This document shows, piece by piece, positions 1 through 64,000 of a stretch of DNA of 64,000 bases (within the stretch, counting starts at the first letter, position 1; the number at the start of each line of letters is the position of its first letter). The stretch comes from Halococcus salifodinae DSM 8989 (GTDB lineage: Archaea > Halobacteriota > Halobacteria > Halobacteriales > Halococcaceae). Made by a program: the position numbers and the translations under genes. Location: NCBI RefSeq assembly GCF_000336935.1, contig NZ_AOME01000014.1, positions 28,923-92,922 on the forward strand, given 5' to 3'. Under the pieces are notes generated by a model that saw nothing but the letters and a program-made list of their open reading frames with translations, was not told where the DNA came from and searched no databases.

Positions 1-370
1 CCCGCCGGCCGGTCAGCCGATCGACCAGTTCGGACTCGCTCACCGAGAGCAGACAGACGGCATCGAGAGTCGTGATGTCCGCGAGGTACTCGACCTGATC
101 TTCGTTCCGGGGGTAGCCGTCGAGCACGTAGCCCTCGGCGTTACCGAGTGCCTCGGCGACGATCTCGTTCACCACGGGGTCGGGGACGAGCTTGCCCGCC
201 TCCATGAACGAGCGCGGGGTGCCGTGCTCGGTCTCCATGTCCTTGTTCGCCCGGAGCGCGTCGCCGGTCGTGACGTGGGGAATGTCGTACTCGTCGGCAA
301 CGTTCGCGCTCTGGGTGCCTTTCCCTGCACCGGGTGGCCCGAGCAGCAGGACGTTCGGTTGCTGGCTCAT
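1..370 (-). CDS. adk: Adenylate kinase, N-terminal part (cut by window edge)
   Basis: Phosphorylates AMP with ATP in the cytoplasm to balance adenine nucleotides. Only the first 123 residues are in the window; the rest lies beyond base 1. The start is the ATG at 370-368. Residues 11-19 form the P-loop GPPGAGKGT, followed by the TTGD and DGYPR motifs of the NMP-binding region, so this is the long bacterial-type Adk used by haloarchaea and not the short archaeal AdkA. An A/T-rich element (cttttact region) lies about 25 bases upstream, consistent with a leaderless transcript. Upstream on the same strand is a small membrane-protein gene. Confidence 0.95.
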
Positions 371-474
371 GGGCGGGCTTCGCAGGCGAGAGTAAAAGGT
401 TTGCAGATACGCGCCGGGACGCCCTGCCGAACCGGTGACGTTCGTTCCCGTGTTCGCTTACCCGGGTTGGGGTG

Positions 475-753
475 TTACCGGCGCGCCTCGTTGTCGGCCT
501 CCGCTAGATCGCTCGCCTGCTCCTGAACGGCGGTTATCTCGCGGTCGGCCGCTGCCTTGTCGACGTCGTAGACGTGACGCCACGATTCGAGCGGCGGTCC
601 TTCGGACGTCTCGGGATTCACCTCCTTCGTCTCGGCGTCGTTGGCTCCCGCGAACCAGCGGTAGACGAGAACGATCACAAAACCCACCACCAGGGTCGCG
701 ATGGCCGCGTTCGCCAGCGCGCCGATCGGTGCGAGGAGCGTGAGCAAGGCCAT
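475..753 (-). CDS. Small membrane protein, 92 aa, unknown function
   Basis: I do not recognise a named family. The N-terminal third (about residues 3-34) is one long hydrophobic stretch that could form one membrane helix or a tight hairpin. It is followed by YRWF and a soluble acidic tail containing SWRHVYDVDK. ATG start at 753. It lies upstream of adk on the same strand, about 100 bases away. The divergent gap to the DUF460 gene holds A/T-rich TATA-like sequence (around 757-783) placed correctly for a leaderless start. Codon use and acidity match the neighbours, so I think it is a real gene. Confidence 0.75.
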   Translation of the reverse strand: MALLTLLAPIGALANAAIATLVVGFVIVLVYRWFAGANDAETKEVNPETSEGPPLESWRHVYDVDKAAADREITAVQEQASDLAEADNEARR

Positions 754-846
754 GAGAGTGTTTTATTTATCCAATAACTAAAACGTTCGTCCGGTCATCA
801 CGTCGCTCGTCGTTCGCTCGCCGCCACCCGGCCCCGCCGTGGATTT

Positions 847-2850
847 ATGCCGGCAGATCCCCTACGCGAGCGCGTGAGCAGTCGCATCAGCGCGCTCGAT
901 GCGGTGGTGTTCGGGGTCGACGTCCAGAGCGGGGATATCCGGGGCGACGCACCCTCCTACGCCGTGGTCGCGTTCGACGGTGAAAACATCGACCGCGACG
1001 TGGTCTCGCACCGAAAGCTCCGCCGGCTGATCGACCGCGAGGAGCCCGCGATCGTCGCCACCGACAACGTCTACGAGCTCGCCGCCGACAAGGACGCCCT
1101 CGTCCGGCTGCTGGGAAGTCTGCCCGACGAGACGCGGCTGGTCCAAGTCACCGGCGACGAGCAGCCCGAACCCCTCTCGCGGGTGGCGAGCCGGCACGGG
1201 GTTCCGTACGGAAAGAAGCCGATGAAGGAGGCAGAGGCCGCCGCGCGGCTCGCAGCCGCAAACGTCGGCTACGAGGTGTCGGCGTTCACCGACACCACCG
1301 AGGTGAAAGTCTCACGTGGACGTTCGACCGGCAGCGGCGGGTGGTCGGAGGACCGCTACACGCGGCGGATCCACGGGTCGGTCAAGCGCCGGGCGCGCGA
1401 GGTCGACACCGAGCTGCGGAAGGCGGGCCTCGACTACGAGATGGACGAGACAGAGAAGTACGGCGGGTACGCCAACGCGGTCTTTACTGTGGAAGCGCGC
1501 CCGTCGGACATCCCGGTCTCGGCCAGGCGCGCGGGCGACACCAGAACCGAGATCGAGCGGGTTCGGCGCGACGGCATCGAGTTCCGACCGCTCGCGAAGC
1601 GTCGGGATCACGTGCTCGTGGGGGTCGATCCCGGCACCACGACCGCGGTGGCGATCGTCGGGCTCGACGGCACAGTTTTAGACGTTCTCAGCACCAGAAC
1701 CGCCGACACCGCCGCGGTGATCGAGTGGATCATCGAGCGCGGCCGACCAGTGGTGGTGGCGGCCGATGTCGAACCGATGCCGTCGACAGTGGAGAAAATC
1801 CGCCGGAGCTTCTCGGCGGCGGGCTGGGTGCCCGAGCGCGATCTCGCCGTCGACGAGAAGCAACACCGAACCCGCGAGGAGGGGTACGAGAACGACCACG
1901 AACGCGACACGCTCGCCGCCGCCCTCCACGCGTTCGACGGGTACGAGGACACGTTCGAGCGTGTTGGCCGGAAGGTGCCCCCGCGGATCGAGACCGGCGA
2001 GGTGATCGCGCGCGTGGTCGCGGGCGAAGAGTCCGTCGAGACCGTCCTCGCGGACCTCTCGGACGACGACGAGACCGACGACGACGATGACGAGCACGAA
2101 CCCCGCGAACTCACGCCCGAGGAGCAGCGGATCAAGGAGCTCGAAACCCGGATCGAGCGCCTCGATTCTCACGTCGACGACCTCGAAGCGACGATCGAGG
2201 CAAAGGACGAAGAGATCGCGGAGTACGAGCGCGAACTCACCGACGCCAGACGGGAGGAGCGCCGCGAGGCGCGGGAGCGCCGGGAAGTCAACCGACTCGA
2301 ACGCGAGAACGAGCGCCTCGAACGCGAGCGCGACGAGCAGCGTGAGGAAAGCGAGGAGCTCACCGAGAAGTTCGACCGGCTGAAGGAGCTCTGGCGGCTG
2401 GATCACTCGGACTTCGCGGACGTGGCCGAGGCGAAACAGGGACTCGTCCCGGTCAAGCCGGTCGCGAAGTTCACCAAGAGCGCGCTTCAGGACGCCGACG
2501 AACGCTACGGCCTCGCCGTGGGTGACGTGGTGTACCTCCGCGACGCGTCGGGTGCCGGGCGCTCGACGGCCGAAACGCTGGTGGAGCGCGAGCCCCGCGT
2601 CGTGCTCAAAGAGGGTGGACTCTCGGAGGTTGCCCGGGAGCTGCTGTTCGAACACGAGATCCCGGTCGCGCCTGCCGACGAGGTGACGATCGAGGAGATC
2701 GATGATCTCGCGGTCGCGCGCGAGGGGGCGGTCGAAGCCGCCATCGAGGGGTGGAAGGAGCGTGCGGACGCGTGGCGCAAGGATCAGAACGAGTCGATGG
2801 TCGATCAGGTCATCAGTGAGCACCGAGCTGACCGTGGCGAGAGTGACTGA
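847..2850 (+). CDS. DUF460 protein with RNase H/RuvC-like fold and coiled coil
   Basis: 667-residue archaeal DUF460 family protein. The family is predicted to contain an RNase H-like nuclease domain but has no established role that I know of. The motif GVDPGTTTAVAIVG at about residues 259-272 resembles the first catalytic strand of RuvC/RNase H folds, and DNDHERD-like acidic positions follow at about 355. Residues 425-517 are a long charged coiled coil (ELETRIERL, EENERLERE type heptads). The C-terminal region (about 530-667) is a conserved globular domain. An acidic linker (DDDETDDDDDEH) precedes the coiled coil. ATG start, divergent from the small membrane gene. Partner and substrate cannot be inferred from the neighbours. 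Confidence 0.9.
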   Translation: MPADPLRERVSSRISALDAVVFGVDVQSGDIRGDAPSYAVVAFDGENIDRDVVSHRKLRRLIDREEPAIVATDNVYELAADKDALVRLLGSLPDETRLVQVTGDEQPEPLSRVASRHGVPYGKKPMKEAEAAARLAAANVGYEVSAFTDTTEVKVSRGRSTGSGGWSEDRYTRRIHGSVKRRAREVDTELRKAGLDYEMDETEKYGGYANAVFTVEARPSDIPVSARRAGDTRTEIERVRRDGIEFRPLAKRRDHVLVGVDPGTTTAVAIVGLDGTVLDVLSTRTADTAAVIEWIIERGRPVVVAADVEPMPSTVEKIRRSFSAAGWVPERDLAVDEKQHRTREEGYENDHERDTLAAALHAFDGYEDTFERVGRKVPPRIETGEVIARVVAGEESVETVLADLSDDDETDDDDDEHEPRELTPEEQRIKELETRIERLDSHVDDLEATIEAKDEEIAEYERELTDARREERREARERREVNRLERENERLERERDEQREESEELTEKFDRLKELWRLDHSDFADVAEAKQGLVPVKPVAKFTKSALQDADERYGLAVGDVVYLRDASGAGRSTAETLVEREPRVVLKEGGLSEVARELLFEHEIPVAPADEVTIEEIDDLAVAREGAVEAAIEGWKERADAWRKDQNESMVDQVISEHRADRGESD

Positions 2851-2866
2851 TGGGGGCGCGTTCGCG

Positions 2867-3055
2867 TCAGAACATCCCGTCCATCCCGAACGCGGCGAGC
2901 ATCCCCGAGAGCAGGCCGCGCGCCACGAGGAGGAGTCCGACGAGCACGAGCGCGATCCCGGCCGCAACGATCGGTGCGGCGTAGGCGACGATCCCGAGAC
3001 CGGCGAGACAGCAGAGCACGCCGACGATACCGGCGAGACCGAGTCGGTTTAGCAT
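2867..3055 (-). CDS. Two-helix small membrane protein, 62 aa
   Basis: Almost entirely hydrophobic. Two membrane helices are visible (about residues 6-27 and 30-52), with a GLGIVAYAAPIV segment between them and a short GMDGMF tail. Its size and glycine-rich composition resemble small haloarchaeal membrane proteins of unknown function. ATG start at 3055. It converges with the DUF460 gene (16 bases between stops) and is divergent from eIF1A. No function can be assigned. Confidence 0.75.
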   Translation of the reverse strand: MLNRLGLAGIVGVLCCLAGLGIVAYAAPIVAAGIALVLVGLLLVARGLLSGMLAAFGMDGMF

Positions 3056-3205
3056 AGCTGAGGTCAGGCCTTCGCCGGTTTAAGAACGGTGAAGTCCTCT
3101 CCTGCCAGGCAGATCCAGCATCGAATACCGGCCCCGCTCAACACGGTTCGGAACCCAAATCGGGGGCTTGAAAGAGTTAAACCGCTCGCTGTCGAAGACC
3201 GCCCC

Positions 3206-3493
3206 ATGAGCGGCAACCAGGGACAGGGGAACCTCCGGATGCCGGACGACGACGAGGTGTTCGCCGTCGTAACCGAAATGCTGGGTGCGAACCGGGTGAA
3301 CGTCCGCTGTATGGACGGAACCGAACGGACGGCTCGGATCCCAGGCCGGATGCAAAAGCGGGTCTGGATCCGCGAGGACGACGTCGTGCTCGTCTCGCCG
3401 TGGGACTGGCAGGACGAGAAAGGCGACATCGAGTGGCGCTACGACAAACAGGACGCCGACCAGCTCCGCGAGGAGGGGCACATCCAGGGATGA
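3206..3493 (+). CDS. eif1A: Translation initiation factor eIF-1A
   Basis: S1/OB-fold factor that binds the small ribosomal subunit A site and promotes initiator tRNA loading and scanning. The 95-residue product has the typical archaeal sequence: [19 protein letters not shown], then [18 protein letters not shown], then [10 protein letters not shown] near the C-terminus. The frame is open upstream to 3089, but the family starts at MSGNQGQGN, so the ATG at 3206 is chosen. A TATA-like gttaaac lies about 30 bases upstream. A T6 run follows 12 bases after the stop. It is followed by rio1, a common archaeal neighbour. Confidence 0.96.
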
Positions 3494-3505
3494 TGCAGTG
3501 TCACC

Positions 3506-3511
3506 TTTTTT
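3506..3511 (+). terminator. T-run terminator after eIF1A
   Basis: Six consecutive T on the coding strand, 12 bases after the eIF1A stop codon. Archaeal RNA polymerase terminates at such runs without needing a hairpin. The structured repeat follows immediately. Confidence 0.55.
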
Positions 3512-3711
3512 AGCGGGGCCCTCGGACGCTCGCCGCCACCGCACCGCGACCACACTGTCGAAGCCCCCTCTCTCTTCGGTCGCTCGCCCTTCATCCACCG
3601 GGAGAGCAACGCTCTCCCGAGCCCCGACTCACTCTGTTCGTCGGGACGCCGAGGGCCGCTACCGCACCGCAGCCGCTGACCGCTCTGCCGCACCGCCATC
3701 GACGGCAGGTG
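3512..3711 (-). repeat. Paired-hairpin repeat, copy between eIF1A and rio1
   Basis: Copy of the structured repeat described in the findings, reading on the minus strand. An 11-nt-loop hairpin lies at 3623-3645 (stem CCCGAC/GTCGGG, loop 3629-3639). A three-base-loop hairpin follows at 3599-3619 (stem CGGGAGAGC-type, 9 perfect pairs, loop AAC on plus). Next to it, at 3589-3598, is the GTGGATGA flank. The flanking arms are rich in GCGGTGCGGT-like sequence, as in the copies at 20.8 kb and 58 kb. No coding potential is credible here. The element separates two genes that are usually close in archaea. Confidence 0.75.
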
Positions 3712-3715
3712 ATGC

Positions 3716-4573
3716 GTGAGCGACGACGACTTCGTGGATACCGAGGCCACCGAGGAGCCGGGCGACGAGTGGGAAGATCTCGACGTTTCGGATACCGAAG
3801 CGGATCGCGTCGCCCGCCAGCAGGACCGGGAGTTCGCGCGGTTTCGCGAACGCATCAAGGACGCCGACCAGTTCAAGGTCGAGGGTGGCGTCTTCGACGA
3901 GGCGACCCTCGGCGCGCTCTACAAACTGGTCCAGGACGGCCACATCGACGCGTTCGGCGGGCCGATCTCGACGGGGAAGGAGGCTCACGTCTTCCTCGCG
4001 GACGCGGACAAGGCCGACGTAGCAGTCAAAATCTATCGGATCAACGCAAGCGACTTCCGGCAGATGCGCCGGTATCTGGAAGGTGATCCACGCTTTCGGA
4101 ACATCGGCTCGAAAAAGAAGAAGGTGGTGCTCGCGTGGACGAAAAAGGAGTTCGCGAACCTCCGGCGAGCGGCCGCGGCGGGCGTCAAGGTGCCCGAACC
4201 GATCGCGGTCCAGCGCAACGTGCTCGTGATGGAGTTCGTGGGCCACGACGGCGAGCGCGCGAAACGCCTCGGTGAGGTCCACATCGAGAACCCCCAGACG
4301 ACGTACGAGGTCGTTCGGGAGTACACCCGCCGGCTGTACGACGCCGGGCTGGTCCACGGCGACCTCTCGGAGTACAACATCGTGGTCCACGACTCGCAGT
4401 TGTGGATCATCGACCTCGGCCAGGCGGTCACGATCCACCATCCGAATAGCCGCGAGTTCCTCGAACGCGACTGCCGGAACGTGGCGAACTTCTTCGCACG
4501 CCAGGGCGTCGACGTGACCGGTGACGAACTCCTGGCACACGTGACGAGCGAAGCCGAACCGCGCGAAGACTAA
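3716..4573 (+). CDS. rio1: RIO1-type serine/threonine protein kinase/ATPase
   Basis: Atypical kinase acting in late maturation of the small ribosomal subunit. 285 residues. The GTG at 3716 is chosen because the frame has no usable earlier start and GGCAGGTGAT, a purine-rich stretch, lies just before it. The nucleotide-binding loop STGKEAHVF is at about residues 85-93, the RIO catalytic loop HGDLSEYN starts at about 214, and the metal-binding IIDLGQA lies at about 232. The N-terminus is acidic. It is the middle member of the archaeal eIF1A / Rio1 / Dim2-KH ribosome-biogenesis group, here interrupted by a repeat upstream and by two other genes downstream. Confidence 0.95.
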   Translation: MSDDDFVDTEATEEPGDEWEDLDVSDTEADRVARQQDREFARFRERIKDADQFKVEGGVFDEATLGALYKLVQDGHIDAFGGPISTGKEAHVFLADADKADVAVKIYRINASDFRQMRRYLEGDPRFRNIGSKKKKVVLAWTKKEFANLRRAAAAGVKVPEPIAVQRNVLVMEFVGHDGERAKRLGEVHIENPQTTYEVVREYTRRLYDAGLVHGDLSEYNIVVHDSQLWIIDLGQAVTIHHPNSREFLERDCRNVANFFARQGVDVTGDELLAHVTSEAEPRED

Positions 4574-4598
4574 TCACTCTGGGGGTCGTTCACACGGT

Positions 4599-5105
4599 AT
4601 GAGCGACGTATCGGTTCGAGCCGCCACAGTCGCGGACGTGGACGAGATTCAGGAGGTCGCACCCCGGGCGTGGCACGCGACGTACGGGGAGTTTCTGCCT
4701 GCGGAAGCCATCGACGCGATCCTGGACGACTGGTACGCGGCCGAGGAGATCGAGGGCTCGATCACGAGCGAGCGGAGCGTCTACCTCGTGGCCGACGGCG
4801 AGTCGGTCGCGGGCTACGCGAGCGCCGCACCGATCGACGCCGAGGACGACGGGCAGGAAGCACAGCTGTACGCCATCTACGTCGACCCTGATCGCTGGAA
4901 CGACGGCATCGGTACGGCGTTGCTCGAAAACGTCGTCGGTCGGCTCGCGGAGCGTGGTATCGAGCGACTCCGTGTCGAGGTCCTCGCGGACAACGCGGTC
5001 GGCGTCTCGTTTTACGAATCACGCGGGTTCGAGCGGACCGCCGAGCGCGAGCGGACGGTTGGCGAGCAGACGCTTCCCGAGTGCGTCTACTATCGCGACG
5101 TCTGA
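4599..5105 (+). CDS. GNAT-family N-acetyltransferase
   Basis: 168-residue acetyltransferase that would move an acetyl group from acetyl-CoA to an amine; the substrate is unknown. The core GNAT motif A is visible as YAIYVDPDRWNDGIGTALLE (acetyl-CoA binding D-G-I-G-T), followed by motif B VLADNAVGVSFYESRGFE. ATG start 25 bases after the rio1 stop, so it is probably co-transcribed with rio1. A RimI-like protein acetylase role would suit the ribosomal context, but this is inference. Confidence 0.88.
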   Translation: MSDVSVRAATVADVDEIQEVAPRAWHATYGEFLPAEAIDAILDDWYAAEEIEGSITSERSVYLVADGESVAGYASAAPIDAEDDGQEAQLYAIYVDPDRWNDGIGTALLENVVGRLAERGIERLRVEVLADNAVGVSFYESRGFERTAERERTVGEQTLPECVYYRDV

Positions 5106-5308
5106 ACAGCGGTCATCGAGCCGGAACAGTGATACGTCGTGGCTCGGTACGGTCGACGATGAGTCACGGACTGTGGCGCTGGCGTACTCTCTTGCCAGCG
5201 GACAGTCCAGCCCGTTCGCCCGCGGCGGCCTAACCCCGCCGGCCGTGGTCTGGTGCTCCCTCCGCCTTCTGCCGCACCGCTACTGACCACCCAGAGCACC
5301 AGAACACG

Positions 5309-6595
5309 ATGGACGACACGAACGCGAACACGACGGATCGAACAGCGCGACGAACCGACGACACTGAAAGGGACGACACCGACGAAGGCGGTACCGACGA
5401 AAGCGACGCCGACGATCCCGAGAACAGTGTGACGCCGGATGCGGTCGCCGGCGAGGTCGACTACGGCAAACTCCTCGATCGGTTCGGCGCTGACGCGCTG
5501 ACCGACGGCCAAGTAGGACGGTTCCCACAACCGTCACACCCGCTGCTTCGACGGGGAGTCTACTACGCCGGCCGCGACGTCGACCGCCTTCTCGACGCGA
5601 TCGATGGCGACGAGCGGTGCTCGATCGTCACCGGCGTCGGCCCATCTGGACCGATGCATATCGGTCACGCGGTCACGTTCTACTTCGCGAAGTGGCTCCA
5701 GGCCGCGACCGACGCGACCGTCTACGTTCCGCTCTCGGACGATGAGAAGTATCTGAGTCGGGAGCAGAGCCTCGCGGAAACCCGGGCGTACGCCCGGGAG
5801 AACCTGCGTGACCTCGTGGCAGTGGGATTCGATCCCGAACGGACGCGGTTCGTGATCGACACCGCCGACGCGGACGTGATCTATCCGCTCGCGACCGCGC
5901 TCGCCGAACGAATTACACCTGCGGCCCGCGACGCGGTGTACGGCGAGCCCGCGAACGTCGGGATGGGGTTCTACCCGGCGGTGCAGGCGACCCATCTCCT
6001 GCTGCCGCAGTTCGTCGACGGCCCGCACGCTACCACCGTACCGATCGCGGTCGATCAAGATCCTCACGTCCGGCTCGCGCGCGATGTCGCCGCGAAGGAA
6101 CGTTTCCCGGTCGAGAAGCCTGGCGCGCTGCTCTCGAAGTTCCTCCCCGGACTGGAGGGGCCGGGAAAGATGAGTTCCTCGGACGATGCACCCACGATCC
6201 ACCTCACCGACGACCGCGAGACGGTCCACGAGAAGCTCGGACGGGCGTACTCCGGCGGACGAACGGACAGGGAAGCCCACCGCGAGCACGGCGGCGACCC
6301 CGGCGTGGACGTGGCGTTCCAGCTCCTCCGCGCCTTCTTCGAGCCCGACGACGGCGAACTCGATCGGCTCGCGCGCGAGTATCGGGCCGGCGAGCTGCTG
6401 AGCGGTGAGCTCAAGGCCCACGCCGCCGACCGGATCGCGGACTTCCTCGACGCCCATCAGGCCAGGCGACCGAGCGACGCCGAACTCGACGACGCGCTCG
6501 CGCCCTACCGGCTGACCGGTGCGGAGCGCGAGCGCGCGCTCGCCGCGGTCGGGCTCGGAAACGGCGTGGCGACGGTCGAATCCGGGAACGGCTGA
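5309..6595 (+). CDS. trpS: Tryptophanyl-tRNA synthetase
   Basis: Class I synthetase charging tRNA-Trp. 428 residues. The HIGH motif is exact (HIGH at residues 117-120) and the KMSSS loop is at 287-291. GFYPAVQATH and DQDPHVRLARD are archaeal TrpRS signatures. The first ~50 residues are an acidic, Thr/Asp-rich extension (MDDTNANTTDRTARR...) that precedes the conserved EVDYGKLLDRFGAD. A downstream start is possible, but ATG 5309 is the best supported because TPDAVAGEVDY lacks a Met. Haloarchaea often carry two TrpRS genes; I cannot tell whether this is the housekeeping one. Confidence 0.93.
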   Translation: MDDTNANTTDRTARRTDDTERDDTDEGGTDESDADDPENSVTPDAVAGEVDYGKLLDRFGADALTDGQVGRFPQPSHPLLRRGVYYAGRDVDRLLDAIDGDERCSIVTGVGPSGPMHIGHAVTFYFAKWLQAATDATVYVPLSDDEKYLSREQSLAETRAYARENLRDLVAVGFDPERTRFVIDTADADVIYPLATALAERITPAARDAVYGEPANVGMGFYPAVQATHLLLPQFVDGPHATTVPIAVDQDPHVRLARDVAAKERFPVEKPGALLSKFLPGLEGPGKMSSSDDAPTIHLTDDRETVHEKLGRAYSGGRTDREAHREHGGDPGVDVAFQLLRAFFEPDDGELDRLAREYRAGELLSGELKAHAADRIADFLDAHQARRPSDAELDDALAPYRLTGAERERALAAVGLGNGVATVESGNG

Positions 6596-6709
6596 AGCGC
6601 GAACGGCCCGAGAGACGATCAATGCAGGAAGGGACGACGGACGTTCTCCGGCGGGGAGCAGCGCGGGCGCGTGCGAAGCGTTCAAATCGCCGGGCTCCGT
6701 AGCGCACAC

Positions 6710-7258
6710 ATGCAACACGTGAAGATTCCGCAGGACCGCATCGGCGTGTTGATCGGCGAGGGCGGCGCGACGATGCGCGAGGTCGAAGAGCGCGCAGAGG
6801 TCCGTCTCGACATCGATTCCGAAACCGGCGCGGTCGCGGTCGAATCGGTCGGCGATCCCGTTCTCGGGCTGAAAGGCCCCGAGATCGTCGAGGCGATCGG
6901 GCGTGGGTTCGCGCCCGAGGACGCGCTGGTGCTGCTCGACGACGAGATGATGATGTTCGACCTCGTCGACGTCGACGCCGCGACCCGGAACAAGAACGAC
7001 CTCGAACGCAAGAAAGGACGCCTGATCGGCGAGAACGGGCGTACCCGCGAGCTGATGGTCGAGCTTACCGGCGCGGAGGTCGTGATCTACGGGACGACCG
7101 TCGGCGCGATCGGGACCCCCCAGCAGGTCGAGGCCGTCAGGAGCGCGGTCGAGATGCTGCTCGATGGCGCGCCACACGGGGCGGTGTACTCCTTCCTCGA
7201 ACGCAAGCACAACGAGCTCAAGCAGGCCGGCATGGAGTACCACCAGTTCACCGGATAG
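6710..7258 (+). CDS. KH-domain ribosome biogenesis protein (Dim2/Pno1/Krr1-like)
   Basis: 183-residue protein with two KH domains. The first GxxG loop is LIGEGGATMREVE and the second is LIGENGRTRELM. Archaeal Dim2/Pno1 binds the 3' end of 16S rRNA and works with Rio1 in small-subunit maturation. The frame opens upstream at 6671, but MQHVKIPQDRIGVLIG is the family start, so ATG 6710 is used. It follows trpS by 114 bases. The hydrophobic and acidic middle (DDEMMMFDLVDVDA) is typical of haloarchaeal homologues. Confidence 0.93.
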   Translation: MQHVKIPQDRIGVLIGEGGATMREVEERAEVRLDIDSETGAVAVESVGDPVLGLKGPEIVEAIGRGFAPEDALVLLDDEMMMFDLVDVDAATRNKNDLERKKGRLIGENGRTRELMVELTGAEVVIYGTTVGAIGTPQQVEAVRSAVEMLLDGAPHGAVYSFLERKHNELKQAGMEYHQFTG

Positions 7259-7321
7259 AGCCCACAAACGGAGGGAATACGAAGTCGTGGGTGAGAGACG
7301 GCTTGAGAATTTCGGGCGGTC

Positions 7322-7545
7322 GACGGCGGTGTGATATGGCCGCTGGTGCTGTTGCGGTTATTGCAGTTGGCGCGCGAGAGCGCCGAAGGCGCGACTCGTT
7401 CGAGGTCTGCGCGAGCGAAGCGAGTGCAGGCTCGTCAGAGCGAAGCTCTGACGGTGGATGAGTGAACGAGCGGAGCGAGTGAGCGAATCGGCTGGGGAGG
7501 CGTGTGGCCTGCGGTTCTCATTTGTGTCGGCATCGCAGCGGTCTC
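7322..7545 (+). repeat. Paired-hairpin repeat, complete copy between KH gene and tetR
   Basis: Best complete copy. Order on plus: GC-rich left arm (GGCGCGCGAGAGCGCC, itself able to fold) up to about 7400; 11-nt-loop hairpin at 7407-7429 (stem CTGCGC/GTGCAG with one G-T pair, loop GAGCGAAGCGA); three-base-loop hairpin at 7433-7453 (stem CGTCAGAGC/GCTCTGACG, loop GAA); GTGGATGA at 7454-7461 region; then a GAGCGGAGCGAGTGAGCGAA spacer; then the conserved right arm at 7488-7534. The right arm is identical over 47 bases to 55123-55169 on the other strand. The whole 7259-7694 gap otherwise shows no gene. Confidence 0.85.
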
Positions 7546-7694
7546 GATACGTGTATCAGCAATCTTGCAGCGGTCTCGCTGGCTGCGACAACGATCGAAA
7601 CGAGAGTAGCTGCGACAGCAATCGAGATCACGACCGCTCGGGAGCCATAGCAATCCTCTTACTCACGCGCCGATCAGTTTCGACAGGACGACTC

Positions 7695-8327
7695 ATGGCC
7701 GAATCGGATGCCCCCGACCGCCCCACACCCCCGCCCGAGACTTACGAGGCCATCATGCAGGCGACGTATCGTGCGTTCTGCAAACACGGGTACGCCGATC
7801 TGACGACCCGCGAGATCGCCGAGGAGTTCGCAAAGAGCCGATCACTCCTCCATTATCACTACGACACCAAACAGGAACTCATCGTCGCGCTACTGGAGTA
7901 CCTGCTCGAATCCCACCCGGCGAAGGCGGCGACCGACGAGATCGCAGATCCGGACGAACGCCTCGAACTGTTCATCGACCGCGGGCTGTTCGGTCCCGAG
8001 AACGCTCCCTTCGACTTCTGGGACTTCCACACCGCGCTGCTCGAACTCCGGTTGCATGCCCACCGCAACGACGCCTACCGTGAGCAGCTCGACCGCACCA
8101 TCGGCCTCATCACCGACCTCCTCGCCGCAACGATCCGGGAAGGCATCGAGACAGGTTGTTTCCGTGATGTCGACCCAGAAGAGACGGCACAGTTCCTCTA
8201 CGACGCCATCGACGCCGCCCGCATCCGGAAGATCACGCTCGGTCACGACGACGCGCCGCGCCGGACCAGACGGGCGATCGAGACGTTCGTCCTCCCGACG
8301 CTGCGGGCGGCCGACGACGATCGGTGA
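7695..8327 (+). CDS. TetR/AcrR-family transcriptional regulator
   Basis: 210-residue one-component repressor. The N-terminal helix-turn-helix is clear: ATYRAFCKHGYADLTTREIA, then EFAKSRSLLHYHYDTKQEL. The C-terminal ligand/dimer domain includes DFWDFHTALLELRLHAHRN and resembles TetR_C_13-type domains. The frame is open from 7458, but the upstream part is repeat DNA, so the ATG at 7695 (MAESDAPDRP) is preferred. It precedes a membrane protein and a drug-type ABC exporter on the same strand and is a plausible local regulator of the exporter; that link is inference. Confidence 0.92.
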   Translation: MAESDAPDRPTPPPETYEAIMQATYRAFCKHGYADLTTREIAEEFAKSRSLLHYHYDTKQELIVALLEYLLESHPAKAATDEIADPDERLELFIDRGLFGPENAPFDFWDFHTALLELRLHAHRNDAYREQLDRTIGLITDLLAATIREGIETGCFRDVDPEETAQFLYDAIDAARIRKITLGHDDAPRRTRRAIETFVLPTLRAADDDR

Positions 8328-8428
8328 GACGGACAGCGCGACCCGGCCGACGGCACCCCTGATATAGGGTTCGACAGAAGTGGTGGTGGATCGGTTGAAA
8401 CTTTTCTATCCAGGGAAAACGATCACGT

Positions 8429-8899
8429 GTGCCCAGCAGTCGTCGGTTCGCGACGATCACCGTTGTGGTCGGTCTCGGTGCGCTCGCTCACGCACTCCTC
8501 ACTTGGCCACGGCGCGCGACGGTCGCCCTGTTCGTCGGGGGTGCGCTCGTGGCGTTCGTCGCCGAGGCAGTCGTCATCGACCGCGGCTGGCTCGAACACC
8601 ACGTCGGTCCGAAACTCGCCGGTGTGCCGCTCTACGTCCTTTTCGGGTGGACGGGTGCGGTCTACATCGCGTTCCGAACGACGCTGCTCGTGACCAACGG
8701 CTGGACGGCGGTCGTGGCTGCCGGCGTGCTCGCCACGATATACGACGGCCTCACCGACCACCGCGGGGTCGCGGACGGTCACTGGACGTACACCGACGAT
8801 CTCCCGGGCCCTCGTCACCGGGGTGTGCCGTGGTGGAACTTCGCCGGTTGGTTCGTCATTAGCGTCATTACAGCCGGACTCACCGTGCCGTTCCTGTGA
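8429..8899 (+). CDS. DUF422/CruF-like carotenoid-pathway membrane protein, short form
   Basis: 156-residue membrane protein with about four helices. The C-terminal half has the DUF422 signature IYDGLTDHRGVADGHWTYTDD and GVPWWNFAGWF, known from CruF, which hydrates bisanhydrobacterioruberin to bacterioruberin in haloarchaea. Full CruF is about 280 residues, so this is roughly half length and may be a paralogue with a different role. GTG start at 8429 (VPSSRRFATITVVVG). No other carotenoid gene is nearby. Family assignment rests on the motif; function is uncertain. Confidence 0.72.
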   Translation: MPSSRRFATITVVVGLGALAHALLTWPRRATVALFVGGALVAFVAEAVVIDRGWLEHHVGPKLAGVPLYVLFGWTGAVYIAFRTTLLVTNGWTAVVAAGVLATIYDGLTDHRGVADGHWTYTDDLPGPRHRGVPWWNFAGWFVISVITAGLTVPFL

Positions 8900-9024
8900 G
8901 CGAGAAATCGTAGTGAGAAAGCAGTGACCGAGTCGGACGATCGAACCACGCCGCTCGACCATGCGTGACCGCGGCTGTCCAGGTGGTCAGTGAGCTTATG
9001 CCCATCCGGACCGAGGGGTGGACA

Positions 9025-10065
9025 ATGAGTGCAATCGACGCCGAGGAGGTGACACTGACGTACGCCGACGGCACCGAGGCCGTTCGAGGGATCGATCTCG
9101 ATATCCCGGAGGGAGAGTTCTTCGGCTTCCTCGGGCCGAACGGCGCGGGCAAGACCACCGCGATCAAGACGTTCACGACGCTGTTGCGACCGACGTCGGG
9201 ATCGGTCACGGTGAACGGGTTCGACGTCGCGAGCGAGCCGCGGGCCGTCCGCGAGTCGATCGGGTACATGGCCCAGGAGACCAGCGTCGACGAGGAGCTC
9301 ACCGCGCGAGAGAACATCCGGTTCGCCTGTGAGGCCTACGGCGTGCCGAAAGCCGAGCGGGGTGACCGGATCGACGAACTCCTCGATCTCGTGGATCTCG
9401 TCGGAGCCGCCGGCAAGGTGGCCGAGGGGTTCTCCGGTGGGATGAAAAAGCGTCTCGACGCCGCGATGGCGCTGGTTCACCAGCCACCCCTCGTCTTCCT
9501 CGACGAGCCGACGACAGGGCTCGACCCCAAGGCCCGCAATCGGCTCTGGGAGTACTTCCGCCGGATCAACGAGGAGGGCACGACGATCTTCCTCACGACC
9601 CAGTACCTGGAGGAGGCCGACCAGCTCTGTGAGCGGATCGCGGTCATCCTCGACGGCGAGATCGTCGCCACCGGCTCGCCCGCGGAGCTGAAACGCCGGG
9701 TCGGTGGCGAAATTCTCGACATCGACCTCGACAGCGGCGAGGACGCTTGCGAGCACGCGGCCGCGGTCGCCGCCGACTCCGATCTCTTCGAGGACGAGGC
9801 GACGGTCGAAACCACCGAGGATGGGATCAGCGTCACCTCGCGACGGGCACGCCAGGCGGGCACCGATCTGCTGGTGGCGCTGCGGGACGCAGACCTGACG
9901 GTGACTGGGTTCAACATCCGCGCGCCCACCCTCGACGACGTGTTCCTCGCGATCACCGGTGAATCCGTCGACGAAGAGGGCGACAACGGCGAAGCCGACG
10001 GGGCTGGCGGGGCCGATGCCACCGAGACGAGCCCTGCGGCCGCCGACGGAGGCGCGAGCCGATGA
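9025..10065 (+). CDS. ABC exporter ATP-binding protein (DrrA-like)
   Basis: 346-residue ATPase of an ABC-2 exporter. Walker A GPNGAGKTT starts at residue 37, the signature FSGGMKKRLD is near 138, Walker B LVFLDEPTTGLDPKAR follows, and the switch region is FLTTQYLEEADQL. The C-terminal ~110 residues form the DUF4162-like domain of DrrA proteins, and a Gly/Ala/Asp-rich tail ends the chain. The upstream in-frame extension to 8965 is ignored; ATG 9025 gives the family start MSAIDAEEVTLTY. Its stop overlaps the permease start by 4 bases, so the two are translationally coupled. Confidence 0.95.
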   Translation: MSAIDAEEVTLTYADGTEAVRGIDLDIPEGEFFGFLGPNGAGKTTAIKTFTTLLRPTSGSVTVNGFDVASEPRAVRESIGYMAQETSVDEELTARENIRFACEAYGVPKAERGDRIDELLDLVDLVGAAGKVAEGFSGGMKKRLDAAMALVHQPPLVFLDEPTTGLDPKARNRLWEYFRRINEEGTTIFLTTQYLEEADQLCERIAVILDGEIVATGSPAELKRRVGGEILDIDLDSGEDACEHAAAVAADSDLFEDEATVETTEDGISVTSRRARQAGTDLLVALRDADLTVTGFNIRAPTLDDVFLAITGESVDEEGDNGEADGAGGADATETSPAAADGGASR

Positions 10066-11003
10066 GTCCGTCAGCCGACGAGACGTCCGAGCGGCCCGCG
10101 GCCGATGGCGGGACTGCGGGGGCCGCAACGGGAGCCGAAGCCGAGACCGACACGACCACCGTACGACGGTCGAGCAACTCGTTTCTCGGCGACGCGTGGG
10201 TCAACTTCAAGCGCTGGAACATCAAAGCCGTCAGAAACCCGTTCGTGCTCGTGGTCTCGCTGGCCCAGCCCATCATCTTCCTCGTCCTCTTCACCCAGGT
10301 GTTCGGCCAGATCGCGACCGGCGCGATCAACCAGGGTGGTGCCGGCGCGATCTCCTACGAAACGTACCTCGTGCCCGCGATCGTGATCCAGGTCTCGCTC
10401 GCAGCCGCGATCACCTCCGGGATCGGGCTCGTCAACGACATCGAGGAGGGGATGTTCGAGAAGGTGCTCGTCACGCCGATGAACCGCACCGCGGTCTTCG
10501 TGGGGAAAACCGCCGCCGAGGTGCTCCGAATCGCGGTCCAGATCGCGATCATCCTCGGACTCGGGGTCCTCCTCGGCGCGGAGATCGCCACCGGGATCGT
10601 CGGCGCGCTCGGGATCATCGCGATCGGGATCCTGTTCTCGCTGTGGTTCGTCTCGCTTTCCAACAGCCTCGCGGTCATCACGAAGGACCAGGAGTCGACC
10701 ATCATCGTGATGAACCTGCTCCAGTTCCCGCTGCTCTTTCTCTCCTCGGCGTTCCTCCCGCTCGAAGCGCTCCCGGAGTGGATCCAGACGTTCGCGCGGT
10801 ACAACCCGATCACCTACGGCGTGGACGCCGCCCGCACGCTGATGCTCGATACGGACGTGATGACGGTGCTCGACGTCACGGCCTTCTCGGGCATCTGGAA
10901 CGCGCTCGTGCCGGCGACCGCCGTGCTCGCCGGGCTCGATCTCGTGCTCGGCGGGATCGCGGTGTACCTCCTGAGCCAGGCGTCGAGTTCGTCGGCGCAG
11001 TAG
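10062..11003 (+). CDS. ABC-2 type exporter permease (DrrB-like)
   Basis: 313-residue inner-membrane partner of the preceding ATPase, with start overlapping its stop (ATGA). A ~45-residue low-complexity acidic N-terminus is followed by about six membrane helices: FVLVVSLAQPIIFLVLF, then several alanine/isoleucine-rich helices, with ARYNPITYGVDAAR near the end, the usual DrrB/ABC2_membrane motif. EGMFEKVLVTPMNRT is the ABC-2 cytoplasmic loop. Probably exports lipids, drugs or antibiotics, but the substrate cannot be read from sequence. Confidence 0.94.
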   Translation: MSPSADETSERPAADGGTAGAATGAEAETDTTTVRRSSNSFLGDAWVNFKRWNIKAVRNPFVLVVSLAQPIIFLVLFTQVFGQIATGAINQGGAGAISYETYLVPAIVIQVSLAAAITSGIGLVNDIEEGMFEKVLVTPMNRTAVFVGKTAAEVLRIAVQIAIILGLGVLLGAEIATGIVGALGIIAIGILFSLWFVSLSNSLAVITKDQESTIIVMNLLQFPLLFLSSAFLPLEALPEWIQTFARYNPITYGVDAARTLMLDTDVMTVLDVTAFSGIWNALVPATAVLAGLDLVLGGIAVYLLSQASSSSAQ

Positions 11004-11012
11004 CCCCCGAGA

Positions 11013-11834
11013 TCAGAGGTGATATCGCTCGCCGTCGACCGCAAGCGGCTCGGCGAACGCCTCGTCGGCCGGGAAGAAATGCGAGACGTGGACCAGCCGC
11101 GTCTCCGACGCACCGAGTTCGTCGGCCAGCGCGAGCGCCCCCTCGCGAGTCATGTGCTTGGTGCCGAACGTCCGCGGGACGCCCTCGGAATCGTGGTGAT
11201 CGCCGCCGAGCGGGTGGTGTTCACAGAACGACGCGGGGGCGATCGCGTCCGCGATCAGGAGATCGGGGTCGGCGAGGCGCTCGCGGGACGCCTCGGGGAT
11301 CGCGTAGTTCGTATCGCCGGTGATCGAAAGTTTCGCGCCCGTCTCACACTCGATCACGACGCCGTAGCACACGAGCGGTGGATGGTGAACCGGAACAAGC
11401 GTCACGTCGAACCCACACAGCTCGAACGGTTCAAGCGGCTCCTTCCCCGTGACCGAGAGCGCGTCGAGATAGTCGTACTTTCGCTCGATGGTTTCAGCCA
11501 CGCTCTCGCCGGTTTCGGGATCGGTCTCGTTCGCGGCCGCGACCGGAAGCTCCCGAACGAGGCGGAAGGCGTTGCCGAGCCCGTCGAGATGGTCGAAGTG
11601 GATGTGGGTGACGATCGCGGCGTCGGGGAGCGCGACGTCGCGATCGAGGAACTGGGCACGGAAATCCGGGCTGAAGTCCACGAGCAACGATTCGTCGGTG
11701 CGCTCGTTCCGGACGTGGACGGAAAACCGGCTACGCTCAACACCCCTCTCGCGGGCGGCCGTACAGGTATCACAGTCACAGCCGACGGTCGGCGTCCCGG
11801 TCGTGTCGCCGGTACCGAGCAGCATGACCTCCAT
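11013..11834 (-). CDS. MBL-fold metallo-hydrolase, PhnP-like phosphodiesterase family
   Basis: 273-residue beta-lactamase-fold hydrolase. MLLGTGDTTGTPTVGCDCDT is the start typical of PhnP/lipoate-related phosphodiesterases, including the CDCDTC zinc-binding cysteines. The metal site THIHFDHLDG is near residue 75, with further ligands at GDTN and the late VHVSHF. PhnP relatives hydrolyse cyclic phosphodiesters; the actual substrate here is unknown. The start abuts the stop of the AAA ATPase gene (11835), so the two form an operon with the ATPase first. Confidence 0.88.
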   Translation of the reverse strand: MEVMLLGTGDTTGTPTVGCDCDTCTAARERGVERSRFSVHVRNERTDESLLVDFSPDFRAQFLDRDVALPDAAIVTHIHFDHLDGLGNAFRLVRELPVAAANETDPETGESVAETIERKYDYLDALSVTGKEPLEPFELCGFDVTLVPVHHPPLVCYGVVIECETGAKLSITGDTNYAIPEASRERLADPDLLIADAIAPASFCEHHPLGGDHHDSEGVPRTFGTKHMTREGALALADELGASETRLVHVSHFFPADEAFAEPLAVDGERYHL

Positions 11835-13265
11835 TCAGTGGTCGTGAGTGTGGCCGTCGTCGTGATCGTGGCTGTGGTCGGCAGTGTCGGCGTCGCTGCC
11901 GCCGTCGGAGCCGTGCTCCGACGAGGATCGGCTCGCTTCGCTCGCCTCACCGCCGTCCGCACTGATGTCACCGCCGGCGACGAGGGCGTCGTGATCGCCT
12001 TCGATCATGTCGAGGTCCTTCAGGCTGTCGCGCTCCTCGAAGTCCCGGACCGCCTCCATCAGGTCCTCTTGGGTCAGCGTAGTGCGCTCCTCGGTCAGCG
12101 CGTCGAGCACCGCCTCTCGAAGCACCAATCGAAGGTCGCTGCCGGTCAGTCCTTCAGTATCGGCGGCGAGCTCCATCGGATCGAACTCCGCGATCTCCAT
12201 CTCGTGCGTGACGAGCTGGAGGATGTCCGCACGCATCTCGACGTCGGGCTTCGGGAAGTTCACGATCTCGTCGAAGCGTCGCCACGCCGCCGCGTCGAGC
12301 TGGTCGGGGTGGTTGGTCGCGCCGATCAGGAGGACGTCGTCCTCGATCAGACTTACTTCGTCGATCGACTTGAGCAGGGTGTTGACGGCGCGCTTCAACG
12401 CGGCGTGCTCGTCGGAGTTCCTGGTTTTCGCCACGAAGTCGAACTCGTCCATGAACAGGATACACGGCGAGAGGCGTTTGGCGACCTCGAAGGTCTTCTC
12501 GACGTTTTTGGCGGTTTCGCCGAGATACTGGCTGGTGACCATCGAGAGCTTGACCTCGACGAAAGGGAGGTCGAGTTCGTGGGCGAGCGCCCGCGCGGTC
12601 GTGGTTTTGCCGGTTCCTGGCGGCCCGACGAGCAGGAGTTTCCCGATCTCGCGCAGACCGATCCCCGCGAGATACTCGCGGTGTTCGATCGCCTTCATGA
12701 TCTTCACGATCTCGTTCTCCTGATCGGCGGTAAGCACGAGATCGTCGAGGGTCATGTCGACCTCCTCGGGCGCCCGCACGTCGACGAGATCGAGCATCTC
12801 CTCGTCCTCCTCGTTGTCGAAGTATTCTTCGAGGAGGCTGTCGATCCAGACCCGATCGGCGCGCATCGGTCGGTTCGCCTCGCGCGACTGCTCGTAGTCG
12901 ACATCGGGGCCCTCGTCACGCTCCTCGAAGACGGCCGCGAGCGTTGGGTTCGCCGCGAGCCGGTCGGCGTCGACTCGGCCGGCGAACCACTCCTCGGCCA
13001 TGTCGGGCTCCGAAAGCGAGAGCGTTTCGGCGAAATCGTCGCGATCGGTGAACATCAGCCCCGACACCGCGGCCCACGGATCGTCGACACCGGTGGCGGC
13101 CGCCGCCTGCTCCTCGCCCGTCGCGAGCGGGCGTTCGACCCCCCCGTCGGCGAAGAAGACGGTGCGGTAGCGCGGCGGGAGATCCTCGGCGTCGCGTTCG
13201 CGGTGCTCGTTGTAGGCGCGTGTCGTGAGCAGGAATTCGACGACGTCCAGTTCCGGGCTGCTCAT
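11835..13265 (-). CDS. AAA-family ATPase with His-rich C-terminal tail
   Basis: 476-residue AAA ATPase. Walker A VGPPGTGKTTTA is at about residues 209-220, Walker B ILFMDEFDFV at about 270, sensor-1 GATNHPDQLD and an arginine-finger segment AAWRRFDEIV follow. The N-terminal ~170 residues (DVVEFLLTTRAYNEHRE...) are unlike proteasomal ATPases and presumably bind a partner. The tail after about residue 430 is low complexity and ends in HSHDHDDGHTHDH, a potential metal-binding segment. Part of the tail is coded by GGCGAGCGAAGCGAGCC plus CGATCCTCGTCGG, sequence shared with the repeat inside phaC. Role unknown; a chaperone or remodelling function with the adjacent hydrolase is possible. Confidence 0.9.
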   Translation of the reverse strand: MSSPELDVVEFLLTTRAYNEHRERDAEDLPPRYRTVFFADGGVERPLATGEEQAAAATGVDDPWAAVSGLMFTDRDDFAETLSLSEPDMAEEWFAGRVDADRLAANPTLAAVFEERDEGPDVDYEQSREANRPMRADRVWIDSLLEEYFDNEEDEEMLDLVDVRAPEEVDMTLDDLVLTADQENEIVKIMKAIEHREYLAGIGLREIGKLLLVGPPGTGKTTTARALAHELDLPFVEVKLSMVTSQYLGETAKNVEKTFEVAKRLSPCILFMDEFDFVAKTRNSDEHAALKRAVNTLLKSIDEVSLIEDDVLLIGATNHPDQLDAAAWRRFDEIVNFPKPDVEMRADILQLVTHEMEIAEFDPMELAADTEGLTGSDLRLVLREAVLDALTEERTTLTQEDLMEAVRDFEERDSLKDLDMIEGDHDALVAGGDISADGGEASEASRSSSEHGSDGGSDADTADHSHDHDDGHTHDH

Positions 13266-13439
13266 TCCCTGCTCGATACGCCGTCCGGCGGGATAAGACC
13301 GTCGAACTCCCGCTCAGCGTGGGTCGTTCCCGCAACGCTTGCCAGGAGTTTCGGAGGTGTCCACCGGATCCCCCGTGAACCCGAGTCAAACGACGCGGGG
13401 TTTGCGTGCGTTTAACATTGAGGACCCCCAGGAGCAGGT

Positions 13440-14579
13440 ATGGCCGACACGACGCCGGTCGTCGCTGCGGCGTATCGCACCGCACAGGGCAAAGAGGACG
13501 GCGTTTTCGCCGACGTCCGGAGCGAGGACCTCTCGATCCCGTTGATCGACGAGATCCTCGCCGAGACCGGGATCGGCAGTGAGGACGTGGACGACCTGAT
13601 GTGGGGGTGTGCCCAGCAGCGCGACGAGCAGGGCAGCAACCTCGCGCGGGTGATCGCGCTGCTCTCGGATCTGGGCGAGTCCGTGCCCGCGACCACGATC
13701 AACCGCTGGTGTGCCTCCTCGGCACAGGCCATGATCTCCGCGTCGGACGCGATCCGAGCGGGCCAGCGCGACGCGATCATCGCGGGCGGAGTCGAGAGCA
13801 TGAGTCGGGTGAAACAGGGCGCGAACCGCGAGACCATCCACCCCCGGCTGGCCGAAGAGTACAACATCGCCGCGCTGGCGATGGGGATGACCGCCGAAGC
13901 GGTCGCCGAACGCTACGACGTCAGTCGGGAAGTACAGGACGAGTACGCCGCACGCTCCCAGCAGCGCGCGGTCGAAGCCACCGAGGAGGGCCGCTTCGAC
14001 GACGAGATCGTCCCGATCGAGACCGAAGACGGGACTGTCGACACCGACGAGGGACTCCGACCGGGCACGACGCCCGAGGTGCTCGCCGATCTTCCTACCG
14101 TCTTCAAATCGGAGGGGACGGTGACGCCGGGCAACGCCTCCCAGATTTCCGACGGCGCATCGGCGACCCTGATCACAAGCCGGGCGTTCGCCGAGGATCA
14201 CGGCCTCGACGTGCTCGCCGAGATCGGCGGCAACAACGTCGCCGGCGTCGACCCCGAGGTGATGGGGATCGGTCCCGTGCCCGCCACGGAGGGCCTGCTC
14301 GAACGCACGGGAGGGTCGATCGACGACTTCGATCTCGTGGAGCTCAACGAGGCGTTCGCCTCCCAGGCCCTCTACTGCCAGCGCGAGCTCGGCATCGACG
14401 ACGAGATCTTCAACGTCAACGGCGGCGCGATCGCCATCGGCCACCCGCTCGGTGCGAGCGGCGCGCGCCTGCCCGTCACGCTGATCCACGAGATGCAAAA
14501 GCGCGACGCCGATCACGGTCTCGCCACCGAGTGTGTCGGCTTCGGTCAGGGTGCGGCGATCGAGTTCTCGCGACCGTAG
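13440..14579 (+). CDS. Thiolase (acetyl-CoA C-acyltransferase)
   Basis: 379-residue thiolase catalysing condensation or cleavage of 3-ketoacyl-CoA. The three catalytic residues are visible: Cys91 in [11 protein letters not shown], His335 in [11 protein letters not shown] and Cys365 in [14 protein letters not shown] is also present. In a PHA-making haloarchaeon it could supply acetoacetyl-CoA (PhaA role) or act in beta-oxidation; the nearby phaC, MaoC, acyl-CoA ligase and acyl-CoA dehydrogenase genes fit either. ATG start about 30 bases after an A/T-rich tttaacatt, suggesting a leaderless mRNA. Confidence 0.95.
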
Positions 14580-14594
14580 CACCTCCGACGTTCT

Positions 14595-15010
14595 ACCGCG
14601 AGCGAACGGAGTGAGTGAGCGGGCCGAGGAATCCCGAACAGTGCGAAGAAATGATGACGACTTTTGGCAGAGGTTTTGCCAGAGGGATCGTCGGAGCAAT
14701 CCGTAGCTCTGCGCGAGCAGAGCAGGCGCGGTTCACCGAGAGCGAGACCGACAGTCGAGCCGTTGGATCTTTGTCTTCGGCGTTTTTCGAAGAATGAGTC
14801 CCGCAGCGGCCGAGGGGAACGAGGAAACGCGACGTGGTTCGAAAAAGCGTGTCGCGCTCTTTCATCATTGCAGGAAATCGGCGATTTCCTGCAAGCAGTC
14901 AGATTCCGTTGGAATCTGACGACATTGCCAGAACGCCACGCGTTCTGGCAGGCAGCCAGAACTCAAAGAGTTCTGGCTACATCACGAGAGAGCTTCACTC
15001 TCTCGAACGA
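14595..15010. repeat. Tandem array of perfect hairpins between thiolase and fic
   Basis: Non-coding stretch in the convergent thiolase/fic gap. Four perfect three-base-loop hairpins follow one another with 3-5 bases between them: 14868-14894 (12 bp, loop GGC), 14898-14920 (10 bp, loop GTT), 14926-14950 (11 bp, loop CAC), 14954-14978 (11 bp, loop AAA). A fifth, 14985-15005 (8 bp), has a five-base loop. Another at 14706-14723 (7 bp, loop GCGA) and a weaker one near 14771-14793 lie upstream. Stem sequences differ almost completely. The fifth shares CATCACGAGAG and CTCTCGAACGAC flanks with the hairpin in phaC at 36489-36511. Confidence 0.85.
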
Positions 15011-15105
15011 CAGAGAAAGGTCGATACGAACAGTCACACGAGTAGTGTTTCCACAGGGGTGAGTTCGAGCAACACACTACACCAGCCGGCACGTTGTCAC
15101 CGTGG

Positions 15106-16281
15106 TCAGTAGGTCTGCGGTGGCTGCTCGAGAATCTCGAAAATTTCGCGGGCACGATATTCCTTGTTGCGGCCCTTCCCAGTCACTTCCTCGAGAACTC
15201 CTTCGTCGACGAGGTCGTTGATTACTCGCGACGCCGTCGGTTGCTTGACGTCGAAGAGCCGTTGAACAGTCTTGCTCGTGACGTAGGGCTGTTCGAAGAG
15301 CTTCACTGCGAGTTGGTTCTTCGTGTACGACTTTCCCCCATAGTCGGCGTCGTACTGACGTCTGAGGCGGGCTAGCGAGAGTGTTCGGTCGACGGACTCG
15401 TGGGCCTGGCGAGCGACGCCCTCGATAAAGAACGATAGCCACGCTTTCCAATCGCCGTCGTATCGAACGGCCTCCAACCGGTCGACGTACGTCGGCTTGT
15501 TTCGATTGAAGTGTTCACTGAGGTAGAGATTCGGGCGTTCGAGATAGCCAGCGTCGTACAACTGGAGCGTGATGAGGAGCCGGCCGAGACGACCGTTCCC
15601 GTCGCCATACGGGTGGATGGTCTCGAACTGGTAGTGGAAGAGTGCGACGTCTACGAGCGGGTGGTAGCTCCCGCCAGTTCTGTAGTAGGTGAACAGCGCA
15701 TCCATCAAGCCGTCGACCTGGTCTGGAACGGGTGGGAGGAAGTCGCCGATATGGTTCGGTTTCGTCTTGTACGCGCCGAGCGTATCTGTATCGACGCGGT
15801 CGTCTGGAACGCCTGTGAGAAGCGTCTCGTGGAATTCGTGCAGCCGTTCGACGGTCAGGTCTTCGCGTCGGTCGAGTGCCTCGATGCCACCCTTGATAGC
15901 GTCTTCGTAGTTGAGGACTTCCTGCGTATCCTTCGTTTGGCCCTTCGTGGAGTCGGCGCTGATCTCGTCTTCACCGGCGTCAAATGAGCGTGTTTCGAGG
16001 CTGTAGAGAGCGTCGTAGTCAACGTCAGCCCCTTCGATTTCAGCGGATTCTATGGCTTCCTTACGGAGGAGTGAGGTGTAGAGTACTGGCGGGAAATCGA
16101 GTTCGAGACTCATTCCACTGAGTTTCCCTAGCCAGAACGTCGCGTCCGAGAGCGTCTCGTAGAAGTCGTTCCCGAGAGCGAGGTCTCGGGATGGCGGCAG
16201 CGGAGCAGGCTTGTAGTACGATTTCCGTCCGTACGAGATGAATCCGCCAGGAACGTTAGAATCGAGTTCTGACTGTTGCAT
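15106..16281 (-). CDS. Fic-domain AMP-transferase with winged-helix C-terminus
   Basis: 391-residue Fic protein that would attach AMP (or another NMP) to target proteins. The catalytic motif HPYGDGNGRLGR starts at His223. The inhibitory helix motif S-x-x-x-E-G (Ser79, Glu83, Gly84) is N-terminal, so it is a self-inhibited class II Fic. A Fic_N region precedes it, and residues 310-385 form a winged-helix domain (NQLAVKLFEQ, TASRVINDLVDEGVLEE), which may bind DNA for autoregulation. Base use is visibly richer in A/T than the neighbours, suggesting transfer. No separate antitoxin gene is needed or seen. Confidence 0.93.
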   Translation of the reverse strand: MQQSELDSNVPGGFISYGRKSYYKPAPLPPSRDLALGNDFYETLSDATFWLGKLSGMSLELDFPPVLYTSLLRKEAIESAEIEGADVDYDALYSLETRSFDAGEDEISADSTKGQTKDTQEVLNYEDAIKGGIEALDRREDLTVERLHEFHETLLTGVPDDRVDTDTLGAYKTKPNHIGDFLPPVPDQVDGLMDALFTYYRTGGSYHPLVDVALFHYQFETIHPYGDGNGRLGRLLITLQLYDAGYLERPNLYLSEHFNRNKPTYVDRLEAVRYDGDWKAWLSFFIEGVARQAHESVDRTLSLARLRRQYDADYGGKSYTKNQLAVKLFEQPYVTSKTVQRLFDVKQPTASRVINDLVDEGVLEEVTGKGRNKEYRAREIFEILEQPPQTY

Positions 16282-16585
16282 ACATACTCAACCGGTAGAG
16301 CGTCCCGTCGTATTAATCTATCGGCACTAAATGAATAGATGGAGGGTTGAGAGTGGCTATAGATGAATACATTTGCAGTATATGAATTTCAGGAGGTCAT
16401 ATGGTGTTGGTAGATACAGCTCGCAGGGACCGCCGAATAATCGGTCACGCAGATCACTCCATATCAGAAGCAGAATAACTCGTCAAAGTGTCATCAGTGT
16501 GTTAATATCCCGGAAATCTTCGGTTTTCGGGCAATAATAAAACGTCGATCAGAACCTTCATGCTGTCCGGTTTCGACGGGCGAGC
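16282..16585. other. A/T-rich gap upstream of fic with possible PIN-toxin remnant
   Basis: This 304-base stretch is much richer in A/T than the rest of the window. It holds the promoter region of fic (TATA-like tattaatcta just upstream of its start). On plus, GGAGGT at 16392-16397 stands four bases before ATG 16401, opening MVLVDTARRDRR, a 25-codon frame ending at 16478. MVLVDT is how many VapC/PIN toxins begin, so this could be the stub of a decayed vapC, but the match is only six residues. No intact gene is seen. Confidence 0.35.
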
Positions 16586-17893
16586 GTGCGGCAGATACGG
16601 ACCCGCGTCCCGAGCGATTCCCGGGAGGCGGTCACGACGGCGCTGACCGACGCCGATATCGACTACTTGCTGTCCGAGGAAGCGAGCGGCCGCGACGCGG
16701 TGATCGTCGAGATTCCGGTTCCCGGCGGTGGGGTCGACCCGATCCTCGAACTGCTCTACGAAGCAGGGCTCGACGAGGACGCCTACACCGTCATCAGTGA
16801 TGTCGAGACCGCCGGTTCGACCACCCAGGCCGTGGCGGACCTGGAAGAGCGGTACGTCGCGGGGCCGAAAGGCGAATCGGGCGTCTCCTACCCCGAGATC
16901 AAAGAGCGCGCCGCGGACCTCGAACCGGGACGGGCGACCTACGTCGCGTTCGCGGCGCTCGCGGCGATCGTCGCGGTCGCAGGCCTCCTGCTCGATTCCG
17001 CGATCGTTATCGTTGGCGCGATGGTGATCGCCCCCTTCGCGGGGTCGTCGCTGTCGGCGGCGGTCGGCGCGGTCATCGACGATCGCGGGATGGTGATCGA
17101 CAGCGTGGGCTCCCAGTTGTTGGGACTCGTCGTCGCGTACATCGGCGCGGTGGCGATGAGCCTCGTGCTGCGGGAGACCTTCTTCGTGCCGGCGGCGCTC
17201 GCGATCACCCGTGTTCAGCAGGTCGGGACGTTCCTGACCCCGAGCCTGCTCGCGGTCGTGGTCGCGCTCGCGGCGGGCGCGGCGGGTGCACTCGCGCTCG
17301 CGACCGATCTTCCGGTGTCGATCGCCGGGGTCGCGGTCGCGGCCGCGATCGTCCCCTCGGCGGCGACCGCGGGCATCGGCACCGTCTGGGGCGAGCCCCT
17401 CGTGGTGGCTGGCGCGCTCGCTCTGTTGTTCATGAACGTGGTGTTCATCAACGTGAGCGCGTACGTCGCGCTGGTCGCGCTCGGCTACCGCGACTCGGTG
17501 ACCAGAAGCGTCCGTGAGAACCTCACGATCTCGGTCCGGACGGGCGCGTACGCGCTGCTCGTTCTCGGATTCGTCGTCAGCGTGATCGTCGTCAGCGCGG
17601 CGACCGCGAGCTACGTCGGGTTCGAGGGCGCGGCCAACCGCGAAGTTCAGACCACCATCGACGAACCGGCGTACGACAGCGTCGAACTCGTCGACGTCAG
17701 CACGAGTTACAGCGCGCGCGAACTGCTCGGCGGCGACGCGTCGGTCACGGTCACGCTGAGTCGCACCACCGGCAACGAGTATCCGGAGCTGGCACGGACC
17801 CTTCAGGAACGCATCAGTGCGGCGACCGATCGACCGGTCACGGTGCAGCTGCGCTTCCTCGATTACGAGTCGGCCGTGGAGCCGACCGGTTGA
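16586..17893 (+). CDS. DUF389 (TIGR00341-type) membrane protein
   Basis: 435 residues. An N-terminal soluble domain (about 1-105, RQIRTRVPSDSREAV..., ACT-like alternation) is followed by about seven to eight membrane helices (residues ~115-345), including SAIVIVGAMVIAPFAGSSL, the DUF389 hallmark, then a C-terminal soluble domain with YSARELLGGDASVTV. The family is widespread with no defined substrate. GTG start at 16586 (gtgcggcag); no upstream Met in frame fits. It ends 55 bases before the convergent amino-acid permease. Confidence 0.9.
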   Translation: MRQIRTRVPSDSREAVTTALTDADIDYLLSEEASGRDAVIVEIPVPGGGVDPILELLYEAGLDEDAYTVISDVETAGSTTQAVADLEERYVAGPKGESGVSYPEIKERAADLEPGRATYVAFAALAAIVAVAGLLLDSAIVIVGAMVIAPFAGSSLSAAVGAVIDDRGMVIDSVGSQLLGLVVAYIGAVAMSLVLRETFFVPAALAITRVQQVGTFLTPSLLAVVVALAAGAAGALALATDLPVSIAGVAVAAAIVPSAATAGIGTVWGEPLVVAGALALLFMNVVFINVSAYVALVALGYRDSVTRSVRENLTISVRTGAYALLVLGFVVSVIVVSAATASYVGFEGAANREVQTTIDEPAYDSVELVDVSTSYSARELLGGDASVTVTLSRTTGNEYPELARTLQERISAATDRPVTVQLRFLDYESAVEPTG

Positions 17894-17948
17894 TCGCGAA
17901 CCAGCGTATCGACACTAACAGACCACCGGATCGTGAGTGTCCTGTCGA

Positions 17949-20180
17949 TCAGCCCAGTAGTCGGCCGAACAGGCCGCGCTCGCGAGTTTTTTCGGCGAGC
18001 AGCACCGAACACTCGACGTCGTCGACGACGTCGAGCACGAGCGAACCGCGAACGAGGCGCGAGAGCAACCCGCGCTCGGTTGCGCCCACGATCAACATCG
18101 AGGCGTCGGCCGCGGCGCGCGCGATCGCCGTCTCGACGTCGCCGGTCTCGACGAGGAGTTCGGCGTCGCTCAGACCGTGCTCGTCGGCCCACTCCGCGAG
18201 GAACGCCTCGCCTTCGGCACGGTCGTCGGCGACGTGGAGGAGCGCGATCTCGGCGTCGTGTTCGGCCTGGAGCATCGTCGCGACCTGAGCGCTGAGCGCC
18301 GAGTCGGGACCGCCAGCGGTGGGGACCACGATCCGCGAGGGATCGAACCCGCGATCCCTGAGCACGAGGAAATCACAGGGTAGCGAGCTCGCGAGTTCGT
18401 CGATCGCGCTCTCGGCGCGGCCCGGCGAGCCACGGGAATCCTCGCCGAAGCCCATCACCACCGTATCGGCGCTGTAGGTCCGCGCGGCGTCGAAGACCTC
18501 CTCGAACGAGCGGTGGCTGAGCACGGTGTGGGTCTCGACCGGGACGCCGAACGGCTCGGCATCCGCCTCGGCACGTTCGAGGAGGTCCACCGAGTCGTCG
18601 AACTTCTCGATGTGCTCGGCCCCGGCGGCGAGCGAAGTCTGGTCCGGAACCTGAACGATGTGGACCGCGACGATGCGCCCGCCGCGGTGTTTGGCGATAC
18701 TGCCCGCGAGCGCGATGAGGGCGGTCCGGTTTGCGGGGTTCGCCAGCGGCACCAGTACCCGGTAGTCGCCGCCGTCGGGCTGGACGGTCGCGGCGGCCGA
18801 CACGGCAGAATCGGGCAGGCGCTCGGAGCGACTGAGGACGTACCGACTGAGCAGTCCCTCCCGTTCGACCTCGTTGCGGGCATAGACGAAGTACCAGCCG
18901 ACCGCCCCGACGACGAACAGCCCCGAGAGTGCGATCTCGATGGTGTCCATGAACGCGACGAGGCCGAGCGAGAGCACCGCACCGACCACCGGCGTCACCG
19001 GGTACAGCGGCACCCGGAAGTCGGGGTCGTACTCGACCGCCTCCGAGACGCGAAAGACGATGAGCGCGACGTTCATCAGCGCGTAGACGATGAGGTGGAG
19101 CACGCTCGCCGCCTTCGCCAGCACCGCGAGATCCCGACCGAGCGCCGCGATGAACACGACGATGACGAGACCCGTCACCAGAATCGAGCGGTAGGGTGTG
19201 GCGAACCGCGGATGAATCTCGTTGAGCCAGTTGGTGACGATCCGTTCTCGGCCCATGGCGAAGTTGATGCGTGCCGACGCGAGAATCGAGGCGTTCGCCG
19301 ACGATGCCGTCGCCAGCAGCGCGCCGAGGGTCATCACGGTCGCGGCAATGCCGGCGAAACCGCCGGGGAACGCCACCTCTGCGGCCTGGGCGACCGGCGC
19401 ATCCTGGCTCAGCTCGGGCCAGGAGACGATGCCGAGCATCGTCGTCACGATGACGGCGTAGGCGACGGTGACGAGCGCGACGCTGCCGATGATGGCGATA
19501 GGGAGGTTTCTGCCAGGGTTCTTGAGTTCTTCGGCGACGGTGGCGATCTTCGCATACCCCAGAAAGGAGACGAACACGAGCGCCGTTCCGGGGAGGATGG
19601 CCCCGAAGCCGAACGGCGCGAGACCGCCCTCGCCGGCGAGCGTCGCGTAGTCGAAGGCGGTCCAGCCGACGAGGGCGAACACGCCGAGTATTGCCAGCAA
19701 CACGAGCACGATGACGGTCTGGATTCTCCCGGTCTCCTTCGCGCCGATGTAGTTGACGCCGACGAAGACGACGCCGGCAGCGAGCGCCCCGAGCTGAATC
19801 GGTGAGAGGAAACCCACCTGCGGGAGTCCAACGAGTTCGGCGAGATACTGCCCGAAGCCGATGCAGTAAAACGCCGAGGCGAACGCCAGCCCCATCCAGT
19901 CGCCGAGACCGGCAATCGAACCAAAGAGCGGGCCGAGCGCGCGATTGACGTAGTAGTAGCCGCCACCGGCTTTCGGCATCGCGGTGCCGAGCTCCGAGAC
20001 CGACAGCGCGTTCACCATGGCGATGAGACCGCCGGCGACGAAGGAGACGACGACGATGGGACCGGACGTCTGGGCGGCGACACCCGGCAGGACGAAGATG
20101 CCCGCGCCGATCATCGTTCCGATGCCGATGGTCATCGCCGACAGCAACCCGAGATCCTTGGCGAGCTCCTCGTCAGCCAC
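17949..20180 (-). CDS. APC-superfamily amino-acid permease fused to two Usp domains
   Basis: 743 residues with the start taken as GTG 20180 (VADEELAKDLGLLSAMTIGI), overlapping the upstream UspA stop by 8 bases. The frame also offers ATG 20219, which would add 13 residues of unlikely sequence. Twelve membrane helices span about residues 15-455, with GIGTMIGAGIFVLPG the APC substrate-binding signature. Two universal-stress domains follow (DYRVLVPLANPANR..., and from about 605 SRIVVPTAGGPDSAL). Usp domains fused to transporters are thought to regulate them by nucleotide binding. Substrate unknown. Confidence 0.92.
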   Translation of the reverse strand: MADEELAKDLGLLSAMTIGIGTMIGAGIFVLPGVAAQTSGPIVVVSFVAGGLIAMVNALSVSELGTAMPKAGGGYYYVNRALGPLFGSIAGLGDWMGLAFASAFYCIGFGQYLAELVGLPQVGFLSPIQLGALAAGVVFVGVNYIGAKETGRIQTVIVLVLLAILGVFALVGWTAFDYATLAGEGGLAPFGFGAILPGTALVFVSFLGYAKIATVAEELKNPGRNLPIAIIGSVALVTVAYAVIVTTMLGIVSWPELSQDAPVAQAAEVAFPGGFAGIAATVMTLGALLATASSANASILASARINFAMGRERIVTNWLNEIHPRFATPYRSILVTGLVIVVFIAALGRDLAVLAKAASVLHLIVYALMNVALIVFRVSEAVEYDPDFRVPLYPVTPVVGAVLSLGLVAFMDTIEIALSGLFVVGAVGWYFVYARNEVEREGLLSRYVLSRSERLPDSAVSAAATVQPDGGDYRVLVPLANPANRTALIALAGSIAKHRGGRIVAVHIVQVPDQTSLAAGAEHIEKFDDSVDLLERAEADAEPFGVPVETHTVLSHRSFEEVFDAARTYSADTVVMGFGEDSRGSPGRAESAIDELASSLPCDFLVLRDRGFDPSRIVVPTAGGPDSALSAQVATMLQAEHDAEIALLHVADDRAEGEAFLAEWADEHGLSDAELLVETGDVETAIARAAADASMLIVGATERGLLSRLVRGSLVLDVVDDVECSVLLAEKTRERGLFGRLLG

Positions 20181-20661
20181 CGCCGCCCCCGTCGGCCGCG
20201 TCGTCGGTCGTATCGGCATCGTCGGCCACGTGATCGGGCAGCACGACGACCGGCCGTTCGCCCCCGTTGATCAGCGCGTTCGCAACGTCGCCGGAGAGGA
20301 GTTTGATCCACCGGCTCGCCTCCCGGGGCGTGAACGCGACCGCGCTCGCGTCCACGTCGTTGGCGACTTTGAAGACGGTCTCGGCCACGTCGGTGCCGTA
20401 CTCAAGCCGTGTCTCGACCGTGATCTCGGTGGCGTCACACGCCTCGCGTGCGGCCGCGAACGTCTCCTCTGCACCCTCCTCGCGTTGTTCGACCGAGGCC
20501 TTGTCCGGCGCGCCACCGGTCTTCTCGATCACGTGGACGACGACCGCGCGCCCACCCGTCCGTCGGAGGTGGGCCGCCGCGGCCGCACACGTGGTGCGTG
20601 CGTCCTCGGCGCTCGCGACCGGGAGCACCACGGTCTCGAAGAGGTCTCTGGCGACAGTCAT
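20173..20661 (-). CDS. Universal stress protein UspA family
   Basis: 162-residue stand-alone Usp domain: FETVVLPVASAEDAR start, VVVHVIEKTGG, then AFTPREASRWIKLLSGDVAN in place of the canonical G-x2-G-x9-G(S/T) ATP loop, which looks partly degenerate. An acidic, glycine-rich tail ends the protein. ATG at 20661. Translationally coupled to the downstream permease, which itself ends in two more Usp domains, so the three domains probably act on the same transporter. Confidence 0.9.
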   Translation of the reverse strand: MTVARDLFETVVLPVASAEDARTTCAAAAAHLRRTGGRAVVVHVIEKTGGAPDKASVEQREEGAEETFAAAREACDATEITVETRLEYGTDVAETVFKVANDVDASAVAFTPREASRWIKLLSGDVANALINGGERPVVVLPDHVADDADTTDDAADGGGGG

Positions 20662-20764
20662 ACCGTGTCAGCACTCGTGAAGGGCGTCACAACGGCGAAC
20701 GATACGACGGCAGGTCCGCTCGACGGTCGAATCACGGTAGTATTCACACACGCGATACAGGTTA

Positions 20765-21145
20765 AGTGATGCGGTGGTGTGGCCGAAACATCCACCGGGC
20801 GGAGCGATATGCTCGCCCGCGAGTCGGGCCGGTGCGGCTGGTGCGGCTGGTGCGGTCTGCGGTTGCGGTGCGAGCCTGGCGTCCTGCGTTCACACCACGA
20901 ACGCAGGGCACAGGGGGAACGCCGCTCTCCTGGTGGATGAAGGGCGAACGAGCGAAGTTCTCGCGAGCGAAGCGAGCGAGAGCACGGAAGAGCTTCGCTC
21001 TTCCGGAGCGAGGGCTTCGGCGGTGCTGTGCGGATGGCGGTCGCGGAGAGCGCCAGCAGTGCTACCGCGAGTAGCGAGGGACGCTTCGCGTCCCTCGTAC
21101 CGTGCGAGCGGGAGCGACGGTAGTGAGCGACTGAGCGCAGCAAAA
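20765..21145 (+). repeat. Paired-hairpin repeat, long copy between uspA and the NhaP gene
   Basis: Non-coding region of 489 bases, most of it repeat. It has a tandem GGTGCGGCT run (about 20829-20860), a hairpin at 20884-20906 (stem CTGCGTTC-type, 7-base loop), GGTGGATGA at about 20932, an 11-nt-loop hairpin at 20959-20981 (stem TCTCGC/GCGAGA, loop GAGCGAAGCGA), a three-base-loop hairpin at 20985-21005 (9 bp, loop TTC), GAGGGCTTCGGCGGTGCTG shared with the 58 kb copy, and another hairpin at 21075-21097 (10 bp, loop TTC). Open frames across it are not conserved proteins. Confidence 0.8.
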
Positions 21146-21150
21146 GGTCG

Positions 21151-23031
21151 TTAGTCGGCAGGATGGAACCGTTCGAGCGCACCCTGGACCGACTCGTTGA
21201 GTCCGACGAGCGTGATACGATCGCCCTGTTGGAGTTCGAAGTCGCCGTCGGGGACCTTGTTCTCGCCGTTGCGGCAGACGAGTGCGATCAGACAGCCCTC
21301 GGGGATCGCGCTGCTGAGGTCCGCGATGGTCTTGCCCGCGACGTCCTTGGCAGTGACCTCGAACTCCTGGACGTCGCCCGACCGGCCGAGTTCGGTCATC
21401 CAGTTCCAGAGTGCAGGGCGTTCGATCCGGTTGTCGATCGCCCACGAGGTGGCCTCCGTCGAGGAGATAGTGTCGACGTCGAGATCCGCGAAGGCGTCGA
21501 CGTTCTCCGGACGGTTGACCCGCGAGATGACCCGATCGGTATCGAACGTCGTGGCCGCGAGCTGGGCAACGAGGAGATTGACGTCGTCGTCACCGGTCGT
21601 CGCGACGACTGTCGAGGCGTTCTCGGCCCCCGCCGACCGCAACACGTCACTGTTGGTGCCGTCGCCGACGTGAACCGTGAACCCCTCGTTCCGGGCGGTC
21701 GTGACGATCGACTGGTCGTCCTCGACGATCACGACGTTCTCACCGCGGGCTTCGAGCCGCGTCGAGAGATCACGGCCGACCTTCCCACCACCGACGATGA
21801 GCGCACGCATGGGGATCACGTCGAGATACTCCGCGAAGTATCTGGCGAGTCCGCCCTCGAACACCACCGTGGCGAAGATCACGAGGAAGACGGTCCCCAC
21901 GAGCGTCGTCGCCGCCGCATCGAGCCCCTCGGCCTGGAGCCGCACCGCGAACAGCGTCGCCACCGAGGCCGGGATGATCCCCCGCGGCCCGACCAGGCTC
22001 ATGAACACGCGCTCCTCGCGAGTGAACCGATCACCGGTGGTCGAGAGGAAGACGAGGAGCGGCCGGAACACGAGCGCCACGACGACCACGACGGCGAGGC
22101 CGCCGAGGTCGAGCGGGAGGTCCTGGAAGTTGAGCAGTGCGGCGAGCGCGATGAACACAAAGGAGAGGACGATCAGCGTGACGTCGCCCTTGAACTCGGT
22201 GATCTCGGCCTCGTAGGGGATATCGAGGTTGCCGACGATGATCCCGGCGGTCGCGACCGCCGCGATGCCGGCCTCGGAGGTCCAGCTGTTGGCGAGGCCG
22301 TACGCCACCAGCGCGCCGGCGAGTACCAGCAGGCGAGCGTTCCGCGGAGCGTTGCCCGGCGAGAGGTCGACGTACCGCAGCAGATACCAGAGCGCGCCGG
22401 CGACCGCCGTGCCGACGAGGAGACCGACACCGATCTTCGTCAGGAACTCGGCGACGATTTCGACGGTGCCGAACCCCTCGCCGAGGACGACGACCTCGAA
22501 CACCACGACCGCGAGGACCGCGGCCGTGACGTCGTTGACGATCCCCTCGGTTTCGAGTGCGGTCCCGACACGGTCGCGGACCGGCACCACGTCGAGGATC
22601 GGCGAGATCACGGTCGGGCCGGTGGCGACCAGCAGCGCACCGATCAGGAAGGCGATGTCCCACGGCGTCGCAAGCGCGTAGTGGACCACCGTGGCGGTGC
22701 CGACGAGCGAGATGGCTGCGCCAAGGGTGACGAGCCGAAACGACGCCGAGGAGGCCTGTCGGAGGTCCTCGATGCGGAGATGAAAGGCCCCCTCGAACAC
22801 GATGATCGCGACCGCGAGGCCGACGATCGCCGAGAGCGCGCCGCCGAACGTGTCGACGGTGACGATCCGTTCGGGAAGGACGAACCCGGACAACGGACCG
22901 AGAAGGAGCCCCACCGACAGCAGAAAGATGATGCTCGGCACACGGAACCGATCGCCGAGCACCTGGGAGACGATCCCGAGCGCGACGATTCCCGCAACGA
23001 GCGCGATCAGCTCAGCGCCGCCAGTTGCCAC
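21151..23031 (-). CDS. NhaP-type cation/proton antiporter with TrkA-N/RCK domains
   Basis: 626-residue CPA1-type antiporter, probably Na+/H+ (or K+/H+) exchange in the cytoplasmic membrane. About 12-13 helices fill residues 1-395, with LLVATGPTVISPIL and NDVTAAVLAV typical of NhaP/KefB families. From about residue 405 a Rossmann domain RALIVGGGKVGRDLSTRLEA binds nucleotide (TrkA-N), and a TrkA-C/RCK domain ends the protein. The start codon is GTG at 23031; the nearby ATG is out of frame. Such RCK tails usually gate transport according to NAD(H), ATP or c-di-AMP. Confidence 0.93.
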   Translation of the reverse strand: MATGGAELIALVAGIVALGIVSQVLGDRFRVPSIIFLLSVGLLLGPLSGFVLPERIVTVDTFGGALSAIVGLAVAIIVFEGAFHLRIEDLRQASSASFRLVTLGAAISLVGTATVVHYALATPWDIAFLIGALLVATGPTVISPILDVVPVRDRVGTALETEGIVNDVTAAVLAVVVFEVVVLGEGFGTVEIVAEFLTKIGVGLLVGTAVAGALWYLLRYVDLSPGNAPRNARLLVLAGALVAYGLANSWTSEAGIAAVATAGIIVGNLDIPYEAEITEFKGDVTLIVLSFVFIALAALLNFQDLPLDLGGLAVVVVVALVFRPLLVFLSTTGDRFTREERVFMSLVGPRGIIPASVATLFAVRLQAEGLDAAATTLVGTVFLVIFATVVFEGGLARYFAEYLDVIPMRALIVGGGKVGRDLSTRLEARGENVVIVEDDQSIVTTARNEGFTVHVGDGTNSDVLRSAGAENASTVVATTGDDDVNLLVAQLAATTFDTDRVISRVNRPENVDAFADLDVDTISSTEATSWAIDNRIERPALWNWMTELGRSGDVQEFEVTAKDVAGKTIADLSSAIPEGCLIALVCRNGENKVPDGDFELQQGDRITLVGLNESVQGALERFHPAD

Positions 23032-23115
23032 TCATACTCCTCCACATGGCGTTTTTCATGGGAGCCGCACACATAAGCCCACTCACTCCTCATCGGCGTC
23101 ACGAACGACACCCAC

Positions 23116-25053
23116 CTACCGTCCGTAGAGCCGCTCGATCTCGTCGGCGTAGCGGTCGAGGACGTTCCGGCGTTTCTTCTTCATCGTCGGGGTCAGGAGG
23201 TCGTTGTCCTCGGTGAACTCCTCGGGCACCAGCGCGAACTTCTTGATTTTCTCGTGGGCCTCGAAGTCCTCGTTGACGGTCGTGACGGTTTCCTGAACGT
23301 ACTCTTGGACGCGCGCGTCCTCACAGAGCGCCTGGGAGTCGTCGGGGAGATCGATCCCCTCGTCGGCGGCCCACTCGCGGACGTGGGCCTCGTTCGGCAC
23401 GATCAACGCGCCGACGAACTTCTCCCCGTCGCCGACCGCCATGCACTGCTCGACCGCCGAGTGCTGGGCGAACGAATCCTCGATCGGGCCCGGCGCGACG
23501 TTCTTGCCCGTCGAAAGCACGAGAAGCTGTTTCGAGCGCTCGCGGAACGTGATATACCCATCTGGCTGTTGCTCGACGACATCGCCGGTCCGGAACCATC
23601 CTTCGGAGAAGGCGTCCTCGGTTTCCTCGGGCCGATTCCAGTAGCCATCGGTGACGTTCGGGCCGCGGACGAGGAGTTCGCCCACCTCGCCCCCGCTTTT
23701 CGCGGCGAGGTCGTCGGCCACGACCGTCGAATCGATCCGGACTTCCTCGTCGTGGACCGGCGGACCGATGGTGCCGACTTCCGGCTCCTCGGGTGGGTTG
23801 ACGCTGACGACCGGTGCGGTCTCGGTCAGGCCGTAGCCTTCGAGGATCGGGACCCCCATTCCATGAAAGAGTTCGGCGAGGTCGGGCGAGAGGCTGCCGC
23901 CGCCGCTGATGAGGAACTCGACGTTGCCGCCCAGTGCCTCCCGAACCTGGCCGAACACCAGGCGATCGGCGACCGCGCGCTTCGCGCGGAGCCCGATCCC
24001 GGGCGAGTCCGCGGTCTGGTAGGTACGCCCGATCTCGACCGCCCACTCGAAGATCCGTTCGCGCACTGCGGACTCGGCCGCCTGGTCGCGGATGGCGTCG
24101 TAGAGCTTTTCGTACACGCGAGGCACGCTCGCGCCGGTGGTGGGCTGGAGGAGTCCGAAGTCCTCCTGGAGGGTGTCGGGACTCTCGGCGTAGCCCACGG
24201 TCGCGCCGGCCGCGAACATCAGGAAATGTCCCGAGAGCCGCTCGAAGACGTGGGCAAGCGGGAGGAAAGAGATCGCCTCGGAATCGGTGTCGATCGCGGG
24301 CGTGTCGCCCTTGTCGGGCCGCGGACCGAACCGGCGATAGACCTGATCGACGTTCGATTTGAAGTTCCGGTGGGTCAGCTGGACGCCCTTCGGCTGGCCG
24401 GTCGTGCCCGAGGTGTAGATCAGGCTGGCGAGGTCGTCGGGTGCGCGGTCGTCGAGCCATCCCTCGTACGCATCGGCATCGAACGCGCCGACGCCGCGCT
24501 CGTGGACCTGCGCGAGCGTGAGCACGTCGTCGCGGTCGCCGTAGCCGTCGATCTCGTCCATCGAAACCACGAATTCGAGGTCGAGTTCGTCCTCGACCGC
24601 CAGCACGCGTTCGAGGAGTTCCTCGTTTTCGACCACGACGCCCGTCGCGCCGGGATCGTCGAGGAGATACTCGACCTGATCTGGCGAGGAGCCCGTGTAG
24701 ACGGTGGTGACGACCCCGCCAGCAGCCAAGAGCGCGAAGTCAGTCTGGGCCCACTCCATCCGGGTGTTCGCGAAGATGCCGACCCGATCGCCCGCCTCCA
24801 CACCGAGGTCGCGAAACCCGGCTGCGAGTCGTCGGACCGACCGGCGCATCCGGGCGTAGCTCAGGCTCGCGTACTCGCCGTCGGGGGCGGTCGGGAGAAC
24901 GGGACCGGCGAGCGAGCGGTCGTAGATCCCACCCTTGTACCGCTGGGCCACCAATTCGGCGTTCCGGGGGGTGCTCGCCTCGAACATCTTCGGAACTGTG
25001 GTCTCGCCGAGAACATCGCTCTCGAACGACGCTTCCGCATCCTGCCAGGCCAT
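23116..25053 (-). CDS. Long-chain acyl-CoA synthetase (AMP-forming)
   Basis: 645-residue ANL-superfamily ligase activating fatty acids to acyl-CoA. The AMP-binding motif YTSGTTGQPKGVQLTH is present, followed by GYGLTETAPVVSVNP and the hinge GWFRTGDVVEQQPDGYITF with RSKQLLVLSTGKNVAP. Overall layout is of the FadD15/FAA1 group, which lacks a signal peptide. ATG 25053 has a clear TATA-like element 27 bases upstream. Stands alone between the antiporter and a small membrane gene; may feed beta-oxidation or PHA precursors. Confidence 0.94.
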   Translation of the reverse strand: MAWQDAEASFESDVLGETTVPKMFEASTPRNAELVAQRYKGGIYDRSLAGPVLPTAPDGEYASLSYARMRRSVRRLAAGFRDLGVEAGDRVGIFANTRMEWAQTDFALLAAGGVVTTVYTGSSPDQVEYLLDDPGATGVVVENEELLERVLAVEDELDLEFVVSMDEIDGYGDRDDVLTLAQVHERGVGAFDADAYEGWLDDRAPDDLASLIYTSGTTGQPKGVQLTHRNFKSNVDQVYRRFGPRPDKGDTPAIDTDSEAISFLPLAHVFERLSGHFLMFAAGATVGYAESPDTLQEDFGLLQPTTGASVPRVYEKLYDAIRDQAAESAVRERIFEWAVEIGRTYQTADSPGIGLRAKRAVADRLVFGQVREALGGNVEFLISGGGSLSPDLAELFHGMGVPILEGYGLTETAPVVSVNPPEEPEVGTIGPPVHDEEVRIDSTVVADDLAAKSGGEVGELLVRGPNVTDGYWNRPEETEDAFSEGWFRTGDVVEQQPDGYITFRERSKQLLVLSTGKNVAPGPIEDSFAQHSAVEQCMAVGDGEKFVGALIVPNEAHVREWAADEGIDLPDDSQALCEDARVQEYVQETVTTVNEDFEAHEKIKKFALVPEEFTEDNDLLTPTMKKKRRNVLDRYADEIERLYGR

Positions 25054-25074
25054 GCCTCACACTGGGACGGGAGT

Positions 25075-25085
25075 CATAATAAAAG
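25075..25085 (-). promoter_or_regulatory. TATA-like box of the acyl-CoA synthetase gene
   Basis: On minus the element reads CTTTTATTATG and is centred about 27 bases before the ATG at 25053. This spacing puts the transcription start at or next to the start codon, as in leaderless haloarchaeal mRNAs. No purine-rich ribosome-binding site precedes the start. Confidence 0.5.
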
Positions 25086-25148
25086 ACAGCAACCTCCCTC
25101 CGACGAGCACTCACCACGTTCACCCGAACGCGAGTCGCGGGGACGGAG

Positions 25149-25415
25149 TCAGACAGCGACGTAGGCTGCAACCCCAAGTCCGAAGAAGATGACAGCAGCC
25201 ACGACGGCGACGGGGGCTGGAACCGATCGTCCGTCACGGGTGGTATCCGTTCCGGCACCGTTTCGCAGCCAGAGGACACCGAGCGCGCAGCACCCGACAC
25301 CAATGACGGCACCGAAAACCGCTGAGGTGGTGATGGCGGGATCGACGCCGAACTGGAAGAGGGCGACCAGACCGGCCACGAGAAACCCAACGCCGGCGAG
25401 ACGTGAACTATCCAT
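25149..25415 (-). CDS. Three-helix small membrane protein, 88 aa
   Basis: Hydrophobic protein with about three membrane helices (GVGFLVAGLVALFQFG, TSAVFGAVIGVGCCALGVLW, AVVAAVIFFGLGVAAYVAV) and a short charged loop GTDTTRDGRS. The frame opens at 25439, but ATG 25415 (MDSSRLAGVG) is the likely start because the preceding bases are T-rich promoter-like sequence. No family recognised. It lies between two unrelated genes on the same strand. Confidence 0.7.
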   Translation of the reverse strand: MDSSRLAGVGFLVAGLVALFQFGVDPAITTSAVFGAVIGVGCCALGVLWLRNGAGTDTTRDGRSVPAPVAVVAAVIFFGLGVAAYVAV

Positions 25416-25451
25416 ACCGGCGCACCGTTCTTTTTTCACAAAGCTGTTGTG

Positions 25452-26354
25452 TTACTGTTCGTCGAGGGCGGCGAGCACGCCTCGGGTGTTCAGCCGCTCC
25501 TCGGCACGGGCCTTGCGCTCGCCCCACACATCGACCATCTCACTCGTCTCGACGAAGTGTTCGATCACCGCTTCGTCATCTCCCAGTTCGGCGCGTTTGT
25601 CCGCCACGGCCGCGACCCACTCTTCGAGGACGCGCGCGTACTCGGTCATCAGCGCGTCGTCGTACTCGCGGGGGCCGAAATGGCCGAAGCAGAGCACGTC
25701 GGGCTCGATCTCGCGGATGGTCTCGACGTCGTCGAGGCAGGCGTCGAGATCGAAGTTCGAGGGGGGCGAGGTCTGACGGATCCGCTCGATCCCGGGAATC
25801 CAGATGCCGGCGGCATCGCCGGTGAACAGCGCGTCGGTCGCGCGGTCATGAAACATCACTTGGTGGGGTGCGTGGCCTGGCGCGTGGTGGACGTCGAGCG
25901 TTCGATCCCCGAGGTCGATCGCGTCGCCGCCCGCGATCCCCTCGATCCGATCCTCGGGGACGGGTTTCGGTTCGGCGTAGAAGCTCCACTGGTCCTCGAC
26001 GGCGGCCTTGGTGCCCGCGACGAGAGCCTCGGGATCGATCAGATGAGGAACCCCGATCTCGTGAGTCATGACCGTGGCGTTCGGGCACGCCTCGGCGAGG
26101 TAGCCCGCGCCGCCGGCGTGATCGAGGTGGACGTGGGTCGGGAGGATGTAGGCGAGATCCTCGCGGGCGATCCCTACCTCGTCGAGGGAAGCGAGGATGT
26201 TCTCGTAGCGCGTACCGATCCCGGTGTCGATCAGTGCGGGTCGTTCGGCGTCGAGGAGGTACACCGCGCCGTACTCCTCGGTGTCGTACATCCCGGTGTC
26301 GACGTAGTAGAGATCCGGACACCCCTCGACTGCGAAGACGTCGCCGATGGCCAT
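25452..26354 (-). CDS. MBL-fold metallo-hydrolase (glyoxalase II-like)
   Basis: 300-residue metallo-beta-lactamase-fold enzyme. Zinc motif THVHLDHAGG, then HAPGHAPHQVMF and FTGDAAGI, then CFGHFG supply the usual ligands. The C-terminal ~100 residues (LDACLDDVETIREIEP..., EHFVETSEMVDVWGE) are helical, as in SoxH/hydroxyacylglutathione hydrolase-like proteins. The open frame runs to 26924, but that part overlaps serS; ATG 26354 (MAIGDVFAVEGCPDLYYVDT) is the correct start. Substrate not known. Confidence 0.9.
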   Translation of the reverse strand: MAIGDVFAVEGCPDLYYVDTGMYDTEEYGAVYLLDAERPALIDTGIGTRYENILASLDEVGIAREDLAYILPTHVHLDHAGGAGYLAEACPNATVMTHEIGVPHLIDPEALVAGTKAAVEDQWSFYAEPKPVPEDRIEGIAGGDAIDLGDRTLDVHHAPGHAPHQVMFHDRATDALFTGDAAGIWIPGIERIRQTSPPSNFDLDACLDDVETIREIEPDVLCFGHFGPREYDDALMTEYARVLEEWVAAVADKRAELGDDEAVIEHFVETSEMVDVWGERKARAEERLNTRGVLAALDEQ

Positions 26355-26410
26355 GCCGACCCCACGCGAGGTGGGCCCAAAAGTCCCCCGCAGGGAGCAC
26401 GGTGTCGCTG

Positions 26411-26468
26411 GATCGTGGTCGGGATACAGACGAAGAGAACGGATCGTGGTCGAGATACGGACGGGAAC
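26411..26468 (+). repeat. Short direct repeat in the MBL/serS divergent gap
   Basis: Two imperfect copies of GGATCGTGGTCGNGATACNG (about 26412-26434 and 26445-26467), period about 33 bases. They sit in the ~200-base region between the divergent metallo-hydrolase and serS genes. Could be a regulator site or a chance duplication. Confidence 0.45.
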
Positions 26469-26556
26469 GATCGTGAGACCGGTCTGGCCCCGGATGGCGT
26501 CGATTCCGTCACTTCCATCGACAAAGACTTCTCTCCGGGAGTGAAACCGCCGACAA

Positions 26557-27939
26557 ATGCTCAGCAGACAGTATCTCCGCGACCACACCGACGAGGTCCG
26601 GCAAGCGCTCACCGATCGCGGGGCCGACGACGTCGATCTCGATCGCGTGCTCGAAATCGACACGGAGTGGCGCGAGCACAAGAACCGGGGCGACGAGCTC
26701 CGCCATGAGCGCAACCAGATCAGCGATCGGATCGGCGATCTCAAAGCGGCCGGCGAGGACGAGGAGGCCGAGCACGCCATCGAGCGTTCCCAAGAGCTCA
26801 AAGACGAGATCCAAGAGGTCGAGGAACGTGCCGACGAACTCGAAGCAGAACTCGACGACGCTCTCCTCGAAATTCCGAACGTCCCCCACGAGAGCGTTCC
26901 TGTGGGTGCGGACGAATCGGACAACGTCGAGGTCCGCCGCGAGGGGTTCGACGATCTGCGCGACCTGGCCGATCCCGTCGTGCCCCACTACGACCTCGGC
27001 GAGGAGTTGGATATCCTTGACTTCGAGCGCGGCGCGAAGGTCACGGGTGGGGGGTTCTATTTCCTGAAAGGCGATGGCGCGCGCTTGGAGCACGCGCTGA
27101 TCCAGTTCATGCTCGACGTCCATCGCGAACAGTCATACGTCGACGTGTTCCCCCCGATCCCGGTCAACTCGCGATCGATGACCGGCACCAGCCAGCTCCC
27201 GAAGTTCAACGAGGACGCCTACCGGGTCGGCGGGGACGAGCACGAGGGCTACGACGACGACGATCTCTGGCTCTGTCCCACCGCGGAGGTGCCGGTGACG
27301 AACATGTACCGCGACGACATCCTGCTGGACGACGATCTTCCCCTCAAGCACCAGGCGTACACGCCGAACTTCCGGCGCGAAGCGGGCGAGCACGGCACCG
27401 AAACCCGCGGGATCGTCCGCGTTCACCAGTTCAACAAGGTCGAGCTGGTCAATTTCGTCCGTCCCGAGGAGAGCTACGACCGCCACGAAGAGCTCGTCGA
27501 GGAGGCCGCCGAACCGCTGCGACGGCTCGGGCTTCCCTACCGGGTGCTTCACATGTGTACCGGCGATCTCGGGTTCGCGCCCGCGAAGAAGTACGATATC
27601 GAGGTGTGGGCCCCCGGCGACGACATGGACGACGGCCCCGAGGAGGGCGGGCGGTGGCTCGAAGTCTCCTCGGCGTCGAACTTCGAGGACTTTCAGGCGC
27701 GTCGGGCCGGCCTCCGGTACCGCCCGGAGCGCCACGAGTCGGCGGACTATCTCCACACGCTCAACGCCTCGGGGACCGCGGTCGGGCGCGTGATGGTCGC
27801 CATCCTCGAATACTACCAGAACCCCGATGGCACGGTCGAGGTGCCCGAGGCGCTCCGGCCGTACATGGGTGGTCAGGAGGTCATCGAGGGCCACGAACCC
27901 GTCGGCGAGAGCGCGGTCGGGGCGGGCAGGAAGGAGTGA
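26557..27939 (+). CDS. serS: Seryl-tRNA synthetase
   Basis: Class II synthetase charging tRNA-Ser (and tRNA-Sec where present). 460 residues. An N-terminal long coiled-coil arm (about 30-110, rich in E/R heptads) binds the tRNA variable arm. Motif 2 is PNFRREAGEHG with GIVRVHQFNKVELV, and motif 3 is TLNASGTAVGRVMVAILE. SSASNFEDFQARR is a SerRS hallmark. This is the bacterial/eukaryal-type SerRS, not the rare methanogen type. ATG 26557, convergent with an NTF2-like gene. Confidence 0.96.
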   Translation: MLSRQYLRDHTDEVRQALTDRGADDVDLDRVLEIDTEWREHKNRGDELRHERNQISDRIGDLKAAGEDEEAEHAIERSQELKDEIQEVEERADELEAELDDALLEIPNVPHESVPVGADESDNVEVRREGFDDLRDLADPVVPHYDLGEELDILDFERGAKVTGGGFYFLKGDGARLEHALIQFMLDVHREQSYVDVFPPIPVNSRSMTGTSQLPKFNEDAYRVGGDEHEGYDDDDLWLCPTAEVPVTNMYRDDILLDDDLPLKHQAYTPNFRREAGEHGTETRGIVRVHQFNKVELVNFVRPEESYDRHEELVEEAAEPLRRLGLPYRVLHMCTGDLGFAPAKKYDIEVWAPGDDMDDGPEEGGRWLEVSSASNFEDFQARRAGLRYRPERHESADYLHTLNASGTAVGRVMVAILEYYQNPDGTVEVPEALRPYMGGQEVIEGHEPVGESAVGAGRKE

Positions 27940-27979
27940 ATCGCCGGCGGCGCACCGGAACGGTCCCGAACGGTCGATC

Positions 27980-28342
27980 TCAGTCGGTGTAGGTTCGAAT
28001 GCGTGCTATCGATCCGTTCTCGACGGTGTGGACATCGACGAACCCGAACAGTCGTTCGCCGTCCGCACCGAGCAGCCGTCCACGGACGGCGACCTCGCCA
28101 CCGGTCTCGGTTCCCGTAGCCACGTCCCCGCTGGGTTCGTCGGTATAGATCGCATCGAGTTCGTGAGTCGTGTCGGTGCGGGGACGGTCGTCGCGCATGA
28201 ACACGACGAACGCCTCGCGCCCCCCGAACGTCCGGTCGGGACGCTCGTGGACGAAGTCGGCCGCGAGCAGGCCGGCGAGATCATCGTACCGGCTCTCGTC
28301 GATGGCGGCGTAGTACGATCGAACGACAGCCGTCGCGCTCAT
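27980..28342 (-). CDS. NTF2/SnoaL-like fold protein
   Basis: 120-residue protein with the cone-shaped NTF2-like pattern: VVRSYYAAIDESRYDDLAGLL, then ADFVHERPDRTFGGREAFVVF, then VHTVENGSIARIRTYTD at the end. Family members include ketosteroid isomerases, SnoaL cyclases and stress-related binding proteins, so function is open. ATG 28342. It stands alone and converges on serS. Confidence 0.85.
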   Translation of the reverse strand: MSATAVVRSYYAAIDESRYDDLAGLLAADFVHERPDRTFGGREAFVVFMRDDRPRTDTTHELDAIYTDEPSGDVATGTETGGEVAVRGRLLGADGERLFGFVDVHTVENGSIARIRTYTD

Positions 28343-28486
28343 ACGCGCGGATCGGCGGTCGGAGAGAAGAACCTGACGACACTATCGGTACGACCCGAGC
28401 GGACGGCAGGACGACTGGGGACTCTCGGAGTGGGCGACGCACGCAGCATCCCTGGTCCGGACTGTCCCAGCCGACGGACGGCGGGC

Positions 28487-28591
28487 TCAGCAGCCGTTTT
28501 CGGGATCGCCGTCGAGCACGCCCTCGGGGAGATCGGCCCCGACGAGAGCCGCCCACTCAGCGAGATGGGTGTGTCCCTCGCGCCGTGACAT
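28487..28591 (-). CDS. Possible 34-aa small protein
   Basis: A short frame MSRREGHTHLAEWAALVG continuing to PENGC*. A TATA-like tgttatatcg lies about 30 bases before the ATG at 28591, the spacing of leaderless haloarchaeal genes. It occupies the middle of the 324-base gap between the ferredoxin and NTF2-like genes, both on minus. The EGHTHLAEW and DPENG wording looks protein-like, but I know no family. The rest of the gap (28343-28486 and 28592-28666) shows nothing. Confidence 0.4.
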   Translation of the reverse strand: MSRREGHTHLAEWAALVGADLPEGVLDGDPENGC

Positions 28592-28666
28592 ACTGTCTCA
28601 ATCGAAGTGTCTTCGCCGATCGATATAACAGTTGTGTCGGTTCGGTACGGAGTCGTCCGCAGACGT

Positions 28667-28945
28667 TCAGGGAATGATGCGCTCGCCGTCGTCGTAGACC
28701 GCGATGGCGTCGACGGGGCACGCTCTCGCGGCGAACTTCGCATCCAGCTCCGCGTCGTCGGGAATCTCGCGGACGACCGTGGTGCCCTCGCGGTCGGCGT
28801 CGCCTCGCGCTGCGGTGCTTTCTTCGCGTTCCTCGCCGTCGACGAGGATCGCCTTCCCGGCGTCCTCGTCGGCCTCGAACCCGTCCCACTCGGCGACGCA
28901 CTGGAACATCCCGATGCAGGTGTCGCGGTCGTACTCGATGCGCAT
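28667..28945 (-). CDS. Ferredoxin, probably [3Fe-4S] type
   Basis: 92-residue single-cluster ferredoxin, an electron carrier in the cytoplasm. Only three cysteines are present: Cys10 and Cys16 (CIGMFQC) and Cys76 (ARACPVDAI). The C-x5-C spacing plus one distal C-P is that of [3Fe-4S] ferredoxins serving P450s and similar oxygenases. A loop of about 20 residues (GEEREESTAARGDADREG) lies between the two halves. Part of it is coded by 28786-28818, a 33-base segment repeated with one change in the Hel308 gene. ATG 28945. No obvious redox partner nearby. Confidence 0.9.
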   Translation of the reverse strand: MRIEYDRDTCIGMFQCVAEWDGFEADEDAGKAILVDGEEREESTAARGDADREGTTVVREIPDDAELDAKFAARACPVDAIAVYDDGERIIP

Positions 28946-29039
28946 ACCAGCGATTTCGGCGGCGCGGACATATGGCTGACGGCAAGCCGACAGCCCGGTC
29001 CGAGCCGAGAACCACGACGCGCCGTCGTGAGTATTTGGG

Positions 29040-29265
29040 TTTCTGGGTGGCGCGCGGGAGCGGAGCGCGGCGCGACCGAAGGGAGGGCCGCGGACGTGAA
29101 CGGGGAGCGAAGCGAGCCGTGAGCAGCGAGTGCAGGCACGTCAGAGCGTAGCTCTGACGGTGGATGACTGAGGGAGCGAACGAAGTGAGCGAGCGAAGGA
29201 GTCGGCTGGGGAGGGTGTGGCTGTCGCGGTGCGGTGGCGGTCTCTCATTTGAGTCGGTACTCGCG
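29040..29265 (+). repeat. Paired-hairpin repeat, copy upstream of hel308
   Basis: Occupies the 439-base divergent gap between ferredoxin and hel308. Order on plus: GTGGCGCGCGGGAGCG left arm; 11-nt-loop hairpin at 29100-29120 (stem ACGG/CCGT with one inner mismatch, loop GAGCGAAGCGA); GCGAGTGCAGGCA as in the 7.4 kb copy; three-base-loop hairpin at 29139-29159 (CGTCAGAGC stem, loop GTA instead of GAA); GTGGATGA; right arm from 29202, beginning TCGGCTGGGGAGG and then diverged, ending CTCATTTGAGTCGG. Promoters of both genes must lie at its edges. Confidence 0.82.
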
Positions 29266-29384
29266 GCGGTCGGCGTGACCGAGTTCACCAGATCTGCCCC
29301 GTGACGAACGGGTGCTGTTTCGCGCTGTTCACTTCCGCCGTGCGAGACAACAGTTTAAACCGAAGAACGGGCAGAGAGTAGGTA

Positions 29385-31655
29385 ATGAACGTCTCGGCGC
29401 TGTCGGGCGTCCCCGAGTGGCTGCCCGACCATCTACAGGAGGAGGGGATCGAGGAGCTCTACCCCCCACAGGCGGAAGCGGTCGATGCGGGCGTCACGGA
29501 GGGCGAGAGCCTGGTCGCGAGCGTCCCGACCGCGAGCGGAAAGACCCTCGTCGCCGAGCTCGCCATGTGTGCGAGCGTCGCGCGCGGCGGGAAAGCGCTC
29601 TACATCGTCCCGCTGCGCGCGCTCGCAGGTGAGAAGCGTACTGAGTTCGAGGCCTTCGAGGAGTACGGTCTCAGCGTGGGGGTCTCCACGGGGAACTACG
29701 AGTCCGACGGCGAGTGGCTTGCGACGTGTGACATCATCGTCGCCACCTCCGAAAAGGTCGACTCTCTCGTGCGCAACAACGCGCCGTGGATCGACGACCT
29801 CTCCTGTGTGGTGAGCGACGAGGTCCACCTCGTCGACGACGGCCATCGCGGCCCCACCCTCGAAGTCACGCTCGCGAAGCTCCGCCAGCGAAATCCGGGA
29901 TTGCAGGTCGTGGCGCTGTCGGCGACGATCGGCAATCCAGAGATTCTCGCCGAGTGGCTCGACGCCGAGCTGGTCGACTCGACGTGGCGGCCGATCGACC
30001 TCAAGAAGGGTGTCCACTACGGCCAGGCCATTCACTTAGAGGACGGCGAGCAGCACGAGCTCGGGGTCAGAGACGGCGAGAAGCCGACCGCCGCGATCGT
30101 CCGCGACACGCTCGACGACGGCGGCTCGACGCTGGTGTTCGTGAACTCGCGGCGCAACGCCGAGGCGTCGGCGCGGCGGCTCGCCGACACGGTCGAATCA
30201 CGACTCACCGACGAGGAACGCGAGCGGCTGGCGGACGTGGCCGCCGAAATCCGCGACGTGAGCGACACCGAGACCAGCGAAGACCTCGCGAGCGCGGTCG
30301 AGCGCGGCGCGGCCTTCCACCACGCGGGACTCGCCTCCGACCACCGCGAGCTGGTCGAGGACGCCTTCCGTGAGCGCGCGCTCAAGGTGGTTGCGGCGAC
30401 GCCGACCCTCGCCGCCGGCGTCAACACCCCGAGCCGGCGGGTGGTGGTGCGTGACTGGCGACGGTACGACGGCGAGGCGGGTGGGATGAAGCCCCTCTCG
30501 GTGCTGGAGGTCCACCAAATGTGCGGGCGTGCCGGACGGCCGGGACTCGATCCCTACGGCGAATCACTCCTGCTCGCCAACAGCCACGACGAACTCGACG
30601 AGCTCTTCGACCGGTATATCTGGACCGAACCCGAACCCGTCCGCTCGAAACTCGCCGCCGAGCCCGCCCTCCGTACCCACCTCCTTGCCACCGTGGCGTC
30701 GGGCTTCGCGAGTTCGCGGTCCGGACTCCTCGAATTCCTCGATCGGACGCTGTATGCAACCCAGACCGACGAGAGCGGTCGTCTGGAGCGGGTTACGGAC
30801 GACATGCTCGACTACCTCGTGGTGAACGACTTCCTCGATCGCGATGGCGAGGAGCTCCAGGCCACGTCGCTCGGCCACACCGTTTCGCGGCTCTACCTCG
30901 ATCCGATGAGCGCTGCCGAGATCGTCGACGGGCTCCGCGCGGCCGACGACCGTCCGAGCGCGCTCGGACTCTTTCATCTCGCGAGTCGCACGCCCGACAT
31001 GTACGAGCTCTACCTCCGATCGGGCGACAGCGAGGAGTACACCATGCTCGCCCACGAGCGCGAGACCGAACTCCTGGGGAGTGTGCCGAGCGAGTTCGAG
31101 GACCGGTGGGAGGACTGGCTCTCGGCGCTCAAAACCGCGCGCATGCTCGAAGACTGGGCGAGCGAACTCGACGAGGGCGAGATCACCGATCGGTACGGAA
31201 TCGGGCCGGGCGACCTCCGGGGGAAGGTCGACACCGCGGAGTGGCTCCTCTCCGCTGCGGAGCGACTCGCCGGCGAGCTCGGTCTCGAATGGGCACCAGC
31301 CGTCAGGGAGGCCAGAACTCGGGTTCAGCACGGCATCCAGTCCGAACTGATCGACCTCGCTGGCGTGCGCGGCGTCGGCCGCAAGCGCGCCCGCCGGCTC
31401 TTCGAAACCGGGATCGAGACCCGCGCCGACCTCCGCAACGCGGATAAACCCGTCGTGCTCGGTGCGCTCCGCGGTCGACGGAAGACCGCCGAAAACGTCC
31501 TCGACAACGTCGGCCGGGCCGATCCCTCGATGGAAGGCATCGAGCCAGAAGGATCGGTGATCGTCGAGAGCGGGGGGTCGAACAGCCAGGAAGACGGCAC
31601 CGCAGCGCGAGGCGAAGCCGACCGCGAGGACCAGTCGAGTCTCGGTGAGTTCTGA
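29385..31655 (+). CDS. hel308: Hel308-type ATP-dependent DNA helicase
   Basis: 756-residue superfamily 2 helicase acting at stalled replication forks. Walker [10 protein letters not shown] at residues 46-54, DEVH box at 145-148, motif [12 protein letters not shown], and motif [14 protein letters not shown] winged helix and ratchet domain follow (about 400-640), then a C-terminal helix-hairpin-helix ([20 protein letters not shown]). The last ~40 residues are a low-complexity acidic tail carrying [10 protein letters not shown], coded by the 33-base segment shared with ferredoxin. ATG 29385 sits about 30 bases after a tttaaacc TATA-like sequence. Followed closely by the Cgi121 gene. Confidence 0.95.
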
Positions 31656-31684
31656 TGGCGATGGTCAAGCGGGGTGAGCGCTGA

Positions 31685-32209
31685 ATGGAACTCGTCGAGG
31701 GGCGGGCGACGATCGAGGACGTCGATCGGTTCGTCGCGAGGCTCGGCGTGATCGGCGACGATCATGGGTGTGCGATTCAGGCGTTCGACGCGCGCTATAT
31801 CGTCTCGCGCGGCCACCTCGAACGTGCGCTCGAACTGGCCGATCGTGCGCGGGCGCGCGACGAGGCGGTCGCACGGGAGCGCGCGGTCGAGATACTGCTG
31901 TACGCCGCCGGACGCCGCCAGATCGAACGCTCGCTCGAACTCGGGGTCGACGCGGGCGAGGGATCGGTCGTCGTGGTCGTGGCGGCGGACGAGGACGGCG
32001 AAACGAACGACGAGCGGGCGGCTGCGGCGGCAGTCGTGGAGCGACTCGACACCGCTCGTGTCCTCAGCGAGACCGACACGCTCGACGAGTTCGACGAAGC
32101 GCGCGTTCGGGACTTCTTCGGGATCGGCGATGCGGAACTCGCGGCCACGCACGCGGGACTCGACGCCCTGGTGGGCGAGCGGGTCGCACTGCTCGACGTC
32201 GAGAAGTGA
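31685..32209 (+). CDS. cgi121: KEOPS complex subunit Cgi121
   Basis: 174-residue KEOPS subunit; the complex makes the universal tRNA t6A37 modification, and Cgi121 binds the tRNA 3' end. Characteristic features are AIQAFDARYIVSRGHLERAL, RERAVEILLYAAGRRQIERS and the late DFFGIGDAEL. ATG 31685, 30 bases after hel308, an adjacency common in haloarchaea, so the two are likely one transcript. Confidence 0.9.
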   Translation: MELVEGRATIEDVDRFVARLGVIGDDHGCAIQAFDARYIVSRGHLERALELADRARARDEAVARERAVEILLYAAGRRQIERSLELGVDAGEGSVVVVVAADEDGETNDERAAAAAVVERLDTARVLSETDTLDEFDEARVRDFFGIGDAELAATHAGLDALVGERVALLDVEK

Positions 32210-32254
32210 GTGGGGTTTCCGAAAGGTCATGCCCGCCGCGAGCGGAGCCTACGT

Positions 32255-33118
32255 ATGCGAACCGGGTCGACGGCACGCGTCGAATCGAAGCGGGTCGAGG
32301 TCGCCGTCGACGGAGATTCGGTCGAACTGCGATATCTCGCTGCCGGTCAGACCGAGGCCGACGAGTCGCCGATCGTCCTCCTGCATGGGATCGGGCTCGA
32401 CGCCGCAGGCGTCTCGTGGAAACACCTCCTTCCGCATCTCGCTCGGGAAAACCAAGTGTTCGCGCCCGATCTGCCTGGCCACGGCGAGAGCGACGCACCG
32501 GACGTCGCGTACACGACCGACTACTATCGTGAGACGCTCCAAGCCTTCCTTGCGACGCTCGACGTCGAGAGAGTGCGCCTCGTCGGCATCTCGATGGGCG
32601 GCGCGCTCGCGCTCGGTCACGCACTCGACAGCGAGCGGGTCGAACGACTGGTTCTCGTAGACAGTTACGGACTGGGACGGGACGCGCCGTGGCGACCGGG
32701 TGGGTACGGCCTGCTCCGCGTGCCGGGGTTCGATCAGTTCCTGAGCGCGGGGTTCGGCCTGAACCCGGCTGCCGTCGCGGGCAGCCTCGCGGGCCTCACC
32801 GTCGCCGCATCCCCCGAATTCGTCGCCGATGTACAGAAATCGATCACGCCGGGAGCGGCCCGGGCGCTCGCCAGGTGGCAGCGCAACGAGTTCCGGGCGA
32901 GTGGGCTCCAAACGTGCTATCGCGACCGACTCGACGAACTCGATGTGCCGACCCTCCTGATTCACGGGCGCGAGGACCCGATCTTCCCCGTCGCGTGGTC
33001 CGAGCGGGCCGCGGAGCGGATTCCGGGGGCGAGGTGTGAGATCATCGAGCGATGTGGACACTGGCCGCCGCGAGAGCAGTCCGAGAAATTCAATCGCGCC
33101 GTTGGCGAGTTTCTCTAA
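32255..33118 (+). CDS. Alpha/beta-hydrolase
   Basis: 287 residues from the ATG at 32255. A GTG at 32210 directly after the Cgi121 stop would add 15 residues and is possible. The oxyanion segment VLLHGIGLDAAG, the nucleophile Ser113 in GISMGGAL, the acid in HGREDPIFP and the late His in CGHWPPREQ make a complete triad. FAPDLPGHGESD is the classic strand after the nucleophile elbow family signature. Likely an esterase or C-C hydrolase; substrate unknown. Its stop overlaps the convergent MaoC gene by 4 bases. Confidence 0.88.
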   Translation: MRTGSTARVESKRVEVAVDGDSVELRYLAAGQTEADESPIVLLHGIGLDAAGVSWKHLLPHLARENQVFAPDLPGHGESDAPDVAYTTDYYRETLQAFLATLDVERVRLVGISMGGALALGHALDSERVERLVLVDSYGLGRDAPWRPGGYGLLRVPGFDQFLSAGFGLNPAAVAGSLAGLTVAASPEFVADVQKSITPGAARALARWQRNEFRASGLQTCYRDRLDELDVPTLLIHGREDPIFPVAWSERAAERIPGARCEIIERCGHWPPREQSEKFNRAVGEFL

Positions 33119-33711
33119 TCGTCGACCTCGTCGAGGAGGACGACTGCCTCGCCGTCGATGGCGGTCACGTCGTCGGTCGTGACTCGCGTCGCGATCCGAT
33201 AGCGATGCTCGCCGAGGTCCTCGACGATCTCGCACTCGGCGGTCGCGCGCTCGCCGATCCCGACTGGGTTTTGGAACTCGACGTCCTGAGAGAGGTAAAC
33301 CACCAATCCTGGAAGGCGGGCGAGCGCGGCGCTGATGAGCCCGGAGGCGAGCGTGCCGTGGACGATCCGACCACCGAAGCGGGTACGTTCGGCGAAGCTC
33401 TCGTCGAGGTGGAGAGGGTTGGTGTCGCCGCTGGCACGCGCGAACGCTCGGACGTCGGCATCGGTGAGCGTTTTCGTGAACCGGACACGATCGCCGACCG
33501 AGAGTGCGTCGCGTCGATGTTCGGTGAGATCGACTTCCCACTCCGGACGCTCCGCGCCGGCCAGCGCGCCCTCGGCCGGCGTGTCGTCGGTCTCGTGCCC
33601 GCCAAACGCCGCAAGTGCGGCCCGGTTCGCTTCGAAGACGTTTTCGAGAAACCGGGTCGAGCCGCGGAGCCACGCATCCGCGAACGTGTCGTGCCGAGAT
33701 CCGGAACTCAT
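33115..33711 (-). CDS. phaJ: MaoC-type (R)-specific enoyl-CoA hydratase (PhaJ-like)
   Basis: 198 residues. The hydratase-2 motif is clear: ASGDTNPLHLDESFAERTR then GGRIVHGTLASGLIS (Asp/His catalytic pair). It hydrates trans-enoyl-CoA to (R)-3-hydroxyacyl-CoA, the monomer for PHA synthase. A ~75-residue N-terminal extension (FADAWLRGSTRFLENVFEANR) resembles phasin-like helices, as in the maoC gene next to haloarchaeal pha loci. Divergent from phaR-phaP-phaE-phaC, which supports the PHA role. ATG 33711. Confidence 0.88.
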   Translation of the reverse strand: MSSGSRHDTFADAWLRGSTRFLENVFEANRAALAAFGGHETDDTPAEGALAGAERPEWEVDLTEHRRDALSVGDRVRFTKTLTDADVRAFARASGDTNPLHLDESFAERTRFGGRIVHGTLASGLISAALARLPGLVVYLSQDVEFQNPVGIGERATAECEIVEDLGEHRYRIATRVTTDDVTAIDGEAVVLLDEVDD

Positions 33712-33736
33712 TGACAGTAGTTATCATCCCCGAGAA

Positions 33737-33744
33737 TACTTAAA
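33737..33744 (-). promoter_or_regulatory. TATA-like box of the phaJ-like gene
   Basis: On minus it reads TTTAAGTA, about 28 bases before the ATG at 33711, predicting a leaderless transcript. The rest of the 227-base divergent gap (33712-33938) is A/T-richer than average and must also hold the phaR promoter; a tcttatg element near 33903 is a candidate. Confidence 0.45.
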
Positions 33745-33938
33745 CGATGCTAAGCGGAAGCGTCGACGATCGGTCGATAGCACCGTTTTTCGGGCGAGTA
33801 ACACGTCGGAGCGCGAAACATCGTTCAGCAGGATGGCGGGAGTGACAGTCGGTTTGCGGTGTTCGAAGGAACTCTATGGCAATAAATGGTATTGGAGGGA
33901 AGTCTTATGTCGTCTGGACGAGTAGACAGGGGTAAGCG

Positions 33939-34253
33939 ATGACCGACAACGACGAGACGACGTGGCCGCCGGCACAATGGGCTGAGCAGTTCCAAGAGGC
34001 GGGCGAGCAGGCCGTCGAGCGACAGACGGAGTTCGCTCGCCAGATGATGACCGCGGGCATCGGGTCGGGGCCGAACGGGCTTCCGGAGTTCGCGGCGTCG
34101 AGCATGGGAACGGCGACGTTCAAGACCCGTGTCCAGAGCGGCGGCCGGATCTCGATCCCCGACGCCGAGCGCGAGGCGCTCGACATCGAGGAGGGCGACA
34201 TCGTCCAAACCGTCGTCGTGCCGGTCAAACGCAATCGCGAGGACGACTCATGA
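33939..34253 (+). CDS. phaR: PhaR-like AbrB-family regulator of PHA genes
   Basis: 104 residues. The C-terminal ~45 residues form an AbrB/MazE swapped-hairpin DNA-binding domain (FKTRVQSGGRISIPDAERE, LDIEEGDIVQTVVVPVK). The N-terminal half (TWPPAQWAEQFQEAGEQAVE) is phasin-like and could bind granules. In Haloferax mediterranei a protein of this design, PhaR, controls the phasin operon and lies in the same position before phaP, phaE and phaC. Stop overlaps the phaP start by 4 bases. Confidence 0.88.
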   Translation: MTDNDETTWPPAQWAEQFQEAGEQAVERQTEFARQMMTAGIGSGPNGLPEFAASSMGTATFKTRVQSGGRISIPDAEREALDIEEGDIVQTVVVPVKRNREDDS

Positions 34254-34930
34254 GCCAGTACACAACCCCCATCGACGCAGCGTTCGCAATGCAACGATCC
34301 GCGATCACCAGCAGCCACGAGGCGATGCAGCAGGGCCTCGACCTCCAGCGGACGGCTGGCCGCCTGGCGCTCTCGGGCCTCGAAAGCCAGGAAACGATCC
34401 AGCGCCAGGGCGTCGAGCTGCTCCACGCGGCAACCGAAAGCTACCTCGATAGCGTCGCGGCGACCGTTCCCGCCAGCGGGACCGGCGTCGAGCAGGTCCG
34501 CGAAGCGACCGACGAGGGGTTTGCCCGGCTGACCGCCGCCCATGCCGAGACCTTCGACGCGTTCGAGCGCGCGGCCGAGGAAACCCTCGATAGCCACGAC
34601 GAGCTTGCGGTCTCGTCCACCGAGGCGGTCGGCGAAGGAGTCGAGGAGCTGCTCGACGCCCACGAGGAACTCCACGAGGAGACCCTCGCGACGATCGACG
34701 AAGCCGAGGAGCGAACCGAGGAGTTCGAGGACGCGTTCGAAGCGCAGCTCGACGAGCAGCTCGAACGCACGGAAGAACTCCAAGAGCAGTTCGAGGCGCG
34801 GATGGACGACCAGTTCGACGAGGCAGCGGCGTTCCAGGAGCGCCTCCGCGAGCAGGCCGCGGCGTTCGAAGAGCAGCTCCAGTCCCAGACCGAGGCGTTC
34901 GAGATCGCGGTCGAAGACGAGACGGCCTGA
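34250..34930 (+). CDS. phaP: PHA granule-associated phasin
   Basis: 226 residues, almost entirely helical and acidic. The N-terminal part (MSQYTTPIDAAFAMQRSAIT) matches haloarchaeal PhaP, a granule surface protein that controls granule size. Residues about 100-220 are a continuous charged coiled coil with repeated EELHEETLATIDEAEERTEE-like units, longer than in some homologues. Translationally coupled to phaR (ATGA). Confidence 0.87.
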   Translation: MSQYTTPIDAAFAMQRSAITSSHEAMQQGLDLQRTAGRLALSGLESQETIQRQGVELLHAATESYLDSVAATVPASGTGVEQVREATDEGFARLTAAHAETFDAFERAAEETLDSHDELAVSSTEAVGEGVEELLDAHEELHEETLATIDEAEERTEEFEDAFEAQLDEQLERTEELQEQFEARMDDQFDEAAAFQERLREQAAAFEEQLQSQTEAFEIAVEDETA

Positions 34931-34972
34931 GCGGCAACACACCTTTTAGCCACCACCCGACCACAACCCACC

Positions 34973-35518
34973 ATGAGCGAGATGAACCCGGAGGACGTAC
35001 AGGAGAACTGGGCGGCGATGATGACCGAGATGAACGACGCGGTCGCGAACTCCTTCGAGCAGAACATGGAGGCCCAAGCCGCGTTCATGGAGTCGTGGAT
35101 GGGCGCGTTCGAGGGGTCGATGCCCGACGAGGGAACCACGAAGGAGGGGATCGAGGGGTACGAGCGCGCCGTCGACGTCTGGATGGAGGCCGCAGAGCAG
35201 ATGACCACCCGGCTCACCGCGGCCGCCGAGGGAGAAGACGTCGACGTACAGGAGCTCCGGGACATCTGGCTCCAGAGCGCGAACGAGGCCTTCTCCGAGG
35301 TGATGGGCACCAGCGCGTTCGCCGCAGGAACCGGCGAGATGGTCGGGAACCTGATGGAGCTCCAAGAGGACGTCGACGACCTGAGTCAGGACACGCTCGA
35401 AGCGCTCGGCTTTGCCACCCGCGACGATATCGACGAGGTGGGTGAACGTCTCGTCGAACTCGAACGCCGCCAACACGAGGTGTCGAAGAAGCTCGACCGG
35501 CTGCTGGAGGACGAATGA
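34973..35518 (+). CDS. phaE: PHA synthase subunit PhaE
   Basis: 181 residues, the non-catalytic subunit of class III haloarchaeal PHA synthase. Helical and acidic, with [20 protein letters not shown], the hydrophobic patch [14 protein letters not shown], and a C-terminal leucine-heptad region ([20 protein letters not shown]) that probably contacts PhaC. ATG 34973, 42 bases after phaP; stop overlaps phaC start by 4 bases. Confidence 0.9.
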
Positions 35519-37080
35519 GCGACCGCGGTACGGGGGCGTTCAACCCGTTCACGACGGCGCTCGACGCCCAGCGCCGGAGCTTCGAGGCCGCCGCCGAGGC
35601 GGTCGAGAAGACCACGGTCGCGCCCGAGCAGTTGAACCAGATGCTCTCGGTCGAGGTGGGCGAGACCCCGAGCGAAGTAGTGTATACCGAGAACAAGCTC
35701 GAACTCCTCCACTACGAGCCGCGGACCGACGAACAGCACGACGTGCCGATCCTCGTGATTTACGCGCTGATCAACAAGCCGTTCATCCTCGACCTCCAGC
35801 CCGACCGGTCGGTGATCCGGCGGCTCCTGGAGGCGGGCTTCGACGTCTACATGATCGACTGGAACGAACCCTCCAGGCTCGATCAGCATCTCACCCTCGA
35901 CGACTACGTGAACCGATACATCGAGAACTGCGTCGACGAAGTCCGCGAGGAGTCGGACCAGGATTCGATCAATATTCTGGGCTACTGCATGGGTGGTACG
36001 ATGTCGGCGATGTACGCCGCGCTCCACCCCGAGAAGGTCCGGAATCTCGGGCTGATGGCCGCCGGGCTCTGTTTCGACGACACTGGAGGAGTACTCGAAC
36101 TCTGGGGCGACGAGGAGTTCTTCTCGCCCGACGAACTCCGGGCGACCTACGGCAACGCACCCGCGGAGATGCTCGATGTGGGCTTCGCGTTGATGGATCC
36201 CGTCTCGAACTACGTCTCGAAGTACGTCCGCCTGTACGACAACCTCGACAACGACGACTTCGTCGAAAACTTCGGGCGGATGGAGCGGTGGCTCTCGGAG
36301 GGAATCGATGTCGCGGGCGCGACGTTCGCCCAGTTCGTCGAGGACATCTATCAGGACAACAAGCTCTACGAGAACGAGCTGTACCTCGGCGGTGAGCGAA
36401 CCGCCGGTTCGCGATCCTCGTCGGGCGAGCGAAGCGAGGCGCAACCAGAGGGAGCGTGGTCCGAGACGCCTTCGGCGTCTCGTCATCACGAGAGGCGCGA
36501 CGCGCCTCTCGAACGACCTCGGAACGGCGAACGGCGAAGCCGTGAGCGAAGCGAGTCCGACGGCGGCGAGCGCGCTGACGGCGGCGAGCACGTCGATCTC
36601 GCGAACATCGACATGCCCGTCCTCCAGATCACCGGCGAGTACGACCATCTCATCCCCTCCGAGACGAGCAAACCGTTCAACGACGTCATCGCGAGCGAGG
36701 ACACCGCAATCATCGAGTATCCGACGGGCCACATCGGGCTCTCGGTCTCGGGTAGCTCCCACGAGAACGTCTGGCCGCAGGTCTGCGAGTGGTTCGAGGA
36801 ACGGTCACAGCTCGACACCGAGGCCGCCGAAATAGAAATCGAGAGTGCGAGCGAAACGGCCGACGACGTGGCCGCTAGCGATGATGGAAGCGACGCAGAG
36901 GCTGACGACGAGTCGGGTCTCGAAACCGTTTCCGGGATCGGTGACACCTACGCCGCGCGGCTACGCGGGGCGGGGGTCGAGACGACCGCGGACCTCGCGG
37001 CCGCCGACGCTGCAACTGTTGCCGACGCTGCCGAAGTGTCCGAGAGTCGCGCTACCGAGTGGATCGAACAGGCGTCCTGA
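35515..37080 (+). CDS. phaC: PHA synthase catalytic subunit PhaC with repeat-derived insert and HhH tail
   Basis: 521-residue class III synthase that polymerises (R)-3-hydroxyacyl-CoA on granules. The lipase-like box GYCMGG carries catalytic Cys158, with Asp377 in GEYDHLIP and His406 in GHIGLSVSG. Between LYLGG (residue ~293) and [13 protein letters not shown] (~362) lie ~70 Arg/Ser/Glu-rich residues coded by structured repeat DNA. The insert is in frame and precedes the Asp/His part of the triad, so the enzyme may still fold with a surface loop. Residues ~460-521 contain a helix-hairpin-helix-like domain ([19 protein letters not shown]) after an acidic linker. Confidence 0.93.
36391..36600 (+). 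repeat. Structured repeat inserted in frame in phaC
   Basis: Hairpins with three-base loops at 36396-36412 (7 bp, loop GCC), 36462-36482 (9 bp, loop TTC), 36489-36511 (10 bp, loop GAC) and 36531-36543 (5 bp, loop GAA). GCGAGCGAAGCGAG occurs at about 36425 and again at about 36544. The hairpin at 36489-36511 has the same outer flanks as the fifth hairpin of the 14.9 kb array. CGATCCTCGTCGG (36411-36424) also occurs in the AAA ATPase tail. The protein it encodes is low-complexity, unlike the flanking PhaC sequence. Confidence 0.8.
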
Positions 37081-37113
37081 GTTGCGGCCAACGGGTTGTA
37101 GAAAGAACGCTTT

Positions 37114-38073
37114 TCAGCCGTCGAGCGGTCGGATGGGGACCGGACGCGGGCCGTGATCGGTCCCCTCGACGACCGCCTCGACGCCGAACACATCGGCGAG
37201 CAGTCCCTCGGTCACGACGTCGGCCGGCGGGCCCCAGTCGTAGACCGCGCCGTCTTTGAGCGCGATGAGGTAGTCAGCGAAGCGTGCAGCCTGGGCGATG
37301 TCGTGGAGCACGACCGCGACGGTGACGCCCTTCTCACGGTTCAGCCGTCGTACCGTTTCCATCACCCGAAGCTGGTGATGGAGATCGAGGAAGGTGGTGG
37401 GCTCGTCGAGCAGGAGGACGTCGGTTTCTTGGGCGAGCACCATCCCGATCCACGCGAGCTGGCGCTGGCCGCCGCTGAGCTGGCCGACTTCGGTGTCACG
37501 GAGGTGATCGATCCCCGCGAGGTCGATCGCGCGCTCGACCGCGGCGCGATCGGCGTCGTCGACCGACTCGAACGTGCCGCGATACGGGTATCGGCCGTGA
37601 GAGACGAGGTCCTCGACGGTGATCGAGCCGGGCGAGTCGTTCTCTTGGGAGAGGTGGCCGAGTTCGCGGGCGAGCTCCTTCGAGCCGTACTCGTTGATCG
37701 CGCGGCCGTTCAGCGCGACCGCGCCGCCGTCGGGCGCGAGGTGATCGGAGAGCGTTTTGAGCAGCGTCGACTTCCCGGAGCCGTTCGGGCCGACGAGCGC
37801 CGTCATCTCGCCCTCGGGGATGTCGACACGCGTACACTCGACGACCGGCTCCTCGGTGGTCGGATAGCTGATGGCGAGATCCTCGCCGACGAGCGCACTC
37901 CGTGGCGGCTCCGCGTCGTCCGCCGCGGCTTGACGATGGACCGCCTCGCTTGCAGCCGACGCCGCGGTCACACCACCGTCGGTCACGCGAGGCGAGTCCG
38001 ACGTGGATCGCGAATCGGCGGTTCGCTCGTCCTCGTCGGTCGTCGCCGATCCAGTCCGTCGCTCGTCGTCCAT
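37114..38073 (-). CDS. Iron/cobalamin-type ABC importer ATP-binding protein (FecE/BtuD-like)
   Basis: 319 residues. An ~60-residue Ser/Thr/Asp-rich N-terminus precedes the ATPase core. Walker A VGPNGSGKST, Q-loop LGHLSQENDSPG, signature LSGGQRQLAWIGMVLAQ, Walker B VLLLDEPTTFLDLHHQL, and HDIAQAARFADYLIAL as the H-loop are those of siderophore/heme/B12 importers. It ends about 30 bases after phaC converges on it. A DtxR-like palindrome overlaps its promoter. The tandem binding-protein genes lie just upstream, but no permease gene is present. Confidence 0.92.
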   Translation of the reverse strand: MDDERRTGSATTDEDERTADSRSTSDSPRVTDGGVTAASAASEAVHRQAAADDAEPPRSALVGEDLAISYPTTEEPVVECTRVDIPEGEMTALVGPNGSGKSTLLKTLSDHLAPDGGAVALNGRAINEYGSKELARELGHLSQENDSPGSITVEDLVSHGRYPYRGTFESVDDADRAAVERAIDLAGIDHLRDTEVGQLSGGQRQLAWIGMVLAQETDVLLLDEPTTFLDLHHQLRVMETVRRLNREKGVTVAVVLHDIAQAARFADYLIALKDGAVYDWGPPADVVTEGLLADVFGVEAVVEGTDHGPRPVPIRPLDG

Positions 38074-38078
38074 GCGTT

Positions 38079-38092
38079 TTAGGTCTCCCTAA
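38079..38092. promoter_or_regulatory. DtxR/IdeR-like operator before the ABC ATPase
   Basis: Perfect inverted repeat TTAGG-TCTC-CCTAA, five bases upstream of the ATPase start codon. The half-site matches the TTAGG core of DtxR-family iron regulators (Idr/SirR in haloarchaea). The same 5-4-5 design recurs twice before the binding-protein genes. Confidence 0.6.
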
Positions 38093-38149
38093 GGGCTCAA
38101 AACCGTTTCGGCTGTCTCCCTCCGGTGAGGACGCACCGAGCAGCCATTA

Positions 38150-39433
38150 CTAGTTACCGGTGACGATACGCGCCACGCGACCGCGGTCGAACAGCTGCTC
38201 GTCGTCGGGGATGTCGGGATAGGGGTTCCCGTCGGTGTACTCCGGCCACTCGCCGAACTGCTCGGGGTAGAGCTGCTTTGCCCCCATTTCGAGCTGGAAG
38301 AGGTTCATGATGGGGCCCTGATAGCGCATTCCAGCAGGGTACACCCGATCGTTCTGCACCGCAGAGAGCTGGCTGCCGACGGAGTGGTCCGCGAGCTGGC
38401 TGCGGATCTCCGCCATGTCGTGGTTCGGCGTGAGCCCCCAGAGATGGAGGATCACGTCCGGATCGGCCTCGAGCATGGTCTCGTAACCGACCGTCCCCCA
38501 CAAATCGGACCAGTCCTCGTCCGCGAACGCGTCGTTCGCGCCCAGCGGCCGAGTGTCGGCCAGCCAGTAGCCGGGCTTGTTGAGATGGTAGGTGTAGAAC
38601 GACCCCTCGCTGAGGGTGACGCGGACAGCGGTCGGGCGCTCGTCCTTCGGCGGCAGACCCTTTTCGATCGTCGATCGGAGGTCCCGGTGGACGGACGCGA
38701 GCGCCTCGTAGCGCTGGCGTTCTTGAAACACCTGGGCGACCTTCCCGAACAGCTCCCAGAGCCCGTAGTACTGGTACGAATCACGGTACGACGATGGTGG
38801 CTCGGCGTGCGTTCCGCTGTAGAAGTTCCCGAACCACGGCGCGACGTTCGCCCCGACTTCCTCGACATCGGCCTGGCTCCAGTTGTCGTTGGTGGCAGCG
38901 TGTGCGGGGTCGGCGAGATGGACGTCGCTACCGAGGCTGTAGAGCTGTTCTTTGGCGAGGCCGTCGCTCAGCGGGTCCGGGAGTCCCTGCCAGTCGAAGG
39001 AGACGCCGTCGAGTCGATCGTAGTAGTGATTCATCGTCGTGCCGGACATCTCGGGCACGTAGACCGCATTCACGGCGTCGCCGTGACCGAGTGCGACCGC
39101 CATATCGGCGTACTGCGGGAAGATCGCGAAGGCGCTCTGCGGTACGGAATCGAATTCGACGGCACCCATCGGAGCCATCGACGCGGTGTAGCTCCCGCCG
39201 CCGCCGGCAGTGGCGTTCGTGTCGGCGTTCGTCTGCGCTCCGTCACTTGCGGAACCGCCGCTGGCGTTGTCGGCGTTCACACTGCTGTTGCCGCCGTCCT
39301 GACCGCCGTTTTCCGTGTCCGAGTTGGCGTTTCCGGAACGGCCGGCACAGCCGGCGAGCAGCCCACCGCCGACGATCGCACCGGCTCTGAGATACGCGCG
39401 TCGCGTCGGCCGTATGGCGTCGCGGTCAGTCAC
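38150..39433 (-). CDS. ABC substrate-binding lipoprotein, second of a tandem pair
   Basis: 427 residues from GTG 39433, which overlaps the stop of the preceding paralogue by 4 bases (GTGA). The open frame extends much further upstream but inside the other gene. Twin-arginine signal RRAYLRAGAIVGGGLLAGC gives export by Tat and lipid anchoring at the cysteine. A long Gly/Asn/Ser/Thr linker follows. The mature domain (ASMAPMGAVEFDSVPQSAF...) is a clustered metal/siderophore type (periplasmic-binding-like) and aligns with the upstream protein. Likely captures a ferric chelate. Confidence 0.88.
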   Translation of the reverse strand: MTDRDAIRPTRRAYLRAGAIVGGGLLAGCAGRSGNANSDTENGGQDGGNSSVNADNASGGSASDGAQTNADTNATAGGGGSYTASMAPMGAVEFDSVPQSAFAIFPQYADMAVALGHGDAVNAVYVPEMSGTTMNHYYDRLDGVSFDWQGLPDPLSDGLAKEQLYSLGSDVHLADPAHAATNDNWSQADVEEVGANVAPWFGNFYSGTHAEPPSSYRDSYQYYGLWELFGKVAQVFQERQRYEALASVHRDLRSTIEKGLPPKDERPTAVRVTLSEGSFYTYHLNKPGYWLADTRPLGANDAFADEDWSDLWGTVGYETMLEADPDVILHLWGLTPNHDMAEIRSQLADHSVGSQLSAVQNDRVYPAGMRYQGPIMNLFQLEMGAKQLYPEQFGEWPEYTDGNPYPDIPDDEQLFDRGRVARIVTGN

Positions 39434-40704
39434 GATTCGCCGTTCCCGTCGACGATGGGCGCGATGCGCTCGGGATCGTACAGCGGACCGGAGACGCGGT
39501 CGGGGTAGACCTGCTCTGCGGCGCGCTGGGTCGTGACGAAGTTCGTGATCGGCCCCTGGTACAGCGGGCCACCGCGGTAGACATCGTCGTTCTCGACGGC
39601 CGTCAGCGCGCTCGCCGTCGAGTTGTTTTTCATGAACTGCACCACGGTGTTCTGGAACTCCTCGGCGGTCTGGCTCTCGTGGCCACGGAACAACAACACC
39701 TCGGGATCGATCTGGAGGAGGGTCTCGAAGTCGACTGCCGAGCGGCTCGCATGGAAGTTCCCGACGTCGGTTTCGGCGAGCGCGTCGCGAACCCCGAGAT
39801 CGCGCCACTGCTTGAAGCTGGTCCCCTCACCGATGAGATACGGGCTGAACTCCTCCGGTTCGTTGCCCGACGCCCACAGGATCGCGACGCTCGGGCGCTC
39901 GCTTTCGTTCGATGGGACGACTTCCGAGAGGTTCGACTGCATCTCGTCGTGGAGTTCCACGAACTGCTCGTAGCGGTCCTCACGCTGGAACATCTCGGCG
40001 AGCTTGCCGAACGCCTCGTAGAGCGTGTAGTACTGGTAGTCCTCGTGCCACGAATAGCCTCGCGAGAAGCTGCTGTTGCCGAAGAAGGGACCGACGTTCG
40101 TCCGGAGTTCCTCGATGTCCGACTGCTTCCATCCCTTGAACCGGTTGAGCAGGAAGTTGGGATCGATGACGTGAACGTCGCCGTCGAGTTCGTAGAACAG
40201 CTCCTTGCTCACGCCGTCGCTCGACAGCGCCTGCATCCCGCTTTTGTCGACCGAAACCCCCGGAACCTCGTCGTAGTACTGGGTGTGATAGCGTTCGGGC
40301 AGCCAGACCGCTTTCGGCGGGGCGACGCCGAGCGCAGCCCCCATATCCGCCCAGCTCCCGTTGTTCGCCACCCACGTCTCGGGAACGCCGTCGAACGTGA
40401 CCTCACCCATCGGCGCGATCGAGACGCTGTAGGAGCTCCCGGTCTCGGTTCCGCTCTGGCCGTCCGTTTCGGTCCCGTTCTCCGTGCCCGTTTGGGCCCC
40501 GGCGTCGGTCCCGTTGCCGGACGCGGTCGCGGTCGATCCGGCTGTCGTGGTGGCCGCCGCAGTGCTTGTCCCGTTCGCGGCGGTCGTCGACTCGTTCCCG
40601 CCCGCGGAGCTGTTGTTCCCATCGCCGTCCCCGTCACTGGAGGTACAGCCCGCAAGCAGTGCACTCGCTGTCGCCGCACCCGTCAGGAACCGTCGTCGTT
40701 GCAT
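39430..40704 (-). CDS. ABC substrate-binding lipoprotein, first of a tandem pair
   Basis: 424 residues. Signal MQRRRFLTGAATASALLAGC combines twin arginines and a lipobox. A ~70-residue Thr/Gly/Asn-rich linker follows, then a binding domain (SIAPMGEVTFDGVPETW, DVHVIDPNFLLNRF, YTLYEAFGKLAEMFQ) paralogous to the next gene. Two DtxR-like sites lie upstream, so iron regulation is likely. Translationally coupled to its paralogue. Two receptors for one ATPase suggest two related ligands. Confidence 0.88.
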   Translation of the reverse strand: MQRRRFLTGAATASALLAGCTSSDGDGDGNNSSAGGNESTTAANGTSTAAATTTAGSTATASGNGTDAGAQTGTENGTETDGQSGTETGSSYSVSIAPMGEVTFDGVPETWVANNGSWADMGAALGVAPPKAVWLPERYHTQYYDEVPGVSVDKSGMQALSSDGVSKELFYELDGDVHVIDPNFLLNRFKGWKQSDIEELRTNVGPFFGNSSFSRGYSWHEDYQYYTLYEAFGKLAEMFQREDRYEQFVELHDEMQSNLSEVVPSNESERPSVAILWASGNEPEEFSPYLIGEGTSFKQWRDLGVRDALAETDVGNFHASRSAVDFETLLQIDPEVLLFRGHESQTAEEFQNTVVQFMKNNSTASALTAVENDDVYRGGPLYQGPITNFVTTQRAAEQVYPDRVSGPLYDPERIAPIVDGNGES

Positions 40705-40709
40705 ACGAT

Positions 40710-40723
40710 TTCGGCGTCCCTAA
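40710..40723. promoter_or_regulatory. Degenerate DtxR-like operator, proximal site
   Basis: TTCGG-CGTC-CCTAA, one mismatch from the 5-4-5 palindrome seen at 38079 and 40745. It begins six bases upstream of the start codon of the first binding-protein gene. Confidence 0.4.
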
Positions 40724-40744
40724 ATCGTACTAAACCTTCCGGTT

Positions 40745-40758
40745 TTAGGCGCTCCTAA
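40745..40758. promoter_or_regulatory. DtxR/IdeR-like operator, distal site
   Basis: Perfect palindrome TTAGG-CGCT-CCTAA, extended by T/A to 40744-40759. It is centred about 47 bases upstream of the binding-protein start and could also affect the divergent amidotransferase gene. Confidence 0.6.
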
Positions 40759-40870
40759 AGACAACGGAGAGACATGCAAACGAGGGATACGACCCGAGAA
40801 TCACCGAGCGTCGTGTCGGTTCCGTGCAGGAACGGAACGTACAACAGGCACGAGCAGTCAATGGAAAACG

Positions 40871-41584
40871 ATGACGCGGCCACGCATCGCCCTGCTCGAT
40901 CCGTCCGAGAACGAGAACACCCGACGGAACTTCCGTCGAGAACTCGACGCCGACCTCGCGGAGTTCGCGGTCCGCGACGGCGTGCCCGACACGTTCGCGT
41001 TCGACGGAGCAGTTGTTCCCGGATCGCGCGCGTCGGTCTACTGGGACGAGCCGTGGATCGATCCTCTCGTCGAGTGGGTCGGGACGGCCGTCGAGCGCGA
41101 CATGCCCGTTCTGGGAGTGTGTTTCGGCCACCAAGTGCTCGCGGCCGCCCTCGGTGGAGAAGTCGCGGACATGGGGAGCTACGAGATCGGCTACCGGGAC
41201 GTCGAGGTGGACGACGATCCGCTGTTCGCGGGCGTCGAGAGCCCCGCCACTGTGTTCACCACCCACTCCGATACCGTGACCGAACTCCCGCCCGGAGCCG
41301 AGCAGATCGCCGAAAACGACTACGGCGTCCACGGGTTCCGGGTCGGCAACGCGGTCGGCGTGCAGTTCCACCCCGAGTACGATCCGGCGACCGCCCGCGA
41401 GGTCACTCGGGGCAAGGACCTCGCCGACGAGCGCATCGATCGGGTGCTCGACGGGATCACCGAAGCGAACTACGCGGCGGCATGCGAGGCCAAAACACTC
41501 TTCGAGAATTTCACCGATTCGGTCCGCGAGGTGCGCGACGGCGGGGGATCGACGGCACGGACTGACGAAGCGGCCGGCGACTGA
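40871..41584 (+). CDS. Class I glutamine amidotransferase (GuaA-type GATase domain)
   Basis: 237-residue stand-alone GATase. Catalytic Cys84 in LGVCFGHQVLA and His167/Glu169 in QFHPEYD form the triad. The family hydrolyses glutamine to feed ammonia to a partner; stand-alone forms also include gamma-glutamyl hydrolases. The length and FTTHSDTVTELPPGAE segment resemble GMP-synthase-like proteins of unknown acceptor. ATG 40871. The divergent iron operon shares its upstream region. Confidence 0.88.
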   Translation: MTRPRIALLDPSENENTRRNFRRELDADLAEFAVRDGVPDTFAFDGAVVPGSRASVYWDEPWIDPLVEWVGTAVERDMPVLGVCFGHQVLAAALGGEVADMGSYEIGYRDVEVDDDPLFAGVESPATVFTTHSDTVTELPPGAEQIAENDYGVHGFRVGNAVGVQFHPEYDPATAREVTRGKDLADERIDRVLDGITEANYAAACEAKTLFENFTDSVREVRDGGGSTARTDEAAGD

Positions 41585-41595
41585 GGGTACGAGGG

Positions 41596-41601
41596 TTTTT
41601 T
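41596..41601 (+). terminator. T-run terminator after the amidotransferase gene
   Basis: Six T on the coding strand, 12 bases after the stop and before the acyl-CoA dehydrogenase start at 41625. GC-rich GCCGCGCGCCGCGAGGCGGC follows. Confidence 0.5.
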
Positions 41602-41624
41602 GCCGCGCGCCGCGAGGCGGCGGT

Positions 41625-42788
41625 ATGCTCGACTACGTGGGGCTGGAGGCAGATCTCGACGAGGAAGAGCGGCTGATCCGGGACACCGCGCGGGAGTTCG
41701 TCGAGGAGCAAGTGAACCCCGACATCGGCGAGCACTTCGAGAACGGCACGTTCCCCGAAGAACTCATCACCGAGATGGGCGAGCTGGGATTTTACGCCCC
41801 GAACCTGGAGGGATACGGCCTGCCTGGCGTCTCCGAGACGGCCTACGGCCTCCTGATGCAGGAGCTGGAGGCGGGCGACTCGGGAATTCGATCAATGGCG
41901 AGTGTCCAGGGCGCACTCGTGATGTACCCGATCCACGCCTACGGCTCCGACGAGCAGAAGGAGCGGTGGCTCGCGGATCTCGGGACCGGCGAGAAAGTCG
42001 GCTGTTTCGGTCTCACCGAACCCGAACACGGCTCGAACCCGTCGGCAATGGAAACTCGCGCGGAGAAAGACGGCGACGAGTACGTGCTCTCGGGATCGAA
42101 GACGTGGATCACGAACTCCCCCATTGCGGATGTTGCGGTGGTCTGGGCGCGCGACACGTCGGCCGAGGACTCACCAGTACGAGGGTTCCTCGTCGAGACC
42201 GATCGGGACGGCGTGAGCACCAACAAGATCGACGAGAAGCTCTCGATGCGCGCCTCCGTCACCGGCGAGATCGGGCTTTCGAACGTCCGGGTGCCCGAGT
42301 CGGCGGTGCTGCCCGGCGTCACAGGAATGAAGGGGCCGCTGTCGTGTCTCACCCAGGCCCGGTACGGCATCACGTGGGGCGCGATCGGCGCGGCACGGGA
42401 CTGCTTCGAGACCGCTCGTGACTACGCCACCGACCGCGAGCAGTTCGACAAGCCGATCGCGAGCTTCCAGCTCCAGCAGGGCAAGCTCGCCGAGATGGCC
42501 ACCGAGATCACGACCGCCCAGCTCCTCTCACACCGCCTCGCCGACCTGAAAGAGCGCGGCGACCTCCGCCCCCAGCAGGTCTCGATGGCGAAGTACAACA
42601 ACGTCAGCATGGCGCGCGATCAGGCGCGAGTGGCCCGCGAGATGCTCGGCGGCAACGGGATCACCCTCGACTACTCGCCGATGCGCCACCTCGCCAACAT
42701 GGAGACAGTCTACACCTACGAGGGGACTCACGACATCCACTCGCTGATCCTCGGGCAGGATCTGACCGGGATTGCGGCGTTCGAATAG
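41625..42788 (+). CDS. Acyl-CoA dehydrogenase, glutaryl-CoA dehydrogenase-like
   Basis: 387-residue flavoprotein. CFGLTEPEHGSNPSAMETRA and WITNSPIADVAVVWA form the FAD/substrate core, and RYGITWGAIGAARDCFETA precedes the C-terminal helical domain. The catalytic base is Glu366 in TYEGTHDIHSLILGQDLTG, the wording of glutaryl-CoA dehydrogenases. It may also act on other short acyl-CoAs. ATG 41625, preceded by a T-run. With the thiolase and ligase genes it fits fatty or aromatic acid breakdown. Confidence 0.92.
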   Translation: MLDYVGLEADLDEEERLIRDTAREFVEEQVNPDIGEHFENGTFPEELITEMGELGFYAPNLEGYGLPGVSETAYGLLMQELEAGDSGIRSMASVQGALVMYPIHAYGSDEQKERWLADLGTGEKVGCFGLTEPEHGSNPSAMETRAEKDGDEYVLSGSKTWITNSPIADVAVVWARDTSAEDSPVRGFLVETDRDGVSTNKIDEKLSMRASVTGEIGLSNVRVPESAVLPGVTGMKGPLSCLTQARYGITWGAIGAARDCFETARDYATDREQFDKPIASFQLQQGKLAEMATEITTAQLLSHRLADLKERGDLRPQQVSMAKYNNVSMARDQARVAREMLGGNGITLDYSPMRHLANMETVYTYEGTHDIHSLILGQDLTGIAAFE

Positions 42789-42809
42789 CACCGGCGAACA
42801 CCAACGAGA

Positions 42810-43199
42810 TCAGTCGCGTTTGCGCCCCACCGGCGGCTCTGCGCTGACGACTTTCCCCAACAGATCGCGCCGGTCGGCTACCGTCCGATAGAGGTCCTCG
42901 CGGCGCTGCTCGTAGTCGGCGAATCCGTTCAGAAAGTCGAATATCTCGGGCGGGACCGTGTCGGTGCGCGTGAGGACCTCCTCGGTGGCCGCCCCACAGG
43001 AGTACACCGTGCCGTCGGTGAGGAGGTGGACACACTCCTCCCAGTCCTCGGGGAGGCGCTCGCGCTCGGTTTCGGAGAGTTCCGAAAAGCCGCGGGGTTC
43101 GAACTCGCCGTTCAGCACGGCCCACTCGGCCCACCACGTGCAAAAGCCACAGTCGTCGTCGTAGACCAGCCGTGGCGCGGATCGGTCGGCACTGCTCAT
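42810..43199 (-). CDS. DCC-family thiol-disulfide oxidoreductase-like protein
   Basis: 129 residues. The namesake motif is YDDDCGFCTWWAEWA near the N-terminus, a CxxC in a thioredoxin-like setting. The rest (LSETERERLPEDWEECVHLL, SCGAATEEVLTR) matches DUF393/DCC proteins of unknown substrate. ATG 43199, convergent with the acyl-CoA dehydrogenase. Confidence 0.87.
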   Translation of the reverse strand: MSSADRSAPRLVYDDDCGFCTWWAEWAVLNGEFEPRGFSELSETERERLPEDWEECVHLLTDGTVYSCGAATEEVLTRTDTVPPEIFDFLNGFADYEQRREDLYRTVADRRDLLGKVVSAEPPVGRKRD

Positions 43200-43298
43200 G
43201 ACGCGAACACGAGCGGGTCACGAAAAACGACATCGGTCGTCGCGGCGATCCGCGGGCGGGCCTCCACTGGCGAAATTACGGGACCGGGCGAGCGCCGG

Positions 43299-43541
43299 TC
43301 AGTGATCGCCGTGGAGGTGGACGCCGTCGTCGTCGACGGTGTCGACCATCTCGTCGCGGAGCGCGTAGGTGTCGTCGTCGGTGTCGCCGAACCCGAGGCT
43401 CGATTTCACCTCGTCGCCCAGGCTCGGATCGAGGTCGACGTAGGCCGTGTCGTCGTCGACGGTGGCGACCGTCCCCACTTCATCGCCGTTGTTGTCCAGT
43501 ACGTCCATCCCCGAATCGATCTCAGAGGTATCCCCCAGCAT
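43299..43541 (-). CDS. Small PRC-barrel-like protein
   Basis: 80 residues from ATG 43541; an in-frame GTG four codons earlier is less likely. The pattern DVLDNNGDEVGTVATVDDDTAYVDLDP is a short beta-barrel of PRC/DUF2171 type, which in haloarchaea often accompanies stress or membrane proteins. The C-terminus is acidic and ends DGVHLHGDH. Stand-alone; role unknown. Confidence 0.75.
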   Translation of the reverse strand: MLGDTSEIDSGMDVLDNNGDEVGTVATVDDDTAYVDLDPSLGDEVKSSLGFGDTDDDTYALRDEMVDTVDDDGVHLHGDH

Positions 43542-43604
43542 GACGATTGTCACAACGAGCGATGACGGGCTATAGCTACTGCCGTCAGGTGCAAGCCACG
43601 CGGG

Positions 43605-44135
43605 TCAGTCCTCGGATCGATCGCTCGACTCTGCCACCGTCATCGATCCCGTATCGGCCACGTCGGTCCAGAAATCGAGCCGATCCTCGGGGTCGAAAAA
43701 CCCCGAGAGTTCGCGGTCGTCCTCGTCGCCACCCGGCGGCGAGCCGGCGTACACCCCGACCGCACCCGCATCGGGATACCCTACCACGTCGGGCTCGTCC
43801 ATCGTCGACAGCACGAGATAGCGGAGCGTCTCGTCGCCGTCGTTCACGATCCGGTGGGCGTGCTCTTCGCCGGTCGGGAGCGCGACGTACGTGCCCGCCG
43901 ACAGCGAGTGCTCCTCGTCGTCGAGGCGCAGGAGACCGGAGCCGGCGAGGACGTACACCGCCTCCTCGTTTTTCGTGTGGTAGTGATACGGCCACGAGCG
44001 CTCGCCGGCAGGGAGCTCGTAGAGGCTACAGCCCAGTTGGTCGCCGCCATCGGCGTCGCCGAGCTGTTTGCGCCGGAAGCCGATGTCGTCGGGGCCGATA
44101 GAACTCCAGTCGAGGTCGGTTTCGTCGACGGGCAT
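43605..44135 (-). CDS. Cupin-domain protein
   Basis: 176 residues with a single cupin barrel: YHYHTKNEEAVYVLAGSG (metal-binding histidines and glutamate) and LPTGEEHAHRIVNDGDE as cupin motif 2. The C-terminus (AGSPPGGDEDDRELSGFFDP) is acidic. Cupins of this type bind sugars or act as small-molecule sensors or isomerases; the substrate is not readable. ATG 44135. Confidence 0.88.
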   Translation of the reverse strand: MPVDETDLDWSSIGPDDIGFRRKQLGDADGGDQLGCSLYELPAGERSWPYHYHTKNEEAVYVLAGSGLLRLDDEEHSLSAGTYVALPTGEEHAHRIVNDGDETLRYLVLSTMDEPDVVGYPDAGAVGVYAGSPPGGDEDDRELSGFFDPEDRLDFWTDVADTGSMTVAESSDRSED

Positions 44136-44247
44136 CGCTCGACACGAGTGGCCACGAGGGGATAGATGCTCGGGCGGACGAAAACCGACGGTGCGCCCCG
44201 CGGTCGGCGATCGCGGGGTAGCAGGGAGCGGCAGGCAGCGAGTGCCG

Positions 44248-44409
44248 TCAGGATCGATCGATGTCGAGTTCGTCCTCGATCCCGGCGAGTGCGTCGTCGT
44301 CGGCGAGCTCTTGGAGGCGCTCGCGGAGGTGTGTTCGACAGAGACCGACCTTCAGGGCGTTCTTCTCGACGGCGACGGCGGCTTCAGCCTCGCAGTAGTG
44401 ACACTGCAT
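44248..44409 (-). CDS. 53-aa zinc-ribbon-like small protein
   Basis: Starts MQCHYCEAEAAVAVEKNAL and contains VGLCRTHLRERLQELADDDA, ending IDRS. Cys3, Cys6, Cys24 and His27 make a plausible C-x2-C ... C-x2-H zinc site. I recognise the shape as a small haloarchaeal zinc protein (DUF6757-like), function unknown. ATG at 44409. Codon bias is strongly haloarchaeal. It lies between the cupin and PHP genes on the same strand. Confidence 0.8.
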   Translation of the reverse strand: MQCHYCEAEAAVAVEKNALKVGLCRTHLRERLQELADDDALAGIEDELDIDRS

Positions 44410-44447
44410 CACCCGACCCTCGGAGCCGACGAAGGTTCAATCCTCCG

Positions 44448-45230
44448 TTAGGGGAGACGTTCCGCGACCCGGTCGAACGCCGCGCGATCGAGCCCTGCAC
44501 GACCGAGCACGTCGTCGTGGGCGTCGCTTCCACCAGTTGGAACGAGGTCGTGGCGCTCGATCGCGCGCTCGACCGGAGCCGGATCGACCGACCGACCGTA
44601 CTCGTAGTGGCGCTCGACGCCGTCGAGGTACGCCGAGCCGGTGAGTTCGAGGGCAGTCTCGGGATCACCGTAGCGCAGCGGATGGGCGAGCGAGACGAGG
44701 CCACAGGTCTCGGCGAGGAGGGTGGCCCCGCGCTCGAAGTCGGGGAGGTTCCGGGCGACGAAACACGGACAGCCCCGGCCGATCACCTCCTCGAAGGCCC
44801 CCTGGTAGTCGTACTCGGTGACGTCGGCGATCGCGCGCGCGATGTCGGGTCGGCCGATCCCCGCAGCGGGTTCGAGCGGGAGATCAGCCCCGAGGCGGTC
44901 CTCGGCGCAGTCGACGATCGCGTGGCCGCGTTCGACCCGATCAGCCTGGAGTCGGTCGATCTCCCGGGCGAGTTCGGGCGTCGGCTCGACGCCATACCCC
45001 AGCAGATCGACTTGGCCCGCGCCGGTCTCGACCCGGAGTTCGATCCCGTGGATCACGGGCACGCCGTCGAGGTCGTCGGTCGGGGTGTCGAGATCGTCGT
45101 GGAGGCGCTCGTGATCGGTGATGGCGACGATCTCGACGCCGGCCGCGCGGGCCGCGCGGGGGACCTCGTGGAGACTCATCGTCCCGTCGGAGTTCGTCGT
45201 GTGGACGTGGAGGTCGGCGACGGGCGGCAT
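44448..45230 (-). CDS. PHP-domain metal-dependent phosphoesterase
   Basis: 260 residues. The HxH motif ADLHVHTTNSDGTMS is at the very N-terminus, followed by ITDHERLHDD, GIELRVET, SLAHPLRYGD and GGSDAHDD, all metal ligands of PHP phosphoesterases (PolX/HisK-like). The substrate could be a nucleotide or a phosphosugar. The open frame continues upstream to 45881, but that overlaps other genes; ATG 45230 fits. Confidence 0.9.
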   Translation of the reverse strand: MPPVADLHVHTTNSDGTMSLHEVPRAARAAGVEIVAITDHERLHDDLDTPTDDLDGVPVIHGIELRVETGAGQVDLLGYGVEPTPELAREIDRLQADRVERGHAIVDCAEDRLGADLPLEPAAGIGRPDIARAIADVTEYDYQGAFEEVIGRGCPCFVARNLPDFERGATLLAETCGLVSLAHPLRYGDPETALELTGSAYLDGVERHYEYGRSVDPAPVERAIERHDLVPTGGSDAHDDVLGRAGLDRAAFDRVAERLP

Positions 45231-45353
45231 GCCGGGGACGTGCACCGCCGGCGACAAGCCTCTTCCGGGCGAGTCCAAAGTCCTTAACCAATGAATATTC
45301 GATCCAATGGATTGTAGAGAACGTTTATGATGTTCACGTGCCCCGCAACGAGC

Positions 45354-45641
45354 ATGCAGTGCATGATCGAGGTGGAGGATCGGCTCGACGCCCACAGCTA
45401 TCCCGCGACGACCGACGAACTGATCGACGCATACGGTGGACTCGAACTCTCGCTCCCGAACGGCACCGAGACGTTCGGTGACGCGCTGGGACGGATCGGT
45501 CCCGACACCGTCGAATCGGCGGAGGCCGCGCGGCTCGTGGCCTACAGCGCGGTCGGCGACGCGGCGATCGGCCGAAAGGGGTACTCCGACCGCGATCCGA
45601 CCGCACCCGGCGAGACCGGCCACGACGAGGTGTCGCTCTGA
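45354..45641 (+). CDS. DUF5789-family small protein
   Basis: 95 residues from ATG 45354. The frame is open from 45327 (MMFTCPATSM...), but a TATA-like gtttatga at 45324-45331 would place the transcript start near 45350, so the earlier ATGs would be outside the mRNA. ATG 45363 is another option. The body DRLDAHSYPATTDELIDAYG, then LPNGTETFGDALGRIG and YSAVGDAAIGRKGYSDRDP, matches the haloarchaeal DUF5789 family, whose role is unknown. Confidence 0.8.
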   Translation: MQCMIEVEDRLDAHSYPATTDELIDAYGGLELSLPNGTETFGDALGRIGPDTVESAEAARLVAYSAVGDAAIGRKGYSDRDPTAPGETGHDEVSL

Positions 45642-45660
45642 CGATCGCGAGCGGCTCCCG

Positions 45661-46656
45661 CTACCGCCCGAGAGCGTCGTCGAGTTCGAGCGGCACCGAT
45701 CCGTTCTCGTAGCCCGCAACCGAGCCGTCGGGCCGTGCGCGGAAGACGACCGCCGGCCGGTGACCCACTCCGGGATGCTCGCCCGCGAGCGCAGCCCACT
45801 CGTCGTCGTGAAACGACGAGCAGTCCACAAAGAGTACGGCGTCGGGGTGGGCGGCGAGCTGGTCGTCGGTCTTCGCCGCACCGGTCTGGCGAACCGCGGC
45901 CGCCGGGGTGTTCGCGGACCGGCCGGCGGGTCGTCCAGGGCGGGTGACCTCGACCAGAACGGGGCCGCGGTCGGTCGTCACCTGGAAATCTAGGGCATAG
46001 CCCGAATCGAGCTCGATCTCGGGGATGGGGGCGTAGCCGGCGTCGGTGAGGAGCTTCGCGGCGTTGAACTCGCCCATCGTCGCGCTCATTCGCGTTCGAT
46101 CGACGTGCTCGCTGGTGCCGAGTTTCGCCGCCATGGTGTAGCGGTGATCGTCGAACACGCCCGTGGAGAGAAATCGCTCGTAGAACCCGAGTGCGTCCTC
46201 GGGGTCAGCATCCGGAAAGCCCGCGGCGTGGTCGGCGAAGAAGGCTCGCGAACTCGCTCGGCCGTCCTTCGAGAAGAGGATCGGCAGAAAGAACCACGCG
46301 ACGTGTTCGTACGCCGCGAGCCACGGATCGGTCATGTCGAGTTCGGCGAGGAGTTCGCGCTGGGCCCACCGTGCGACGGGGTAGGGAACTTCCTCGAAGG
46401 TGTACTTCTCGGTGCGCCAGAGCGCTTCCGGAGTTTTCGTGTTACCGAGCCAGAAGGCGTCCTCGCCCCAGACGAACAGCGCGCGGTCGCCGTTGTCCAT
46501 TTCGAGGCGGCGAGCGGTGCGGCCGCCGGGTGGCTTGTACCACGCCGAGGAAAGCGTCGCGCCGAAGGTTTCGTCGAGCGGGACGTGGAGATCGCGCCGC
46601 ACGCGAGAATCGTCCCACCGCTCGCGTGAGCGCCGGAATCGAAGAGGACCAGCCAC
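45661..46656 (-). CDS. DUF5784-family protein with nuclease-like motif
   Basis: 331 residues. Recognised as the haloarchaeal DUF5784 family. Near the C-terminus, YALDFQVTTDRGPVLVEVTR has the D...ExT/ExK-like spacing of PD-(D/E)xK folds, but the final residue is T, not K, so nuclease activity is only a possibility. TMGEFNAAKLLTDAGYAPIPE precedes it. GTG start at 46656. It converges with the DUF5789 gene. Confidence 0.8.
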   Translation of the reverse strand: MAGPLRFRRSRERWDDSRVRRDLHVPLDETFGATLSSAWYKPPGGRTARRLEMDNGDRALFVWGEDAFWLGNTKTPEALWRTEKYTFEEVPYPVARWAQRELLAELDMTDPWLAAYEHVAWFFLPILFSKDGRASSRAFFADHAAGFPDADPEDALGFYERFLSTGVFDDHRYTMAAKLGTSEHVDRTRMSATMGEFNAAKLLTDAGYAPIPEIELDSGYALDFQVTTDRGPVLVEVTRPGRPAGRSANTPAAAVRQTGAAKTDDQLAAHPDAVLFVDCSSFHDDEWAALAGEHPGVGHRPAVVFRARPDGSVAGYENGSVPLELDDALGR

Positions 46657-46769
46657 GAGTCGTGTTTGCGGGCCGGGCGGTTAGCGGTGTCGGTCCCCCG
46701 CCCGTCGAATGACAGTTTCGTGAGCGATACATTGATAATCATGAGGGACAAACGACGAGTGTATTTACC

Positions 46770-46946
46770 ATGTCAATGGGTGCCTATGACGCGGCGGAAC
46801 ACCAACGCCGCGAGGAGAAGACGAGCGAAGTGGGCGCGAACGCCGCTGACGACGACGATCGGACCCAGTACGACGGCGACGTCGAGTACGATGTCGGCGA
46901 TGCGGACGATCTGCTTGCGCAGTTCCGCGAGATCAAGTCGCGGTAG
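46770..46946 (+). CDS. DUF5786-family small acidic protein
   Basis: 58 residues: MSMGAYDAAEHQRREEKTSE at the start, then an acidic centre and DDLLAQFREIKSR at the end. This is the small haloarchaeal DUF5786 family, conserved but uncharacterised. A TATA-like tgtatttacc lies directly upstream. It overlaps the 3' end of the convergent membrane gene by 14 bases. Confidence 0.82.
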   Translation: MSMGAYDAAEHQRREEKTSEVGANAADDDDRTQYDGDVEYDVGDADDLLAQFREIKSR

Positions 46947-47661
46947 CGTCCTCCACCGCCCTCCGTTTCGAATACAACAGCCAGAGCGACGCGCTCGTGA
47001 CCACGAGCACCGCCGAGACGTGTGCGAGGAGCACCGCGAGCAGGACTGGATAGTCGAGGACGAACGGGACGAGCAGGAGCTGAATGACGCCGAACGCGAT
47101 CGTCTCGACGTCGGCCCAAAAAAAGGTGTGGGCGGTGTCGGCGTCGAACTCGTAGCGATACGAGCGCCAGAGCGCGGTGACGGTCGCCCACCAGCCCGTT
47201 CCGATGCGATAGCAGACGTCCCAGAGCACGAGAAGGAGGAAGTAGACCACGAGCACGGGCGGATCGGGACCGAGCAGTCGATCGAGCAGCGGGGCGCGGC
47301 CGCTGGCGGTGTTGGGAACGAACAGGTACGTCAACATCGCACAGAACGCGAGCACCGCGAGCACGACGTCCATGTTCGAGCCGAACACCAGCCGGCGGTA
47401 GGCGTCGGGGAGTTCCACAGTACGAATGCGCCGCGCGACCCGCACCATCTCGATCGACCCGATGCCGGCGACGAACACCGCGGCGCTGCCCGCGAGCGCG
47501 ACGCTCCAGAGGTCGTAAAACCACGCGAGGGCGACCACGCCCGCCTCGAACACGCCGAGTTGGATCGCGAGCGCGAGCGTGGTCGAGACCTCGATTCCCG
47601 GGAGTGCGCCGACGATGCTCTCGTAGGTCCACGTCTCACCGAAGTCGGTGGGCCGGCTCAT
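46933..47661 (-). CDS. Polytopic membrane protein, unknown function
   Basis: 242 residues from ATG 47661, with about six hydrophobic segments (LALAIQLGVFEAGVVALAWF, SVALAGSAAVFVAGIGSIEM, MDVVLAVLAFCAMLTYLFV, VLVVYFLLLVLWDVCYRIG, and two near the C-terminus). Start overlaps the stop of the upstream SDR gene by 4 bases, so the two are coupled. The family is not known to me beyond being haloarchaeal; no catalytic motif is seen. Confidence 0.8.
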   Translation of the reverse strand: MSRPTDFGETWTYESIVGALPGIEVSTTLALAIQLGVFEAGVVALAWFYDLWSVALAGSAAVFVAGIGSIEMVRVARRIRTVELPDAYRRLVFGSNMDVVLAVLAFCAMLTYLFVPNTASGRAPLLDRLLGPDPPVLVVYFLLLVLWDVCYRIGTGWWATVTALWRSYRYEFDADTAHTFFWADVETIAFGVIQLLLVPFVLDYPVLLAVLLAHVSAVLVVTSASLWLLYSKRRAVEDATAT

Positions 47662-48593
47662 CGCTCGGGTTCGACCCGCGCCCGCTCGGCGCGTTCGGTC
47701 GCCGCGGGTTCTTCCTGCCGGCCAAGCGCCCGCTCGACTGCGGTCGGGAAGTCGGTGCGCTCGATCGGTACCAGCTCCTCGATCCGCGTGTCGTCGACCA
47801 CGACGGTGTTTTTGAGCCCGAGGATCAGCGGGTGGGCGACCGCTTTCGGGATGTCGGTGACGAGATCGACCCAGTACGCCGAGAGCTTCGGCGAGAGCAC
47901 CGGCACGGGCAAAATGAACAGCGAGCGATCCGCGATCCCGGCAGTGCGTTCGAGGAGTTCCTGGTAGGTCAGCACCTCCGGCCCACCGATCTCGAAGGTG
48001 TCGCCCGCGGTTTCGGGCACGTCGAGACAGCCCACGAGGTACGCGATCACGTCCGCGATGGCGATGGGCTGGCACTCCGTACGGACCCACTTCGGCGTGA
48101 TCATGACGGGGAGTCGGTGGACAAGCTGTTCGACCATCGCGAAGCTCGACGAGCCCTCGCCGACGATGATCGCAGCTCGGAGCGTGGTGAGGTCGTAGCT
48201 ACCGTCGGCGAGGATGGTTTCGACCTCGCGCCGGGACATCAGGTGTTCGGAGAGGCCTTGACGGGTCTCGCCCAACCCGCCGAGATAGAGCACGCGATCG
48301 ATACCCGCCTCGCTCGCCGCACGCTGGAAGTTGTGGGCCGCCCGGCGGTCCCGCGCCGCGAAATCGGTCCCGGACTCCATCGAGTGGATGAGGTAGTACG
48401 CGGCGTCGATTCCCTCCAGAGCGTGTTCGAACGTGCCGGCGTCGAGGATGTCTCCCTCACACACGTCGTCGGCCGGCCCGTCGTAGCTGTCGGCGTCGCG
48501 GGTGAGCACCCTGACGTCGTGGCCCGCCTCGATCAGCGCCGGAACGAGGCGACTCCCGACGAACCCCGTCGCGCCGGTCACCAGCACGCGCAT
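47658..48593 (-). CDS. NAD(P)-binding atypical SDR / NmrA-like protein
   Basis: 311 residues. The dinucleotide loop VTGATGFVGSRLVPALIEA opens the protein, followed by GIDAAYYLIHSME and RVLYLGGLGE typical of the atypical SDR a5/NmrA group. The usual YxxxK is not evident, as in many of these. The C-terminal ~80 residues (LSPKLSAYWVDLVTDIPKAV) are conserved in the group and may be membrane-associated. ATG 48593. Coupled to the downstream membrane gene. Confidence 0.9.
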   Translation of the reverse strand: MRVLVTGATGFVGSRLVPALIEAGHDVRVLTRDADSYDGPADDVCEGDILDAGTFEHALEGIDAAYYLIHSMESGTDFAARDRRAAHNFQRAASEAGIDRVLYLGGLGETRQGLSEHLMSRREVETILADGSYDLTTLRAAIIVGEGSSSFAMVEQLVHRLPVMITPKWVRTECQPIAIADVIAYLVGCLDVPETAGDTFEIGGPEVLTYQELLERTAGIADRSLFILPVPVLSPKLSAYWVDLVTDIPKAVAHPLILGLKNTVVVDDTRIEELVPIERTDFPTAVERALGRQEEPAATERAERARVEPER

Positions 48594-48680
48594 ACGCGAG
48601 GGAGGGGCCGGTGGAGTATAAGTCCACGCTCGCCGGTAGATCGGGGCGCTATCGGTCGGAATGCCGTCTCCGGTCTTGGT

Positions 48681-48965
48681 GCGGTGGCGCGCGGGAGGGC
48701 GGCGAAGACGCCCGACTCGCGCGAGGGATGAGCGAAGGAACGGAGTGACTGAGCGAATCGGTTGGGGAGGTGTGTGGCTGTTGCGGCGCGGTGCTGAGGT
48801 GGTGGTGTCGGTAATCGAACCGCGAACGAGCAACGCGAGTGAGCGGGTGTTTTTAGTCCAGGTTTTTGCGAGGAGCGGTGCGCGAGCGAAGCGAGCGCAC
48901 CCGACGAAGTAAAAAAGTGGGCGCGGGAGGCGTGTGGCTTGCGGTTCTCATTTGTATCGGCACCC
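48681..48965 (+). repeat. Mosaic repeat copy with split right arm upstream of a zinc-protein gene
   Basis: Fills most of the 457-base divergent gap 48594-49050. The left arm GTGGCGCGCGGGAGGG and GGATGAGCGAAGG lead into TCGGTTGGGGAGGTGTGTGG (about 48758-48777), after which the right arm breaks off. A separate module follows at about 48820-48917, with an 11-nt-loop hairpin at 48877-48901 (stem GGTGCGC/GCGCACC, loop GAGCGAAGCGA) and CGAAGTAAAAA. The right arm then resumes at 48926-48963 (GGAGGCGTGTGGCTTGCGG, ending CATTTGTATCGGCAC). This looks like one copy interrupted by another. Confidence 0.8.
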
Positions 48966-49011
48966 GGTTCGAACGAACTAGCAGTCGTCGACCCGGCTAC
49001 TGCCGAGGGCT

Positions 49012-49029
49012 GGAGAAAGGGCTTTCTCC
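49012..49029 (+). repeat. Hairpin just upstream of the 74-aa zinc-protein gene
   Basis: GGAGAAA and TTTCTCC pair with a GGGC loop, 21 bases before the ATG at 49051. It would fold in the 5' leader if transcription starts upstream; otherwise it is part of the nearby repeat. Confidence 0.4.
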
Positions 49030-49050
49030 GGGCGTACCCACCAGCCATCC

Positions 49051-49275
49051 ATGACTACCGAGCCGTGTGACAGCTGCGGACGCGCGGTGCAGATCGCCGG
49101 CGGGATCGCGAACCTCTGGACGTTCGGCGGTGACGCGAGCGAGGGGCTGACCCTCGAATTCGAAGACGGCTCCGAGTATCTCCTCTGCTATGACTGTATC
49201 GAGCGACTCCCCGAGGACGCGCGGGCGGCGGACGTCGCGGCGCTCGACGAGTACGAGCACTCGGTCGACGAGTAG
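49051..49275 (+). CDS. Small zinc-ribbon protein, 74 aa
   Basis: Two CxxC pairs: PCDSCGRAVQIAGG at the start and LLCYDCIERLPED in the middle, a clear zinc ribbon. The rest is acidic (DGSEYLLCYDC, ALDEYEHSVDE). Of the DUF7561 type as far as I can tell; role unknown. It lies 38 bases before the XPD-like helicase gene and may be co-transcribed. Confidence 0.8.
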   Translation: MTTEPCDSCGRAVQIAGGIANLWTFGGDASEGLTLEFEDGSEYLLCYDCIERLPEDARAADVAALDEYEHSVDE

Positions 49276-49313
49276 CCCGGAGGATTTACCTTCCGGGCGG
49301 CGATTCCCTGAAC

Positions 49314-51047
49314 GTGAACCTCGCCCGGATCAACGAGGAGTTTCCCGCACCCTCATACCGGGGGAACCAGCAGGCAGCCCTCGGCGAGATCCGCGAGGCG
49401 TTCGCGGCGGGCAACGATGTCGTGCTGGTGCGCGCCCCCACGGGTTCGGGGAAGTCGCTACTCGCGCGCGCCATCGCGGGGTGTGCGCGCCAGGCCGACG
49501 AGGCCGCACCCGCCGAACCGGTCGGCGCGTACTACACCACCCCGCAGGTCTCACAGCTCGACGACGTGGCGGCCGATCCCCTCCTCTCGGATCTCCAAGT
49601 CATCCGGGGCAAGCGCAACTACACGTGCCTGGTCGCCGGCGAAACCGATACTCCTGTGGACCGCGCGCCGTGTGCACGCGAGACGGGCTTCGACTGCTCG
49701 ATCAAGCATCGCTGCCCCTATTTTTCAGACCGCACGATCGCCTCGAACCGACAGGTCGCGGCGATGACGCTCGCGTACTTCATGCAGACCGCCGGCTCGG
49801 ACGCGTTCGGCCAGCGCGACGTGGCCGTGATCGACGAGGCCCACGGGCTCGCCGAATGGGCCGAGATGTACGCCACTATCGACCTCCGGCCCGACACGGT
49901 GCCGGTGTGGGACGAGCTTTCGATCCCCGACATCGACGGTGCCGAGGCCGCAGCCCGATTCGCCGAGCGGCTCTCGGGAGTGTGTGGCCACCGGAAAGAC
50001 ACGCTCGTCGGGGCCGACGAGCTCACCATCGCGGAAGTCACCGAACGCGACCGACTGCAAGAACTCATCTCGAACCTCGACTGGTTCGTCTCGGATTATC
50101 GGGACCCAGGGAGCGCGAGCACGTGGATCGCTGACCAAACGGATGGCGAGGGTGGGCCGATGACGATCAAACCCCTCAATCCCGAACGCTATCTCCAGCA
50201 CACGGTCTGGGATCGAGCCAACAACTTCGCGCTGCTGTCGGCGACCATCCTCGACAAGGAAGGGTTCTGTCGTGGCGTGGGACTCGATCCGGACGACGCG
50301 GCGCTGGTCGACGTCTCGCACACGTTTCCCGTGGAGAATCGGCCGCTGTACGACGTGACCCAGGGAAAGATGACCTACGAGCACCGCGACGAAACCCTCC
50401 CGAAGATCGCGCGACTCGTCGTCCGGCTCATGACCCGCCACGCCGACGAGAAGGGGATCGTCCACGCTCACTCCTACGCCATCGCGGAGCGCCTCGTGGA
50501 TCGATTGCGCGAGTTCGGGGTCGGTGAGCGGATCCGGACGCATGACCGCGAGAACCGGGACGCCCAGTTGGAGACGTGGCTCGCGACGGACGACCCCGAA
50601 CTGTTCGTCTCGGTGAAAATGGAGGAGGCGCTCGACCTGGAGGGCGATCGCGCGCGGTGGCAGATGCTCTGCAAAGCCCCCTACCCGAACACTCGCGACT
50701 CGCGGGTCGCGCGGCGGCTGGAGGAGGGCCAGTGGGACTGGTACTACCGAACGGCGCTCAAGACCGTGATTCAGGCGTGCGGCCGGGTCGTGCGCGCGCC
50801 CGACGATCACGGCGCGACGTATCTGGCGGACGCGAGCCTGCTCGACCTGTTCGACCGGGCGCGCAGCGCGATGCCCGACTGGTTCGCCGCTCAGGTCGAT
50901 CGGCTGAGCCGTCCGGAGCTGCCGGCGTTCGACCCCGGTGCGGGCAACGGTGGCAGGGACGGTACCACCGCCACGAACCGGCAAACACGAAGCTCACGGA
51001 CCGATCCCGACGACCACCCGCTCGCTGACGTCTGGGGATCGGACTGA
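49314..51047 (+). CDS. XPD/Rad3/DinG-related DNA helicase with Fe-S motif
   Basis: 577-residue superfamily 2 helicase. Walker A VRAPTGSGKSLLA, DEAH box VIDEAHGLAEW, motif VI VIQACGRVVRAPDDHG. Between motifs I and II four cysteines (Cys in NYTCLV, RAPCARE, FDCSI and HRCPYF) match the 4Fe-4S site of XPD family helicases. It is shorter than classical XPD (about 650-700 residues). GTG start at 49314 after the short zinc-protein gene. Likely in DNA repair or R-loop removal. An Asn/Thr/Ser-rich tail ends it. Confidence 0.92.
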   Translation: MNLARINEEFPAPSYRGNQQAALGEIREAFAAGNDVVLVRAPTGSGKSLLARAIAGCARQADEAAPAEPVGAYYTTPQVSQLDDVAADPLLSDLQVIRGKRNYTCLVAGETDTPVDRAPCARETGFDCSIKHRCPYFSDRTIASNRQVAAMTLAYFMQTAGSDAFGQRDVAVIDEAHGLAEWAEMYATIDLRPDTVPVWDELSIPDIDGAEAAARFAERLSGVCGHRKDTLVGADELTIAEVTERDRLQELISNLDWFVSDYRDPGSASTWIADQTDGEGGPMTIKPLNPERYLQHTVWDRANNFALLSATILDKEGFCRGVGLDPDDAALVDVSHTFPVENRPLYDVTQGKMTYEHRDETLPKIARLVVRLMTRHADEKGIVHAHSYAIAERLVDRLREFGVGERIRTHDRENRDAQLETWLATDDPELFVSVKMEEALDLEGDRARWQMLCKAPYPNTRDSRVARRLEEGQWDWYYRTALKTVIQACGRVVRAPDDHGATYLADASLLDLFDRARSAMPDWFAAQVDRLSRPELPAFDPGAGNGGRDGTTATNRQTRSSRTDPDDHPLADVWGSD

Positions 51048-51077
51048 GGAACGAAATCGAGCGAAGCGCCCGAGGAA

Positions 51078-52751
51078 TCAGTACGGGAGGAGCGAGAAGT
51101 TCTCCGGAACGGCGAAACCGAGCACGAGAAAGAGCGTGCCGGCGACCGCCGCACACATGAACGCGTAGGGGATCTGTGTCCGGACGTGCACCATGTGATC
51201 CGCGCCGCTGGTCGAGGACGAAAGCACCGTGGTGTCGGAGATCGGCGAACAGTGATCGCCGAAGATACCCCCTGAGAGCACCGCGCCGAGCACCAGCGGG
51301 AGGTTCGCCCCGGTCGTGAACGCCACCGGGATCGCGATGGGGAACATGATGCCGTAGGTCGCCCACGAGCTCCCGTCGGAGAAACTGACGAACCCCGTCG
51401 TGAGAAAGACGAGTAGCGGGATCAGGCCCACGGGGACGCCGCGGAACCAGTCGGTGACGAACCCTGATATCCCGAGAGTCGTGACGGTGTTCTGGATCGT
51501 GATGGCGAGCGTGAGGATCGTGGCCGCGAGGAAGATGCCCTTGAACCCGTTGAGCATCGCGTCGGTCGCGTCGTCGTTCGAGGGGATGTCGCCGCGCGCC
51601 CGGAACAGGAGGAAGCCGACGACCAATCCCGTGAGCGCGGCGAGACCGAGCCGGATCTCGCCGATGTTGAACGACCACGGCCCGCCCGCGGGAACGATCA
51701 GGTCGTAGCCGAGCACCGAGAGGGCCGTCGACATCTGTGGAGCGTTCACGACGGGCGAAGCGCGCCAGAACATCGCCATCAGTCCAACGCCGACGATGAC
51801 CGCGACCGGGATCGCAAAGTTACGCCAGTCGGGGGTCGCGCCCTCGTACATCGCGTAGTTCGACATCTCGTCGGAGACGAGAGGGTCGTCGTCGGGTCCT
51901 ACCACGCCACCGCCGTTGCGGGCGCGTTCCTCCTCGCGTCCCATCCCGAAGACGTTCGGAATGACCTGCCACGCGACCAGCGCCGCGATGACGAGCGCGG
52001 TCCACGAGTAAAAGGCAAAGCCGATGCTGTTGAAAAACAGCGGCCAGATCGCGTCGGTGGCCGCCTGGAGACCGTCACCTGACTGGGTAACGTAGTTCGA
52101 CATCCCCGACGGGAGGACGTCCTGTTGGGCCGCGGCGGTGATCCCAGCCCCGATGAACCCCACCAGCGCGACGCCCCACGTCGAGTAGAAGGCGAGGCGG
52201 GCGGCCGGACTGCCCGCGCTGTCGACGTAGTACGCGAGTTTCGCGCGCGAGACGTTGTACTCGTCAGTGAGGGGGCGCATCATCGAGCCGACCACTAAAC
52301 AGTTGAAGTAGTCGTCGATGTGGATGATGATCCCCGCGAGAAACGAGGCTTTCTCGGCGTCGGCGGGCGAGTCGACCCGACTGGCGAGCGCCTCCAAGAC
52401 GCCACGGATCGCGCCAGAACGGATCATCAGCCCCATCAATCCACCGATCGCAAAGAGCGCGAGTAGCACGTTTTTGACGTACCACGGGTCGGCGAACAGC
52501 GCCGACGTGGCGATCAGTTCGGGGATCACCGTGGGCCCGAGCACCCCTCCGAGGACGGTGCCGGGAAGCTCCCCGACGAGACCGTCCGGAACCCCGACGA
52601 GGCCGGGGCGGAAGGCACCGTAGACGACGGCCCCGCCGGCGATGCCGACGAACAGGCCGATGAGCGCGTCGCGAGTGTACCACGCGAGCGCGATGGCGAG
52701 CAGCGCCGGCAGCAACGACCACGGGCCCGCGGCAATACTTTCGAGCGGCAT
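51078..52751 (-). CDS. nhaC: NhaC-family Na+/H+ antiporter
   Basis: 557 residues, about 11-12 helices. GIIIHIDDYFNCLVVGSMMRP and SGGIFGDHCSPISDTTVLSS are signatures of the NhaC/MleN superfamily; the paired Asp residues are proposed in ion transport. The long open frame begins at 52790, but MPLESIAAGPWSLLPALL (ATG 52751) is the family start. May also handle other carboxylate substrates, as MleN does malate/lactate, though Na+/H+ exchange is most common in halophiles. Confidence 0.9.
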   Translation of the reverse strand: MPLESIAAGPWSLLPALLAIALAWYTRDALIGLFVGIAGGAVVYGAFRPGLVGVPDGLVGELPGTVLGGVLGPTVIPELIATSALFADPWYVKNVLLALFAIGGLMGLMIRSGAIRGVLEALASRVDSPADAEKASFLAGIIIHIDDYFNCLVVGSMMRPLTDEYNVSRAKLAYYVDSAGSPAARLAFYSTWGVALVGFIGAGITAAAQQDVLPSGMSNYVTQSGDGLQAATDAIWPLFFNSIGFAFYSWTALVIAALVAWQVIPNVFGMGREEERARNGGGVVGPDDDPLVSDEMSNYAMYEGATPDWRNFAIPVAVIVGVGLMAMFWRASPVVNAPQMSTALSVLGYDLIVPAGGPWSFNIGEIRLGLAALTGLVVGFLLFRARGDIPSNDDATDAMLNGFKGIFLAATILTLAITIQNTVTTLGISGFVTDWFRGVPVGLIPLLVFLTTGFVSFSDGSSWATYGIMFPIAIPVAFTTGANLPLVLGAVLSGGIFGDHCSPISDTTVLSSSTSGADHMVHVRTQIPYAFMCAAVAGTLFLVLGFAVPENFSLLPY

Positions 52752-52829
52752 GACAGTCACGATCGGAGGCGGGGCTAAAAAAGTACCCAAGACGCCGGCG
52801 ATCGCGGTCCCGTCGGGCGTCTGTCGTCC

Positions 52830-52916
52830 TCAGAGGAAGCTCCCGATCACGGACACGAACGTGGAAGAGATCATCAACACCACGAGGAGCAGCGCGAACC
52901 ACTGCTGGCGAGTCAT
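52830..52916 (-). CDS. 28-aa single-helix membrane peptide
   Basis: MTRQQWFALLLVVLMISSTF continuing to VIGSFL*. It has a charged start, then one membrane helix. ATG 52916, stop 52830. Compact single-helix peptides beginning MTRxQWF occur in several haloarchaea as I recall, which I take as support, but this cannot be confirmed here. It lies between nhaC and the NMD3 gene, on the same strand. Confidence 0.5.
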   Translation of the reverse strand: MTRQQWFALLLVVLMISSTFVSVIGSFL

Positions 52917-52940
52917 ACCGTGTCGTTGTGAACCGAGGAA

Positions 52941-54053
52941 TTAGTCGGTTTCGCTGGCGTCGGCGTCGGGCAGGACGTGGAGGCCGGCGCGGCTCTTGAG
53001 GACCGATACCGTGTCGGCGTCGGGATCGAGATAGTCGGGCCGCGGGATCGTCTTCGCTGCGTAGGTCTCGGGATCGAGCACCTGAACGGCGTGATCGTCC
53101 TCGATCGCGACCAGAGTGGTTTCTTCGGCATCGCCACGGTCCCCGAGCCGGCGGGCGTCGGGGGCCTCGCCGTCCTCGAACGCCGCCTCGTAGGGCTCGC
53201 CGGTGGTGACGTGGACGCCCTTCAGGTTCCCCCGGACGCTCCGGACGAGCAGCGGATCGTCGGCGTCGGGATCGATGACGTCGCCCGGCGTGAACTCGGG
53301 GAGGTGGACGGCGTAGGTCACACGGTACACCTCGTCGCCGTCCTCGTCTTCCGTCACGAGCGTCGCGGACTCGTCGACCACGCCGCCGAGCTGGCGGACG
53401 ATCCGATCGGCGACCGCGCGGCCGATCTGGGTGGTCGAGAGTTTGGCGTCCACGCCGTCAGCGGTTTCGTCGAGCTCGGTCACGAACGCGTCGCGGTCGC
53501 CGTCGGCCTCGCGTTCGTCGACGTACTCGGTGATGATGGCGATCGAGCGCTCGGTCTCGTGGTCGGTCGGGGTGCGTCCGCGGGCGCGGACCTGGACCGT
53601 GCTCGCGTAGTACTCGCCCGCGATCCGGCCACACCGGGTGCAGGTGCCCCGCGAGATTTTGACCGGGATCGTGAGTTCGGTCCGGATCGGGCGGTCGTGG
53701 ACGCTTGCCGAGAGGAGACAATGCATTCGGACGGTGGTCTCGTCGACCTGTTCGGGCTCGACTCGCCACTCGAACTCCTCGGCGTCGACGTGGATCGTGA
53801 GGGCTTCGGCCACCTCGTCGATCGCGACCTCGGTGTAATCGCGTGCGTCGACGTCGACCCAGCGCTTGCCGCGCCGGATCGCCCCGCAGGTCGCACACAC
53901 CAAGACCTCGATCCGATCGGGCGCGTCGACGAGATCGAAGTCCTCGAAGAAACAGTCCTCGCAGATGGGTGCGCGTCCGTCGGCCGCGGCGACCGTCGCC
54001 CCCGATTCGACGGGATCGCCACACCGCGGACAGAACTGACGCGATTCGCTCAT
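52941..54053 (-). CDS. NMD3-family protein
   Basis: 370 residues. Four CxxC pairs (FCPRCG, ICEDCF, VCATCG, TCTRCG) make two zinc sites in the N-terminal half. The middle (PVKISRGTCTRCGRIAGEYY and RSIAIITEYVDE) and the late YRVTYAVHLPEFTPGDVIDP are archaeal NMD3 features. In eukaryotes NMD3 exports the 60S subunit; the archaeal role is assumed to be in ribosome assembly or recycling. The frame runs on to 54122, but ATG 54053 (MSESRQFCPRCG) is the family start. Confidence 0.9.
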   Translation of the reverse strand: MSESRQFCPRCGDPVESGATVAAADGRAPICEDCFFEDFDLVDAPDRIEVLVCATCGAIRRGKRWVDVDARDYTEVAIDEVAEALTIHVDAEEFEWRVEPEQVDETTVRMHCLLSASVHDRPIRTELTIPVKISRGTCTRCGRIAGEYYASTVQVRARGRTPTDHETERSIAIITEYVDEREADGDRDAFVTELDETADGVDAKLSTTQIGRAVADRIVRQLGGVVDESATLVTEDEDGDEVYRVTYAVHLPEFTPGDVIDPDADDPLLVRSVRGNLKGVHVTTGEPYEAAFEDGEAPDARRLGDRGDAEETTLVAIEDDHAVQVLDPETYAAKTIPRPDYLDPDADTVSVLKSRAGLHVLPDADASETD

Positions 54054-54165
54054 TGAACGAGGAACGTCCCTCAGCGGGTTAAGCGGCGTGACTCCACCAG
54101 CCTCCGGGGGAATCGCTGGCACAGAGCGACGAAGATTTATGACCTGAACGCTTAGTAAGGGCCAT

Positions 54166-55038
54166 ATGGAATGGAAGACCGACTGGGGCCTCCAGGCGAG
54201 GATGGGCCTGACGATGCTGTTGCTGCTCGCGCTCTACGTCGTCTTCATCGGCGCGCTGGCAATCTACGGGGTTGGGCTGTTCTGGATCACCCTCGTGATG
54301 GGACTGTTCATGGTCGGACAGCTCTTTTTCAGCGACAAGCTCGCGCTGCGGAGCATGGGTGCCCACGAGGTGAGCGAGGAGGAGTACCCCGAACTCCACG
54401 CGATGATCGGGCGGCTCGCCCAGCAGGCAGACCTCCCGAAGCCCACGGTGGCGGTCGCGGACAGCCGCCAACCGAACGCCTTCGCGACCGGTCGCTCGCA
54501 GGACAACGCGACCGTTTGTGTCACACGCGGGATCATGGACACCCTGAACCAGGAGGAGTTGGAGGGAGTGCTCGCCCACGAGCTCACCCACGTCAAAAAT
54601 CGCGACGTGATGGTGATGACGATCGCCACGTTCCTCTCGACGCTCGCGTTCATGATCGTGCGGTGGGGGTTCCTGTTCACCGGCGGCGACGACGAAGGCG
54701 GTGCGCCCGTCCTGGTCGCCGTCCTCGTCTCGCTCGTGGTCGGCATCGTCTCGTTCCTGCTCGTGCGCGTGCTCTCGCGCTACCGGGAGTACGCCGCCGA
54801 CCGCGGCGGGGCGATCATCACCGGCCGGCCATCCGCGCTCGCGAGCGCGCTCGTCAAGATCGACGGCCGGATGGATCGCGTTCCCGACGACGACCTGCGC
54901 GAGCAGGCCGACATGAACGCGTTCTTCATCATCCCGATCAAGAGCGGCGCGATCGGGAAGCTGCTCTCGACGCACCCCTCGACCGAACAGCGCGTCGAGC
55001 GGCTGAAAGACATGCAGAGCGAGCTCGAAACGGCCTGA
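54166..55038 (+). CDS. htpX: HtpX-like M48 zinc metalloprotease
   Basis: 290-residue membrane protease that degrades misfolded membrane proteins. Two N-terminal helices (MTMLLLLALYVVFIGALAIY region) and two later ones flank the active site HELTHVKNRD (His138, His142; zinc ligand Glu further on in RYREYAADRGG). LSTHPSTEQRVERLKDMQ closes the domain. ATG 54166. The next coding gene downstream is pspAB, a common haloarchaeal pairing; a repeat copy separates them here. Confidence 0.94.
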   Translation: MEWKTDWGLQARMGLTMLLLLALYVVFIGALAIYGVGLFWITLVMGLFMVGQLFFSDKLALRSMGAHEVSEEEYPELHAMIGRLAQQADLPKPTVAVADSRQPNAFATGRSQDNATVCVTRGIMDTLNQEELEGVLAHELTHVKNRDVMVMTIATFLSTLAFMIVRWGFLFTGGDDEGGAPVLVAVLVSLVVGIVSFLLVRVLSRYREYAADRGGAIITGRPSALASALVKIDGRMDRVPDDDLREQADMNAFFIIPIKSGAIGKLLSTHPSTEQRVERLKDMQSELETA

Positions 55039-55084
55039 ATCCACGTTACGGTACCCGAAGTCGAACTGCTGGAGAGTTCCGGGG

Positions 55085-55280
55085 AGGGTGCAGGCACGCG
55101 GGGCTGGCATCGGGACCGCACTGATGCCGACACAAATGAGAACCGCAGGCCACACGCCTCCCCAGCCGACTCCTTCAGTCGCTCACTCCGTTCGCTTCCT
55201 CAGTCATCCCTCGCACGAGAGTTGCGCGCCGACAAGCGGCGCGCAGCCACGCGCCAACCGCACTACAACTGCCTTTTAAC
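55085..55280 (-). repeat. Paired-hairpin repeat, complete right arm, between htpX and pspAB
   Basis: Reads on minus. The right arm 55123-55169 is identical over 47 bases to 7488-7534 on plus. The GGATGA flank (complement near 55205-55210) and the small stem CTCG/CGAG follow, and a 9-bp stem at 55223-55245 (TGCGCGCC-type, 5-base loop) plays the place of the left-arm hairpin. The remaining gap to 55387 ends in the pspAB promoter (tttttattcccgg, 20-30 bases before the start). No gene is seen in 55039-55387. Confidence 0.83.
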
Positions 55281-55387
55281 TACACCACAACCGCACAAGC
55301 CGTTCGCTACGCGCGCTTCCACGGGAGGCGGTGAAAAGTCGAGCCGGATCGCTCCGGGTTTTTATTCCCGGCGCTATAACCCTCGAC

Positions 55388-55990
55388 ATGGGTATCTTCG
55401 ACGGACTTCGGTCGGCGCTCGGGATGAGTGCGGAGGCGGACGCGACCCGCGAGGCCGACCCCGAGGACCTCTTCGGAATGAGCACCGCCTACCTCACGAT
55501 GGAGGCCGACTTGGGCTTCCCACCCGCCGGGGTGGCGGCGCTCTGCTTTTCGGGCGTCGACAGCACCGACTTCGCGGACGCGGTGGAGGAAGTCGAGACG
55601 ATCCTCGAAGCGGGCGAGGTCGAGACCGGGACCGAAGCCCGCTTCGTCGACGACTCGCACGGCTACGAGTGGGTCGTCCTCGCGGACCGGGATTTCGAGG
55701 ACCTCGTGACCAGCGTTCACTTCGCCGCCGACACGCTGATCGAGCGGGGCTACGGTTCGCGGCTGCTCGCCGCGCTGTTCGGCTTCGAGAACGAGGGCAG
55801 CCCGATCTACTGGGTGTACTCCTTCCGACGAGGCGCGTACTACCCCTTCGCGCCGCAGTCGAGCAGCGAACGCGATTCAACTGTTGAGTTCAAGCTCGAG
55901 TCGGTGCTCGACGGTGAACTCGACATCGAGTCGGACAAAGATTACTGGTACGCGCTCTGGCCCGACAGCGGACGGCACCCGTGGGAGTAG
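55388..55990 (+). CDS. pspAB: PspA-associated protein PspAB
   Basis: 200 residues. MGIFDGLRSALGMSAEADAT, then YLTMEADLGFPPAGVAALCF and the late RRGAYYPFAPQSSSERDS with YWYALWPDSGRHPWE are PspAB signatures. The protein partners PspA in a membrane-stress response. The frame opens at 55331 but the family start is ATG 55388, with a T-rich TATA-like segment about 25 bases upstream. Adjacent to htpX, which is also a membrane-stress gene. Confidence 0.9.
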   Translation: MGIFDGLRSALGMSAEADATREADPEDLFGMSTAYLTMEADLGFPPAGVAALCFSGVDSTDFADAVEEVETILEAGEVETGTEARFVDDSHGYEWVVLADRDFEDLVTSVHFAADTLIERGYGSRLLAALFGFENEGSPIYWVYSFRRGAYYPFAPQSSSERDSTVEFKLESVLDGELDIESDKDYWYALWPDSGRHPWE

Positions 55991-56065
55991 CCACACAGTC
56001 TCTTCGTATCCTCAACGTTAAGAGTTAGCTGGTGCTAAATCGGACATGGACAGCGGAGGCGATCG

Positions 56066-56707
56066 ATGGCCGAGTTCGTAGCCGTCGTCACAACCGCGTT
56101 CGCCCTCCAACTCCTCGCGCTGCCCGGCGAGAAGGGCCAAATCATCATCGGGGGGTTGGCGACGCGGTACGATCCGTACACGGTGGTCGCGGGCGCGAGC
56201 ACGGCGTTCGCCGGCTGGACGGTGCTCGAGATCCTGCTCGGCAACGCTTTGCGGGGCGCGTTTCCCGAAGTGTACCTCGACGTCGTCACGGCCGGACTGT
56301 TCGTGGCGTTCGCGGTGATCCTGCTCTACGCGGACTGGCGCGATTCGAACGACAGTCCGCGATCGCTCCCCGACGGCGGTGAGGTGCTTCGGGGGCTCCC
56401 GCTCGATACCGAGCGGTTCGGCGGGTTCGTACCGGCGTTCTCGCTGCTCGCGCTTGGCGAGTTCGGCGACAAGACCCAGCTCGTCACGATCGGGCTCGCG
56501 GCCCAGTACGGCGTCCACGCCGGCATTTGGGTCGGCGAGATGCTCGCGATCATCCCGGTGAGCCTCCTCACCGCGTTGTCGGTCGACCGACTCGCGACCC
56601 GGTTCGATACGGCGTGGTTCCACCGACTCTCGGCGATCGTCTTCCTCCTGTTCGCGGCCGACATCGCGGCGTCGTACCTCCTCGGCTGGTCGTTCCTGCC
56701 GATCTGA
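56066..56707 (+). CDS. TMEM165/GDT1-family cation transporter
   Basis: 213 residues, six helices in two repeats. Members move Ca2+/Mn2+ in exchange for protons. The second repeat holds the canonical E-x-G-D-K-T motif in LALGEFGDKTQLVTIGLA. The first repeat has ALPGEKGQIIIGGLA, where the motif Glu and Asp are replaced. The two halves are joined by a ~30-residue loop. ATG 56066. Stand-alone between pspAB and radA. Confidence 0.88.
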   Translation: MAEFVAVVTTAFALQLLALPGEKGQIIIGGLATRYDPYTVVAGASTAFAGWTVLEILLGNALRGAFPEVYLDVVTAGLFVAFAVILLYADWRDSNDSPRSLPDGGEVLRGLPLDTERFGGFVPAFSLLALGEFGDKTQLVTIGLAAQYGVHAGIWVGEMLAIIPVSLLTALSVDRLATRFDTAWFHRLSAIVFLLFAADIAASYLLGWSFLPI

Positions 56708-56826
56708 TCCGCCACCAGCACGTTGCGTCGATCCCCTTCCCCTCATCCACTACCTTCACCTCCCGGATTTCACTTCCACCAAGCTGTTAACGAGGCTTTA
56801 TCAGGGGAGCCGCACAACCCGGAGGT

Positions 56827-57861
56827 ATGGCAGCAACCGAGGACCTAGAGAGCCTGCCCGGCGTCGGGCCGGCGACGGCTGACAAGCTCATGGAGTCGGG
56901 GTTCGATTCGTACCAGGGGATCGCGGTCGCGAGCCCCGGTGAGCTCTCGAACACCGCGGACATCGGCGAAAGCACCGCGGCGGACATCATCAACGCCGCG
57001 CGCGACGCCGCCGATATCGGTGGGTTCGAAACGGGTGCGAACGTCCTCGAACGTCGCAACGAGATCGGGAAACTCACCTGGCAGGTCGACGAGGTCGACG
57101 AGCTCCTTGGAGGAGGGGTCGAAACCCAATCGATCACCGAGGTGTACGGCGAGTTCGGCGCGGGCAAGTCTCAGGTCACCCACCAGCTTTCGGTCAACGT
57201 CCAGCTCCCCAACGAGTACGGCGGCCTCGAAGGCAGCGCCATCTTCATCGACTCCGAGGACACGTTCCGCCCCGAGCGGATCGCCCAGATGGTGCGTGGG
57301 CTCCCCGACGAGGCGATCGCCGCCGCGATGGAGGTCCGCGAGATCGAGGGCAGCCCCGACAGCGAGGAGGCGATGGACGAGTTCATCGAGAGCATCCTCG
57401 ACAACATCCACGTCGCGAAGGCGTTCAACTCCAACCACCAGATTCTCCTCGCTCAGAAGGCCCAGGAGATCGCCGCCGAGCACGAGGAGTCAGAGTGGCC
57501 CGTTCGACTCGTCTGTATCGACTCGCTGACGGCACATTTCCGCGCGGAGTACGTCGGTCGTGGCGAACTCGCCCAGCGCCAGCAGAAGCTCAACAAACAC
57601 CTCCACGACATCGACAAAGTCGGCAACCTCTACAACGCCGCCACCGTCGTCACGAATCAGGTCGCCTCGAACCCCGACTCCTATTTCGGCGACCCGACCC
57701 AACCCATCGGCGGCAACATTCTCGGCCACAAATCGACGTTCCGGATGTACCTCCGGAAATCGAAGGGCACCAAGAGAATCGTCCGGCTGGTCGACGCCCC
57801 CAACCTCCCCGACGGCGAGGCCGTGATGCGCGTCGAGGAAGAGGGACTGAAGCCCGAATAA
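56827..57861 (+). CDS. radA: DNA repair and recombination protein RadA
   Basis: 344-residue archaeal recombinase of the Rad51/RecA family, catalysing strand exchange. N-terminal helix-hairpin-helix domain ([20 protein letters not shown]), Walker A GEFGAGKS at residues 108-115, IFIDSEDTF, and [19 protein letters not shown] as the Walker B/L1 area, then [11 protein letters not shown]. No intein is present. ATG 56827. Followed by a T-run and a repeat copy. Confidence 0.97.
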
Positions 57862-57869
57862 CACGAACC

Positions 57870-57874
57870 TTTTT
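57870..57874 (+). terminator. T-run terminator after radA
   Basis: Five T on the coding strand, nine bases after the radA stop. It also forms the edge of a repeat module whose hairpin (57881-57914) follows directly, so radA transcripts may end on a stem. Confidence 0.5.
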
Positions 57875-58200
57875 ACTTCGGGGGTTCGCGCTCGCTCCGC
57901 TCGCGCTCAACCCCTCGCAAAAACGTTCATGAAAAACACCCGCTCACTCGGCCTCCGGCCTCGTTCGCGGTGAACCGCGCTCGCTGCGCTCGCGCGGATA
58001 CAATCGCTTTCTACAAACCACACAGCACCGCCCGAGCCCTCGGCCCTACGGGCCTCGCCCTCGATCCACCGAGGACCGCACCGCACCGCTCCGCGACCGC
58101 ACCGCTCCGCGACCGCACGGCATCGCCAAAGCCCTCGACTGTTCGCTCCGCTCGTCAGGACGCCAGGCCCGCAACCGTACCGCCACCGCAGCCGCAGCAA
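57875..58200 (-). repeat. Mosaic repeat copy between radA and sufU
   Basis: Reads on minus and fills the convergent gap. Hairpin 57881-57914 has outer stem GGGGTT/AACCCC, inner GCGC/GCGC and an 11-nt loop that reads GAGCGGAGCGA on minus. Hairpin 57975-57997 has stem CCGCGC/GCGCGG and 11-nt loop GAGCGCAGCGA. A smaller one at 58042-58054 has loop TAC. GTGTTTTT with GTTTTTGCGAGG matches the 48.8 kb module. A 16-base unit CGCACCGCTCCGCGAC is repeated in tandem at about 58082-58114. No gene is seen in 57862-58206. Confidence 0.8.
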
Positions 58201-58206
58201 AAGCCG

Positions 58207-58626
58207 CTATTCGGTCGTCGTCTTCTCGATCGAGGTCTTCTCGCCCTGATAGATCGCTGCGCCGTCCTGGGCCACCATCTCGATCAAGACGGCGCATTTC
58301 ACCCGCATCGGGCTGATGTCCACTCCAAGGAGGTCGATGACGTCGTCGCGATCGAGCTCGTCGAGCTCGTCGAGGGTCATCCCCTGGAGTTCGTCGGTCA
58401 GCATGCTCGCGCTCGCCTGGCTGATCGCACAGCCCTCGCCCGAAAAGGCGGCGTACTCGATCGTCTCACCGTCGTCGGCGAGGTTGACGTCGACTTTGAT
58501 CTCGTCGCCACACATCGGGTTCTCGCCGACGTGGCTGAAGGTGGGATCGTCGAGATCGCCGTAGTTGCGCGGGTTCTTGTAGTGATCCAGGATCTGCTGG
58601 CGATACATGTCCGAACCCATGCTCAT
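58207..58626 (-). CDS. sufU: SufU/NifU-type Fe-S cluster assembly protein
   Basis: 139 residues from ATG 58626 (a second ATG two codons later also fits). The three conserved cysteines lie in NPMCGDEIKV, GEGCAISQASASM and VKCAVLIEM; the Asp of the first motif is also conserved. SufU accepts sulfur from SufS or scaffolds nascent clusters. sufS lies about 4 kb away on the same strand, separated by an exporter and a regulator pair. Confidence 0.93.
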   Translation of the reverse strand: MSMGSDMYRQQILDHYKNPRNYGDLDDPTFSHVGENPMCGDEIKVDVNLADDGETIEYAAFSGEGCAISQASASMLTDELQGMTLDELDELDRDDVIDLLGVDISPMRVKCAVLIEMVAQDGAAIYQGEKTSIEKTTTE

Positions 58627-58721
58627 AGTGAATCGAGATACGCGCGTGCAACCCAAAAGGATTCCGGGCGGGCTCGAATCGCCGCGTTGGACGAGGACGC
58701 GCTCGGGCAGCACCGCGCGAT

Positions 58722-61340
58722 CTACGCCAGGCGCGCGACCAGACGCTCCCGGAGCACGAGCAGCGCGGGCAGCACCGTCACGCACGCCACGAACGCATAA
58801 ACGATACTCAGCCCGGTCACGATGCCGAAGCGCTGGAGCGGTGGCGACAGCGCCAGCGCGAGCACACCGAACCCGGCCCCGGTCGTCACAGCACTACCGA
58901 ACAACGCCCCGCCAGTCCCCGTAAGCGCCGCCGACAGCGAATCCCCGAGCGAGTCGTGACGGCTCCGTTCGTCGACGAATCGCTCGCCGAGATGGATGCT
59001 GTAATCCACTCCGAGCCCGATCGCGAGACTCGTGACGACGGCGGTTTCACTGTTGAAGGGCAGACCGAGCGCCGCCATCGTGCCGAGCAGCCACGCGAGC
59101 GCGACGACGACAGGGGCAAGCGTCACGACGCCCAGCCCCGGCGCACGATACCGCCACCAGTACAGCCCGACGAGAAGCGTGAGAATGACGCCGAGCGTGA
59201 TGGCGAACCCCTCGACGAGCGTTTGTAATAGCGCGGTCTGGACGACCCCGGTGATGACCGGCCCGCCCGTCGCGATGGCCCGCACCGGCGCGTTCGCCTC
59301 GATCGACGAGGCGACGCCGCGAACGTCGCCGGCAACCGACTGGGACGAGGCGTTGCCCTGAACGCCGACGGTGAGGCGAGCAGACGCATACGAACCGTTT
59401 TCGGCACGGTAGAGCACCGACGACGCCCGGTCGGGAGCGGCATCGAACAGCCGATCGTAGACCGCCGAAACGTCCTCGTCCGGGAGTCCGTCGCCGTTCG
59501 TGTCGCGTGCCTCGATCGCGCCGGCGACCGTCTCGTTCTCGGCGGCGACGGTTCGGAGCACGGAGGCCGGGCTCTCGATTGCAGCCCGTCCGTCGGGATC
59601 GACGACGATCGTGCCGCCGTCGGTCGTCCGCGTCACGTTTTCGGTCGCGGTGAGGAGCGCCGGCGCTGTCACATCGCCTCGTATCAGTACCTGTCCCGCC
59701 GATCCCTGGCCGCGCTGCTGGAAGTTCTCACTCAAATAGTTGAGGTTCTGGCTCACGTCGTAGTCGCCGGGCGCGAACGGGCCCGGCAACGAGTCCATCC
59801 ACGCCGGGGCGTCCTGGGGCAGGAAGTCTGCCTGGTTGAACTCCGTGTCGATGGTCGTCGCGCCGTACGCGCCGCCGGCGGCGAGCACCAGCGCGACGGC
59901 GATGACGACGGCCGGGGCCCGCCGTGCGAGCGCGGCGCTCCCGGCGAGAGCCCGGTTCGTGAATCCGGTGCCGACGCCGAAGGCACTCTTCTCGCGGTCG
60001 CGGCCGCGCCGATCGAAGAACCGTTCGAGTTCGACTTTGACCGCTGGCACGAGCGCCGCGAAGACGACGAAGATGGCGACGATGCCGAACCCGCTCAGGA
60101 TGGCGAAGTCCTGGATCGAGCCCAGCGGGCTGACGTAGTTCGAGAGGAAGCCGACGGCCGTCGAGAACGCCGCGGTGGCCAGCGCGAGCACGACGCCACC
60201 GATCCCGAGGCGCATCGCGGTCGTGGGATCTCGCCGCTCCGCACCACCGTCGTCGGTGTCGAGCACTCCCTCTCGCGCCTCGCGGTAGCGCATGATGACG
60301 TGGAGCGAGTAGTCGATGCTCAGCCCGATGAGCAGGAAGGGGACGGCGATCAGGATGGAGTTCATCGCGATGCCGAGCCAGCCCTGGATGCCGACGTACC
60401 AGACCAGCACGACGGCGACACCGAAGAGGCTCACGAGGACGTCGACGACGTCGCGGTAGGCGATCGTGAGAACGGTTAGTAAGAGCACGAGCGCGACGGG
60501 CGTGATGATCGTGAACGTGTCGCCGATGGCCTGTGAGGTCTCCGCGTCGATGATCCCCGGCCCGAAGACGAACGCGTCCGAAAAGCGCGCCTCGGCCCGT
60601 GACTCGATCGCCACCTGCGCGTCGTAGACCGCCGCCTCGGTCGTTCCCGACGCTTCCGGATTCTGCTGGAAGACGAGCGTGCTCCGCGCGTCGGCTTGGG
60701 TCGTTCCCGGCTCGTAGTCCGTGGGCAGGAACTGGGTGGGATCGCCACCCGGAGTGGTCGCCTCGGGGTCGAGAAGCCGACTGAGCAGCGCTTCGACCTG
60801 TTCGTCCGAGCGAGATTCGAGCGCCGCGATCTGCTGGTCGAGCGTCGGAGCCGGTGGCTGGCCGGTCGCTCCCGCCGCCGACGCGTTGGTGGCGTTGCTC
60901 GCGCCAGAACCCGCGTTGGCACTGGACGCGTTGGCGCGCTCGCTGGCGTCCTGGGCGTACGCGGCGGTCGCGACGGCGTTCTCGATCCCGATCACTCCGG
61001 TTCCGTTCTGGAGCGTTGCGTTGATCGACGCGTTCGTGCGGAGGTTCTGCTGGAGACGGAGACTTTCGAGCAGCGATTCGCGAGTGAGGACGTCGCCACC
61101 CTCGTCCCTGACGACGATCTGTGCGACCACCGCCTCGTCCGTATCGTACGTCGCGTCGATTCGATCGAGTGCGGCCTGCTCCGGTGAGTCGATCGCGGCC
61201 TGGCCGATCGATCCCTGGCCGGTCGTGCCGACGATCGCCCCCGCACCGACGACGGCGGTGAGGACGAGCAAGAGCGCGATCACCAGCTTGCTCCGGGAGG
61301 CGAGCACGTCCGCGTATCGAGACGACAGTCCCGACTTCAT
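58722..61340 (-). CDS. RND/MMPL-family exporter with sterol-sensing-like domain
   Basis: 872 residues, two halves each with a large extracytoplasmic domain and about six helices. Conserved segments include NSILIAVPFLLIGLSIDYSL and SLAIGLGVDYSIHLGERF (RND motif with Asp), and FSTAVGFLSNYVSP, TGAGFGVLALALSPP. Probably exports lipids or hydrophobic compounds using the proton or sodium gradient. ATG 61340. The extracytoplasmic loop has a Asn/Ala-rich region (about 150-170). Confidence 0.9.
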   Translation of the reverse strand: MKSGLSSRYADVLASRSKLVIALLLVLTAVVGAGAIVGTTGQGSIGQAAIDSPEQAALDRIDATYDTDEAVVAQIVVRDEGGDVLTRESLLESLRLQQNLRTNASINATLQNGTGVIGIENAVATAAYAQDASERANASSANAGSGASNATNASAAGATGQPPAPTLDQQIAALESRSDEQVEALLSRLLDPEATTPGGDPTQFLPTDYEPGTTQADARSTLVFQQNPEASGTTEAAVYDAQVAIESRAEARFSDAFVFGPGIIDAETSQAIGDTFTIITPVALVLLLTVLTIAYRDVVDVLVSLFGVAVVLVWYVGIQGWLGIAMNSILIAVPFLLIGLSIDYSLHVIMRYREAREGVLDTDDGGAERRDPTTAMRLGIGGVVLALATAAFSTAVGFLSNYVSPLGSIQDFAILSGFGIVAIFVVFAALVPAVKVELERFFDRRGRDREKSAFGVGTGFTNRALAGSAALARRAPAVVIAVALVLAAGGAYGATTIDTEFNQADFLPQDAPAWMDSLPGPFAPGDYDVSQNLNYLSENFQQRGQGSAGQVLIRGDVTAPALLTATENVTRTTDGGTIVVDPDGRAAIESPASVLRTVAAENETVAGAIEARDTNGDGLPDEDVSAVYDRLFDAAPDRASSVLYRAENGSYASARLTVGVQGNASSQSVAGDVRGVASSIEANAPVRAIATGGPVITGVVQTALLQTLVEGFAITLGVILTLLVGLYWWRYRAPGLGVVTLAPVVVALAWLLGTMAALGLPFNSETAVVTSLAIGLGVDYSIHLGERFVDERSRHDSLGDSLSAALTGTGGALFGSAVTTGAGFGVLALALSPPLQRFGIVTGLSIVYAFVACVTVLPALLVLRERLVARLA

Positions 61341-61518
61341 CGGTCCCCGACACCGTCGAACGCTGTGGCGACACTGGAGGCGAAGCGACTAACGGACGGC
61401 GGAGGACCGTTCATACAACGCTCTCCGGGAGAAGCCGATAAAGACCAATGGGAAGTTCCCAGAACGTGGGACAACCACGGTTCGGTTCGGAACGGCCCGA
61501 CGGCGCTGACGGCGGGTG

Positions 61519-61533
61519 TCGGGAGTCTCCCGA
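61519..61533 (-). terminator. Hairpin after the small membrane-protein gene
   Basis: Inverted repeat TCGGGAG/CTCCCGA begins three bases after the stop of the gene ending at 61537 (minus). It has no T-run, so its terminator role is uncertain. The rest of 61341-61518 shows only a short TGGGAAGTTCCCA palindrome (about 61449-61461). Confidence 0.35.
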
Positions 61534-61536
61534 GGA

Positions 61537-61812
61537 CTACCCGTCGTACAGTCCAACGATCATGACGCCGAACCCGGCACAGACGATCACGCTTTCGAGG
61601 AGCATTCCCATCGTAGTCGGGACGCCGAGGAAGTGATGGAAGACACCGACCAGAACCGTGCCGAGGGTGATGACGAGCAGTCCCACCGAGAAGTACTGGA
61701 GCCCCGCGATCCGTGTCCGCCTATAGGCTCTGTACGCCAACACGGAGACGACGCCACCGAGGACGAGCGCGGCGAGTTTGACGACGACGACCAGAGCGAC
61801 GAGCGGTTCCAT
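61537..61812 (-). CDS. Small membrane protein (DUF7521-like)
   Basis: 91 residues from ATG 61812; a GTG one codon earlier would also overlap the upstream stop. Three membrane helices are visible (LVVVVKLAALVLGGVVSVLA, YFSVGLLVITLGTVLVGVF, LLESVIVCAGFGVMIVG) with a basic YRAYRRTRIAG loop. Coupled to an HTH regulator gene, a pairing seen repeatedly in haloarchaea. Role unknown; it may be a membrane sensor for the regulator. Confidence 0.82.
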   Translation of the reverse strand: MEPLVALVVVVKLAALVLGGVVSVLAYRAYRRTRIAGLQYFSVGLLVITLGTVLVGVFHHFLGVPTTMGMLLESVIVCAGFGVMIVGLYDG

Positions 61813-62282
61813 CACGACTCCTCTTTCATCGCCGACCAGAACGACGCCAGGCGGTCCTCCGCGTCCCGCTCCGGCCGGTCGATCGACACCGTGAACTCGT
61901 CGTCGGTGATACCGATCGAGACGTCGGTGAAATCGCGCTCGTAGCGCGTGACGTTCGGCCCGTCGGATCGAACGTCCGTGTACTCCCGGACGAGCGCGGC
62001 GTCGCGGAGCAGTTCGAGCTTTCGGTACACCGTCGAACTAGAGAGATCACACGCCTCACGGAGCTCGCTCGCGGATTTCGGGCTATCCAGCACTCTGAGG
62101 ATCGCCCGGCAGTTGCTGTCGTCGAGCGATCGCAGCACCGTTTCGAGATCGGGACCGTCCGGCCCGTCCGTCGACCAGTGAGCCGTTTCGGTGGCTGTGT
62201 CGGTCGACTCGGCGGGATCGGTCGGATCGGCGTGCGAGGGGATGAGCGGCAAGCGATTCGAGCCGACGTGTCGATCGGTCAT
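61812..62282 (-). CDS. Winged-helix transcriptional regulator (ArsR-like)
   Basis: 156 residues. The wHTH lies at about residues 45-110 (VLRSLDDSNCRAILRVLDSP, SASELREACDLSSSTVYRKL, LLRDAALVREYTDV). The C-terminal ~45 residues (RDFTDVSIGITDDEFTVSID) are of the kind found in haloarchaeal HTH proteins paired with small membrane proteins. ATG 62282. Likely autoregulates the pair; it could also act on the neighbouring exporter. Confidence 0.88.
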   Translation of the reverse strand: MTDRHVGSNRLPLIPSHADPTDPAESTDTATETAHWSTDGPDGPDLETVLRSLDDSNCRAILRVLDSPKSASELREACDLSSSTVYRKLELLRDAALVREYTDVRSDGPNVTRYERDFTDVSIGITDDEFTVSIDRPERDAEDRLASFWSAMKEES

Positions 62283-62537
62283 GTCAGACAGCGTCGACTG
62301 CGTCGGCCGTTCGGCGAGCAGCGAGAGTCATGTCCTCTGGTGCTGATGATTTCCTCCGGGCCGGTATAGGCGTCCCGGTCGTTCCCAACTTCTCGGAACA
62401 GGTCGACTGCAACCATCTGTGATCGCTGGTCGTTCACGATCGTCGATCCCAGCGGCAGATGCGTCGGTGCCGGGATCGCGTTCGACGCCCGTCCGACCCG
62501 AGCGCGGACGGCAATCGTCTGAATGATCCATGACAGC

Positions 62538-63785
62538 CTACGCGAACAGCTGTCTGGCGTCGTCGATGGCCTCGATGAGAGTGTCGACCTCGTCTTCCGT
62601 GTTGTAGAGATAGAACGAGGCCCGGGCGGAGGCCGCCGTGCCGAGCACGTCGTGGAGCGGCTGGGTGCAGTGATCGCCGGGCCGGATCGCGACGCCGTGG
62701 TCGTTCATGATGCTCGCGAGGTCGTGGGCGTGGACGCCATCGAGATTGAAGGAGACGAGGCCCGCTCGCTCGCCCGCCGGCGGGCCGTAGATCTCGATGT
62801 CGTCGAACTCGTTCAACCGCTCCACCGCGTAATCGGCGAGATCGCGCTCGTGGCGATCGATCCGATCGAGACCGATCTCGTCCAGATAATCGGCGGCCTC
62901 GGCGAGCGCGATCCCCTCTGCGATCAGCGGCGTGCCGGCCTCGTACTTCCACGGCAGGTCGGCCCACGTCGTCCCCTCGAACTCGACCTTCCGGACCATC
63001 CCGCCGCCGTACATGAACGGCTCCATCGCTTCGAGGATCGCTTTCTTGCCGTAGAGCCCGCCGATCCCCGTCGGTCCACACATCTTGTGGCCGGAGAAGG
63101 CGTAGAAGTCGACGTCGAGCGCCTCGACATCGACGGACTGGTGTGGGACTGCCTGGGCACCGTCGGCGAAAATGTAGCTATCGTGCTCGTGGGCGAGATC
63201 GGCGAGGTCGCCGATCGGGTTGATGGTGCCGAGGGTGTTCGAGACGTGGGTGACCGAGACCATCTCGGTGTCGGGACCGATGACTTCGCGGGCGTGGTCC
63301 ATGTCGAGCCGGCCCTCGTCGTCGATTTCGATATACTGCACGTCCGCGCCGGTGCGTTTGGCGATCTGCTGCCACGTCACGAGCGAGGAGTGGTGTTCCA
63401 TCTCGGAGAGGACGACTTCGTCGCCCTCTCCGAGCTCGTTCAGGCCCCACGCGTACGCTACGAGGTTCAGGCCTTCAGTGGTGTTCTTCGTGAAGATCAT
63501 CTCCTCGCGACCGCCCGAGGCCCCGACGAACTCGGCGAGGCGGTCGTGGGCCTCTTCGTACGCGATCGAGGCCTCCTGGCTCAGATGGTGGATCCCCCGG
63601 TGGACGTTCGCGTTGGTCCCCCGGTAGTAGTCGCTCATCGCGTCGACCACGCGATCGGGCGTCTGGCTCGTGGCGGCGTTGTCGAGGTACGCGAGGTGCT
63701 GGCCGTCGCCGACCTCGCGTTCGAGGATCGGGAACTCGTCCCGGATCCGGCCGACATCCAGCGGTTCGGCGGTCTGACTGCTCAT
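62538..63785 (-). CDS. sufS: Cysteine desulfurase SufS
   Basis: 415-residue PLP enzyme supplying sulfur for Fe-S clusters. The PLP lysine is Lys234 in SGHKMCGPTGIG; the catalytic cysteine is Cys373 in RPGDHCTQPLHD. YLDNAATSQTP and HHSSLVTWQQIAKRTG are typical of class II desulfurases. ATG 63785. Works with SufU (58.2-58.6 kb on the same strand). The 255-base gap 62283-62537 before it on the downstream side shows no gene. Confidence 0.95.
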   Translation of the reverse strand: MSSQTAEPLDVGRIRDEFPILEREVGDGQHLAYLDNAATSQTPDRVVDAMSDYYRGTNANVHRGIHHLSQEASIAYEEAHDRLAEFVGASGGREEMIFTKNTTEGLNLVAYAWGLNELGEGDEVVLSEMEHHSSLVTWQQIAKRTGADVQYIEIDDEGRLDMDHAREVIGPDTEMVSVTHVSNTLGTINPIGDLADLAHEHDSYIFADGAQAVPHQSVDVEALDVDFYAFSGHKMCGPTGIGGLYGKKAILEAMEPFMYGGGMVRKVEFEGTTWADLPWKYEAGTPLIAEGIALAEAADYLDEIGLDRIDRHERDLADYAVERLNEFDDIEIYGPPAGERAGLVSFNLDGVHAHDLASIMNDHGVAIRPGDHCTQPLHDVLGTAASARASFYLYNTEDEVDTLIEAIDDARQLFA

Positions 63786-63846
63786 TGACGCTGCGTACGG
63801 TCCGGAGGGGGAACATTCCTTCGGTCAGCACGTGTTCGTGGCCGGC

Positions 63847-63993
63847 TCAGGCGACGCGGCGCGACATCACCAGCAGTCCGAGCACGAGCAGCGCAAGCCC
63901 CCAGTACAGCGAATCGCCGGGCACCCAGACCAACAGTAGCGTGACGATACCGGAGGTGAACAGCGACCAACCGATGGTCGTGGAGTAGCTCAT
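63847..63993 (-). CDS. Two-helix small membrane protein, 48 aa
   Basis: MSYSTTIGWSLFTSGIVTLL then LVWVPGDSLYWGLALLVLGL, ending MSRRVA. Two helices joined by a PGDS turn. ATG 63993, stop 63847. It lies upstream of sufS on the same strand; codon use is haloarchaeal. No family known. Confidence 0.65.
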   Translation of the reverse strand: MSYSTTIGWSLFTSGIVTLLLVWVPGDSLYWGLALLVLGLLVMSRRVA

Positions 63994-64000
63994 GGGGCAA

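Follow-up and report, generated by a model that had tools for sequence, protein, structure and literature searches.

REP elements have stems that are conserved in sequence and carry GTAG/CGTC tags, and RAYT, their partner enzyme, is a Y1 transposase. Enzymes of the Y1 type read the ends of their elements as strand-specific mismatched hairpins, without inverted repeats and with little target duplication. A different kind of hairpin repeat is found in the mitochondria of Allomyces and Schizosaccharomyces, whose double-hairpin elements (DHE), like the RHE of sponges, are short GC-rich hairpins that are held to be mobile by a mechanism that is unknown (PMC10085805, PMC2800124). Among haloarchaea, Haloquadratum walsbyi carries PATE and small mobile repeats (SMR), which the consulted part of the published account describes as transposase-free and mobile, one being as short as 52 bp (PMC3119063).

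The window analysed here is a stretch of 64,000 nucleotides from the genome of Halococcus salifodinae DSM 8989 (G000 in our set). A first-pass annotation had pointed to seven hairpins with a shared 11-nt loop and to three neighbouring hairpins with 3-nt loops, all of which are indeed present in the sequence. Below we describe the unit to which they belong, its occurrence in other genomes and its relation to the systems above.

Results

A two-hairpin module and its copies in the window

The paired hairpins at 7407-7453 form one copy of a unit of about 50 bp, the two-hairpin or A/B module. With copies lined up before GGATGA, its layout is TC-A-GGCT-B-GYGGATGA, the GYGGATGA tail being usual. Hairpin A has a variable stem of 6 bp, tandem G.A mismatches (GA.GA), a 2-bp stem and a GNA loop, and hairpin B has a 9-bp stem with a loop of 2-3 nt. 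What had been taken for an 11-nt loop in hairpin A is itself folded, with the tandem G.A mismatches around the 2-bp stem and the GNA triloop. The loop sequence is less uniform than first described: the loop of 3623-3645 (GAACAGAGTGA, minus strand) agrees with GAGCGAAGCGA at only 7 of 11 positions, the fold remaining the same as the inner pair changes from GC/GC to AC/GT. The second hairpin said to lie often nearby is confirmed in three pairs but does not follow the hairpins at 48877, 57881 and 57975, which are parts of larger composite elements.

A covariance model, R1, was built from copies of the module and searched over genomes. Its scores are given with the features of the window below; genes were called with our own script, and their ends are approximate.

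3591-3652, minus strand: A/B module, hairpin A at 3623-3645 and hairpin B at 3599-3619 (R1 80.7 bits)
7400-7461, plus strand: A/B module, hairpin A at 7407-7429, linker, hairpin B at 7433-7453, then GTGGATGA (R1 74.7 bits, E 1.7e-18)
11835-13265, minus strand: AAA-ATPase gene (Pfam AAA)
11895-11953, minus strand: A/B module, a 51-bp in-frame insertion close to the 3' end of the AAA-ATPase gene (R1 35.8 bits)
20876-20940, plus strand: A/B module with a partly degenerate B, preceding GTGGATGAAGGGCGA (R1 39.4 bits)
20952-21011, plus strand: A/B module, hairpin A at 20959-20981 and hairpin B at 20985-21005, within the variable part of a larger element (R1 51.8 bits)
29109-29167, plus strand: A/B module with an altered A, hairpin B at 29139-29159 (R1 37 bits)
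36392-36586, plus strand: in-frame hairpin array of 195 bp with two copies of GAGCGAAGCGA, inside a PhaC/alpha-beta hydrolase-type gene at 35515-37080 (Pfam)
48877-48901, plus strand: A-type hairpin that ends a segment of about 190 bp between imperfect direct repeats GGGAGGYGTGTGGC
57862-58206, minus strand: larger composite element between Rad51-type and NifU-type genes, containing the hairpins 57881-57914 and 57975-57997

The fold is maintained while the letters change

Covariation is strong, both within Halococcus and across genera, and supports the proposal that what persists is structure and not sequence. In Halococcus, where 28 distinct copies were compared, 99.2% of cells are paired compared to 82.4% after shuffling, 13 of 17 pairs show changes on both sides, and the covariation score is 0.493 versus 0.176; the pairing signal is lost when the partner is slid by one base. 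When Halococcus and other genera are taken together, 97.6% of cells are paired in 59 distinct copies and 16 of 17 pairs have changed on both sides (0 of 500 shuffles), in an alignment that was fitted to the covariance model and so leans towards it. The fold is maintained by compensatory changes.

A constant loop on a variable stem, as first proposed, describes hairpin A, whose loop is mostly GNA in the 80 distinct copies compared, but not hairpin B, in which the inner stem GAGAGC/GCTCTC is conserved while the outer stem varies and the loop of 2-3 nt follows no sequence rule. GA.GA is retained in 66 of these 80 copies (TC.GA takes its place in 9), and the module strand has 43 G.U pairs against 13 A.C mismatches (p = 7e-5 on the assumption of independent cells, which does not hold). 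A single folded strand thus seems to be what is kept. The asymmetry is confined to the defined module: when every hairpin close to a core word is counted, single mismatches divide evenly into 13 G.U and 15 A.C.

Hairpins and the core word exceed chance

Hairpin statistics were taken from the window and 52 further stretches, which cover 1.08 Mb of the 4.2-Mb genome. Intergenic DNA in this sample contains 93 perfect triloop hairpins whose stems reach 9 bp or more, where an order-3 Markov model predicts 1.6, and coding DNA contains 20, which is near the 16 expected. Tetraloop hairpins with stems this long number only 5 in the same sample, a far weaker enrichment, so the excess is one of 3-nt loops. 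Within 183 kb of intergenic DNA there are 37 copies of the word GAGCGAAGCGA, compared to 0-2 in order-4 Markov sequence. Exact-word searches also gave hits in H. morrhuae and H. thailandensis. On whether the word might be equally common outside hairpins, a point that the first-pass annotation had raised, the counts pull two ways: a flanking stem of at least 4 bp encloses it in 18 of 49 copies, against 2.3 when the flanks are shuffled, and it is therefore enriched in hairpins, but the majority of copies (31 of 49) have no such stem.

Filled and empty sites

Each species was represented by one genome, and modules were sampled from the available loci. Comparison between species indicates that the module inserts as a unit, and transposition is deduced from these comparisons. 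Related species do hold empty sites, for example at the AAA-ATPase, 7.4-kb and 29.1-kb positions, and such filled and empty pairs support the earlier suggestion of a non-autonomous mobile element. G000 and its relative G073 both carry the 51-bp insert in the AAA-ATPase gene (which reads GEASEASRSSSEHGSDG); the same codon is empty in G044 and in five species that are more distant, H. thailandensis, G157, G209, G250 and G256. At the 7.4-kb site, where automatic alignment is poor and the sequences themselves are clear, G073 and G292 have the host repeat unbroken and without the module, as GCGAGG-GATGA (here and below a hyphen marks the junction). At the 29.1-kb site G073 has an unbroken CGCGAGG-GATGACTGA, and it also has no module at the place corresponding to 20952-21011. 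Filled and empty loci are likewise paired between H. thailandensis (L160) and H. morrhuae (L096), and between L162 and L128. On the Rad51 side, the larger element holds the same place and orientation in 10 of 10 Halococcus genomes, and its A/B module is filled in G073, G044, G236, G250 and G256, empty in four, and present only as a remnant in G000.

Many module copies are old and common to several species. Precise loss by slippage between short repeats could be the source of some empty sites; it does not easily fit the AAA-ATPase site, where six empty species stand against two related filled ones.

In 30 insertion contexts, hand-picked from a longer list with duplicates and two common host contexts removed, the middle base of GNG is equal on both flanks in 26, compared to 9.7 expected, and further bases agree at chance level; we therefore conclude that the target duplication is 2-3 bp. 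Complementarity between the B arm and the target was considered as a guide for insertion and rejected, since positions 4-7 match 60 times versus 59.3 by chance in the 30 contexts and only GNG is duplicated. Repeats of 6-8 bp that resemble the B stem occur at some insertion sites. Hairpin tips were also considered as insertion targets, and 58 contexts showed no overall enrichment, with a few clear cases such as L162 in GCATCCCGGAGGGATGC.

Host repeats and related arrays

The usual setting of the module is a larger repeat that is likewise rich in hairpins. Two types of host repeat can be distinguished, GCGCGAGG-GATGA..TCGGYTGGGGAGG (type 1) and CCTGG-YGGATGAAGGGCGAG..CGAGGGCTTCGG (type 2); an exact 17-mer of type 2 occurs 32-60 times per Halococcus genome and is rare elsewhere. 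Other genera also have the module within sequences of tRNA 3' ends and at sites rich in T. At L281, L288, L289 and L293, module copies break matches to the 3' part of tRNA genes (GGCG-GATTCGAACC), and L293 has two units in tandem. Two genomes of genus g24 (G059 and G114; L294-L304) carry near-identical module copies inside a recently amplified MITE with long inverted repeats (GTGTTCAGATAAG / GTAGTGTTCAGATAAG) and target duplications of 8-9 bp.

Other hairpin-rich segments of the window also differ between species. The array at 36392-36586 in the PhaC-like gene, whose 195 bp are a multiple of three, is present in G000 and missing in G073, G157 and G209. The segment of about 190 bp within 48594-49086, which has T-runs and ends in GAAGTAAAAAAGTGGG, is present in G000 and G073 and missing in G044. 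Beside a Fic-domain gene, at 14868-15005, five hairpins follow one another with loops of 3-5 nt and mostly unrelated stems; the first two have near-identical counterparts at L059 1684-1736 and L078 17780-17832. Nested three-way structures occur at L053 10367-10440 and L078 17714-17780, in which a stem such as GAAACGGC..GCCGTTTC holds either a triloop or two hairpins, and they look as though hairpin pairs had entered a loop.

Distribution over genomes

The covariance model search of haloarchaeal genomes that the first-pass annotation had recommended returned R1 matches in 103 of 116 Halobacteria genomes and in 39 of 45 genera, often with 10 to at least 46 modules per genome, the highest counts being lower bounds since no more than 46 candidates were scored in each; the spread is class-wide. 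In a sample of the phylum, R1 matched 21 of 24 Halobacteria and 0 of 124 Halobacteriota from outside that class. Rfam 15 gave nothing above the gathering threshold over the whole window and nothing at E<=1 over 7259-7694, and literature searches, which included exact sequence words, returned no account of this family. The view that no named family has this design agrees with both searches, but the mitochondrial double-hairpin elements are a close analogue of it.

An origin from viruses was considered and is not backed by our searches: the exact B-hairpin pattern had no match in viral contigs and the consensus module none in phage records, and matches were found instead in four Halorussus plasmids. 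One 17-kb contig predicted to be viral contains the core word of the larger element (L213 895-914).

Discussion

We give about an even chance to the reading that the paired hairpins represent one copy of a mobile element, non-autonomous and some 50 bp long with the layout T-C-[A]-GGCT-[B]-GNG, that is recognised by its single-strand fold. It draws on the unit insertion seen between species, the conserved fold, its preference for one strand and its spread across the class. The unit inserts at GNG sites with a target duplication of 2-3 bp, often within other repeats and at times within genes, where it keeps the reading frame. Recognition of the folded single strand would fall to a trans-acting enzyme that then moves or copies the module, the substrate most likely being single-stranded DNA that is exposed during replication. 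The G.A platform of hairpin A and the conserved linkers would serve as recognition features, and the letters of the stems could then drift freely provided that pairing holds. The B loops of only 2-3 nt and the triloop excess fit DNA hairpins, and tight loops, few tetraloops and the stability of GCGAAGC, a DNA hairpin of extraordinary stability (PMC6582339), tilt the choice towards DNA over RNA. We linked no transposase or other enzyme to the module, Y1_Tnp having been tested by genome distribution. A more specific proposal, which we put forward tentatively and with more doubt than conviction, is of a class-wide mobile element inherited as a single-strand fold, in which a non-Y1 enzyme acting in trans would read the tandem G.A and a tight DNA turn and insert the 50-nt unit at GNG, leaving the stems to evolve freely.

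Compensatory changes and G.U over A.C are classic marks of RNA, and the module shows both, the latter on one strand (43:13). The transcribed module strand could accordingly fold as a protein-binding site or as a signal for 3'-end stability or processing, and have been selected and spread through its usefulness, which would also suit the larger elements, since these adjoin T-runs after stop codons. However, a strand-specific fold is equally suited to single-stranded DNA, and in 20 of 31 copies the module strand lies antisense to the adjacent 5' gene, so that read-through RNA would usually carry the complement, in which G.A becomes C.T. Tetraloops, which are usual in RNA, are nearly absent among the long hairpins; the sequence of the B loop is free, Rfam offers no match, and the module lies in frame inside coding sequence. 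With the triloops and the random-to-antisense gene orientation mildly against it, the label of RNA-structured element does not carry over from the first-pass annotation, and we consider such a function somewhat unlikely. Arms could also be copied onto each other neutrally, by template switching or palindrome correction, with no selection on structure and with insertions as by-products. The excess of long perfect triloop hairpins, the lack of a loop-sequence rule in B and the even mismatches across all hairpins near core words (G.U 13, A.C 15) are in line with this, as is TC.GA in place of GA.GA in 9 of 80 copies, which correction would yield. Within the module, however, there are 43 G.U against 13 A.C, and 66 of 80 copies retain GA.GA although correction ought to remove it; conserved linkers and a precise unit size need more than arm copying, which is therefore an unlikely explanation.

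A Y1 transposase of the IS200/IS605 family (TnpA or RAYT) would account for two hairpins without inverted repeats, little target duplication and a strand-specific mismatched hairpin, as in elements of the PATE or REP type. Set against this, PF01797 (Y1_Tnp) was not detected in G044, G073, G041, G024 and G022, which carry from 14 to at least 46 modules (36 in G044, at least 46 in G073), and G014 has ten Y1_Tnp and no module. A Y1 enzyme could have been lost or have diverged, and we judge movement by this family improbable. It is very unlikely that the module is only a passenger, a fixed inner component of ordinary MITEs that depend on a transposase acting on terminal inverted repeats. The copies in G059 and G114, inside a MITE with inverted repeats and 8-9-bp target duplications, are what this would predict, but elsewhere the contexts are unrelated (larger repeats of two kinds, the 3' ends of tRNAs, T-runs and coding genes), and orthologues that have the host repeat and are without exactly the module largely refute it for Halococcus.

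A non-autonomous element recognised by its fold would provide a clean case, open to testing, of structural conservation in a mobile repeat, and one found in most of the haloarchaeal genera sampled. The module would explain some of the GC-rich hairpins that recur between genes in haloarchaeal genomes, shows a route by which proteins acquire short in-frame insertions, and points to an enzyme able to recognise folded DNA or RNA.

Comparison with known systems

The nearest design is that of the mitochondrial DHE, a likeness of design and not of compared sequences. DHE and RHE too consist of two adjacent short GC-rich hairpins, dispersed mostly between genes and sometimes within them, and the module shares with DHE the two adjacent hairpins as a repeated unit and presence or absence at orthologous sites. 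Theirs are mitochondrial, whereas the module is found across a whole archaeal class and has tandem G.A mismatches; in sponge RHE the stems are kept and the loops vary, whereas in hairpin A the loop is constant and the stem changes.

Among haloarchaeal repeats, PATE and small mobile repeats are nearest, when the module is set against their description in the consulted part of the source (PMC3119063). As described there, PATE are palindromes without terminal inverted repeats, which the module also lacks, its ends being TC.. and ..GNG, and SMR resemble it in targeting other mobile elements (PMC3119063). PATE palindromes are, however, linked to the ends of IS605 and insert without target duplication, whereas 26 of 30 contexts of the module show the middle base of GNG duplicated (9.7 expected); SMR possess inverted terminal repeats, and that part of the account does not describe PATE or SMR as two hairpins with covarying stems (PMC3119063). 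The dependence on Y1 that defines the IS200/IS605-PATE group was not found for the module, judging only by distribution.

The REP/BIME repeats of bacteria with RAYT are high-copy intergenic hairpin repeats that also occur in pairs, but the A stems of the module vary, its flanks are GNG-TC and GNG-GA without a GTAG/CGTC foot tag, and Y1 is, by distribution, not needed. MITEs are small and non-autonomous as well, and that of genus g24 carries the module; the module alone is without terminal inverted repeats and makes only a 2-3-bp duplication, whereas the carrier in G059 and G114 has the defining features of a MITE. As tested, the module fails at least one defining feature each of PATE, REP and MITE, and we rate structural conservation as its new aspect among small non-autonomous hairpin repeats.
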